From a virus, in IMG/VR virus record IMGVR_UViG_3300027631_000096, positions 1 through 29,444 of that record: a stretch of DNA of 29,444 nt. One strand, written 5' to 3'. The translations under genes and the position numbers were made by a program. This document shows positions 1-29,444 of this stretch, one piece after another (the stretch's first letter is position 1; each line of letters starts with the position of its first letter). The notes under the pieces are model-generated. The model made no database searches and was not told where the DNA came from. It saw only the letters and a list, made by a program, of their open reading frames with translations.

Positions 1-273
1 AATCTCTCCGCCTTTAAATGCTTTAACAGTCATTGGCTCTTTAGAAAGATACTTAACCTCATTCGAGAAAATACCTGAAGAACTTGCATCATTCCAACCT
101 TTTACAGTTGATAATTCATCAAGGAAAACAAACTTAAATGGAAGCGGTACTTCAACATTTTTTGCTAATCCTTTGTCGTAATAAGAAAATCCCTTTTGGT
201 CAGATTTCCACTCTAAAAATTTGGTAGCTGGATTTTTACTACCTCCTGAAAACACATTTATTCTATTGCTCAT
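1..273 (-). CDS. Partial early phage protein, function unknown (3' end outside window)
   Basis: An open frame of 91 codons starts at ATG 273 (MSNRINVFSGG...) and continues past the left edge, so the C-terminus is missing. The visible part has mixed polar and aromatic content, with no signal peptide or membrane segment. It lies at the distal end of the leftward early operon that contains the YqaJ-type exonuclease, which makes a DNA-metabolism role such as single-strand binding possible, but no motif proves this. The codons match the neighbouring early genes. A weak GGGGA/TCCCC hairpin lies just upstream. Confidence 0.7.
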   Translation of the reverse strand, partial: MSNRINVFSGGSKNPATKFLEWKSDQKGFSYYDKGLAKNVEVPLPFKFVFLDELSTVKGWNDASSSGIFSNEVKYLSKEPMTVKAFKGGEI

Positions 274-322
274 AGCATATAAAATTTAGTAGGGGAAATT
301 ATGATGCTCCCCCATAACATCT

Positions 323-490
323 TTATTGATTTTTATAATTTAACTTTGCTTGTTTTTTTTCGTCTTTTGTAAAGTAAGACTGTGCTTTAACAAGCCAATT
401 AGTTTTATCATTATTAAAGAAAAAGTTGCGAACTATTTTAGTGCCATCTTTTCTTCTTTCTATTTCCTGAGTTATTAATACTTCTTTCAT
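323..490 (-). CDS. Small hypothetical early protein (55 aa)
   Basis: ATG at 490, stop TAA at 323-325. The product (MKEVLITQEIERRKDG...) is charged and soluble, with a lysine-rich C-terminal third (KDEKKQAKLNYKNQ) and an aromatic middle (NFFFNNDKTNW). The family is not recognised. It lies 16 bp downstream of the preceding gene in the leftward operon, and no other frame is open here, so it is probably a real early gene. Bacteroidetes phages commonly carry such accessory peptides in early operons. Confidence 0.6.
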   Translation of the reverse strand: MKEVLITQEIERRKDGTKIVRNFFFNNDKTNWLVKAQSYFTKDEKKQAKLNYKNQ

Positions 491-506
491 TTGACAAATG
501 TAATAC

Positions 507-722
507 TTAATTCTCAGTTATCCAAATAAAATTGAAAGAAAATATAAAAAAAAGTATTTGGATGATATGTTCGGTATCTTCTTCTTCAATTTCCTCACTA
601 TTATATAACGCTCCGAGCATTATACCCTTGATTGGAACTATTGTTATTTCTCCTTGATAATGGTAAATTAATTCCATTAAGAACCAAACTGCTGCAATTA
701 TTAATGCTATTATTGTTATCAT
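507..722 (-). CDS. Small membrane protein (71 aa)
   Basis: The N-terminus is one clear hydrophobic helix (residues 1-18, MITIIALIIAAVWFLMEL). An acidic stretch (residues 43-51, EEIEEEDTE) and a second hydrophobic, phenylalanine-rich segment (about residues 52-67) follow. This suggests one or two membrane passes. No family is recognised. ATG 722 overlaps the stop of a possible 20-codon frame upstream (ATGA). A holin or superinfection-exclusion role cannot be excluded, but its place in an early operon makes lysis unlikely. Confidence 0.6.
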   Translation of the reverse strand: MITIIALIIAAVWFLMELIYHYQGEITIVPIKGIMLGALYNSEEIEEEDTEHIIQILFFIFSFNFIWITEN

Positions 723-781
723 TTTTCTAATCTTATTAAGTTAATTTTCCTATAAACTTCGTTTACTCTTTCTTTATTCAC
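719..781 (-). CDS. Possible 20-aa micro-ORF bridging two early genes
   Basis: A GTG at 781 overlaps the end of the upstream 124-aa gene, and the frame ends in a TGA that overlaps ATG 722 of the downstream gene (ATGA). The peptide begins VNKERVNEVYRK and is basic and helical in character. The support is purely architectural: it fills an otherwise empty 51-bp gap with the same end-to-start overlap used along this operon. It could also be chance in AT-rich DNA. Confidence 0.3.
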   Translation of the reverse strand: MNKERVNEVYRKINLIRLEK

Positions 782-1148
782 GCCCCTCTTGTGGTAAAAT
801 TCCATAATTCTTAAAACTCTCTGCCAATGACTGTACTTTCTTTTCATATATATATATAAATTTTTGTTGTTCTTTTATTCCGTTGCAATTATCGTATATT
901 AGATTTAATCCTATTCCATTATCTTCAGAAGCTAATTTTACTGAATCATATACTTTGCCATCTTTTAATCTTTTTATTTTCCTAATAATAGAAACTTCAC
1001 TTTTCTTATTTGGAATTGGTAATCCACGCTTGATACATTCTAAGACTATGAAATCATAATCATCCCATTTTGGTCTTGGCTTATCCCAAAGACGATGTTC
1101 TTTTATTCCAGCATCTCGCAAGACTTTACTTATCTCGTGGTTTCTCAT
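774..1148 (-). CDS. NUMOD1-like DNA-binding early protein
   Basis: A 124-aa product. Residues about 64-92 (GKVYDSVKLASEDNG, then a short helix ending in CNG) resemble the NUMOD1 helix-turn-helix module that accompanies homing endonucleases (pattern: vydS...AA...giS...I...l.G). Residues 1-50 contain a basic, tryptophan-rich region (HRLWDKPRPKWDDYDF) not recognised as any nuclease, and no HNH or GIY-YIG motif is present. It may be a DNA-binding protein derived from a homing endonuclease, or a coincidental helix-turn-helix. Its ATG overlaps the stop of the gene before it by 4 bp, so translation is probably coupled. Confidence 0.65.
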   Translation of the reverse strand: MRNHEISKVLRDAGIKEHRLWDKPRPKWDDYDFIVLECIKRGLPIPNKKSEVSIIRKIKRLKDGKVYDSVKLASEDNGIGLNLIYDNCNGIKEQQKFIYIYEKKVQSLAESFKNYGILPQEGRE

Positions 1149-1390
1149 AATGATTTTATGTATTGTCCATTAGTATTCATAAGCAAGACTATATCAAATT
1201 TTCTATCATATTCCTGTACAACGTAATTAAGTATTGAATTTACATCGTTGTACATCTGAACGTACATCATTAATTCGTTTCTACTTAATTCAGGTTTATG
1301 TTTATAACCATCAAACTTTTCCTTATAATACATATATATTAGTTCGGTTGGGTTAGTCTGCTTTAATCGGATGTAGTCTTGCCTTGTCAT
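1145..1390 (-). CDS. Hypothetical early protein (81 aa)
   Basis: The family is not recognised. The protein is tyrosine-rich and probably alpha-helical in its first half (MTRQDYIRLKQTNPTELIYM), ending in a strand-like VLLMNTNGQYIKSL. There is no Cys motif or membrane segment. Its stop overlaps the next gene's start at 1148 (ATGA) and it begins 2 bp after the preceding stop, so it is an internal gene of the leftward operon. Confidence 0.6.
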   Translation of the reverse strand: MTRQDYIRLKQTNPTELIYMYYKEKFDGYKHKPELSRNELMMYVQMYNDVNSILNYVVQEYDRKFDIVLLMNTNGQYIKSL

Positions 1391-1391
1391 C

Positions 1392-1619
1392 TTACAAATG
1401 TACGGTTATTTTTCCAGTTTTGCAACTAAGTTTGTGAATACCATTATATTGACCGCAATACGGACATTTCATTTCCCAATACTCATCACAAGTTCCATCA
1501 TTTTTTATAGGTGAATCAACAAACCAAGATTGATGATACTTACTTTCCATTGCGGTGTATCGGTAACAAAACTCTCGCTTGTCGCAATTAGTGCCTTTGC
1601 ATTTTGTTATATCGCTCAC
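1392..1619 (-). CDS. Small cysteine-rich zinc-binding-type protein (75 aa)
   Basis: Two cysteine clusters are visible. The N-terminal one has the spacing C-x4-C-x4-C (CKGTNCDKREFCYRY, residues 7-21). The C-terminal one is a ribbon-like CPYCGQYNGIHKLSC (residues 52-66), with a further Cys at 44. Together they could bind one or two zinc ions. Proteins with this arrangement are frequent as unnamed early genes in Bacteroidetes phages; the function is not known to me. Its start overlaps the stop of the upstream paralogue gene (TAATG-type junction at 1619). Confidence 0.65.
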   Translation of the reverse strand: MSDITKCKGTNCDKREFCYRYTAMESKYHQSWFVDSPIKNDGTCDEYWEMKCPYCGQYNGIHKLSCKTGKITVHL

Positions 1620-1897
1620 TATAATAATTTTTTAGTTCCTATTTCGTATTTCTGTATAGGGTTGATTAGTTTCAGAAGTATAAATAATTGCTCGGCTTCG
1701 TGGTAATCAATTTTACCTGATTCATCTCCTTCTAATCCGTTTCCAGTGTCTTTAATTACCATTGCAATCTTGCCTTTTATATGGTCATTCCATTGCTCTG
1801 CGTTGCTGAAATAAAGATTGTGATATATCACATCTCCTTGAGTCAATTCCTCGTAATCATACTCGTGTATGTCGTCTATAAAAATTTGTTGTTTCAT
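1619..1897 (-). CDS. Early protein, paralogue A sharing an identical N-terminus with the next gene
   Basis: The frame can be opened at ATG 1909, but ATG 1897 is preferred. It makes an ATGA overlap with the upstream stop, and it begins MKQQIFIDDIHEYDYE exactly as the upstream gene does. The product is then 92 aa and acidic. After the shared N-terminus the sequences diverge, but both end in a similar helix (EQLFILLKLI here, KELSILLKII there). Function unknown. The arrangement is a tandem duplication in which only the 5' end has been kept identical or re-converted. Confidence 0.65.
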   Translation of the reverse strand: MKQQIFIDDIHEYDYEELTQGDVIYHNLYFSNAEQWNDHIKGKIAMVIKDTGNGLEGDESGKIDYHEAEQLFILLKLINPIQKYEIGTKKLL

Positions 1898-1898
1898 T
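1854..1898 (-). repeat. 45-bp direct repeat, copy 1 (shared gene start)
   Basis: Perfectly identical to 2078-2122. It covers the start codon and first 14 codons of paralogue A, encoding MKQQIFIDDIHEYD. Confidence 0.9.
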
Positions 1899-2121
1899 TT
1901 ATTTCGCATTTACCAAGATTTGTAATAATTTTTAAAAGTATAGATAATTCTTTTGATTGCTCGTAACCTAATACATTCATAATGTTAAACTGTATTCTTT
2001 TTCTATCTTCAAAAACTTTTAGAGCAATATCTCCATTTTTGTAATATAATGTATGAAAATTATCTTTAGTTAATTCATAATCATACTCGTGTATGTCGTC
2101 TATAAAAATTTGTTGTTTCAT
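1894..2121 (-). CDS. Early protein, paralogue B (75 aa)
   Basis: It begins MKQQIFIDDIHEYDYE, identical in DNA for 45 bp to the start of the next gene. The rest diverges (strand-rich middle, helix KELSILLKIITNLGK at the end). Its stop overlaps ATG 1897 of paralogue A (ATGA), and its own ATG shares one base with the stop of the helix-turn-helix gene (TAATG). The family is not recognised. The fixed N-terminus with a variable remainder suggests duplication followed by divergence of the body, or exchange of the 3' part. Confidence 0.65.
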   Translation of the reverse strand: MKQQIFIDDIHEYDYELTKDNFHTLYYKNGDIALKVFEDRKRIQFNIMNVLGYEQSKELSILLKIITNLGKCEIK

Positions 2122-2122
2122 T
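2078..2122 (-). repeat. 45-bp direct repeat, copy 2 (shared gene start)
   Basis: Identical to 1854-1898. It covers the start of paralogue B. Confidence 0.9.
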
Positions 2123-2453
2123 ATAATCTACTTTTTATTGTTATACAATTATCGTTGTCTTTCCAGTGTTTTAATACTTTAATAAAATATTCGTAACTAA
2201 TTCCCAATTCATCAGCTGTTGTTTTTTTATTCTGATTAGGAAACATTAAATGATATTCTATTATTTTTAACTTTCTTGATTCAGTAGGAAAAAATCTTGT
2301 TGGTTTATGTCCTATTAACACTTCAATTTTATTATTGTAGTAGTGCGTATTACCAACTTTCTTTTTTGATTCTATATTATATCTTTTTAATCTTCTATAT
2401 AAAATTTCAATAGGAATGTCACGCTTTTTACTAATTTCTTTTATAGTTATCAT
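2121..2453 (-). CDS. Helix-turn-helix DNA-binding protein (110 aa)
   Basis: Residues 1-30 (MITIKEISKKRDIPIEILYR then RLKRYNI) look like a MerR/excisionase-type winged helix-turn-helix, in which ITIKEISKKR forms the first helix and PIEILYRRLKR the recognition helix. A second such segment lies at about residues 78-95 (TTADELGISYEYFIKVLKHW). Strongly basic. It is a candidate early regulator and might bind one of the repeated operator-like motifs at 3.8-6.4 kb, but nothing here shows which. It overlaps its neighbours at both ends (ATGA with the exonuclease, TAATG with paralogue B). Confidence 0.65.
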   Translation of the reverse strand: MITIKEISKKRDIPIEILYRRLKRYNIESKKKVGNTHYYNNKIEVLIGHKPTRFFPTESRKLKIIEYHLMFPNQNKKTTADELGISYEYFIKVLKHWKDNDNCITIKSRL

Positions 2454-3100
2454 TTCTGCAATTTGCTATTTATCTTCTCAATATACGCTTCTTTGATAGC
2501 TATCGCTTCTTCAAGTCTTTCTTTAATAAGACTAATCATTTCCTCATCTCTTTTTACTTCAATTGTGTGATGAAATTCCTCGCCATCAATGATGCAGTAG
2601 TTAAAGAAATATGCCTTGTCAGAATTACTACATAACATTTGCATCTGCATCTGAGCATAGTATTCCTTATCAATATTCTCGTCAGCTACAATCTTAAAGA
2701 ACTTAGTCGCTCTTGGACACTTAATTTCAAGTATCGCATCTTTTCCTACAACGCCATCGGGTGACGCTCCTGCGTGTTGTCCATAAGGAAACATAAATGA
2801 TTCAGTTGCTTCAGGGTGCATCTCTTGGAATTTAGCAAATGCTAATGGCTCTAATTCAACTCCACGTTGCATATCAGCACCACGATAACTATCTTCGACT
2901 TGACCGTATAACTGCTCGATTGCTTTCTCAATCGCATAAGTTTTTCCAGTTTCTCCTAATCCACGAACTCCTAAAAGTTTGTGAATTTCTGATGCGGTAA
3001 ATTTACCATATCTATCTTTGAACCATTCGTCACTTCTTTGCTCGTATGGTCTATTATTAATAGTTTCTAATTGTTCGATTGCTTGATGTCTATTGCTCAT
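2450..3100 (-). CDS. YqaJ-like viral recombinase / lambda-type exonuclease
   Basis: A 216-aa 5'-3' exonuclease of the PD-(D/E)XK fold, which resects double-strand ends for phage recombination. Numbering is from ATG 3100. The N-terminal block QRSDEWFKDRYGKFTASEIH (21-40) is the family signature. GVELEPLAF (80-88) supplies the first conserved Glu. SPDGVVG (113-119) followed by LEIKCP (124-129) gives the catalytic D...ExK (Asp115, Glu125, Lys127). YYAQMQMQM (147-155) gives the family Gln. An upstream ATG (3142) exists, but its extension lies over a separate frame (3090-3266), so 3100 is preferred. No annealing-protein partner is recognisable in the window. Confidence 0.93.
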   Translation of the reverse strand: MSNRHQAIEQLETINNRPYEQRSDEWFKDRYGKFTASEIHKLLGVRGLGETGKTYAIEKAIEQLYGQVEDSYRGADMQRGVELEPLAFAKFQEMHPEATESFMFPYGQHAGASPDGVVGKDAILEIKCPRATKFFKIVADENIDKEYYAQMQMQMLCSNSDKAYFFNYCIIDGEEFHHTIEVKRDEEMISLIKERLEEAIAIKEAYIEKINSKLQK

Positions 3101-3266
3101 TTTTTTTTGTTTTTGGTTTCCATAATCCAATGGAGTTAACACTTCGATTCACTTGGTATAATGGGTCTGTATATATAAAATTTACAATCTCATTTAATCC
3201 TTTGTAATTATTTACAAGAACATAAGTTCCATTCCCATAATTATTTATTGTATATCCTTCTTTCAT
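3090..3266 (-). CDS. Small hypothetical early protein (58 aa)
   Basis: ATG 3266 makes an ATGA overlap with the stop of the gene before it, and the frame ends at TAG 3090, overlapping the exonuclease start by 11 bp. The product begins MKEGYTINNYGNGTYVLVNN and ends in a lysine-rich tail (KPKTKKNEQ). A beta-hairpin-like N-terminus is suggested. The family is not recognised. The tight packing argues that it is genuine, and its presence supports the shorter exonuclease start. Confidence 0.55.
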   Translation of the reverse strand: MKEGYTINNYGNGTYVLVNNYKGLNEIVNFIYTDPLYQVNRSVNSIGLWKPKTKKNEQ

Positions 3267-3370
3267 TTCTTAATTCTTTCGTAAGCGTTACACATTTGTT
3301 CGTTGTCGTGGTAGTGAATGGATTGTACTGTTTTTCTCATCCATTTGTCAAATCTTTTTATTTCTTTCAT
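3263..3370 (-). CDS. 35-aa early peptide
   Basis: ATG 3370 shares a base with the stop of the upstream gene (TAATG), and TGA 3263-3265 overlaps the next ATG (ATGA). The peptide is basic, aromatic and helical (begins MKEIKRFDKWMRKTVQ). No family is recognised. The support is the perfect operon junctions at both ends. Confidence 0.5.
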   Translation of the reverse strand: MKEIKRFDKWMRKTVQSIHYHDNEQMCNAYERIKK

Positions 3371-3558
3371 TATAAATATTGTGCTAATATTAATTGTTTA
3401 TCTAACTGCTGCTCATCTGATAACGAACCAAAGGTAATAAAATTTGCTTCAATTTTAGCTAATTCTTTTAAATGATTTGTAGCAATGTCCAATCTTCTTT
3501 GTTGGTGTTTCATTATTAACTCCAATGATTCTATTTGTTGTAGGATTACTTCTTCCAT
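3370..3558 (-). CDS. Small coiled-coil early protein (62 aa)
   Basis: Strongly heptad-like from residue 3 to 40 (VILQQIESLELIMKHQQRRL...). A short TFGSLSDEQQLDKQL motif follows, resembling TFGNISNDLEIEL in the gene before it, so the two may be distant paralogues. Function unknown; such proteins often oligomerise or act as adaptors. It begins on a TAATG junction with the first gene of the operon. Confidence 0.6.
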   Translation of the reverse strand: MEEVILQQIESLELIMKHQQRRLDIATNHLKELAKIEANFITFGSLSDEQQLDKQLILAQYL

Positions 3559-3791
3559 TATAATATAGTTATTTCTTCTATTAATCTTATCTTTAATCTT
3601 GCTAATTCAATCTCCAGATCATTACTAATGTTTCCAAAAGTAGTTCGTTCTTGTTCAATAACATTAATCCTTCTGTTAATCCTTTCAATTGTACCACAAA
3701 TACCATTAATATCTTCGATAAGACCATCAAGTACTTCGTCATTGTAAGAGTTACTTACATACTCCAATAATTTTTCAAGTGCCGTTTGCAT
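3558..3791 (-). CDS. First gene of the leftward early operon; coiled-coil protein (about 77 aa)
   Basis: The frame can be opened at GTG 3815, ATG 3797 or ATG 3791. ATG 3791 is preferred: it lies 13 nt after the AAACTT of the repeated leader, and in the two other leader copies the first ATG lies 14 nt after that motif. GTG 3815 sits inside the conserved leader, where the other copies do not read in frame. The product (MQTALEKLLEYVSNSYNDEV...) is helical, with heptads over about residues 30-75. Function unknown. Expression should follow the promoter at 3841-3871. Confidence 0.6.
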   Translation of the reverse strand: MQTALEKLLEYVSNSYNDEVLDGLIEDINGICGTIERINRRINVIEQERTTFGNISNDLEIELARLKIRLIEEITIL

Positions 3792-3801
3792 AAGCATATA
3801 T

Positions 3802-3844
3802 TTAAAGTTTGCCACAAATTTGCTTCCTTAACTTCGAGTACAAA
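3802..3844 (-). repeat. Repeated early leader, copy 1
   Basis: 43 bp matching 5641-5683 with a single mismatch, and more loosely 6375-6412 on the other strand. It runs from the TTTG of the -7 box to the translation start region and carries AAGTT...AACTT ends that can pair. See the finding on the shared leader. Confidence 0.85.
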
Positions 3845-3871
3845 TCTATATAAGTTATATTAATCCACAAA
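3841..3871 (-). promoter_or_regulatory. Bacteroidetes-type promoter of the leftward early operon
   Basis: On the minus strand, TTTG (3868-3871) and TAGATTTG (3841-3848) are separated by 19 nt. This fits the Bacteroidetes consensus TTTG-(about 19)-TAnnTTTG. It is the best complete promoter in the window. The start of transcription should fall near 3835, giving a short leader made of the repeated element. Confidence 0.75.
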
Positions 3872-3950
3872 ATAATTTAGATAACTTTAACACAAAAGTG
3901 CTGTTTTGTAGGAAAAAAGTATTGAAAAGTGCCATATTTCAATTTTTATA

Positions 3951-4103
3951 AAAAAAAAGTGCGTTTTTATACCCCCCCCCTAAACGAAATACCAAAATAG
4001 GGGGGGGGGTCTATTTCCCATATTTTTATAAAAAAAACTAATTAATTAATATATATATAAAAAGAGTATTATTGTATTAATTAATTTAGTATCTTTGTAG
4101 CAA
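3951..4103 (+). repeat. Poly-C/poly-G hairpin promoter repeat, copy A
   Basis: It matches 9042-9193. The left 34 bp (3951-3984) are identical to 9042-9075 and include C9 at 3972-3980. A different 19-nt loop follows, then G10 at 4000-4009 with TCTATTTCC after it. The AT-rich segment is diverged, and a conserved promoter box with GTAGCAA follows. The arms form a stem of about 12 bp (A-C9-TA with TA-G9-T). It lies between divergent transcription units. Confidence 0.85.
4090..4097 (+). promoter_or_regulatory. -7 box TATCTTTG for the rightward early unit
   Basis: A TAnnTTTG match 20 bp before ATG 4117, in the same context as the terminase promoter (9180-9187): TTAATTT(A/T)GTA(A/T)CTTTGTAGCAA. No good -33 TTTG lies at the expected distance. 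Confidence 0.6.
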
Positions 4104-4116
4104 CTAATATATTATT

Positions 4117-4416
4117 ATGATTGTTTACTTTTATTTAAAAACAAAACCATTTAAAGAAGAAGAAGGATTAGTATATATCAATGGACACATATTGCATTAC
4201 GATGTTTATGGAAATGAATATGAAACCGATAGCGTAATCACAATGGACACTGACTTCTATTTGGATTTATTATTATTAAAATGTAAGCATAAGAAATATT
4301 CTTTTCTTAATATGTCCAAAGAAATGTTTGTTAAATCAAATCCCATATATATCAACAATGGAAAGATATGTGGTTCAGATAAAAATGGAGAAATTAAACT
4401 ATTAGAAGAAATATGA
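4117..4416 (+). CDS. Hypothetical protein (99 aa)
   Basis: The family is not recognised. It is beta-rich and tyrosine-rich (begins MIVYFYLKTKPFKEEEGLVY) with no catalytic motif visible. It is the first gene of a two- or three-gene rightward unit that starts from the hairpin-repeat promoter. Its stop overlaps the next ATG (ATGA at 4413-4416), so it is probably translated together with the MazG-like protein. Confidence 0.6.
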   Translation: MIVYFYLKTKPFKEEEGLVYINGHILHYDVYGNEYETDSVITMDTDFYLDLLLLKCKHKKYSFLNMSKEMFVKSNPIYINNGKICGSDKNGEIKLLEEI

Positions 4417-4787
4417 GTATAAGTCACACTGGAATGGTATTCTTTGGAACTGAAGCAAAACCATATAGAGAAGAAGTAATTAAAGATACGATTGTAGAAA
4501 GCGTTGTAAATCGATTTAAAGAGCGTTCTGAAGTAGGAATTGCTAAATATGGTACTACGATGGATAGAAAAGATTTGAGTACCTTAGAATGGATGATTCA
4601 CTTCCGAGAAGAATTGATGGATGGATTATTATATTTAGAGCGTGTAATAAAAGACACACAAAAAGAAAATATAATTGATATAATGAAGTCTGATGAAGAA
4701 TTAGGATTGTATGCAAATACTCTTAGTGGAACAACATCATCAACCACAAATAATTCATATAGTGTAGTTGAATGTAAATGTAAATAA
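4413..4787 (+). CDS. MazG-like (all-alpha NTP pyrophosphohydrolase type) phage protein
   Basis: Residues about 32-84 read FKERSEVGIAKYGTTMDRKD, then EWMIHFREELMDGLLYLERV. They match a widespread phage protein type with the pattern RF.ERS..G..KYGTT..R.DLS...W..H..EELMD...Y. The E..EE..D helix resembles the metal-binding helix of MazG/dUTPase-like all-alpha NTP pyrophosphatases, so it may clean or bias nucleotide pools. The last 25 residues are a Ser/Thr/Asn-rich tail ending CKCK. Whether it is an active hydrolase cannot be judged, because the second acidic helix is not obvious. Confidence 0.6.
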   Translation: MSISHTGMVFFGTEAKPYREEVIKDTIVESVVNRFKERSEVGIAKYGTTMDRKDLSTLEWMIHFREELMDGLLYLERVIKDTQKENIIDIMKSDEELGLYANTLSGTTSSTTNNSYSVVECKCK

Positions 4788-4789
4788 AA

Positions 4790-4873
4790 ATGTCCACATC
4801 GATTAAGATGCAGACACTTTATAAACTGAACTCTCCCAGCAGTCAAGAATATGTATATTTGTTAGGCTTATGA
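4790..4873 (+). CDS. Possible 27-aa peptide
   Basis: An ATG 2 bp after the MazG-like stop opens 27 codons (MSTSIKMQTLYKLNSPSSQE...) up to TGA 4873. Codon and residue composition look coding rather than random, and no other explanation for 4788-4957 was found. It could also be a remnant of a longer gene. Unrecognised. Confidence 0.35.
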   Translation: MSTSIKMQTLYKLNSPSSQEYVYLLGL

Positions 4874-4957
4874 ATATTATCCCCATTGATTAACTCCTAA
4901 CTTTGACTCACGCATATACACCGCCATCGATATATCTTTTATATAGATTCCTTTTTG

Positions 4958-5248
4958 TTAATCGGGGTTTATGAATTTCAATAGTTTAATGTCCACTTCT
5001 GATTTTAAATCAAATCTTAATTGAACTAAACTACGTTCTACTATTCCTATAATTTCTTTTTTCTCGATATTCTTCCAAGATAACCTGCCTATTAATATTG
5101 TTTTATTTTTAAGTATTAAATAAGCTAAAGCAGTATCGTACATTTTCTTTCTTGCTTTGTTTACAAAATCATAATCAATAGTGTCCATATCTAAAATAGA
5201 CTGATTATTTTTTGTTATCAACTCCAGATCATTTTCTAATTCCTCCAT
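4958..5248 (-). CDS. Hypothetical early protein (96 aa)
   Basis: A helical, charged protein (begins MEELENDLELITKNNQSIL) with a short hydrophobic helix (TALAYLILKNKTILIGRL, about residues 38-55). Function unknown. Its ATG shares a base with the stop of the gene before it (TAATG). It is the last gene of the second leftward operon and converges on the 4117-4873 unit. The 84 bp between the convergent ends hold only a poor, interrupted inverted repeat (4881-4894 with 4957-4967). Confidence 0.6.
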   Translation of the reverse strand: MEELENDLELITKNNQSILDMDTIDYDFVNKARKKMYDTALAYLILKNKTILIGRLSWKNIEKKEIIGIVERSLVQLRFDLKSEVDIKLLKFINPD

Positions 5249-5403
5249 TATAAAAAATAATTATTTGTAGGATTTAATACTTCTCCAACTGTCCATTCTT
5301 GAGAGCAATCTAAATGGTTTTCAATCCAAATTCTTGCATCTGATATATTTTTGGCTCTGAACGTGTAATGTTCTTTTTCTGACCTTGCGTAATATGTTTT
5401 CAT
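5248..5403 (-). CDS. Small hypothetical early protein (51 aa)
   Basis: ATG 5403 (MKTYYARSEKEHYTFRAKN...) is preferred over ATG 5430, because a separate short frame ends at 5408 just upstream and the start at 5403 gives a natural MKTYYA opening. The middle (SDARIWIENHLDCSQEWTVG) looks like a compact alpha/beta fold. Unrecognised. Confidence 0.6.
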   Translation of the reverse strand: MKTYYARSEKEHYTFRAKNISDARIWIENHLDCSQEWTVGEVLNPTNNYFL

Positions 5404-5407
5404 TTTT

Positions 5408-5476
5408 CTATGTATTATGTTGACCAACAATTTTTAAAGTTATCTTATCATATAAAATTCCACTTTCGGAATTCAT
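5408..5476 (-). CDS. Possible 22-aa micro-ORF
   Basis: ATG 5476 to TAG 5408 (begins MNSESGILYDKITLK), 4 bp before the next start and 15 bp after the previous stop. It fits the operon spacing but is too short to establish from sequence alone. Confidence 0.35.
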   Translation of the reverse strand: MNSESGILYDKITLKIVGQHNT

Positions 5477-5491
5477 TAGTGTATTTCTATC

Positions 5492-5629
5492 TTAGTGAAT
5501 TAAATGATTATTAGTATTTGGAAAATTTAATAAATCACATATTTCGTCAATTATACAATCTCCGTATTCTTCGCAATTATAACTAATTAAAACCTCTCTT
5601 AATTTTTCGTGAATTTCTGTTGTGTTCAT
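5492..5629 (-). CDS. First gene of second leftward operon, small acidic protein (45 aa)
   Basis: ATG 5629 lies 14 nt after the AAACTT of the repeated leader. The peptide begins MNTTEIHEKLREVLISYN, is acidic, and contains three cysteines (CEEYGDC...IC). It is predicted to be helical, with no known family. The conserved leader and promoter upstream strongly support this start, although the gene is short. Confidence 0.6.
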   Translation of the reverse strand: MNTTEIHEKLREVLISYNCEEYGDCIIDEICDLLNFPNTNNHLIH

Positions 5630-5640
5630 TTTTATAAGTA

Positions 5641-5683
5641 TTAAAGTTTGTCACAAATTTGCTTCCTTAACTTCGAGTACAAA
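5641..5683 (-). repeat. Repeated early leader, copy 2
   Basis: 42 of 43 bases match 3802-3844 (the only difference is T5651 versus C3812). It spans from the TTTG of the -7 box towards the first ATG. Confidence 0.85.
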
Positions 5684-5687
5684 CGTA
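5680..5687 (-). promoter_or_regulatory. -7 box TACGTTTG for second leftward operon
   Basis: A TAnnTTTG match on the minus strand at the same position relative to the leader as in copy 1. The -33 region reads TTCG rather than TTTG, 18 nt upstream, so this promoter may be weaker or helped by an activator. Confidence 0.65.
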
Positions 5688-5764
5688 CAATTGTTATTTG
5701 AATTACGAACTATGTTTATTAAAATATTAAGAAAAATTTAACATTTGGCTCGATTTTACTGGGA

Positions 5765-5848
5765 TTTCTAATTTCTAATTTCTAATTTCTAATTTCTAAT
5801 TTCTAATTTCTAATTTCTAATTTCTAATTTCTAATTTCTAATTTCTAA
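5765..5848. repeat. 12 perfect tandem copies of a heptamer
   Basis: Unit TTTCTAA, 12 units without a mismatch (84 bp), followed by a decayed partial unit. Non-coding. It may be iteron-like, an AT-rich unwinding element, or a slippage-prone microsatellite. Confidence 0.95.
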
Positions 5849-5949
5849 TTTTCAACTACCGACCATACCAAGTAGAGATCTAAAAGCCAGATCTGGGCAA
5901 AGCAAATTAGTAGGTAAAAAACAGTAGTAGGTATAACAAAGTAATGATT

Positions 5950-5980
5950 TTAATACCCTATTAAATTAGTAGACTAATAA
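5950..5980. repeat. 31-bp direct repeat, copy 1
   Basis: Matches 6056-6086 at 29 of 31 bases. It contains the inverted motif ATTAGT-AG-ACTAAT. The two copies bracket the dyad array. Confidence 0.9.
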
Positions 5981-5981
5981 A

Positions 5982-6030
5982 TAACAAATTGTTACAAATA
6001 TAACATTGTTACAAATATAACAAATTGTTA
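5982..6030. repeat. Array of three evenly spaced dyads (operator/iteron candidate)
   Basis: TAACAAATTGTTA at 5982-5994, TAACATTGTTA at 6001-6011, and TAACAAATTGTTA at 6018-6030. Their centres (5988, 6006, 6024) are exactly 18 bp apart. Each half-site is TAACA/TGTTA. Regular spacing suggests a dimeric protein binding side by side. Confidence 0.8.
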
Positions 6031-6055
6031 AAAAAATAAAATCAAGGATCTGGAA

Positions 6056-6086
6056 TTAATACCCTACTAAATTGGTAGACTAATAA
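6056..6086. repeat. 31-bp direct repeat, copy 2
   Basis: Second copy of 5950-5980, with two mismatches (T to C and A to G). Confidence 0.9.
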
Positions 6087-6371
6087 TTAGTCAATTTTGT
6101 AGGAAATTTGTAGAAAAACGATTTTAAGGTACATTTAAAGAATTGTTTTTTTCAAAATATACTCTACTATCAAAACTTCTATATATTGCCTTAATCGCAA
6201 AAACCATGTAAATACGGGGCTTCGCAGAGGTACGATTTTCCTACAAATTGCACATCTTCATGATTTTAACAAATTGATTGCAGAATTATCAATAAAAGAC
6301 CAGTTTTGTTGCATTATTATACCCATTTGTGTTAAAGTTTATAAAAGTAGTTTTTTAATCAAATAAATAAA

Positions 6372-6379
6372 TATCTTTG
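6372..6379 (+). promoter_or_regulatory. -7 box TATCTTTG for the amidoligase cassette
   Basis: A TAnnTTTG match immediately followed by the third, diverged copy of the early leader. No clear -33 TTTG is present. It should start transcription near 6385, giving a leader of about 45 nt before ATG 6429. Confidence 0.65.
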
Positions 6380-6412
6380 TATTCAAGTTAACGAAGCAAT
6401 TTTGCGGGAAAC
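6375..6412 (+). repeat. Repeated early leader, copy 3 (diverged, opposite strand)
   Basis: It aligns with copies 1 and 2 from TTTGTA through AAGTTAACGAAGCAA, then TTTGCGGGAAACTT, with one deletion and about six substitutions. The AAACTT-to-ATG distance (14 nt) equals that of copy 2. Confidence 0.7.
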
Positions 6413-6428
6413 TTAAAACCTTAATAAA

Positions 6429-6527
6429 ATGAAAAACTACCTATCAAAACAAAAACTACAAATATTGACAATTCAAATATTTGCATACTATTTAATAATC
6501 AATTTTTTAATCAATTTAATAAACTAA
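6429..6527 (+). CDS. Membrane micropeptide 1 of the amidoligase cassette (32 aa)
   Basis: ATG 6429 is the first start after the conserved leader, with the same spacing as in copy 2. Eleven polar or basic residues (MKNYLSKQKLQ) are followed by about 20 hydrophobic ones (ILTIQIFAYYLIINFLINLI), giving one predicted membrane span with the positive end probably inside. The stop lies 4 bp before the amidoligase ATG, so translation is probably coupled. It might be a membrane tether, a small toxin or a leader peptide. Unrecognised. Confidence 0.5.
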   Translation: MKNYLSKQKLQILTIQIFAYYLIINFLINLIN

Positions 6528-6531
6528 AATT

Positions 6532-7716
6532 ATGGAAACTCAAATTTTAAGAAACGCAATAAAATCTATAAACAAAGATTTTTGCACAAAACACCAATTC
6601 AGAAACGAAGACGTTTTCGAGCATAACGGACTATATTACAGTATAGATTATTACGTTATTTTGCATAACGGGGATATTGCAGAAGCCGAAGATGCAATTT
6701 TTTGCGAATATTACGAAGAGTATTTTTATTCCGAAGATGTGAGAGAAGTAGAAATTTATAAAAATACTCAATATTACTCAAATTTGGCAATTGATAGACT
6801 TTATCTAGTTTGTATAAATGGTAAATATTACGATGAAGAAGCACTAGAATACAATGGTTTTCACTACTTGCAAGATATTGAAGAATGGTCAGATAACGAT
6901 GCATATTGGCACGAAAGCGAAGATGCATATTTTAGTTATCCTGAAAGCGAAAGCAAAAATTATACACGTGGATACCATAACGGAAGTTATAAAGAAATGA
7001 TTTTCGATAATATTTCACTTTATAAAATCGGTTACGAAATAGAAAAAGAAGATAGGGACATTTTAGAGTCAATAAATATAGACGATTTTGAAAGCGAAAC
7101 AGACTATTTTTGGAGAAAAGAGGAGGACAGCAGTTTGAATAGTGGGTCAGGTTTTGAACTAATTAGTCCTACTTTTGAACTTGACACCGAAAAGATTTTC
7201 GACTTAATAAATAATAACGACACTTTAAAAGATCACATAAATGCTAGTTTTTCAACATCTTGTGGAGGGCATATAAATTTGTCAAAAAAAGACTGCAACG
7301 GTGAAGAAGTTTTTAATTTGGTTTGTGGTTATACTCCCCTCCTTTACTCCTTATATTACGGGAGAGTTGATAAAAATTACAGTAAAGGTAAAAGCAATAA
7401 AGACCTAAAAAACGACAACGAAAAATACCAAGCAATAAAAATCCATAATAATAGAATTGAATTTCGCATAATTTCGGCAGTCCCGAACGTGGAAACCCTA
7501 CTTTGGAGAACTAAATTAATTGAAAAAATGTTGGAACACCCAACGGCAGATGTAAGAACTGCATATTGGCACATTAAAACAAAGTTTAAAACACTTTTAA
7601 GCGAAGTTTATAATACCGATAAAATGCAGATTTTAAACGATAGAATAGTGAAAAATACCCTAAAATTTGAGGGCGTTGATTTAACAAAAACAAGAAAAAA
7701 CGATAATAAAAACTAG
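6532..7716 (+). CDS. Amidoligase-family enzyme (COOH-NH2 ligase, Amidoligase_2 type)
   Basis: 394 aa. The C-terminal 230 residues match the glutamine-synthetase-like amidoligase fold. IGYEIEKED (166-174) is the first strand with the metal/ATP acidic pair. EEDSSLNSGSGFELISP (197-213) is the DgSl...ElvSP motif. CGGHINLS (244-251) corresponds to the family's cGfHvH. IHNNRIEFRII (304-314) and LLWRTKLIEKM (323-333) are the EfR...W segment. Such enzymes join a carboxylate to an amine using ATP; the substrate is not known here. The N-terminal 150 residues are acidic, tyrosine-rich repeats (IFCEYYEEYFYSEDV, VCINGKYYDEEAL) that look like zinc-ribbon repeats with most cysteines lost. It sits 5 bp before the amidotransferase gene. 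Iyer, Aravind and colleagues described phage amidoligases with such partners. Confidence 0.82.
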   Translation: METQILRNAIKSINKDFCTKHQFRNEDVFEHNGLYYSIDYYVILHNGDIAEAEDAIFCEYYEEYFYSEDVREVEIYKNTQYYSNLAIDRLYLVCINGKYYDEEALEYNGFHYLQDIEEWSDNDAYWHESEDAYFSYPESESKNYTRGYHNGSYKEMIFDNISLYKIGYEIEKEDRDILESINIDDFESETDYFWRKEEDSSLNSGSGFELISPTFELDTEKIFDLINNNDTLKDHINASFSTSCGGHINLSKKDCNGEEVFNLVCGYTPLLYSLYYGRVDKNYSKGKSNKDLKNDNEKYQAIKIHNNRIEFRIISAVPNVETLLWRTKLIEKMLEHPTADVRTAYWHIKTKFKTLLSEVYNTDKMQILNDRIVKNTLKFEGVDLTKTRKNDNKN

Positions 7717-7721
7717 AAATT

Positions 7722-8513
7722 ATGTGCATAGCAATATTGAATACTAAAGGAAAATTGAGCAAAGAAACGATAAAAAACAGTTTTGACAACAACGAAATGG
7801 GTGCAGGGCTTTTATGGAACGCAAACGGAAAATTAAACACTTTTAAAACCTACAAATTTAACGCATTACTTCAGAAGTACAACGAATTGAGAAACAATAC
7901 AAAAACGGGTAAAATCGTTTTGCATTTTAGAATTGCTACAAGTGGCATAAATGGCAAGGAAAATTTGCACCCTTTTAATGTAAATGATAATTTAGGATTC
8001 GTACATAACGGGGTTATATCGGGACTCGGAAACGTAAAGCACTCGGATACATACCAATTTAACGAGATACTAAAAGACTTCAAACACGATTTTATTAACT
8101 GCAAAACCTCAAATTTATTTATTGCTAACTATATTGGCAGTGGCTCAAAATTGGTATTTTTAGACAATAACGGAAACCACACACTTATAAACGAGTCAAA
8201 AGGTCATTGGGATAAATCAAAACAAAATTGGTTTTCAAACGATAGTTATAAAGCCTACAATGATTATAAATGGTACGGAAGTACGAAAATATACAACACC
8301 GTTAAAAAGTATAATTATAAAATCGATACATTTTCAGAGGAAGAAAGTTATTGGGATACATTTTCGGAATGTTGCAGTTATTATAATATTGACGAAATGA
8401 ATATCAATTCAGATATGGAAATAGAATACTATTGCGAGTTAAATAATTGTGCGGATGTATACGAACTATTGCAACATTTGAAATTAAATAAATCCCTACA
8501 TTATGCAAAATAA
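7722..8513 (+). CDS. Class II (Ntn-type) glutamine amidotransferase
   Basis: 263 aa. It begins MCIAILNTKG, so removal of Met exposes Cys2 as the catalytic nucleophile. Other class II signatures are EMGAGLLW (25-32), HFRIATSG (68-75), NLHPF (81-85), the oxyanion-hole motif FVHNGVI (93-99) and SDTYQF (108-113). The expected activity is hydrolysis of glutamine to release ammonia, probably handed to the amidoligase next door, or a related amide hydrolysis. The last 100 residues (tyrosine- and asparagine-rich) are not part of the known core. The gene follows the amidoligase by 5 bp and overlaps a membrane micropeptide at its 3' end. Confidence 0.85.
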   Translation: MCIAILNTKGKLSKETIKNSFDNNEMGAGLLWNANGKLNTFKTYKFNALLQKYNELRNNTKTGKIVLHFRIATSGINGKENLHPFNVNDNLGFVHNGVISGLGNVKHSDTYQFNEILKDFKHDFINCKTSNLFIANYIGSGSKLVFLDNNGNHTLINESKGHWDKSKQNWFSNDSYKAYNDYKWYGSTKIYNTVKKYNYKIDTFSEEESYWDTFSECCSYYNIDEMNINSDMEIEYYCELNNCADVYELLQHLKLNKSLHYAK

Positions 8514-8595
8514 AAAACCTGAACCGTTTATTGCTTATTTTTTTGCAATATTATTTTTTATATTTTTCTATATTATAAGTAATTTAATGCAGTAA
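8503..8595 (+). CDS. Membrane micropeptide 2 of the amidoligase cassette (30 aa)
   Basis: ATG 8503 lies inside the end of the amidotransferase gene (11-bp overlap, other frame). A polar start (MQNKKPEP) is followed by a phenylalanine-rich hydrophobic helix (FIAYFFAILFFIFFYIISNL), so a single membrane span is predicted. It mirrors micropeptide 1 at the other end of the cassette. Function unknown; chance is possible in T-rich DNA, but the overlap start and clean membrane profile are suggestive. Confidence 0.5.
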   Translation: MQNKKPEPFIAYFFAILFFIFFYIISNLMQ

Positions 8596-9179
8596 AACGG
8601 CAATTTTACAAAAATCCACCGCAGACGACAGCCCCAAAAATCGCGGGAACGTATATAAAAAACCTCTAAAAGTTTTATCTTTGCGAGGTTTTTTTTTGCG
8701 TGACACCGCAGAAGCGACACACAAAGCACATAGCACACCGAAAAAATCGCAAATTCCAGATCTTTGACCCCGAAAAAGCAAATAAACCAAGAAAAACGAC
8801 CACAGGGGGGGGGAATGAAAAGATATATTATATGACTGACCCCCTCCACAAATTTTTTCCACACAATATAACTTTTTAAATGCAGTATTTTCTTACAAGT
8901 ATTAAAAATAAATAAAAAGCCGTTTGTTGTCGTTTAACCCAGTAAATAGTCTAAGGTGCTAAAAAATTTTTCTGATATTTTCTATAACTTTTCAATTTGT
9001 AGGAAAATAATAACAAGAAAGGATGTTTTTGAATAAAAAATAAAAAAAAGTGCGTTTTTATACCCCCCCCCTAAAAAGTGTATCAAGAAATAGGGGGGGG
9101 GTCTATTTCCTTTATTTTATAAAATATTATTATTATTAAAAAAAATATATATAATATATAATACTATTAATTAATTTTG
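8596..9179. other. Non-coding interval between cassette and terminase unit
   Basis: It contains an intrinsic terminator (8657-8697), a visibly GC-richer stretch to about 8870 with G9 at 8805-8813 facing C5 at 8840-8844, a TTTGTAGGAAA copy (8996-9006) and hairpin repeat B. Short frames on both strands have implausible composition. It lies where a packaging (cos/pac) site would be expected, directly before the terminase genes. Confidence 0.55.
8657..8697 (+). terminator. Intrinsic terminator after the amidoligase cassette
   Basis: Stem AAAAAACCTC (8657-8666) with GAGGTTTTTT (8685-8694), an 18-nt loop and a run of nine T from 8689. It ends the rightward cassette transcript. Confidence 0.7.
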
Positions 9180-9193
9180 TAACTTTGTAGCAA
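9042..9193 (+). repeat. Poly-C/poly-G hairpin promoter repeat, copy B
   Basis: C9 at 9063-9071 and G9 at 9093-9101, with a 21-nt loop unrelated to that of copy A. Flanks are identical on the left (34 bp) and at TCTATTTCC on the right. It is followed by AT-rich DNA and the conserved promoter block of the terminase unit. Confidence 0.85.
9180..9187 (+). promoter_or_regulatory. -7 box TAACTTTG for the morphogenesis cluster
   Basis: Located 25 bp before the terminase small subunit ATG. The same box with the same 5' neighbour G occurs before the capsid (14192) and tape measure (19207) genes. No -33 TTTG is present at the usual distance. Confidence 0.65.
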
Positions 9194-9211
9194 TTATTAT
9201 TAAATATAATT

Positions 9212-9652
9212 ATGGAAAGAGATAAAGTGTTTTTGGATATAATCCAAGAAATAGAATTGGGGCGTTCACTTAAAAACATATTAGATAACGAATCTTCCCT
9301 GATTGATAGAAGTACTTTTTACCGCTGGTTAAACGATAATCCCGAAAGAATAGAATTATATAAGAGAGCTACTGAAATAAGAGCTGATAATATCTTTGAT
9401 GATATGTTGGAACTTGCTGATGATGGTAGTAAAGACTATTACTATGATGTTAATGGAAACAGACAACAAAGTATGGTAGCTGTAAATAGGTCAAGGTTGC
9501 AACTTGATACTCGTAAATGGGTATTGGGAAGAATGAACCCTAAAAAGTACAGCGAGAAGCTGGATATTACTTCAGGAGGTGATAAATTGAAAGTAGTTCC
9601 GATTATAGGAATGCAGATTATTAACCAAGAGGAAGAAAAAATTGCAGAATAA
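9212..9652 (+). CDS. terS: Terminase small subunit
   Basis: 146 aa, the DNA-recognition subunit of the packaging motor. The N-terminus holds a helix-turn-helix (SLKNILDNESSLIDRSTFYR, about 19-38). The middle reads RADNIFDDMLELADD, and the C-terminal part has the typical RSRLQLDTRKWVLGRMNPKK block with YSEKLDI after it. This is a well-known small-terminase pattern of Gram-negative phages. It lies directly upstream of and overlapping the large subunit. The preceding non-coding DNA is where its binding site should lie. Confidence 0.88.
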   Translation: MERDKVFLDIIQEIELGRSLKNILDNESSLIDRSTFYRWLNDNPERIELYKRATEIRADNIFDDMLELADDGSKDYYYDVNGNRQQSMVAVNRSRLQLDTRKWVLGRMNPKKYSEKLDITSGGDKLKVVPIIGMQIINQEEEKIAE

Positions 9653-11000
9653 AAGTCTATCATTAAATGTTAGAGGTAATTTAAAGCAATTAGAAGCTAT
9701 AAAGGCTTGGACTGATAAAACTACCATTGATATTGTTTATGGAGGTTCAAAAGGAAGTGGAAAGACTTTCATAGGTTGTTCTTTGATATGTGCAGATGCA
9801 CTAATGTACCCTGAAACGCATTATTTTATTGCGAGAAAGACATTAGCAGATTTACGTAAGTTTACTATTCCTTCTATTCAAGAGGTTTTAAGTGGATGGG
9901 GAATAACGGAGGATTATTATAGCTTCAATGGTCAAGATAACTATTTCAAGTTTCATAATAAGTCTAAGATATTTTTGATTGATGCGAAGTATTTGCCTTC
10001 AGACCCGAACTATATGCGATTTGGAGGTATGCAGAATACTCGTGGATGGATAGAAGAAGCTGGGGAGTTTGACATTGAGTGTAAGAATAACTTACAAGCA
10101 TCTATTGGCAGATGGAAGAATACAGAATATGATTTAACTCCAAAGTTATTGCAGACTTGTAATCCGAGTAAGAATTACTTGTACAAGGATTATTATAAGG
10201 CTACAATTGATGGAACTATTCCTAATCACATGAAGTTCATTCAAGCATTGCCAACAGATAATAAGACATTGCCAGTTGATTACGTTCCTAACTTAATGAA
10301 AATATTAAGCCATAACGAGGTTCAAAGGCTTGTGTATGGTAATTGGGAGTTTGATGATAACCCTTATGCGATGTTTGAGTATTCAGATATTCTTGGATTG
10401 TACACCAATGAGTTTATAAAGCCTACTCAAGACAGGTATATGACTTGTGATATTGCGTATACAGGTTCGGATAAGTTTGTTATTGTGATCTGGGCAGGAT
10501 TTGTAGCATTAAAGATAATTGCCATTGATAAGATTGACGATACGATGGTGAGCAAGAAGATAAATGAGTTAAGAATAGAGAATAGAGTGCCTTTGAAAAA
10601 TGTGATATATGATGCTGATGGATTGCAGACATTTACAAGGGCATCAACAAAGTTAGGAAATTTAGTAGGAGCAACTCCATTTAACAATAATGGGAAGCCA
10701 ATAAAGATGCACGGTAAAACGGAGAACTTTAGAAATTTAAAAACTCAATGTTACTGGTACTTTGCAGAAGCTGTTAAAGACTCTAAAATATTTATTCAAG
10801 AGGATAAGTATAGAAAGCAAATAATTGAGGAATTAGAGCAGATAAATAGACTTCCATTTCAAGATGATGGAAAAATAGCGTTAGAAAAGAAAGAGGAAAT
10901 AAAGAAAAGAATAGGTCGCTCACCTGATTTTGCCGACTCTCTAATGCTCCGATTTTTCTTTGAATTGAAAGGTAAGCCGAGATTACGAATAATTTGGTAA
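9642..11000 (+). CDS. terL: Terminase large subunit (ATPase-nuclease)
   Basis: 452 aa packaging motor. Walker A GGSKGSGKT (34-42), Walker B with catalytic Glu in GWIEEAGEF (135-143), coupling motif LLQTCNPSKN (169-178). The RNase H-like nuclease acids are Asp270 (TCDIAYTGSD), Asp324 (IYDADG) and the Asp pair in SPDFADSLMLRF (427-438). The start appears to be TTG 9642, since no in-frame ATG occurs before the Walker A region. It overlaps terS by 11 bp and is probably coupled to it. The domain order and length are normal for the family. Confidence 0.95.
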   Translation: MQNKSLSLNVRGNLKQLEAIKAWTDKTTIDIVYGGSKGSGKTFIGCSLICADALMYPETHYFIARKTLADLRKFTIPSIQEVLSGWGITEDYYSFNGQDNYFKFHNKSKIFLIDAKYLPSDPNYMRFGGMQNTRGWIEEAGEFDIECKNNLQASIGRWKNTEYDLTPKLLQTCNPSKNYLYKDYYKATIDGTIPNHMKFIQALPTDNKTLPVDYVPNLMKILSHNEVQRLVYGNWEFDDNPYAMFEYSDILGLYTNEFIKPTQDRYMTCDIAYTGSDKFVIVIWAGFVALKIIAIDKIDDTMVSKKINELRIENRVPLKNVIYDADGLQTFTRASTKLGNLVGATPFNNNGKPIKMHGKTENFRNLKTQCYWYFAEAVKDSKIFIQEDKYRKQIIEELEQINRLPFQDDGKIALEKKEEIKKRIGRSPDFADSLMLRFFFELKGKPRLRIIW

Positions 11001-11010
11001 ATAAATAACT

Positions 11011-12651
11011 ATGATATTTAAAAACAACGAAGAAGCCATATCGGCTATTAAGAGTAATCTTAAAATCAATGAAGAATTTGTCGAAATGCGTGAATGTTCT
11101 GATGAACTAAAAGCGTTAGTAAATGGAGATGATTTCATAGAAGAACTTATAGAGAATATAGAAGGAATTGAAAGTAATGTAAAAGCAGAAGCAAGGAGAA
11201 AATACTCAAGAAGCATCAAAGACTTATTCGGAAGAATATTTCAGCCTATCGATAATATATATTACGCAACTGGAGGAATTAAAGACTACGATATTTTAAA
11301 CCCTACGATTAAAGCAGAGTTCTTAAATAAAATTGCAAGTGTTAGAGATGGGAAGTCTTTAACTGAATGGGTACAAGACTACGCAATTAAATTAATGAAC
11401 ACAGACCCAAATGGATTGATGTTCTTAGAATATACTACTGAACCCGAAGTAGATATTTACCCAACTTACAAATCTATTGATAGTATTCGTTATTACGAGT
11501 CAAAAGGACAAATGGTCGAGTATGTAATATTTGAACCAAAGAGATTAGAAAACAGACAGTTTTGGAGAGTAGTAGATGATTTGACAGATAGAACATTTGA
11601 GCAAGTTGGAAATGAATTTAATCTTGTTGCTGAATTAACATTTGAGCATCCATTTGGTCAAGTACCTGCACTTATATGTTCTAACATACAGATACCAGCT
11701 GAGGAGGAGAGATTATCAGCTATTGATAACATTATAGACATCTCCAAAGAATATGCGAGAGACCAATCATTCTTAACATTATATAAAATTTACAAAGCCA
11801 ATCCAATCTTTTGGAAGTACGTTCAGTATTGTGGTGATTGTGGTGGAACAGGAAAAGTAGAGGAGGAAACTTGTAGTACTTGTGATGGTCACGGTAAAAT
11901 GATGGGTAAGAGCGATGTAACAGGAGTTGTTGAATTGCCTATTCCTGACGATAGAGATACTCCAGTTATTGCACCAAACATTGCAGGATTTATATCACCT
12001 GATTTAGATGTGTGGAAACAATATTCAGAAGAATTGAATTTACTTGAGGAGAAAATGTATAAAACGCATTGGGGAACAAGTTATGGTATTCAGAATGTAA
12101 GCAATGTAGAAAAAACTGCTACTGAAATAATATATAACAAACAACCATTAGAGAATCAACTTAATAAGTATGCCGACTTTATAGAATATGTTGAGTGGAA
12201 ATTCTGTGAATGGATATTGAACTTTTATGATTTAGGAAAAAGCAGAAGCGAAAGCAGGATAACAATCAATTTAGGTCGTAGATATATCGTTGAAGGTTAT
12301 GACACATTATTGGAAAGATATGAGATGTCTGTTAAGGCTGAAGAAAATAGTGTGGTACTGGATAAGCTGTTTAGTGAGTATTTATCGGCAAAATATAGAA
12401 ATAATCCAATTGATTTGCAAATTAATCTAATAAAAATGCGAATCGAACCATATTTACACTTACCTTTACAAACAGTTTTAAGTATCTTTGGAAACGAAGA
12501 AGCACAAAGAAAAGTATTATATCAAAAATGGTGGCAGACAGTTACAGATTATAGCAAGTCAGAAGAAGTATTGACTGCTAAATTTAATAGCTGGTTTGAA
12601 TTAAATAAAAAGGTTGTAGCACTACCAGTTGCACCAATAACTAAAATTTAA
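11011..12651 (+). CDS. Portal protein with embedded zinc-knuckle motif
   Basis: 546 aa. It is assigned as portal from its position directly after terL, its size, and the alpha/beta organisation with DRTFEQVGNEFNL-like and PFGQVPALICSN segments common in Bacteroidetes phage portals. It would form the dodecameric ring for DNA entry and tail joining. Unusually it carries two CxxCxGxG-type pairs, Cys274/Cys277 and Cys288/Cys291 (CGDCGGTGK and CSTCDGHGK). These are the spacing and residues of a DnaJ zinc centre and most likely bind one zinc ion. The insert lies about mid-protein, before the segment VVELPIPDDRDTPVIAPN. Confidence 0.85.
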   Translation: MIFKNNEEAISAIKSNLKINEEFVEMRECSDELKALVNGDDFIEELIENIEGIESNVKAEARRKYSRSIKDLFGRIFQPIDNIYYATGGIKDYDILNPTIKAEFLNKIASVRDGKSLTEWVQDYAIKLMNTDPNGLMFLEYTTEPEVDIYPTYKSIDSIRYYESKGQMVEYVIFEPKRLENRQFWRVVDDLTDRTFEQVGNEFNLVAELTFEHPFGQVPALICSNIQIPAEEERLSAIDNIIDISKEYARDQSFLTLYKIYKANPIFWKYVQYCGDCGGTGKVEEETCSTCDGHGKMMGKSDVTGVVELPIPDDRDTPVIAPNIAGFISPDLDVWKQYSEELNLLEEKMYKTHWGTSYGIQNVSNVEKTATEIIYNKQPLENQLNKYADFIEYVEWKFCEWILNFYDLGKSRSESRITINLGRRYIVEGYDTLLERYEMSVKAEENSVVLDKLFSEYLSAKYRNNPIDLQINLIKMRIEPYLHLPLQTVLSIFGNEEAQRKVLYQKWWQTVTDYSKSEEVLTAKFNSWFELNKKVVALPVAPITKI

Positions 12652-12658
12652 AAATTAT

Positions 12659-13003
12659 ATGGAATTAATTGCTGTGTACAGAAAGTACAAATTAGGTAGA
12701 CAAGGAGAGTCTTTTACAAAAGACTACAAAATTAAAGAAGAAAATAATCCTTATTTAGCAGATACTGAATATGCTGAAATGATGAATGATAATTATTTAT
12801 CAACTGGTTTATGGTATGAAAAAGATGAAAGACTTACTAAAATACACAATTCAGGAGGAGATTGGGTAGCATCATTAAACGAAATAGAAGAAGAAAGCAA
12901 AGAAGATTTGATTGCTAAGTACGAAGAATTATCAGGAGAAAAAGCAAAGCCTATTTGGGGAGTAAAGAAACTCAACGAAGAAATTGCTAAACTTAATAAA
13001 TAA
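12659..13003 (+). CDS. Small head protein with HeH/SAP-like C-terminus (114 aa)
   Basis: The first 75 residues are not recognised (MELIAVYRKYKLGRQGESF...). The last 35 (SKEDLIAKYEELSGEKAKPI, then helix KKLNEEIAKLNK) resemble the short HeH/LEM-SAP helical motif found at the ends of many phage head and tail-joining proteins. It is placed between portal and scaffold candidate, with gaps of 7 and 3 bp. Probably a head accessory protein. Confidence 0.55.
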   Translation: MELIAVYRKYKLGRQGESFTKDYKIKEENNPYLADTEYAEMMNDNYLSTGLWYEKDERLTKIHNSGGDWVASLNEIEEESKEDLIAKYEELSGEKAKPIWGVKKLNEEIAKLNK

Positions 13004-13006
13004 AAA

Positions 13007-13798
13007 ATGGCATTAGAAAACATTGCAGAAATTGAAACTACTTTAGGAGTAGAAAGTGGAAGATTAATTGAAATGATAAATAGCGAAGAAGCGTTTAAAG
13101 TAGATTTGTCAGAAAAAGTTTTTTTAGATAAGACTGCTTATGAAGAAAGAATTGCTAATATCAGAAAAGAAAGTGCAATAGTAGCAATTGAAACTGCTGT
13201 AAAAGAACAAAGAAATAATCTTGGATTAGATTTTCAAGGAAAAACAATTGAGAATTTAGTAAGTGCTATCAAATCAAAAACTGAATTAGAAAATAAAATC
13301 GAGCCTGATGAAAAGTTTAAAACATTAAAGTCAGAGTTTGATGGGTTAGTTTCTAAGTTAAATGAAAAAGATGCGGAATTTAACTCATTCAAAACTCAAA
13401 TAGAGAAAACAAATACGTTAAATGAAATTAAAGGCGAATTTACAAAATATATTCCTGACAATGTATTGGTATCTAAATCTACTATATTTACTGAAGCTAA
13501 AGAAAAAGGATTCTCATTTGAAAAAGAAGAAGGTAAAATAGTCATTAAAGATGCAAATGGAAATGTATTGAAGGATGATAACTATTCTCCAATATCAGTT
13601 AAAGATTGGGTATCTAATTTCTCAACACCATATTTAGCAAAAGTAGAAGGTGGAAAAGGAGCTAATGATGATTTAGGAGAAGCAAAAGCTGGAAGTTTTG
13701 AAGCATTTATGAAAGAGTCTGAAAGACAAGGATGGAATGCAATGAAACAAAACGAGGAGATGGCTAAACGTATTTCTAACGGAACATTAAAGATATGA
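13007..13798 (+). CDS. Probable capsid scaffolding protein
   Basis: 263 aa, highly charged and mostly helical, with a coiled coil (about residues 85-145: LENKIEPDEKFKTLKSEFDG and on). The C-terminus is a helix-rich EAFMKESERQGWNAMKQ... segment of the kind that docks on coat proteins. It lies between portal and major capsid protein, the standard scaffold position. No protease motif is visible. The assignment rests on context and composition rather than on a diagnostic motif. Confidence 0.65.
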   Translation: MALENIAEIETTLGVESGRLIEMINSEEAFKVDLSEKVFLDKTAYEERIANIRKESAIVAIETAVKEQRNNLGLDFQGKTIENLVSAIKSKTELENKIEPDEKFKTLKSEFDGLVSKLNEKDAEFNSFKTQIEKTNTLNEIKGEFTKYIPDNVLVSKSTIFTEAKEKGFSFEKEEGKIVIKDANGNVLKDDNYSPISVKDWVSNFSTPYLAKVEGGKGANDDLGEAKAGSFEAFMKESERQGWNAMKQNEEMAKRISNGTLKI

Positions 13799-13959
13799 GA
13801 AAATTAATAGAATGGTTCTTCTCTTTATTTATTGGTAAATCTAAAATAGAAATATTAAAAAAAGAAGCTACTGAAGAATTAACAAAAGAACTTTTAGAGT
13901 ACCAAAATAAAGTCTATTTTAATAAATTGAGAAAAAGTGCCACTAAAAAAGGGTTATAG
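13795..13959 (+). CDS. Small amphipathic/membrane-associated protein (54 aa)
   Basis: ATG 13795 makes an ATGA overlap with the scaffold stop. The N-terminus (MRKLIEWFFSLFIGKSK) is a short aromatic hydrophobic helix, followed by a charged coiled-coil-like body (EILKKEATEELTKELLEYQ) and a basic end. Unrecognised. Its 3' end overlaps the next small gene by 23 bp in another frame. Confidence 0.55.
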   Translation: MRKLIEWFFSLFIGKSKIEILKKEATEELTKELLEYQNKVYFNKLRKSATKKGL

Positions 13960-14080
13960 TCGTAAATCCGTGAGTTCTAATATTAAAACTGAAATGAAAC
14001 ACGGTAAAAGTCAGAAACAAGCAGTTGCAATTGCTCTTAGTGTAGCTCGTAAAGCTAAAATGAAAGCTAAGAAGAAGTAA
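13937..14080 (+). CDS. Small basic DUF6496-like protein (47 aa), GTG start
   Basis: Read from GTG 13937, the product is (V/M)PLKKGYSRKSVSSNIKTE, then MKHGKSQKQAVAIALSVARK and a lysine-rich end. This closely follows a widespread small protein found in phages and bacteria (pattern: PLKKG.S.K.vs.NIK.EM..GK.qKQAvAIAL..A.K). Its role is unknown; the strong positive charge suggests nucleic-acid contact. It overlaps the preceding gene by 23 bp, so start by GTG within that gene is required. Confidence 0.75.
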   Translation: MPLKKGYSRKSVSSNIKTEMKHGKSQKQAVAIALSVARKAKMKAKKK

Positions 14081-14150
14081 CAGAAAAATCGCCTTATTAT
14101 TCATTAGCTTTAATAGTGCGTAAGTATGAAGATAAATCTTCATAAATAAA

Positions 14151-14189
14151 AAAAATCCCTTACGAATTAAAAACTTGTGAGGGATTTTT
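14151..14189 (+). terminator. Intrinsic terminator before the capsid gene
   Basis: AAAAATCCCTTAC (14151-14163) pairs with GTGAGGGATTTTT (14177-14189), 13 bp with one G-T pair, 13-nt loop and a T5 end. It would also act on leftward transcription because of the A5 on the other side. A perfect 9-bp hairpin (14125-14144) lies just upstream. Confidence 0.85.
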
Positions 14190-14191
14190 CG

Positions 14192-14199
14192 TAACTTTG
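14192..14199 (+). promoter_or_regulatory. -7 box TAACTTTG for the major capsid gene
   Basis: It begins 2 bp after the terminator. Transcription would start near 14205, leaving a leader of about 85 nt that is GC-richer at first (GGCGGTAGTTGGAGGGATTC) and AT-rich near the ATG. The terminator-promoter pair would let capsid be expressed apart from the upstream genes. Confidence 0.65.
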
Positions 14200-14291
14200 T
14201 ATCACTTTGGCGGTAGTTGGAGGGATTCGGGCGGTATGCTCAAAATATTATAAAAAATAAAAAGAGTATTATCAACTAAAAATTAATTAAA

Positions 14292-15329
14292 ATGGCAGGT
14301 AAATCCGCATCAAATCTCGTATCCGCACAGGCAAAATTGCTTGGTGCGTTTCAATCATCTGAGTTACGTTATACGTATCCAGCAACTTATTTAGCTTTAA
14401 AAGCTATGTCACCAGTTATGTTCCCTAATTATCTTGATTTAAAAACAAGAGAAGATAGAGCAGTAGTAGCTAATTATGTTACAAGAGCATCAAGGTCAAG
14501 TTTACAAAATGCAAGAACACACAATCACGCTGGAAATCCACAAGGTTCAGCTACTTTAACTCCAAGTTGGCTTACTTATTCTGATAAGTTTGCTATGTCT
14601 TTGAAACAAGCAGATACTAACTTGTATAGTCTTGATGAACAATTGTTTCAAGAAATTTCAAATGCAATTGCTAACTTAATGGAAGCATACGAAGTACTTG
14701 CTGTAAATGCAATATTTGATACAAGAACAACAACTGGAACTACATCAACAGCAGAAGCTACATTTAATGCTACATATAGTGCTTTTACAATTACAAGCGC
14801 TAATATTAATAGAGCAATGCAAATTACTAAAGTAGCTATGGCTGCGAATAAATATCCTAATGGATATACTGTTTTTTGTGATTCAACTTCTTATGCTCTT
14901 TTTGAGTATCAAGCTGCACAAGGAATTTCTAATTCAACTAATTTGTCATTCCAATTCAATGGAGTAACATTTGTTCATTGTATTTCTTTAGGAGCTAAAG
15001 CAACTACTTTATTAACAACAACCACTAAAGGATTTTGGATTGTAGTTCCTAATGGAACAGCAGCAGTATTGCCTTGGATTCCAAAACAAAATAGAATTGG
15101 CGTTGATACCCCAGTTGCAAACTATTCTAATATTATAAATCCTATTGATGGAGAAGCCTATGCAGTACATACGTATATGACTGCCGCTGGAGCAACAGGT
15201 ATGAGTTCAGTTGATTTGAACGGATATTCACAAGATGTTGTAACTCAGTACGAACTTTCTCAAGATATAGTTTTTGCTTTTGCACCTCAAACAAGTGGTT
15301 CAGCAGTATTAGCTTTCTATATATCATAA
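14292..15329 (+). CDS. Major capsid protein
   Basis: 345 aa. Assigned from position (after scaffold candidate, before connector and tail genes), its own promoter, high Ala/Thr/Ser/Asn content, and segments typical of coat proteins of Bacteroidetes phages: MFPNYLDLKTREDRAVVANY near the N-terminus, TLTPSWLTYSDKFAMSLKQ, and a C-terminal strand run ending ALAFYIS-like (VLAFYIS). No processing site is evident. The fold is probably HK97-like, by inference only. Confidence 0.8.
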   Translation: MAGKSASNLVSAQAKLLGAFQSSELRYTYPATYLALKAMSPVMFPNYLDLKTREDRAVVANYVTRASRSSLQNARTHNHAGNPQGSATLTPSWLTYSDKFAMSLKQADTNLYSLDEQLFQEISNAIANLMEAYEVLAVNAIFDTRTTTGTTSTAEATFNATYSAFTITSANINRAMQITKVAMAANKYPNGYTVFCDSTSYALFEYQAAQGISNSTNLSFQFNGVTFVHCISLGAKATTLLTTTTKGFWIVVPNGTAAVLPWIPKQNRIGVDTPVANYSNIINPIDGEAYAVHTYMTAAGATGMSSVDLNGYSQDVVTQYELSQDIVFAFAPQTSGSAVLAFYIS

Positions 15330-15335
15330 TAATAG

Positions 15336-16409
15336 ATGATAAACATCACTAAAATACAAACAGCGTTATCGGGAATTGTAGGGTTTAAACAGCCTTACAA
15401 TCCTGATTATGCTATTGTAGATTCAATAAATCAAGCAAGTTCTTCAGGGTATTATATAACGGATAATCCGTATGCTAAAATAGAATACATAAAGGACAAT
15501 CAAGATTACGTTGATATATCTACAACAGATTTCAATTCATTACTAACTGACATTAAAAAATCAGCAGTATCAAGTGTTTGTAATCAAGTATTTAGCGATT
15601 ACGATTTCATTGACAGAACATTATTGTTCAAAAACGCTTCTAATAAAGCATCAGTTGAAACATTACCAACAGGATTTGTCGGTTATCATATTAGAGTAAC
15701 AAGTCAAAAAAATGTGGCTTTTAAAATAAGTCGTGTGTTACTCGATTTTCAAGGTACTGGTACATTTACCTTACTACTTTGGAATACTGCAAAGAAAGCA
15801 GCGATACAATCTAAGGTAATAACAATAACAACAGACCACCAAGAAGTAACTTTGGATTGGGTTGTAGATAATACAGATACAACTTATAAAGGAGAATACT
15901 ATATTGGTTATATTTCAAATTCACTTACAGTAATACCGTATAAAAGAGATTGGAACGCAGGTAATATTTTATCTTCTCCAACTTATTTAGATGTTTACAA
16001 AGTAAAAGTAACTAATCACTTAACTACTACATTATTTGACTTAACTAAAGTTGAAGGTATGTCAGAAGATATAGGATTAAACTTAGACATAACTGTATAT
16101 GAAGATTATACTGATTTCATTATAAACAACAAATCACTTTTTGCAAGAGCAATTCAAGTTGATGGTATCATTAGTTGTATTCAATTATATTTATCATCAT
16201 TAAGAAGTAACTCAAACCAATCGCAATCAGCTCAGTTATATGAGAAATTAATGATTGAATTAAAAGGTACAGGTAGCGAAAGCATTGTTAAAGTAATAGG
16301 TTTAGAAAATCAGTTATTAGGAGAGATTGCTTCGATAAGAACAGAAATAGGTAAATTAAAGAAAGGTTTAGTTAAATCTAATCAAATCTTTGCTTATACT
16401 TTAAGATAA
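15336..16409 (+). CDS. Virion structural protein, probable neck/connector or minor head protein
   Basis: 357 aa. Residues about 1-110 are mixed; about 115-215 form a beta-sandwich-like stretch (VGYHIRVTSQKNVAFKISRV, FTLLLWNTAKKAA, VTLDWVVDN, GEYYIGYIS) resembling a jelly-roll or carbohydrate-binding-like module. The C-terminal 70 residues are helical with heptads (GLENQLLGEIASIRTEIGKL). The family is not recognised. It lies 6 bp after the capsid gene and shares a TAATG junction with the next gene, so it is almost certainly a structural gene. Confidence 0.55.
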   Translation: MINITKIQTALSGIVGFKQPYNPDYAIVDSINQASSSGYYITDNPYAKIEYIKDNQDYVDISTTDFNSLLTDIKKSAVSSVCNQVFSDYDFIDRTLLFKNASNKASVETLPTGFVGYHIRVTSQKNVAFKISRVLLDFQGTGTFTLLLWNTAKKAAIQSKVITITTDHQEVTLDWVVDNTDTTYKGEYYIGYISNSLTVIPYKRDWNAGNILSSPTYLDVYKVKVTNHLTTTLFDLTKVEGMSEDIGLNLDITVYEDYTDFIINNKSLFARAIQVDGIISCIQLYLSSLRSNSNQSQSAQLYEKLMIELKGTGSESIVKVIGLENQLLGEIASIRTEIGKLKKGLVKSNQIFAYTLR

Positions 16410-16927
16410 TGGCAAACTTCACAAAAGACAATCCAATTGGATTAGATCTGGTAGTAGATAAAGTACAAAAGAAATTGTACGATAAATTGACTACATTATG
16501 GAATGTAAAGTTAGATGGTTATCCAAGATGTTATGAGATAAAAAGAGATAAGAAAACTACTCTTGAACATTATAAAGGTAGAAATGAATACGTATCTTTG
16601 ATACATAGTGATAGAAATAAATTTTTCTTTACTTGTAAAAAAGATATAACTCAAAATAGCTTTACTACCTATGATGCAGAAATAGAAGTATATTTCATAG
16701 TAAATGTAAAAGATTGTAAGCCATCGATACAGCATAGAGCTGATGAGGAAGTTAGAATGGATGTTCTTAATATATTATCTCTAATAGGATATGTAGAACC
16801 AACAAAAGTTATAACAACTGATATTACCTCAGTATTTAGTGGATATGATTTTAAACTTGTAGATGATATTCATCCGAACCATTGTTTCAAGATTGCATTT
16901 AAAGTTAATGATTTTAAATTAAAGTAG
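16409..16927 (+). CDS. Probable tail completion / tail terminator protein
   Basis: 172 aa, alpha/beta (helix VDKVQKKLYDKLTTLW at 17-32, strands FFFTCKK and AEIEVYFIVNVKD, helix EEVRMDVLNILSLIGYV, final strand HCFKIAFKVNDFKLK). This arrangement and the size resemble tail-terminator and neck proteins, and it lies two genes before the tail tube. No diagnostic motif is present, so this is a call from order and shape. Confidence 0.5.
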   Translation: MANFTKDNPIGLDLVVDKVQKKLYDKLTTLWNVKLDGYPRCYEIKRDKKTTLEHYKGRNEYVSLIHSDRNKFFFTCKKDITQNSFTTYDAEIEVYFIVNVKDCKPSIQHRADEEVRMDVLNILSLIGYVEPTKVITTDITSVFSGYDFKLVDDIHPNHCFKIAFKVNDFKLK

Positions 16928-17089
16928 ATGGAGTTTACAGTAATTAAACCATTTACATTTGACAAATATTACAACAAGGGAGAAGTAATTACGCTCCATA
17001 CAAAAAAATTAATAAATCGTTTAATTAATAACAAATACATAGAAAAAAATGCCATTAGCAAATCAAATTATTGTAGTTCCAAGTTCTAA
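16928..17089 (+). CDS. Small accessory protein (53 aa) overlapping the tail tube gene
   Basis: ATG 16928 follows the previous stop directly. The body (MEFTVIKPFTFDKYYNKGEV, ITLHTKKLINRLINNKYIEK) matches a frequent short phage pattern: K-P-F-.-(K)-G-(D/E)-V-I-.-L, then a helix ending in a Y-I-E. The frame continues 41 bp into the tail tube gene in another frame, which may be read-past sequence. Function unknown. Confidence 0.6.
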   Translation: MEFTVIKPFTFDKYYNKGEVITLHTKKLINRLINNKYIEKNAISKSNYCSSKF

Positions 17090-18020
17090 AGCAGACTTAT
17101 TAGGAACAGGATTAGAAGCAACAGCTTTTGATTGGGATAGAGTAGAAACAATTGAGCTTTCTGCAAGAAGTTATGTTTATCCAACAGCAACAGACCAAAG
17201 TTTGTCAACTGTTCAAGCTGCTCAAGTAAATAATGACTTGATTATTCTTCAAGGAATTAAATCTTTCAAAATTACTGCTGTTGAGCCACAAGTAAACACA
17301 GCAGATGGTTCAGGGTACAAAACTGTAACAGGAGAACTTCCTTACGAATATGAAATAATGTTTGATAACAACGGTGTAAACTTTTGGAAAGCATTAAGAA
17401 AATTTAATTCTAAAGATTCTTACAACTGTGCGTTTTACGATGTTGAAGGAAACAAGATTTTCACAACAAATAAAGGAGCAACAGTTTTCAAAGGATTCCA
17501 AACTAAAATGTTGTTTGTAGGACAATACAAAGGTAAAGAGGGAAATAATCCAGCAGAGGTTAAAATGAACATTCAATTAGCTGACAATGGAGAGATGGAG
17601 AGACAAGTATGGATTTCAGGAGATACTCTTGATTTTGATGCTAAATCTGACTTAGATGGTGTAAATGATTTATATCTTGCTACAACAGGAACAACTCCTA
17701 CTACTGCAACTACATCTTGGTCATTTACTAATACATTAGCTGACCGTTCTCAATATGTAGCGAGTATTCCATTAGTAAACTGGGCGATTAAAAAAGTAAA
17801 TATTTCAACAGGAGCTGTAACTTATGTTATTCCTTCTGCTGTTGCTGAAAATTCTGTAACTAAAACTTATACTCTTACACACGCTGTATTGACAACTGGT
17901 TTTACATATTCTGTAATTACAGCAACTACTCCTACAACGAGTTCAATTGCATCTAATATTATTCAAAACTCTACTACCAAATTACTTTATAAAGGCATAG
18001 GTGTAGGTATTGCATTGTAA
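17049..18020 (+). CDS. Probable major tail tube protein
   Basis: 323 aa. The N-terminal about 210 residues are a beta-rich tube-protein-like domain (ANQIIVVPSSKADLLGTGLE, GYKTVTGELPYEYEIMFDNN, FQTKMLFVGQYKGKEGNN, VKMNIQLADNGEM). Residues about 215-323 are a Ser/Thr-rich module (ATTGTTPTTATTSWSFTN, KVNISTGAVTYVIPSAV, YTLTHAVLTTGFTYSVI) that looks like an added immunoglobulin-like decoration domain. It stands alone between small genes and a strong terminator, consistent with a highly expressed protein. Confidence 0.7.
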   Translation: MPLANQIIVVPSSKADLLGTGLEATAFDWDRVETIELSARSYVYPTATDQSLSTVQAAQVNNDLIILQGIKSFKITAVEPQVNTADGSGYKTVTGELPYEYEIMFDNNGVNFWKALRKFNSKDSYNCAFYDVEGNKIFTTNKGATVFKGFQTKMLFVGQYKGKEGNNPAEVKMNIQLADNGEMERQVWISGDTLDFDAKSDLDGVNDLYLATTGTTPTTATTSWSFTNTLADRSQYVASIPLVNWAIKKVNISTGAVTYVIPSAVAENSVTKTYTLTHAVLTTGFTYSVITATTPTTSSIASNIIQNSTTKLLYKGIGVGIAL

Positions 18021-18043
18021 TATTTAGATTAGATTATTTTATT

Positions 18044-18071
18044 AGACCCGATATAAATTTATATCGGGTCT
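18044..18071. terminator. Bidirectional intrinsic terminator after the tail tube gene
   Basis: A perfect 28-bp palindrome whose arms are AGACCCGATATAAA and its complement. It is preceded by TTTTATT and followed by TCTTATTT, so it could end transcripts from either side. Confidence 0.8.
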
Positions 18072-18092
18072 TCTTATTTAAACAATTTTAAT

Positions 18093-18100
18093 TATATTTG
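18093..18100 (+). promoter_or_regulatory. -7 box TATATTTG, near-leaderless
   Basis: The box ends 4 bp before ATG 18105, so the expected transcription start falls at or inside the start codon. No -33 TTTG is present. Either the mRNA is leaderless or the true start of the gene or promoter lies elsewhere. Confidence 0.5.
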
Positions 18101-18104
18101 TATT

Positions 18105-18578
18105 ATGACAGTTAGAGATTATATGAATAGAGCTAAAGCAATGCAAACTTCTGTGAAAGGATATGTTGATGATATTGCTTTACAAAAAGAAGATTTAATA
18201 ATAAATCTAAATGTAACTAAAATGCAATCAGGATATGGAACTGATGACAAATTATTAGAATATCCTTTTGAAGAATTTAGTGGTAGGTATACTCCAAGAG
18301 CAGTTGCTGAATCATTAAAAAGACCTACTGTATTACCTAAAGTAGTAAATGCAAGATATAACTTTGGATGGAGTGGAGATTTCCTTGCTAATTTCCAAGT
18401 TAGAATAGTTGGAGAAAATAAATTAGAAGTATATAGCACAGGAACTGGATCTGGTAATAAAGAAATATTACTTACCAAAACACAGTATATGTATGGTTTA
18501 AATACAGAAGATACTCGTAAATTAAATTACGAAATAATATATCCTGAATTAATGAAATTTTTAAAACAATTTATATGA
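18105..18578 (+). CDS. Probable minor tail protein, function unknown (157 aa)
   Basis: An N-terminal helix (TVRDYMNRAKAMQTSVKGYV) is followed by a mixed middle (EYPFEEFSGRYTPRAVAESL) and a C-terminal helix (YPELMKFLKQFI). A tandem of strands (FLANFQVRIVGENKLEVYST) is present. No family is recognised. It is the first gene after the terminator, with an ATGA overlap to the next, so it belongs to the tail-assembly subunit upstream of the tape measure. Confidence 0.55.
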   Translation: MTVRDYMNRAKAMQTSVKGYVDDIALQKEDLIINLNVTKMQSGYGTDDKLLEYPFEEFSGRYTPRAVAESLKRPTVLPKVVNARYNFGWSGDFLANFQVRIVGENKLEVYSTGTGSGNKEILLTKTQYMYGLNTEDTRKLNYEIIYPELMKFLKQFI

Positions 18579-19201
18579 TTGAATACTATGATAGCATAGA
18601 AGTATTACCATTATACAACTGGGATAGGTACACAACTACGAGAGATAACAATTGGTTTATAATTGATTTTAACGGTAGGCAGACAAAAGTATCAACTGAT
18701 GAATTAATTGCGTTAGAAACTAAATTACAAGAAGAATATTTCAAAGCAGTTGATGACAGAACATTTGTAAAAAAATTATATAAGTGGGGTAAAATTGATA
18801 ATTTAAGCACAAGATATAATACTATCGCTATGATAGTTCAAAGAATGTCTTATGGATTTACTGATTCTCAAATGGATTTAAGGGCAGAATATATAAATCT
18901 TTTAAATAAATTTGGATTCAATATGCCTTTGATAAATACTGAAGAAGGAGATATGGATGAGATAACCAATGCTTTACATTTATCTGGAAATATTAAAACC
19001 CAGATCGAAATGCTTGAGTCAGAATTAAAAAGTGATGATAAAAAACAAACATTTAGTCTTAACAAACAAATGGTTTTAGTTAGCTTAGGATTAGGGTTAG
19101 CATACAAAATAGATGCAAAACAAACATCGGTTAGTGAATGGATTGAGCTTTGTAAATTATTAGAGGAAAAAAATGCTCAACAAGCAAATAATAATAAATA
19201 A
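18575..19201 (+). CDS. Probable tail assembly chaperone (208 aa)
   Basis: It lies immediately upstream of the tape measure gene, the usual place of the chaperone that coats the tape measure during tail building. N-terminal beta segment (VLPLYNWDRYTTTRDNNWFI), then helices (EYFKAVDDRTFVKKLYKWGK) and a C-terminal helical domain ending in a Glu/Gln/Asn tail (LLEEKNAQQANNNK). Many phages make a frameshifted long form; a slippery A-AAA-AAT occurs near the end (about 19168), but the shifted frame stops after a few codons, so no long product is made. Confidence 0.5.
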   Translation: MIEYYDSIEVLPLYNWDRYTTTRDNNWFIIDFNGRQTKVSTDELIALETKLQEEYFKAVDDRTFVKKLYKWGKIDNLSTRYNTIAMIVQRMSYGFTDSQMDLRAEYINLLNKFGFNMPLINTEEGDMDEITNALHLSGNIKTQIEMLESELKSDDKKQTFSLNKQMVLVSLGLGLAYKIDAKQTSVSEWIELCKLLEEKNAQQANNNK

Positions 19202-19206
19202 ATTCG

Positions 19207-19214
19207 TAACTTTG
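19207..19214 (+). promoter_or_regulatory. -7 box TAACTTTG before the tape measure gene
   Basis: The expected transcription start (about 19220) coincides with the base of the terminator-like hairpin 19222-19247. The mRNA would therefore begin with this hairpin, or be attenuated by it. Confidence 0.55.
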
Positions 19215-19221
19215 TAGTTCG

Positions 19222-19252
19222 GGGATTACTGTGAAAGCGGTAATCCCTTTTT
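19222..19252 (+). terminator. Terminator-like hairpin before the tape measure gene
   Basis: GGGATTAC (19222-19229) pairs perfectly with GTAATCCC (19240-19247), 10-nt loop, followed by TTTTT. It would end the tail-chaperone transcript, and it may also form the 5' end of the tape measure mRNA. Confidence 0.75.
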
Positions 19253-19266
19253 AAATTTAATATACT

Positions 19267-22200
19267 ATGGCAAACGAAATAGATTTAATTATTGGCAAAG
19301 TTGCGTTTACGCAAATAACCGATATGATAACTAAGTTAGGGGAGTTAGATACTAAAATAAAAGCATCTGCCGAAGTAGCTCTTGGTTTAGATAACGCTTT
19401 AAAAGGAATTAAGTCTACCGCTGGATTAGATAAAAACATTGAATTAAACAAAGCTCTTAATACACAAATTAAAGAGTTAGCGGCTAATTATTCAAAGGTC
19501 TCTTCTGCTTTAAATTCTCAGTTGTTAACTCAGCAAAAGATATTAGAATCTAATACGAGAATGGCAAATTCAACTGCCGCATTAGTATTAAAGCAAGAAG
19601 CTGCTATTGAAAGAAAATCAGCTAAGGAAACTGCTGCTATAAATAAAAAAATACAAGAAGAAGAAAAAGGAAATAAAGCAATTCAGGTAGCTAATGAGAA
19701 AAGATTAAAAGAAGAAGAAAGAGTACAAAAAGCTATTTTAACTGCTGCTGAAAAAAGAATAAAAGAAGAAACTTTAGCAGAAGATTTAAAAAATAAAAAA
19801 GCTGCATTAGCTGCAAAATTAAGAGCTGATGTTGAGAAATCTTTTGCAAGAGATACTGCAAATACATTAAGAAGATTAAACGAAGAAACTGCTGCAAGAA
19901 TGCAGGGTAATGCTACTTCCCAAATCGGTATGTTTTCTCGTATGCGACAAGGACTATCAAGTCTTATGCAATTGTTTGGAGTTTATTCAGCAATGATGTT
20001 AGCTCACAGAGCTATTATGGGTACTATTAGATTTGAGAAAAAATTATCTGACGATGTTGCTCAATTAGCAATATATTTAGGTAACTCAACTAAAAATGCT
20101 TCTGAATTAGTAGAAACTTTATCAAAAATTAAAACAAGAACATCTTTAGAAGATTTAATTGGTCTTGGGTCTATTATAGCTAAAAAAGGTGTTGCTCAAG
20201 AAGAAATAGGTGGAATTGTTAAATCATTAGATGATTTATTCTTAGTATTAGGAGAAGGACTTGGAAGTAAAGAAGAAGCTACTGCATCTATTGTAAAACT
20301 CATCTCTATCTTTAATACTGATGGAAAAATTACAGCAGAACGAGTTACTGATATGGGTAAGTCACTTACTTATCTTACTACAAGTGGTGTTGCAACAGGA
20401 GAATATCTTATTGACTTTGCAGAGAGATTAGGAGCTGTTAGGTCTATTACTGGTCAAAGCAAAGAAGAAATATTAGGATTAGGTGCTGCTTACGAACAAT
20501 TAGGAATTACCTCAACAGTAGCAAGTACAGCAGTTGGACAAGTTATTAAAAAATTACTTACAGATGTTCCTAAATATGCAAAACAAGCTGGAATAAATGT
20601 AAATGAATTTAGATATTTATTAGAAACAAATTCAACAGAAGCGTTTGTTAGGTATGCAGAAGGATTAGGTAGAATAACTAAAAACCACGAACAATTATCT
20701 ATTGAGGTTGCTAAAGCAAATTTTCAAGGTCAAAGACTTTCTGCTGTTGTAATTGAAACAGCTACTCAGTATGAATTAGTTAGAGAAAAAGTAACTGGTG
20801 CAACTAATGCGGTATTATTAAATGCAAAAGAAATTGCAGATTCATCATTAAAACAAAAAACTTTTGCTGCGACTTTAGAAAATGTAAGTAAAGAGTTTCA
20901 GTTAATATTAGCATCAGAAAGAGTTACTAATTTCTTTAATAGTTTAGCTGTAAGTATATTGGGATTAACTCGTGCAGTATTTTCAATACCATTTAGTGCC
21001 ATACAAGCAGGATTAATATCTTGGGCGGCTTGGAAAACGATTGTTAATATAGAGCTTATAAAGTCAGCTGCTTTAGTTACATATAATAATTTATTAGTGG
21101 CAAGGCAAATTGTATTAACAACAGCTGCAAATTTAGGAATAGGAACTCAAACATTTTTGCAAAAAAATAATAATGCGGCTTTGGCTGAAAAAATATTAAT
21201 TTCACAAGAAGCTATAGCTGTTGAAAATTTAAAAATAGCAACATTAACAACTGAAATAGCTGTTTTAGAAGCTGATACATTAGCAAATCAACAGAACGCA
21301 TTAGTAAATGCAGAAGCAATATTAGTTAAAAGAGGACAAGTAGTAGCATCAGAAGCTATTGTAGCGGCAAATGTAGCAGTAGTAACATCTACTGAAGCAA
21401 CAACGGCAGCGGTAAGTGCAACTCCTTGGGGAGCTTTAGCGGTAGTTATAGGTGTAGCTGTAATGGCTCTTATAAGTTTTGTAAATAAAGAAGATGATGC
21501 TATTATAAAAGCAAAAGAGTTATTAGACCTAAAGGATAAGGCTGGAGGAGAAATGGATAAGTTAAAATCAAGAAGGGATAAAGACCAAAAAGACAAAGAA
21601 GCAAGGATATCTAATGACAATGTACTTGAATCAAAACAAAAAGGATATAGTAAGAAACAACAAGAAGCTGCTTTAAAAGAAGAAAAGGATAATAGAGATA
21701 TAAGTATAGCTGGTAACATATCTTATTGGGGTAATATAAAAAACAACTCAAAAAATGCATTAGATAACTTAAAAGAAGATAGAGCGAAAGATGCTGCAAA
21801 CTTAAAAAATTTAAATGAACAACAAGAAAAAAGTTTAAAAACTGGTTCAGCAGCTAATGTTGCAAGAATGAAAGCAAGTGCGGAAAGAGAAATAAATAAA
21901 AGAGAAGAAGAACGTAAGAAGAAAGAAATAATATTAAGTCAACAATATACAAAAGCACTTGATTTTGAAACAGAAGCAGTAAAAAAAAGAGATGCAAATG
22001 TAAAAATTGCTCCTAACGCTGATACTGGGGTTAATCCTCCAAAAGCAATTAAAAGAGAAAGAGCTAATGTAACATTTGACGAAGTAAAGTCTGAATATGA
22101 TTATAAAAAAGCAGTAATAGATACTGAAGTACAGATATTAAATTCAGTTGATAAAGAGAAAATGTCATTTGAAGATAGGCTCAAAAATAGAGAGCAATTA

Positions 22201-23703
22201 TCTATACAGTTACAAAAAATAATAGATCTGGATCTGGATTATGAAGGAAAAGCATCTAAACAAAAATATGATGATGCTATAGCTAAAAACGCATTGTCTG
22301 TTAAGAATGGAGATACTTCTGCTGCTGAAAGTGCTAAAAATAAAATAGACATTCAGAATACTTATGATAATGAAATAAAAACAATAAACGAAAAAACAAA
22401 ACAAAAAACTGCTCAATTGCAAGTTGATGATTTGAATTTTACTATTGATATTGCTAATAAAAAACTGCAATTAACAAAAGATGTAGAGCAATCTAAGTTA
22501 GAAGTATCTTCTACAACTGAAAAATTAATCGCTGATGATGCTGTAAAAAATGAGAAATACACAGTAAAAGAAAGAGAAGCTGCCTTCCAAAAATGGTTAG
22601 ACATAGAAAAGAAAAAGTTAGCATTAACTAAAGTACTTGAAACTGCTAAAAATACAGATGCCAAAGGTAATATAGTAAATCTGCAAACTCAGGAGTTGAT
22701 AAATGCCGAGTATGAAAAAGGACTTGCTATATTAAATAATACTAAGACAGTTTTTGAAAATATAAATGAAGAAACCAAATCTTGGCTGAAGCAGTTTTCA
22801 GATAAAAGTTTAGATGACTCTTTAGGGCAACTTGGTTTACAAAGTGCTAAGATATTTTTAAAAATGAATGGAGAATCGCAAAGTGCATTTATGAAGATGT
22901 ATGATGCGGCAGCTCCTGGTTTTGATAAGTTTAAAGTTGCTTTTAATGCGATTGCAGAAGCATCTCAAGGAATGTTTAATAAAATGGCTGAAATGAGTCA
23001 GGCACATTATGCAAGTGATTATGCAAGACTTGAAGCTCAAAAAGAAACATCATTAAAATTTGCTGGAGATAGTGCTGTCGCTAAAGAAAAGATTGAAAAG
23101 GAATATGCCGCAAAGAAAAAACAAATAGATAAACAGAAATTTGAATCTGACAAAAAAATATCTATGGTTAATATAGTTATAGATACTGCTCAAGGAGTTA
23201 TGGCTACAATAGGTAAAACAGGATTTTTCGGAAGTCCATTAGCTATGCTTGTTGCTGCTATGGGAGCAATGGAGTTAGCAATGGTAGCTTCTCAACAATT
23301 TCCAGCTTATGCAAAAGGTACAGATAACCACAGAGGTGGTATGATGCTTGTGAATGATGGAGCAGGAAATAACTTCCAAGAAAAAATTGTATTGCCAAGT
23401 GGTAAAGTAATTAGACCTCAAGGAAGAAACGTACTTATGAACGCTCCTAAAGGGACAAAGGTATTAAATCACGAACAACAATTGTTTGAAATGTTACAAA
23501 GTAATAATATATCAATGTCCTCTCCACAATATCAGGGAATGACTCCTGATGAAATGGATGAAATTTTAGGCAAACATTTTGGTAATATTAAAACACAAAA
23601 CACTATCTTTGACAAGAATGGATTTCAATCTTATGTTAAAAATGGTAATAGCATCACAAGAAGTAATAGTAATCGTTCTCAAGCAATTGGTATAAGCGTA
23701 TAA
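19267..23703 (+). CDS. Tape measure protein (TP901 / PhageMin_Tail type)
   Basis: 1478 aa. It sets tail length; at about 0.15 nm per residue the tail would be roughly 220 nm. Residues 1-210 are coiled coil. About 240-520 form the tape-measure core, with ILGLGAAYEQLGITSTVAST and AVGQVIKKLLTDVP characteristic of the TP901 domain. Hydrophobic segments lie near 565-590 (AVFSIPFSAIQAGLISWAAW), 722-740 (GALAVVIGVAVMALISFV) and 1312-1345 (LAMLVAAMGAMELAMVASQQ) and could cross the host inner membrane during DNA entry. Between them are long charged coiled coils (750-1270). The C-terminus (GGMMLVNDGAGNNFQEKIVL) is the conserved tip-binding end. No lytic or peptidase domain is seen. Confidence 0.93.
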   Translation: MANEIDLIIGKVAFTQITDMITKLGELDTKIKASAEVALGLDNALKGIKSTAGLDKNIELNKALNTQIKELAANYSKVSSALNSQLLTQQKILESNTRMANSTAALVLKQEAAIERKSAKETAAINKKIQEEEKGNKAIQVANEKRLKEEERVQKAILTAAEKRIKEETLAEDLKNKKAALAAKLRADVEKSFARDTANTLRRLNEETAARMQGNATSQIGMFSRMRQGLSSLMQLFGVYSAMMLAHRAIMGTIRFEKKLSDDVAQLAIYLGNSTKNASELVETLSKIKTRTSLEDLIGLGSIIAKKGVAQEEIGGIVKSLDDLFLVLGEGLGSKEEATASIVKLISIFNTDGKITAERVTDMGKSLTYLTTSGVATGEYLIDFAERLGAVRSITGQSKEEILGLGAAYEQLGITSTVASTAVGQVIKKLLTDVPKYAKQAGINVNEFRYLLETNSTEAFVRYAEGLGRITKNHEQLSIEVAKANFQGQRLSAVVIETATQYELVREKVTGATNAVLLNAKEIADSSLKQKTFAATLENVSKEFQLILASERVTNFFNSLAVSILGLTRAVFSIPFSAIQAGLISWAAWKTIVNIELIKSAALVTYNNLLVARQIVLTTAANLGIGTQTFLQKNNNAALAEKILISQEAIAVENLKIATLTTEIAVLEADTLANQQNALVNAEAILVKRGQVVASEAIVAANVAVVTSTEATTAAVSATPWGALAVVIGVAVMALISFVNKEDDAIIKAKELLDLKDKAGGEMDKLKSRRDKDQKDKEARISNDNVLESKQKGYSKKQQEAALKEEKDNRDISIAGNISYWGNIKNNSKNALDNLKEDRAKDAANLKNLNEQQEKSLKTGSAANVARMKASAEREINKREEERKKKEIILSQQYTKALDFETEAVKKRDANVKIAPNADTGVNPPKAIKRERANVTFDEVKSEYDYKKAVIDTEVQILNSVDKEKMSFEDRLKNREQLSIQLQKIIDLDLDYEGKASKQKYDDAIAKNALSVKNGDTSAAESAKNKIDIQNTYDNEIKTINEKTKQKTAQLQVDDLNFTIDIANKKLQLTKDVEQSKLEVSSTTEKLIADDAVKNEKYTVKEREAAFQKWLDIEKKKLALTKVLETAKNTDAKGNIVNLQTQELINAEYEKGLAILNNTKTVFENINEETKSWLKQFSDKSLDDSLGQLGLQSAKIFLKMNGESQSAFMKMYDAAAPGFDKFKVAFNAIAEASQGMFNKMAEMSQAHYASDYARLEAQKETSLKFAGDSAVAKEKIEKEYAAKKKQIDKQKFESDKKISMVNIVIDTAQGVMATIGKTGFFGSPLAMLVAAMGAMELAMVASQQFPAYAKGTDNHRGGMMLVNDGAGNNFQEKIVLPSGKVIRPQGRNVLMNAPKGTKVLNHEQQLFEMLQSNNISMSSPQYQGMTPDEMDEILGKHFGNIKTQNTIFDKNGFQSYVKNGNSITRSNSNRSQAIGISV

Positions 23704-23705
23704 TT

Positions 23706-26700
23706 ATGGCAGGAGAGACTTTTCAATTAAGATTTAGAAATAACGAATATTTAACCGTAAGCATTGATGAACCTATCAACTTTGCTACGGTTGATTTTCA
23801 ATTAAGCCAAAAAGAAAAAGGATATGGTCGTGATGTGTCTTTCAATGGAGGTGAAACACAATTTGAGTTTGTTAAATATCGCAACCATTATTTAGATAAA
23901 TTATTAACATACAACAATACTTATGGTTTTGAGTCTATTGTAGAATTAATCATAACTTGTGGCACTGTAACAACTATAATTGGAGAATTAGATTTTGCAA
24001 CAGCTATTACAGACGATTTAGAGTACTTTAAATGCAAAGTTATTCAGCAGTCAAGTAAACAGATAGTAAAGCGAAGAAAGTCTGTTAAAGTTGATTTATT
24101 AAGCGATAAAGATATAGATGGAAACTTTCTTGCTCCATTAATTCCTGAAAATACATTATTATTAAGTAAACCTATTTATGAAGTTAGTAAATGGGAACAA
24201 ACTATACCTCAAACAGGAGGAGCTTGGGTATATTGGACACAATACGCTGGAAATCCAGCGACACATATTATAAAATATATAAACCATTCTAATAATTTAG
24301 TTTTACACGGATTAGAAAATGCACTTGTTCCTAACAATGGTAGTACTTATAATATAAATGGTGTTAATATTCTGACAGCAGCTACTGATTTAAAAAATAT
24401 AGTAATAACTATTCCAGCTTCTTATTATAAAGCAAAAATAATAACTCTTGGTTATAATCTAAATGTTGCATATACTTTTAGCATTCAATATGGTAGTGAT
24501 TCAGTTGGATGGACTAATTATAACTTCAAAACAAAGAATTTTACATTAGCAAATGAAGATTTTACTTATAATGAAGATTTTACATATAATATACCTTCAT
24601 TATTAAACGGTCAAACTATAAGAATATTTCATAAATATGATTTCTCATATATATATAGTGCAAGTAATAGTTATTATGGATATGTAGAATTAACTACTGG
24701 AATACAAACTATAAAAATTGAAGCTGAAACATCTACTTTTAATTCCATAGCTCCATCACTTAGATTAGTTGATGTAATGAGTCAAGTAGTTAAATCTATT
24801 TCAGGATTAAATATATCAGCTCCAAGATTTAATTTAGGTGGTGAGTTTTACGATAATAGATTGTTTAATGGTAATTCATTAAGGGCAATATCTAACAAAC
24901 CTTTTTATGTTTCATTGGAAGATTTAGAAAAATCACTTGTTGAATTAAATGTAGATTGGGAAATAAATGCTAATGGAGATATATTCTTTGGAATTGAAGA
25001 TGATTTTTATGTAGATATTCCAAGTGGGGAATTTACAAACACTCAATTTTCATCTTTTAACAAGTCTTTTAATCCAAGATTTTCTATAAATGAATTTAAT
25101 TACGGATATAAAAACTTTCAGTCACTAAAGGAGAATGAAGAGCCTAACTCTGCTGATGTTATTCACGGAGAATCTAAATGGGTTTTAGGTAATAAAATGG
25201 TTGAGAACAAAAAAGATATTTCTATTGAATGGATAAGAGATTCATTTTTAATTGAAACAAATAGAAGAAAGGCTTTAACTGAAAAAGTAAATGAAGGAAC
25301 TGCATCTCAAGATGATGATAAATTATTTGCAATAGATACTTATACAACACCTACTGATGTTACTATTTCTCAAAAATATTTATTATTGCATACTTATGAT
25401 TCTACATTATCATTATTATCTTTAGTAAATGATGGTTCTATTAATTTCCTAATTACTGGAATAAATGATGGAACTGTATTTGTAATAACATCAACTCATA
25501 ACGCAAATACTTACAGAGTATATGATGTTTCAAGTTCTACTCTAAGACTTCAAAAAGTTTCGGGTAGTGTAACTCCAACTTCTTCAACAGGAGGAATACC
25601 CGAAGATACATATTTCAATTATACATTAATTAAATCTGAAATTCCATATACAAATTACACAAATAGTGGATTTACAAATACATCTAATTTAATAGCAAGT
25701 GATAAATATTCAAATTTAAGATATTCAATAAGAAGAAATATCGATAAGTATTGGAAAAAATATATAGCTACTTGTAATTTGTATCATAAAACTCAAGGAC
25801 TTTCTTCTACTTGGTATAAAAATAATACTGATTTCTCATCTACTTATAGTGGATTAACTTTAACTGAAAAAGAAGTTATAGATACTTATGCTGTAAATCC
25901 TATTTTAACTCCATTTTTATATAATGATGTTGTATTTTCAAATGTAGAATTTAGCGACTTCATAGCGTTACAAAGTGCTATTAGAACAAATAGAGGTTAT
26001 ATTAAAACTAAAGATAATAATGGAAATATTTTAAAGTTATATCCAACTGTAATGAAATATGATAATTTATCTAAAGAGTTAAATGTAAAAGGAGAAGAAA
26101 AATACAGTCCAACAACATTAGTTCAAATCGCTCCAGTTTTAACTACAAAATCAGCATTAAATATAACAGGAACAACTGCAACTTCAGGAGGATATATTAA
26201 AACAAATGGAGGTTCAGGTATTACAAGTAAAGGTATAGTTTGGAGTTTAGCTACTAATCCTACAATTGCTCTTACTACTAAAACAAATGATGGTATTGGA
26301 AGTGTAGATTATAAAAGTTATATAACTGGATTATACCCCTCAAGAAAGTATTATGTTAAATCATACGCTACAAATGTAATAGGAACATCTTATGGAAATG
26401 AAATAAATTTTATAGCAGATTATAATCAAATTTTAATAGGTTCTCAAGTTTGGTCAGATTCAAATTTAAACGTATCTACTTATAGGAATGGAGATATAAT
26501 ACCACAAGTCACAGACCAAACAGCTTGGAACAATTTAACTACTGGAGCTTGGTGCTATTATTTAAATGATACTGGAGCTGAAATTTACTATGGAAAACTT
26601 TATAATTGGTATGCTGTAAATGATTCAAGAGGTTTAGCTCCTATTGGATGGCATATTCCTTCTGCAACTGAATTTGATATATTATCTACATCTTTAGGAG

Positions 26701-27014
26701 GTGATACAGTATCAGGAGGTAAATTAAAATCAGAAGTAATTAATCCTGACCCTGCTTTATTTTCAGGATATGGTATGTGGAGTTTACCAAACACAGGAGC
26801 TACAAATAGTTCTAAGTTTAATGGATTTGCTGGAGGACAAAGAACCACAACTTCTTTTTCAGGAGAATCTTACAATGCTTATTTTTGGACAACTACTTCA
26901 ACAACAAGTTCAACATCAACATTAAAATCGTTATCATATAATAATGATGATTTATCACAATCTACTTTAGCAAATAATAAAATAGGCTGTTCAGTAAGAT
27001 TAATAAAAGATTAA
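23706..27014 (+). CDS. Large tail-tip protein with FN3-like and FISUMP (C-type-lectin-like) C-terminal domains
   Basis: 1102 aa, 2 bp after the tape measure. The N-terminal 130 residues (ETFQLRFRNNEYLTVSIDEP, FAISQKEKGYG-like repeats) resemble distal tail proteins of Bacteroidetes phages. About 130-805 is a beta-rich region (baseplate hub-like, with DVMSQVVKSISGLN and LEKSLVELNVDWEINANGDI). About 808-903 is a fibronectin-III-like domain (ITGTTATSGGYIKTNGGSGI, YKSYITGLYPSRKYYVKSYA). About 904-1102 is the Fibrobacter-succinogenes-paralogue domain (TIGR02145): VWSDSNLNVSTYRNGDIIP, YNWYAVNDSRGLAPIGWHIP, GATNSSKFNGFAGG, FWTTTST and the end GCSVRLIKD. This fold is C-type-lectin-like and is likely to bind the host surface. 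Confidence 0.82.
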   Translation: MAGETFQLRFRNNEYLTVSIDEPINFATVDFQLSQKEKGYGRDVSFNGGETQFEFVKYRNHYLDKLLTYNNTYGFESIVELIITCGTVTTIIGELDFATAITDDLEYFKCKVIQQSSKQIVKRRKSVKVDLLSDKDIDGNFLAPLIPENTLLLSKPIYEVSKWEQTIPQTGGAWVYWTQYAGNPATHIIKYINHSNNLVLHGLENALVPNNGSTYNINGVNILTAATDLKNIVITIPASYYKAKIITLGYNLNVAYTFSIQYGSDSVGWTNYNFKTKNFTLANEDFTYNEDFTYNIPSLLNGQTIRIFHKYDFSYIYSASNSYYGYVELTTGIQTIKIEAETSTFNSIAPSLRLVDVMSQVVKSISGLNISAPRFNLGGEFYDNRLFNGNSLRAISNKPFYVSLEDLEKSLVELNVDWEINANGDIFFGIEDDFYVDIPSGEFTNTQFSSFNKSFNPRFSINEFNYGYKNFQSLKENEEPNSADVIHGESKWVLGNKMVENKKDISIEWIRDSFLIETNRRKALTEKVNEGTASQDDDKLFAIDTYTTPTDVTISQKYLLLHTYDSTLSLLSLVNDGSINFLITGINDGTVFVITSTHNANTYRVYDVSSSTLRLQKVSGSVTPTSSTGGIPEDTYFNYTLIKSEIPYTNYTNSGFTNTSNLIASDKYSNLRYSIRRNIDKYWKKYIATCNLYHKTQGLSSTWYKNNTDFSSTYSGLTLTEKEVIDTYAVNPILTPFLYNDVVFSNVEFSDFIALQSAIRTNRGYIKTKDNNGNILKLYPTVMKYDNLSKELNVKGEEKYSPTTLVQIAPVLTTKSALNITGTTATSGGYIKTNGGSGITSKGIVWSLATNPTIALTTKTNDGIGSVDYKSYITGLYPSRKYYVKSYATNVIGTSYGNEINFIADYNQILIGSQVWSDSNLNVSTYRNGDIIPQVTDQTAWNNLTTGAWCYYLNDTGAEIYYGKLYNWYAVNDSRGLAPIGWHIPSATEFDILSTSLGGDTVSGGKLKSEVINPDPALFSGYGMWSLPNTGATNSSKFNGFAGGQRTTTSFSGESYNAYFWTTTSTTSSTSTLKSLSYNNDDLSQSTLANNKIGCSVRLIKD

Positions 27015-27016
27015 AT

Positions 27017-27727
27017 ATGAGTGCAATAAATTTATACACGACAAAAACACAAGCTCTTTACTTTAAAGATAGCCAAAGAAATAGTTTTTATGAGTTTGGA
27101 GGGATACAACTTATTCCAGCACAGACTTATACACAATTATTTAATTATTCATATACTATTACTAAGGTAGAATCTTTTAAAGTTAGTGATGGAAGTTTAT
27201 TAAATGACTTAACAGCTTATATTACGATTGATACTGTGTCAAGTGTCAAATATATAAGTATAGATTTAAATAATTCATTTCCATATGATTACGCTAATAA
27301 TTTAATTTATTTAAGATTTACTTATAGTGGAAGTAGTTATTTATATAGTAATCCATTTTATTATACTTCATTAGATGAAGATAGAACTACTAAATTTACT
27401 TATAGTAATAACTCAACTTATGATGATTTATCAATAGGATTAAAAGTTTGGTTTAGACAAAAATCAAGACAATCTGAATTGACTACATATTATGAATCAT
27501 CAACTAAAAATACAGTTACTCAAGCTATAAAAACACATAATTTAGAGATGTATGAATCAGAGTTTATGAGCATAGAAGATTTAATTATGACTGCTGAAAT
27601 ATTAGAGAGTCCATATTTATATATTGGAAACAAAAGATATAGTTTATTTGAAGCAGTTAAAATACCCGAATTAACACAGCAAGAGAACTTTGGTAAAATA
27701 AAATTAACTTTAGCACCAAACAATTAA
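27017..27727 (+). CDS. Tail-tip/baseplate-associated protein, function unknown (236 aa)
   Basis: Beta-rich, with repeated strand-like stretches (NSFYEFGGIQLIPAQTYTQL, VSSVKYISIDLNNSFPYDYA, LIYLRFTYSGSSYLYSNPFY) in the first 140 residues and an alpha/beta end. No enzyme motif is seen. It follows the large tail-tip protein by 2 bp, so it is part of the same transcription unit. Probably a structural tail-tip component. Confidence 0.6.
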   Translation: MSAINLYTTKTQALYFKDSQRNSFYEFGGIQLIPAQTYTQLFNYSYTITKVESFKVSDGSLLNDLTAYITIDTVSSVKYISIDLNNSFPYDYANNLIYLRFTYSGSSYLYSNPFYYTSLDEDRTTKFTYSNNSTYDDLSIGLKVWFRQKSRQSELTTYYESSTKNTVTQAIKTHNLEMYESEFMSIEDLIMTAEILESPYLYIGNKRYSLFEAVKIPELTQQENFGKIKLTLAPNN

Positions 27728-27742
27728 TACGTCAAAATTTCG

Positions 27743-27750
27743 TAACTTTA
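27743..27750 (+). promoter_or_regulatory. Possible -7 box TAACTTTA
   Basis: It differs from the TAACTTTG boxes by the last base, with the same TTCG 5' context, 8 bp before ATG 27759. It could be a weak promoter or a degenerate copy of the motif. Confidence 0.35.
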
Positions 27751-27758
27751 CAAAAAAA

Positions 27759-27893
27759 ATGGCAAAGGCAAAAGAGGAGTCTAAAAAAGAAGAAATAAAA
27801 GTAAGAAGAAAAGGCATTCATAGTAAAACAAAGATGTCATCTTTAAAGAGTTCAAAGAATTATACTAAGAAAAATGTAGGTCAGGGTAAATAA
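27759..27893 (+). CDS. Small highly basic protein (44 aa)
   Basis: ATG 27759 to TAA 27893. The product is rich in Lys/Ser (MAKAKEESKKEEIKVRRKGI, HSKTKMSSLKSSKNYTKKN, ending GQGK). The second half, RRKGIHSKTKMSSLK...GQG, follows a pattern I recall as common in Bacteroidetes phages and mobile elements, always unnamed. The extreme positive charge suggests DNA/RNA contact or a packaged basic peptide. It is placed between tail genes and the homing endonuclease. Confidence 0.65.
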   Translation: MAKAKEESKKEEIKVRRKGIHSKTKMSSLKSSKNYTKKNVGQGK

Positions 27894-27910
27894 TATCATA
27901 TAAGTTTTAG

Positions 27911-27918
27911 TATATTTG
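27911..27918 (+). promoter_or_regulatory. -7 box TATATTTG before the homing endonuclease
   Basis: A TAnnTTTG match 20 bp before ATG 27939, giving the inserted endonuclease its own promoter. No -33 TTTG is present. Confidence 0.5.
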
Positions 27919-27938
27919 TGTTATAAAATTTATAAATT

Positions 27939-28616
27939 ATGATTGTTTATAGAGCTACTAATAAAATTAACGGTAAATGTTATATTGGATATACTACTAA
28001 ATCTATTGATGAAAGAATAAAAGAGCATATATATAGATCAAAAAGTAAAAACGACAAGTCTTATTTTTATTTATTTAAAAAATCTTTAAGAAAATATGGA
28101 ATTGATAGTTTTAAATGGGATGTATTAGAAAATTGCGAATCTAAGCAGGATTGTTGTTTAAAAGAAATATATTATATAAAAAAATATAACACAATATCTC
28201 CAAATGGTTATAATTTAACAGAAGGAGGCAATGGAGGAGTACAATCAGAACAAACTAAATTAAAAATATCAAATACTGTAAAAGAATATTGGAAAAATAA
28301 TAAAAATTCTCATCATTGGAAAAATAGCAGTTCTGAAGATAGAAGCGAATGGGCTAAAAAAAGTTGGTTAATTAAAAAAGAAAACGGATATATAAAACCT
28401 TCTTATTTTCATAGCGAAGAATCAAAACTTAAAATTAGTATTACAAAAAACAATAAGAATAGAATAAAATGGTTTAATAATTTAACTAATGAAGTATTAG
28501 AATTATCAATAACCGAAATGGCAAATAAAACAAAACTAAGTGTTGGAACTTTTAGCCATCTATATAAAAAAAGAACTAAAATCACTAAATGTGGTTGGAG
28601 ATTATTTGAACAATAA
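27939..28616 (+). CDS. Free-standing GIY-YIG homing endonuclease
   Basis: 225 aa. N-terminal GIY-YIG nuclease: MIVYRATNKINGKCYIGYTT, with the expected Tyr pair, Arg27 and KEH in DERIKEHIYR, and later LKEIYYIKKYNT plus GYNLTEGGNGG (the usual metal Glu side). Residues about 103-125 (SEQTKLKISNTVKEYWKN) and 148-160 (SEESKLKISITKNN) are NUMOD3-type DNA-binding repeats. The C-terminus (LELSITEMANKTKLSVGTFS) is a NUMOD1-like helix-turn-helix. Its expected action is to cut a homologous phage lacking it so that the gene spreads. No intron edges are visible, so it is free-standing between two tail genes. Confidence 0.9.
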   Translation: MIVYRATNKINGKCYIGYTTKSIDERIKEHIYRSKSKNDKSYFYLFKKSLRKYGIDSFKWDVLENCESKQDCCLKEIYYIKKYNTISPNGYNLTEGGNGGVQSEQTKLKISNTVKEYWKNNKNSHHWKNSSSEDRSEWAKKSWLIKKENGYIKPSYFHSEESKLKISITKNNKNRIKWFNNLTNEVLELSITEMANKTKLSVGTFSHLYKKRTKITKCGWRLFEQ

Positions 28617-28631
28617 AAAATAAATTTAATA

Positions 28632-28970
28632 ATGGCAGATTTTCCAAATATAGAGCATTATAAAGGCGATACGTTTAAGCAAATACCTATGGTATATAAA
28701 CTTAATGGATTACCACAAGATTTAACTGGAGCTATTATTCGTATGCAGTTAAGAAAAGAAAAAGATGGTGTTTCTTATTTAGAATTAACATCTGTTGGAA
28801 ATGCAGGTATAACCATTACAAATGCTGCAACAGGTTCTTTTAAGATTAACACACAAGTTATTAATATCCAAGCTGGTAACTATGTCTATGATATGGAATT
28901 TAATATTGGTGGAGAGATTGAAACATTAATCAAAGGAGATTTTATTATAACTAATGATGTAACAAGGTAA
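28632..28970 (+). CDS. Small tail/baseplate protein, BppU N-terminal-like (112 aa)
   Basis: A compact beta protein (ADFPNIEHYKGDTFKQIPMV, LTGAIIRMQLRKEKDG, SFKINTQVINIQAGNYVYDM, ETLIKGDFIITNDVTR). The layout, beginning with G-D-T-F and ending in a short G.(I/V)(I/V)(T) strand, resembles the N-terminal domain of baseplate upper proteins that hold receptor-binding fibres. It directly precedes, and shares a TAATG junction with, the fibre gene. The homology is judged by eye only. Confidence 0.55.
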   Translation: MADFPNIEHYKGDTFKQIPMVYKLNGLPQDLTGAIIRMQLRKEKDGVSYLELTSVGNAGITITNAATGSFKINTQVINIQAGNYVYDMEFNIGGEIETLIKGDFIITNDVTR

Positions 28971-29444
28971 TGGCAGATATAATAGACATAAATGTATTTC
29001 AAAGTGTAAACTCAGTAAGTTTTGAAGTTGAGCCTATTACTAATATTGTTAATATTAATAAAATAACTGGTGGTGGAGGAGGTGGTAGTGGTTCACAAGA
29101 TTTACAATCAGTTACTGATATAGGGGCAACTACAAGTAAAAATATTACTGCCAACGCATTTATTAAAATAGGTGCAACAGGAACAAATTTGTTATTAGAT
29201 AATGGAAATACTATTCCAACTACATCTATTGTAAGTACTACAAATTTATCTCCATCTCAAACTGCTACTAACTTTACAATTAATAGTGATACAGGTACTG
29301 ATGCTACTATTCCATTAGGAAATGGCACATTGGCAGGAGCTACTTTAAATGATTATACAACTTCTGAAAAAGCATTAGTAGCTTCTATTCCAAATATTAA
29401 TACTGATGCAGTTGATAGAGAAACTGTTAAATTATCTGAAAATA
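28970..29444 (+). CDS. Tail fibre protein, 5' part only
   Basis: The first 158 codons of a gene cut by the right edge. An N-terminal anchor (ADIIDINVFQSVNSVSFEVE) is followed by a glycine linker (GGGGGGSGS, residues 34-42), then a Thr/Asn-rich fibre shaft (DLQSVTDIGATTSKNITANA, TIPLGNGTLAGATLNDYTTS). The segment LQSVTDIG.TTS.NI is usual in Bacteroidetes phage fibres. The receptor-binding end lies outside the window. Confidence 0.7.
   Translation, partial: MADIIDINVFQSVNSVSFEVEPITNIVNINKITGGGGGGSGSQDLQSVTDIGATTSKNITANAFIKIGATGTNLLLDNGNTIPTTSIVSTTNLSPSQTATNFTINSDTGTDATIPLGNGTLAGATLNDYTTSEKALVASIPNINTDAVDRETVKLSEN

Follow-up and report, generated by a model that had tools for sequence, protein, structure and literature searches.

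In a stretch of viral DNA from IMG/VR virus record IMGVR_UViG_3300027631_000096 (29,444 nt, referred to as the window), two leftward operons and a rightward cassette carrying a putative amidoligase gene are headed by much the same leader. We asked what this leader is, how far it extends beyond the window, and at which step of gene expression it might act.

Three leaders in the window

A preliminary description of the window had proposed a promoter and leader in three copies, and comparison of the leader with the whole window bore this out. Copy 1 (3802-3844, minus strand) and copy 2 (5641-5683, minus strand) are identical at 42 of 43 bases, and copy 3 (6376-6417, plus strand) has the same base as copy 1 at 31 of 43. 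The best unrelated place in the 29-kb window reaches only 25 of 43. The coordinates first given for copies 1 and 2 are correct, whereas those of copy 3 were off by 1-2 nt, as its TTTG lies at 6376-6379 and its AAACTT ends at 6414. A TAnnTTTG box indeed precedes every copy, and counting from the final T of AAACTT the ATG is reached after 13, 14 and 14 nt in copies 1, 2 and 3, as had been claimed. Judged by sequence comparison, the three leaders are copies of a single RNA hairpin of about 30 nt. The features are listed below, with scores from R2, a covariance model of the hairpin alone.

3841-3870, minus strand: promoter of copy 1, read from the sequence (TTG at 3870-3868, 19-nt spacer, TAGATTTG at 3848-3841)
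3805-3834, minus strand: hairpin of copy 1, AAGTT-AAGGAA-GCA-AATT-TGT-GGCA-AACTT (R2 49.2 bits, E 5.7e-10), supported by covariation
3558-3791, minus strand: first gene of the left (YqaJ exonuclease) operon, ATG 13 nt past the stem
5680-5687, minus strand: -7 box of copy 2, TACGTTTG, read from the sequence
5644-5673, minus strand: hairpin of copy 2 (R2 45.1 bits, E 6.5e-9)
5492-5629, minus strand: first gene of the short left operon (45 aa), ATG 14 nt past the stem
6372-6379, plus strand: -7 box of copy 3, TATCTTTG, read from the sequence
6385-6414, plus strand: hairpin of copy 3, AAGTT-AACGAA-GCA-ATTT-TGC-GGGA-AACTT (R2 45.4 bits, E 5.3e-9), with a compensatory swap
6429-6527, plus strand: micropeptide 1 (32 aa), ATG 14 nt past the stem; homologous micropeptides in the related records L085 and L012
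6532-7716: putative amidoligase (so named in the preliminary description), after micropeptide 1; no Pfam match
7722-8513: GATase-like gene, after the putative amidoligase

The promoter of copy 1 is of the Bacteroidota -33/-7 type, and the terminase encoded in the window is related to those of Flavobacterium, Polaribacter, Cellulophaga and Bacteroides phages. From these two features we infer Bacteroidota-type hosts. In a related record of 44,113 bases each end carries the element, suggesting a genome size near 44 kb.

Orthologues of the copy 1 first gene in relatives start 13-14 nt past their own hairpins. The short left operon has other, unrelated first genes in relatives, a different one in almost every case, and the spacing is unchanged. 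The earlier proposal that the element fixes three start codons, including that of micropeptide 1, is supported.

Structure and position of the hairpin

The hairpin consists of an outer 5-bp stem, an internal loop (AANGAA / GGN'A), a 3-bp inner stem and a small apical loop. Within the internal loop, N and N' are paired and covary, as G-C, as C-G (the swap in copy 3 of the window) or as A-U (in the record L086). Copy 2 differs on the 3' strand of the loop, with GACA in place of GGCA. Outer stems occur as GAAGTT/AACTTT, GAAGTC/GACTTT, TTAGATT/AATCTAA, GTAGT/ACTAC, AGGAT/ATCCT and AGGCT/AGCCT, and inner stems as GCA/TGT, ACA/TGT, GTG/CAC, GCT/AGT and GTC/GAC. Among 16 distinct hairpin sequences, all nine pairs are changed on both sides, with 31 compensatory cells; 99.3% of cells are paired, compared with 33-41% in controls with slid partners, and none of 500 shuffles reached the observed covariation. 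A second collection of 26 sequences, drawn for the most part from other phages, gave the same result. Compensatory changes in relatives thus support the AAGTT/AACTT pairing suggested beforehand. The inner stem and the covarying pair in the internal loop go beyond the preliminary description, as does the spread of the element to phages with unrelated first genes.

The hairpin folds weakly, with a mean of -3.5 kcal/mol and a mean z of about -1, and two of the three window leaders favor a different fold when 90 nt are folded. Minimum free energy folding alone does not pick out the hairpin, and the case for it therefore rests on covariation. Given such weak stems, the conserved internal loop is probably the part that is recognized.

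A descriptor requiring the loop strands and the pairing, run on 6.2 Mb of fetched DNA, found 21 distinct sites, 20 of them directly behind a TTTG box; on reversed sequences it found no matches. Chance origin of the element is excluded by these counts. Because the descriptor itself demands pairs, we also tallied collection scans whose patterns specified TTTG, AAGGAA and GGCA, separated by permitted gaps, but neither TA nor stems nor ATG. Across the 267 distinct contexts obtained, stems were present in 62 of 80 with the TA of the -7 box and in 4 of 187 without it (Fisher P = 4e-39), and an ATG stood at 13-15 nt in 50 of 66 contexts with stems and in 6 of 201 without (P = 3e-33); related sequences are not independent, so both P values are upper limits of the strength of association. 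The TA of TAnnTTTG was invariant in 54 collected leaders, though outside the search pattern. The scan patterns themselves account for part of the conservation of AAGGAA and GGCA, but not for the variants GACA, AGCA, AACGAA/GGGA and AAAGAA/GGTA, which were seen in the window or returned by structure or model searches.

In Flavobacterium johnsoniae, transcripts begin 4-5 nt past the TAHHTTTG box and leaders average 33 nt (PMC6847099). The stem of the element starts 4-6 nt past TTTG. If the same start distance applies, the mRNA should begin with the hairpin, which is predicted to open at +1 or +2. The element thus has a secondary structure conserved with compensatory changes and lies between the predicted transcription start and the start codon, as a structure-supported cis-acting leader RNA does. 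The earlier view that it is transcribed and not translated is supported, with the transcription start taken from prediction.

Stem and start codon are 13-15 nt apart in all 24 window-clade leaders, one of which uses GTG; in the wider collection this holds for 49 of 60 contexts. The ruler has exceptions: in 8 of the 60 a second hairpin intervenes and the ATG follows at 29-44 nt. At promoter-like sites lacking the hairpin in the same records, by comparison, the distance to ATG is broad (median 28, SD 27.5). The 38 distinct spacers are A-rich at particular positions (95% A at -13, 89% at -12 and 89% at -3). We rejected a Shine-Dalgarno role for AAGGAA: in copy 1 about 32 nt separate it from the AUG, where about 5-10 nt would be expected, and elsewhere it reads AACGAA or AAAGAA with a matching change on the 3' side.

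Spread among phages

The element is larger in extent than the three copies first described. With R2, 27 copies were recovered from 17 window-clade records, all at E 2e-6 or better and separated by a clear gap from the next match at 0.018; conservation in related phages, on which the earlier proposal depended, is thus established. A further 49 copies were found in 47 other, mostly unrelated IMG/VR phage records, nearly all of them single-copy; as the records are fragments, copy numbers are minima. These wider records have few proteins in common with the window. Overall, the element heads one to three phage messages per genome, at different operons. In the window clade the three sites are the left YqaJ-exonuclease operon, the short left operon and the rightward amidoligase cassette. 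In the other phages, read by eye, the first gene is nearly always a short ORF, seemingly unrelated between records and sometimes followed by HTH-like and terminase-like genes.

Outside these records the searches were negative. Blastn against cultured phages and plasmids gave no convincing match, and the covariance model gave no credible match in Flavobacterium phage 11b or Polaribacter phage P12002L. A pattern scan of genome contigs gave 28 matches, none with the structure. The covariance model found no copy in about 1,180 partly overlapping draws of Bacteroidota-group genomes, behind a strict prefilter and with no positive control included. We therefore rejected a host origin of the element, given the lack of a structured match in the Bacteroidota genomes sampled through that prefilter. 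Mimicry of rRNA was likewise rejected, as R2 on Bacteroidota 16S and 23S loci gave only E 1.1 and above. Separately, AAGGAACTCGGCAAA of 23S resembles the two loop strands, a weak likeness noticed post hoc. No Rfam family scored above its gathering threshold over the element; Flavo-1 (RF01705) and other Bacteroidota RNAs in Rfam are, like it, small and structured (PMC2864571). Such a leader was not found described in the open-access literature.

Possible roles of the leader

Comparison establishes the structure, the predicted 5' position, the AUG ruler and the spread, and from these we infer a mechanism at the level of translation. Bacteroidia ribosomes fail to use Shine-Dalgarno sequences (PMC9976891), which makes docking or holding of the 30S subunit the most likely role. 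We give nearly even chances to the proposal that the hairpin controls translation in hosts indifferent to Shine-Dalgarno sequences, by docking the 30S subunit directly or via a host factor. The element would then be a mobile promoter-plus-leader cassette whose predicted transcript opens with a hairpin of about 30 nt, in which two short AU-rich helices enclose the internal loop and its covarying N-N' pair, followed by the A-rich spacer of 13-15 nt and the start codon of the operon's first gene. At this fixed distance, the folded RNA would sit at the upstream edge of a 30S subunit with AUG in the P site, adjoining the A-12/A-13 tract that drives initiation in Flavobacterium. There it would dock or hold the subunit, either by direct contact or with a conserved host factor such as a ribosomal protein as intermediary, and phage mRNAs would be translated efficiently or in a controlled manner. 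The ruler and the spacer argue for action in translation, as a fixed distance to AUG is not required for antitermination or for 5'-end protection.

The spacer recalls the host's own initiation regions. In F. johnsoniae, A-3, A-6 and A-12/-13 are the determinants of initiation, and the surrounding RNA has little structure (PMC6847099). The As at -3, -12 and -13 recur in the spacer of the element, which differs in adding a structured RNA directly upstream. As initiation regions of F. johnsoniae avoid structure, a hairpin so near could also repress, and the element may be either an enhancer or a repressor; the sequence is compatible with both. A closer form of the same proposal, which we regard as rather doubtful, is a bacterial IRES-like leader: a folded RNA at the mRNA exit side would recruit or position the 30S subunit, the 13-15-nt ruler would replace Shine-Dalgarno pairing, and the cassette would be traded between unrelated phages as a ready-made expression unit. 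In phage T7, too, the gene 10 leader opens with a stem-loop at the 5' end and continues through an A/U-rich stretch to the AUG. The element differs from it in having no Shine-Dalgarno sequence, a weak stem, a conserved internal loop and a spread among unrelated phages.

No regulator was found among the protein families common to most of 14 records, a result that favors a partner from the host, for instance a ribosomal protein or the 30S subunit. A host-encoded partner is also more likely than a phage-encoded one because the element is carried by phages with otherwise little in common. This bears on a second reading, in which a regulator, either a phage repressor or a host RNA-binding protein, would bind the hairpin to switch translation of the operon off or on. 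The MS2 coat-protein operator is such a site, a small RNA hairpin with conserved unpaired bases near a start codon, and the element resembles it in all these respects. Conserved unpaired bases within covarying stems are typical of protein sites, the one to three copies per genome would form a small regulon, and the hairpin adjoins the ribosome landing zone. Unlike the MS2 operator, however, the element belongs to dsDNA phages, serves several operons, is placed at +1 and keeps 13-15 nt from AUG. A common phage RNA-binding protein was not found in a search limited by small or diverged proteins and fragmentary records, and we judge this reading unlikely.

A partner in the host could also be RNA polymerase. 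The putL and putR RNAs of phage HK022 are leader RNAs that promote terminator read-through via host RNA polymerase, and a nascent 5' hairpin might do the same in these operons. As with put and with lambda nut, the element is a phage leader RNA repeated at several operon starts in both directions, at a predicted 5' end, and its occurrence in phages with little in common would make the likely partner a conserved host machine. Yet put has two stem-loops with conserved unpaired bases, whereas the element is one short hairpin with a conserved internal loop, a second hairpin being present only in the eight long leaders. Neither boxA nor boxB was identified in it, a rule for the distance to AUG is not expected of an antiterminator, and no intrinsic terminator was found in the left operon downstream of copy 1, in a search blind to Rho-dependent ones. 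This makes antitermination improbable. Little better placed is the idea of an mRNA stabilizer, in which a stem at +1 would protect the message against 5'-end-dependent decay; 5' stem-loops with this effect are known from some mRNAs of phages and bacteria. The hairpin does begin at the predicted first or second nucleotide, but it lacks the stable stem that this role calls for, its conserved part is the internal loop rather than the stems, and no fixed AUG spacing would be needed.

The preliminary description had left a protein-bound RNA, a DNA element and a ribosome-recruiting leader side by side. A DNA-level reading, with a dyad-symmetric operator or extended promoter element that acts on transcription, would fit the constant promoter type ahead of the hairpin and a further conserved TGTTAAA-type site upstream in the window clade. 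However, half-sites vary in a compensating way even within one genome: the L086 copies have different self-complementary stems (TTAGATT/AATCTAA and GTAGT/ACTAC), and no constant half-site is kept. The covariation, the asymmetric internal loop and the fixed orientation to the gene favor RNA, and with the conserved AUG spacing they make a DNA operator very improbable. Ribosome recruitment may be the function, and would suit both the constant distance to AUG and the spacer with its A-3, A-12 and A-13.

How messages are selected in Bacteroidota, where the anti-Shine-Dalgarno sequence is present and not used, is an open question, and the element offers a testable handle on it: a covarying, phage-specific leader with a fixed start-codon distance can be tested by one reporter series. 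From its sequence, it looks like a device for controlling how phage genes are read, with no prior description found in the open-access literature. A leader family that is absent from Rfam and extends over otherwise unrelated phages is worth describing even if RNA polymerase or a repressor turns out to be its partner. In dozens of uncultured phages, the element pinpoints the first genes of operons and their start codons. It also reveals micropeptides missed by gene callers, and may become an expression part for Bacteroidota.

Sequences flanking the element

Nearly every copy of the element in the window clade (the related phage records that carry it) is accompanied by a TGTTAAA[G/C]TTTT-like site, located approximately 45–60 nt 5' of the TTTG box. 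The site lies at the equivalent position in records L010, L012, L085, L086, L101, and L125, and is possibly an activator site or an UP element.

Window, about 3890, minus strand: TGTTAAA[G/C]TTTT-like site
Window, about 5742, minus strand: TGTTAAA[G/C]TTTT-like site
Window, about 6331, plus strand: TGTTAAA[G/C]TTTT-like site
Window, about 5765–5850, between copies 2 and 3 of the element: tandem array of the 7-mer TAATTTC, approximately 12 copies
Window, about 3970–4012: paired C8–10 and G8–10 homopolymer tracts
L004, about 1775–1745, minus strand: paired C8–10 and G8–10 homopolymer tracts

The TAATTTC array is longer in L004, a contig near-identical to the window. The tract pairs are found approximately 100 nt 5' of rightward operons, with the small-terminase gene of L004 among the genes they precede.

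Long leaders and unusual copies

In eight records (L387, L397, L398, L399, L412, L468, L469, and L470), the leader is long and contains a second hairpin of the GAG-GCGGCAA-CTC type 3' of the element, with an extra ACGGCAA ahead of the start codon. CGGCAA thus occurs up to three times per long leader, and these repeats may represent repeated binding sites. The L442 copy at 1092 (minus strand) retains an intact promoter and hairpin, with no ATG within 60 nt; this copy is decayed or non-coding. In L388, positions 840–1056 (plus strand) match the Rfam permuted tmRNA model (53 bits against a cut-off of 47) and lie directly 5' of the leader; ARAGORN detected no tmRNA at this location.

Genes behind the element

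Micropeptide 1 (window 6429–6527, plus strand) is a small hydrophobic peptide with homologues in L085 (MKSFFQHQNKQIIFGQIIGIYFLINLLINLIN) and L012 (MKNYFTKQKPQILTAKIFAIYILTNLIINLIKL), and looks like a genuine gene. In L030, the stretch at approximately +960 to +2500, counted from the first ATG behind the element, holds a prematurely interrupted YqaJ-type reading frame, next to it a GIY-YIG-like ORF, and beyond that a complete YqaJ frame. This arrangement looks like a homing-endonuclease insertion.

Likeness to 23S rRNA

The sequence AAGGAACTCGGCAAA is present in the Bacteroidota 23S rRNA of record L514; CTA replaces its CTC in the 23S rRNAs of L512 and L513. This rRNA sequence is similar to the two internal-loop strands of the hairpin when joined, a likeness spotted after the fact. 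As a weak lead, the internal loop might mimic an rRNA site.

Follow-up and report, generated by a model that had tools for sequence, protein, structure and literature searches.

The packing of several TAACA and TGTTA half-sites into a phage intergenic region raises the question of which protein reads them and what their occupation would mean for the phage and its host. The window, by which we mean the whole stretch of DNA that was analysed, is a linear phage contig of 29,444 bases from IMG/VR, and its array lies in the divergent region separating the leftward genes, among them a YqaJ-type exonuclease gene, from the rightward genes for terminase and structural proteins. The full gene plan is revealed by two near-complete relatives, G008 (104-bp end repeat) and G010 (overlapping ends), in which the structural genes run rightward and primase-helicase, helicase and resolvase make up the leftward replication genes. 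A DNA-level similarity search against GenBank phages gave weak, unrelated matches only. An earlier note on this DNA had proposed cooperative binding of a dimer to evenly spaced dyads and had named an origin iteron set, a partition site or an operator for the divergent promoters as candidate functions, with a helix-turn-helix (HTH) protein encoded at 2121-2453 as one possible ligand.

Two further observations concern the gene plan. Between array and terminase (6532-8513), the window and some relatives hold a gene for a 394-aa protein and a glutamine-amidotransferase-like gene, at the place of which G008 and G011 carry an unrelated gene (phrog_1617). In G013 (G013:C1:11376-13613), G014 and G015 the open frame of the terminase large subunit has 746-751 aa and is interrupted at about residue 38 by a long insert that keeps the frame, possibly an intein; in G013 an HNH-like match lies within it.

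Results

The array in the window and in related phages

Three TAACA-N-TGTTA dyads occupy positions 5982-5994, 6001-6011 and 6018-6030, with centres at 5988, 6006 and 6024 as the earlier note had it, and they are the only ones in 29.4 kb (mean of 0.33 in shuffled sequences, none of 100 shuffles reaching three). Their 18-bp spacing is true of the window but incidental, because 13- and 11-bp dyads, with spacers of 3, 1 and 3 bp, happen to alternate; relatives show spacings of 17, 19 or 30 bp. The even period is thus not conserved, an outcome that the earlier note would have counted against its proposal, but the half-site grammar (N6, N3/N1) is kept and equals that of the host operator described below. 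Across relatives the conserved core is a 16-bp unit, TGTTACAAATATAACA, with spacers of 3 bp, giving a period of 19 bp, or of 1 bp, giving one of 17 bp. The features of the region are collected in Table 1.

Table 1. Features of the array region, with positions counted from the first base of the window
Feature	Position	Strand	Basis or remark
TACGTTTG, candidate -7 box of a leftward early promoter (TAnnTTTG type)	5680..5687	-	sequence; general consensus
ATTTCTA minisatellite, 12.6 copies	5764..5851	+	position taken by different minisatellites in relatives
31-bp direct repeat, left copy, with second dyad (CTATTAAATTAGTAG)	5950..5980	+	motif not enriched in host genomes
Probable operator cluster, six TAACA/TGTTA half-sites, spacers N3-N6-N1-N6-N3	5982..6030	.	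sequence and host PWM scan
TAACAATGTTATATTTGTAACAATTTGTTA, near-copy of the 218-aa ACT-protein gene operator	5982..6011	-	28/30 identical; 24-bp core 5982-6005 scores 33.6
16-bp conserved unit TGTTACAAATATAACA, copy 1	5990..6005	.	sequence comparison
TATATTTG preceded at 18 bp by TTG, possibly a leftward promoter inside the array	5995..6002	-	sequence
16-bp conserved unit TGTTACAAATATAACA, copy 2	6007..6022	.	sequence comparison
TGTTACAAATATAACAAATTGTTA, second full operator match	6007..6030	+	score 28.3, host PWM scan
31-bp direct repeat, right copy (CTACTAAATTGGTAG)	6056..6086	+	sequence
TATCTTTG, candidate -7 box of a rightward promoter	6372..6379	+	sequence; homologous TATATTTG in relatives

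The array is retained in about 12 relatives, and the number of full dyads ranges from one (G008, G010, G013) through two (the window, L044) and three (G003, L118) to seven (G002) and nine (L119). L293, a far relative whose structural proteins are 30-46% identical, likewise has three dyads, with TGTTATAAATATAACA. The array is absent from G001 and G011 though the region is covered by sequence. Additional array-like matches in IMG/VR (L288-L301) mostly belong to contigs of high GC content, whose dyad is another one: L288-L290, L292, L294, L295, L297, L298, L300 and L301 are viral contigs with a GC fraction of about 0.64 that carry tandem TGTTAGACGTTTAACA dyads in the same N6 layout, their sequence being unlike the window array and the phages unrelated.

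Repeats around the array

The 29/31 match between the two copies of the direct repeat was verified, and the inner inverted motif ascribed to each copy proved to be an imperfect 15-bp palindrome (CTAYTAAATTRGTAG); the right copy also leads into a perfect palindrome, GACTAATAATTAGTC, at 6078-6092. As a frame for the array the repeat is real in the window but not a fixed arrangement, since this second dyad has 0, 1 or 2 copies in relatives, where both copies sometimes lie on one side of the array. The second dyad family, CTACTAANTTAGTAG, which is the direct repeat of the earlier note, also occurs in L119, L118, G003 and G002, with 0-2 copies per phage. We rejected CTACTAANTTAGTAG as another host operator, for it was met in 6 of 101 genomes, roughly as often as chance would yield, and at unrelated places.

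Directly left of the array lie minisatellites whose unit is wholly different between close relatives (ATTTCTA, GGGTTGCCTCGTT, GGTGGGTTTAGTTCCGTTTGGTC or 30-35-mers); outside the window they were located at 1400-1490 in G002, 5' of 30953 in G010 and at 40240-40560 in G011. This zone is a repeat-turnover hotspot at one fixed place, and short-read assembly next to it could conceal or alter copies. To the right, an inverted repeat formed by TTTGTAGGAAA (6096-6112) and TTTCCTACAAA (6231-6247), 118 bp apart, is mostly retained in L004 and possibly represents a long-range stem or paired sites.

The same motif at host promoters

When TGTTACAAATATAACA-N1-3-TGTTA was sought as an exact string in 84,980 bacterial and archaeal species, each represented by a single genome, 29 matches were returned, 25 of which stand in front of lysA (11), asd (7) or the gene of a 218-aa protein that adjoins yraN (7). 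The other four lie elsewhere, one near a TetR-type gene and one near a NuoE-like gene. Because a motif-based search is biased, the three genes were also fetched by protein from a Flavobacterium sample and their upstream regions read irrespective of the motif. In these genomes, an operator of the form TGTTW-N6-WAACA-N3-TGTTW lies near -97 at lysA, -107 at asd and -105 at the 218-aa gene. The 218-aa gene is absent from 17 sampled genomes, and the operator follows its presence: it was found at lysA in 34 of 36 genomes with the gene versus 0 of 13 without (Fisher 4e-10), and at asd in 27 of 33 versus 1 of 17 (Fisher 2e-7), independence being overstated in both tests as the genomes are related. Searched genome-wide, the strict pattern typically gives three exact sites, namely the promoters of lysA, asd and the 218-aa gene itself. 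Most simply, these data would make the 218-aa protein the presumed regulator of a three-promoter regulon.

The C-terminal half of this protein matches almost solely the ACT subunits of aspartokinases in fold (Foldseek on a low-confidence model, pLDDT 55), and weak aspartate-kinase profile matches are consistent with the fold result, which we take as supporting evidence only. We presume tandem ACT domains of aspartokinase type, whose ligand would be lysine or threonine, and the N-terminal third is predicted to be helical, compatible with a DNA-binding domain (an HTH as judged from predicted helices only). No account of the regulon of this ACT protein was found in the open-access literature searched. 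We hereby define, on sequence grounds, a candidate lysine-pathway regulator and its regulon in Flavobacterium.

The phage array matches the host operator

The array obeys the half-site grammar TGTTW-N6-WAACA-N3-TGTTW, with two full matches that are also the top scores of the window. Using a scoring matrix built from 92 host operator sites, the minus-strand site scores 33.6, versus 32.9 for the best host site and a maximum of 23.9 in 300 random windows; two other sites in the window score above 20, and both are inside the array. The minus-strand stretch 6011-5982 differs at only two of 30 positions from the operator that precedes the 218-aa gene of G053 and G058, the N1 and N3 spacers included. 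No relatives of the ACT protein were present in 50,697 phage records, and the phage contigs gave one non-significant match (E 0.25).

Among 399 Flavobacterium assemblies screened for relatives of the phage, one was positive, the relatives being on contigs 34 and 45 kb long, which lends no support to lysogeny by integration into Flavobacterium genomes. In Flavobacterium assembly G150, contigs of related phages (portal 74%) occur alongside the ACT-protein gene and host operators at all three genes. These contigs are kin of the window phage, not that phage itself, and the phage clade and the regulator hence meet in the same cell type.

Promoters near the array

Promoters of Bacteroidetes consist of -33 and -7 elements, the -7 box being of the TAnnTTTG type. 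The minus strand of the array has TTG-N18-TATATTTG in the window and similar elements in relatives, an arrangement that resembles this consensus; L293 is without the TTTG, and the embedded elements are partly a consequence of the operator sequence. The distance from the array to the consensus rightward promoter is about 200-400 bp and that to the leftward promoters about 175-800 bp, a wide variation that weakens simple contact models for the main promoters. As read from the sequence of the host promoters, the operator overlaps the -33 region of the 218-aa gene and lies upstream of -33 at lysA and asd, and phages L120 and L122 have an extra dyad that overlaps a different -33 element, also leftward. 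Between the array and the rightward -7 box (3215-3400 in G008, 6130-6380 in the window) there are two occurrences of a motif resembling AAAGYATTRTTTTAATCAAAA, possibly an activator site for the rightward promoter.

Discussion

We propose, with a probability of about 0.72, that the array is an operator cluster for a transcription regulator of the host, most likely the 218-aa ACT protein of Flavobacterium. This proposal is based on motif identity, on the shared spacing grammar, on the co-occurrence of the operators with the regulator gene and on the want of a linked phage protein. The operator function listed in the earlier note accordingly gains support from the host-operator match, but the ligand and the logic that it had put forward do not. 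Weighing against our reading are the array-less relatives G001 and G011 and the 4 of 29 motif matches that lie elsewhere. We infer binding of DNA by the ACT protein, the sign of the regulation and its effect on phage or host.

A divergent regulatory region would also suit operators read by one of the phage's own regulators, for instance the 2121-2453 protein, with a host-like specificity acquired by chance or descent, and small HTH proteins are indeed present in these phages. However, the presence of the array does not follow the type of HTH protein. L122 with the window-type HTH protein and G008 with an unrelated one at the same place carry the same array, and we discarded the 2121-2453 protein as ligand since G001 and G011 have the G008-type protein yet no array; moreover, the phages examined lack an ACT-protein homologue. 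A regulator of phage origin thus appears improbable. The case for a replication origin, in which the phage primase-helicase or another initiator would bind the repeats as iterons, draws on the repeated AT-rich units of 17-19 bp in a divergent region and on a strand-skew switch nearby. Yet the primase-helicase is 92-99% identical between array-less G001/G011 and array-bearing G008/L122 and merely 62-65% identical in array-bearing G003/L118, so that having a similar primase does not predict having the array, and the motif also stands at host biosynthetic promoters. The cumulative AT-skew minimum found at the array in several relatives is a matter of local composition, because T-rich minisatellites lie to the left and the array is A-rich. 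On account of the primase mismatch and of this explanation of the skew, the iteron origin was abandoned as the main reading, and we consider it very improbable. Taken together, the failure of both HTH protein and primase to track the array argues against a phage repressor and initiator iterons alike. As for a partition site, no ParA/ParB-type protein was found among the subset of phage proteins scanned.

Another host regulator, for example a Rex-type repressor, might read TGTTA-N6-TAACA dyads, and one Bacteroidales match does lie upstream of a NuoE-like gene, together with a second such dyad; similar dyads may be read by other regulators too. On the other hand, the operator of lysA, asd and the 218-aa gene is set apart by its N3-spaced third half-site and by its co-occurrence with the gene for the ACT protein, and we hold it very unlikely that the phage sites serve such a protein.

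If the ACT protein is indeed the ligand, it is tempting to envisage that during infection the host regulator would occupy the half-sites side by side, its dimers lining the array, and would cover the minus-strand -33/-7 elements within it. Leftward early transcription would thereby be tied to the lysine and aspartate-family status of the host, and multiplying phage DNA would draw the regulator off host promoters. Gating of leftward phage transcription is our first choice for the main effect, although we hold it at somewhat less than even odds.

The array could instead mainly titrate the regulator, shifting expression of lysA and asd and with it the supply of lysine and diaminopimelate, while phage promoters are not directly affected. 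The sites are near-ideal, up to nine dyads (L119) would face three sites in the host, both dyad number and distance to the phage promoters are variable, and the engineered ArgR decoy offers a precedent (PMC7826281). Against this, some phages have only one full dyad with adjacent half-sites, and the location in a divergent regulatory region suits promoter control as well, though it may simply be the largest free intergenic space. That the expandable tandem array is a natural transcription-factor sponge, rewiring host biosynthesis through a so far undescribed ACT-domain lysine/aspartate regulator, is a tentative and rather unlikely view; we found no description of a natural phage sponge in the open-access literature searched. 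Gating is ranked above titration, and both can hold.

Whichever effect prevails, the sequence evidence suggests that the virus probably recruits or soaks up the regulator of a host lysine operator. A phage regulatory region is in this way linked to a specific metabolic circuit of the host from sequence alone, with the likely protein named; should gating apply, the phage would sense the amino-acid status of its host via the host's own regulator. No report of a phage array of biosynthetic-pathway operators was found in the open-access literature, and four known systems invite comparison. Like the iteron origins of plasmids and satellite P4, the array is built of AT-rich units that are repeated in tandem every 17-19 bp, close to replication genes; unlike them, it does not co-vary with an initiator candidate and shares its motif with host promoters. 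CtrA-binding sites in phages of Alphaproteobacteria have been associated with lytic deferment (PMC9437464), and the same article also refers to phages under LexA control and to the Spo0A sites of phage phi29. In common with these, the array would provide binding sites for a regulator encoded by the host and not by the phage, and the sites persist across phage lineages. Theirs, however, belong to promoter regions, and the regulators concerned govern the cell cycle, the SOS response or sporulation, whereas the presumed ligand here is the regulator of a biosynthetic pathway, and the sites are amplified in tandem and lie apart from the main consensus promoters. The cer site of ColE1 contains ArgR boxes, at which a host amino-acid repressor acts as an architectural DNA-binding protein in XerCD recombination with PepA. 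It resembles the array as a mobile element's sites for a host amino-acid regulator (presumably so in our case) and differs in that no XerCD/PepA-type recombination system was identified for the phage array. An engineered ArgR decoy plasmid raised the arginine output of E. coli 16-fold (PMC7826281) and, like the phage array with its presumed ligand, puts near-consensus operators for an amino-acid regulator, in many copies, on an element that replicates. ArgR decoys are synthetic and experimentally proven, whereas the phage array is natural and its decoy role putative; if it does act as a decoy, the array would be the natural counterpart of an engineered metabolic tool.

Follow-up and report, generated by a model that had tools for sequence, protein, structure and literature searches.

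The stretch of DNA analysed here (the window) has 29,444 bases and is the entire virus record, yet it is probably a fragment of the genome. The genes around the feature of interest are:

9212..9652, plus strand, terminase small subunit (PF20901, E 1e-26; PHROG 1482, E 3.6e-30)
9642..11000, plus strand, terminase large subunit (PHROG 2, E 4.9e-30; PF03237, E 6.2e-08)
11011..12651, plus strand, portal protein gene, 546 amino acids (PHROG 7376 match and portal fold)
14292..15329, plus strand, virion structural protein (PHROG 7231 'virion structural protein', E 1.5e-17)

Judged from its sequence and modelled fold, the open reading frame at 11011-12651 encodes a portal protein. The PHROG 7376 'portal protein' profile matches residues 44-509 at E 5e-38, which places the protein in this family. 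The best fold matches of its model are 8xb5_A (Z 19.6), SPP1 gp6 7z4w_A (18.6) and crAss001 7qoi_FE (18.4), and the 50 matches listed (Z 15.5-19.6) carry titles of portal, portal-tail, neck or tail complexes and cover model residues 4-426. The Foldseek/VIA-align matches of the portal model include entries of crAss001, T7, P22, lambda and T4.

The gene order runs from the terminase small and large subunits over the portal to the PHROG 7231 virion structural gene, followed by a tail protein and a tape measure protein. Due to the tail and tape measure genes behind the portal, the genome resembles that of a long-tailed phage. The terminase large subunit should be the motor expected to dock on the portal clip, and the product of 14292..15329 is probably the major capsid protein by analogy with phage Pan5, in which the gene at a comparable position is annotated so. 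The proteins encoded at 15336-16409 and 16409-16927 are candidates for neck proteins. Close downstream of the tail genes, a homing endonuclease gene is present at 27939-28616 (PHROG 314, 5.2e-32; the GIY-YIG family is also matched). Upstream of the terminase genes, 7722-8513 shows weak matches to glutamine amidotransferase families (E about 0.001-0.002), the top match of this protein being a PHROG without assigned function. A RecE-like exonuclease (PHROG 149, 8.4e-34) is encoded on the minus strand at 2450-3142, indicating that the gene block left of the packaging genes is oppositely oriented.

The portal contains cysteines at residues 29, 223, 274, 277, 288, 291 and 399, the middle four of which are arranged in two pairs:

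11830..11853, plus strand, first knuckle, C274-xx-C277-x-G-x-G281 (CGDCGGTG), cysteines invariant in alignment A3 of 45 sequences
11830-11832, plus strand, codon of Cys274
11839-11841, plus strand, codon of Cys277
11872..11895, plus strand, second knuckle, C288-xx-C291-x-G-x-G295 (CSTCDGHG), cysteines likewise invariant in A3
11872-11874, plus strand, codon of Cys288
11881-11883, plus strand, codon of Cys291

These cysteines are accompanied by Gly279, 281, 293 and 295. A reading made from the sequence alone had described Cys274, 277, 288 and 291 as two CxxCxGxG pairs inside a portal, and the sequence, the PHROG 7376 match and the fold bear this out; its range of 11829-11895 does contain the site but starts one base early, the true nucleotides being 11830-11895. 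In 200,000 shuffles of the portal protein, the spacing CxxC-(3-30)-CxxC arose by chance 33 times, and not once with a GxG after each pair. A scan of all open stretches of at least 60 codons in six frames yielded three places in the window with a CxxC and two further Cys or His residues, and the double CxxCxGxG is found only at the portal site.

The conservation of the four cysteines was assessed in 305 sources (304 loci and the window), which gave 196 proteins after removal of contained sequences, a step that deals with the many loci representing one contig taken twice. The site is spanned by 195 of them, L222 stopping short of it. The scan patterns feeding this count were short and lacked the four cysteines, while the tblastn and profile searches used whole sequences, so that the cysteines contribute a little. 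All four cysteines are present in 193 of the 195 proteins, none in two, and no protein has one to three. Poor conservation in close homologues, which the sequence-only reading had named as the observation that would count against it, can therefore be rejected.

The same picture is seen in the individual sets. Among the closest viral contigs, the four cysteines are present in 34/34 and the full double CxxCxGxG in 33/34. Alignment A3, whose 45 sequences share 25-93% identity with the window portal, has 24 invariant columns including the four cysteines; alignment A6 omits L220, the coordinates of which included a stop codon. All 18 phage-collection records examined, drawn from 44 and 81 matched records, carry the set, although one of them (MT835637) is an unverified faecal scaffold. 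They include the phages Bacteroides B40-8, Parabacteroides PDS1, Croceibacter P2559Y and P2559S, Elizabethkingia TCUEAP2, Flavobacterium tant8-1, Fpv8 and 1/32, Polaribacter P12002L, a Rhodobacteraceae phage and cyanophage Pan5. In the Bacteroides-type branch, the set is complete at 79 of 80 loci. A prophage survey found a PHROG 7376 match in 3 of 395 Bacteroidota genomes (one of the three being the search centre), and two of these portals have the four cysteines while one (L304) has not, numbers too small for host statistics.

Some observations concern the records themselves. Bacteroides-type portals occur in assemblies labelled Propionibacterium, Clostridia and Alphaproteobacteria (L202, L206 and L208, with matches near 3001-4722), and these contigs were perhaps binned under the wrong organism. 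The 47,869-base record IMGVR_UViG_3300020045_008030 carries two different Bacteroides-type portal genes near its opposite ends (L170, 2001-3716; L191, 2001-3707) and is either a chimera or a pair of adjacent phages. In the records of AS73P1, P2559S and BKO1-3 (L039, L214 and L215), the annotated portal start lies later than the homology extends. Finally, a fifth cysteine within the first pair, such as in CDFHNDECEC, is present in some Bacteroides-type portals (L320, L321, L325, L329 and also L204).

Two relatives lack the cysteines. In L197, a single metagenome contig, the four positions are occupied by aspartate, aspartate, alanine and lysine; the remaining portal is intact with 564 residues and no stop, and both the other cysteines of the family (222 and 421 in its own numbering) and the loop length are retained. 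L304, obtained from the search of Bacteroidota genomes, has a loop without any cysteine. Since both still possess a loop at this position, the proposal from the sequence that the motif is an insert is not supported. A frameshift behind either sequence was rejected, because the motif does not reappear in either of the other frames. That L197 belongs to a cysteine-less lineage was rejected as well: 18 of 20 loci from an L197-based scan have all four cysteines, one of the remaining two (L312) is the same contig as L197 and the other (L330) ends before the site; these loci were read by eye, several lie on contigs already counted, and the 20 lie outside the count of 196. For L304, a search of viral contigs returned four pattern-matching stretches and no true relatives.

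When the knuckle columns were left out of the tree, two separate changes of the knuckle state were counted on it, the second of which is less securely placed since the branch leading to L304 is very long (3.1 changes per column), which also makes the alignment of its loop uncertain. If the sites were lost independently, the probability of striking the same proteins would be about 1e-11 by a rough estimate that takes no account of kinship. This all-or-none pattern is the strongest evidence that the four cysteines act as one ligand set. It also bears on the idea that they form two disulphide bonds in place of a metal site, for which four conserved cysteines near each other, as well as the possible oxidation of cysteines in the virion, could be put forward. 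Two disulphides need not disappear together, yet proteins with two cysteines number 0 of 195; furthermore, CxxC pairs with glycines have the geometry of metal sites and match DnaJ and anti-TRAP in a profile search of the PDB. Phage assembly moreover occurs in the reducing cytoplasm. Taken together, disulphide bonds appear very improbable.

The two relatives make clear that the site is not strictly required for a portal. In L197 the loss occurred without a frameshift and with the other cysteines and the loop length kept, which suggests that the portal fold can probably survive without the metal and points to a stabilising role.

The location of the motif was derived from single-chain AlphaFold2 models of the window portal (m6a145bcc66e2, mean pLDDT 84.5) and of L136 from the Bacteroides-type branch (82.2). 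For the window portal, the following elements are predicted:

11725..11799, plus strand, predicted outer stem helix, residues 239-263 (AlphaFold2 and DSSP; named by analogy with known portals)
11800..12003, plus strand, predicted clip between the stem helices, residues 264-331 (the L136 model is arranged alike)
12004..12072, plus strand, predicted inner stem helix, residues 332-354
12073..12117, plus strand, predicted tunnel loop region of low confidence, residues 355-369 (pLDDT under 50 at 361-372)
12118..12228, plus strand, predicted long wing helix behind the tunnel loop, residues 370-406 (crAss001 order)

Both models share the order of stem helix, four-cysteine loop, inner stem helix, low-confidence tunnel loop and long wing helix, the cysteines of L136 being residues 286, 297, 320 and 323. 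In portals, the loop joining the two stem helices is the clip, and in the predicted structures of both portals the knuckle sits in it, in agreement with the clip placement suggested earlier. For the crAss001 portal, the available text of PMC10172136 likewise gives the order inner stem helix, tunnel loop and long wing helix. The ten-residue blocks of the window knuckle reach confidences of 80, 82 and 72 compared to 53-68 for the rest of the clip. Residues 291-320 of L136 reach 83-86 compared to 41-67 elsewhere in its clip, and the blocks containing its first and last cysteine are at 67 and 62. Thus, most of the knuckle appears in both models as an island of better confidence within a poorly predicted, moderate-confidence clip.

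How strongly the individual residues are held was analysed on the same tree, comprising 86 of the 196 proteins (below 75% identity, at least 350 residues). The cysteine columns show 1-2 changes against a median of 28 (506 columns; tree of 66 changes per column), with the caveat that the aligner places the columns in variable-length loops and tends to stack cysteines. The columns beside the cysteines within the pairs show 32-43 changes, and across the knuckle, leaving aside the cysteines and the glycines that follow the first pair, the columns show 21-53. At each of the four cysteines, TGC and TGT are used about 50:50, indicating that third positions are free to mutate and that the residue is held. 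The spacing ranges over C-x(2-10)-C-x(10-27)-C-x2-C, in which the second pair is always separated by 2; the commonest sets among 193 proteins are 10-22-2 (83/193) and 2-10-2 (77/193). Variable spacing with constant cysteines is what would be expected of a ligand set, not of a linear surface motif.

Here, the possibility has to be considered that the knuckle serves chiefly as a tooth on which a partner docks, such as the large terminase, an adaptor or a scaffold, with the metal only shaping it. The predicted clip position fits this idea, since the clip of HK97 binds the large terminase and later the adaptor according to the available part of PMC10359639, and both terminase genes lie directly upstream of the portal gene. 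Beside the knuckle, Pro265 (85/86), Tyr270 (72/86) and Pro312 (79/86) are conserved among the representatives, as are the glycines after the first pair, which shows that the clip, taken as a whole, is constrained and makes a conserved contact adjoining the knuckle possible. Within the knuckle, however, the residues other than the cysteines and turn glycines are free to change, which counts against a single conserved docking surface, even though a co-evolving surface would still fit; the two relatives without the cysteines also speak against it. A docking tooth is therefore conceivable but rather unlikely.

A contact of the knuckle with DNA during packing or ejection, the knuckle then lining the channel, could likewise be imagined, as the clip forms the channel mouth and lysine rings at clip level are described in tailed phages in the accessible text of PMC12886913. 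The three columns just after the second pair carry Lys or Arg in 41-51% of the 86 representatives, but no basic residue is retained in more than about half of them, so that this role seems improbable.

We consider it likely that the four cysteines are a structural metal site, most probably for zinc, which staples the clip loop. Each portal subunit would hold one metal ion, and a ring would contain twelve sites by analogy with other portals. The metal would fold the glycine-rich clip loop into a compact, rigid knuckle between the stem helices, standing in for a hydrophobic core in this small loop. In this way the loop could keep its shape under the pull of the five-subunit packaging motor, and later while the adaptor replaces the motor. 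The partner traffic at the clip, as described for HK97 in the part of PMC10359639 available, favours some mechanical role. Of the functions proposed from the sequence, stabilising the clip is hence better supported than holding the terminase or another protein.

As to the nature of the metal, an iron site, either rubredoxin-like or an iron-sulphur cluster and perhaps sensing the redox state, might be proposed because the Bacteroides-phage branch has CPxCG-type pairs, which also occur in rubredoxins, and because a tail-tip protein of lambda has an iron-sulphur cluster. The window-type pairs, in contrast, resemble those of DnaJ and anti-TRAP, and no feature of the portal analysis points to redox chemistry; iron hence has little probability. 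A further extension of the metal staple would be a metal-dependent portal, in which the occupancy or geometry of twelve clip sites times the release of the motor and the binding of the adaptor, and the metal supply of the host tunes head completion. This is an unlikely scenario.

The clip is the place where portals swap partners, from the motor to the neck, and its flexibility has been proposed to absorb the symmetry mismatch with the five-subunit motor (PMC10359639, available part). A metal staple, if true, would offer a simple handle on the required stiffness of the clip, because the residues to alter, four cysteines, are known. The four are retained in phages whose recorded hosts are Bacteroides, Parabacteroides, Alistipes, Flavobacterium, Polaribacter, Croceibacter and Elizabethkingia, and also in a Rhodobacteraceae phage and a cyanophage. 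For building structures of such portals or purifying them, a putative cofactor should be allowed for.

Compared to known portals, the closest counterparts are the sequence relatives of PHROG 7376, among them those of Bacteroides B40-8, Parabacteroides PDS1 and PDB 9wwa, which have four cysteines at the same place. In the Bacteroides branch the first pair is C-x10-C, the gap is about 22 and the second GxG is absent, in contrast to CxxC-x10-CxxC of the window portal. PDB 9wwa is a solved Bacteroides-type portal of 575 residues with four cysteines in its sequence; it is absent among the matches listed in the fold searches (structure library to 8 April 2026), and no paper was found under '9WWA'. 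If its authors modelled zinc, what is new here is reduced to how widely the cysteines are conserved and to their loss as a complete set.

The classical portals of HK97, T7, lambda, crAss001, P22, phi29 and T4 share the fold of the window portal but lack any CxxC. They contain 2 to 7 cysteines each, and a CxxC or four cysteines within 60 residues are found in 0/7. The earlier statement that zinc is foreign to the classical portal fold is in line with these seven, although other metal-bearing portals may exist beyond them. No report of a zinc site in a phage portal was found in the titles and abstract beginnings of the matches listed, most subscription papers lying outside the search; a prior report may thus be in print, and absence from the literature is not proved. 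Within the available text, PMC12494034 mentions zinc a single time, in connection with tail fibres and the THP protein, and PMC11445458 describes a baseplate protein with a putative metal site of cysteines; 'zinc' and 'cysteine' are absent from the main text of PMC10172136 on crAss001, as far as it was available.

Outside the portals, the central domain of DnaJ (PF00684) and anti-TRAP have CxxCxGxG pairs like those of the window portal. Both proteins bind zinc, and the DnaJ central domain has four such modules holding two zinc ions, whereas the window portal has two modules. When the window-type profile was compared with PDB sequences, the knuckle stretch matched DnaJ at E 0.0015 and anti-TRAP at E 0.014; penicillin acylases, although unrelated, reach E 0.019 at another stretch. 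Membership in the DnaJ domain family is rejected, as only two of the four modules are present, covering profile positions 34-65 of 65 with 23.1 bits against a cut-off of 32.7. The 'DnaJ zinc-centre pattern' of the sequence-only reading consequently holds for the CxxCxGxG pairs and not for kinship, given the two modules, the score below the cut-off and the second GxG missing in the Bacteroides branch.

Within the neck, the nearest likeness is the stopper gp97 of Staphylococcus phage 812, a ring protein with a four-cysteine zinc loop that moves as a rigid body (PMC12886913, available part). It differs in being a stopper rather than a portal and in its motif, Cys-Pro-Cys-(X)n-CxxC. The same text describes this tetra-cysteine loop as conserved in Herelleviridae and present in no other phage group, and the window protein, a portal with the first pair CGDC, does not belong to it. 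Zinc sites of this kind do occur in neck rings, as the phage 812 stopper demonstrates (PMC12886913, available part).
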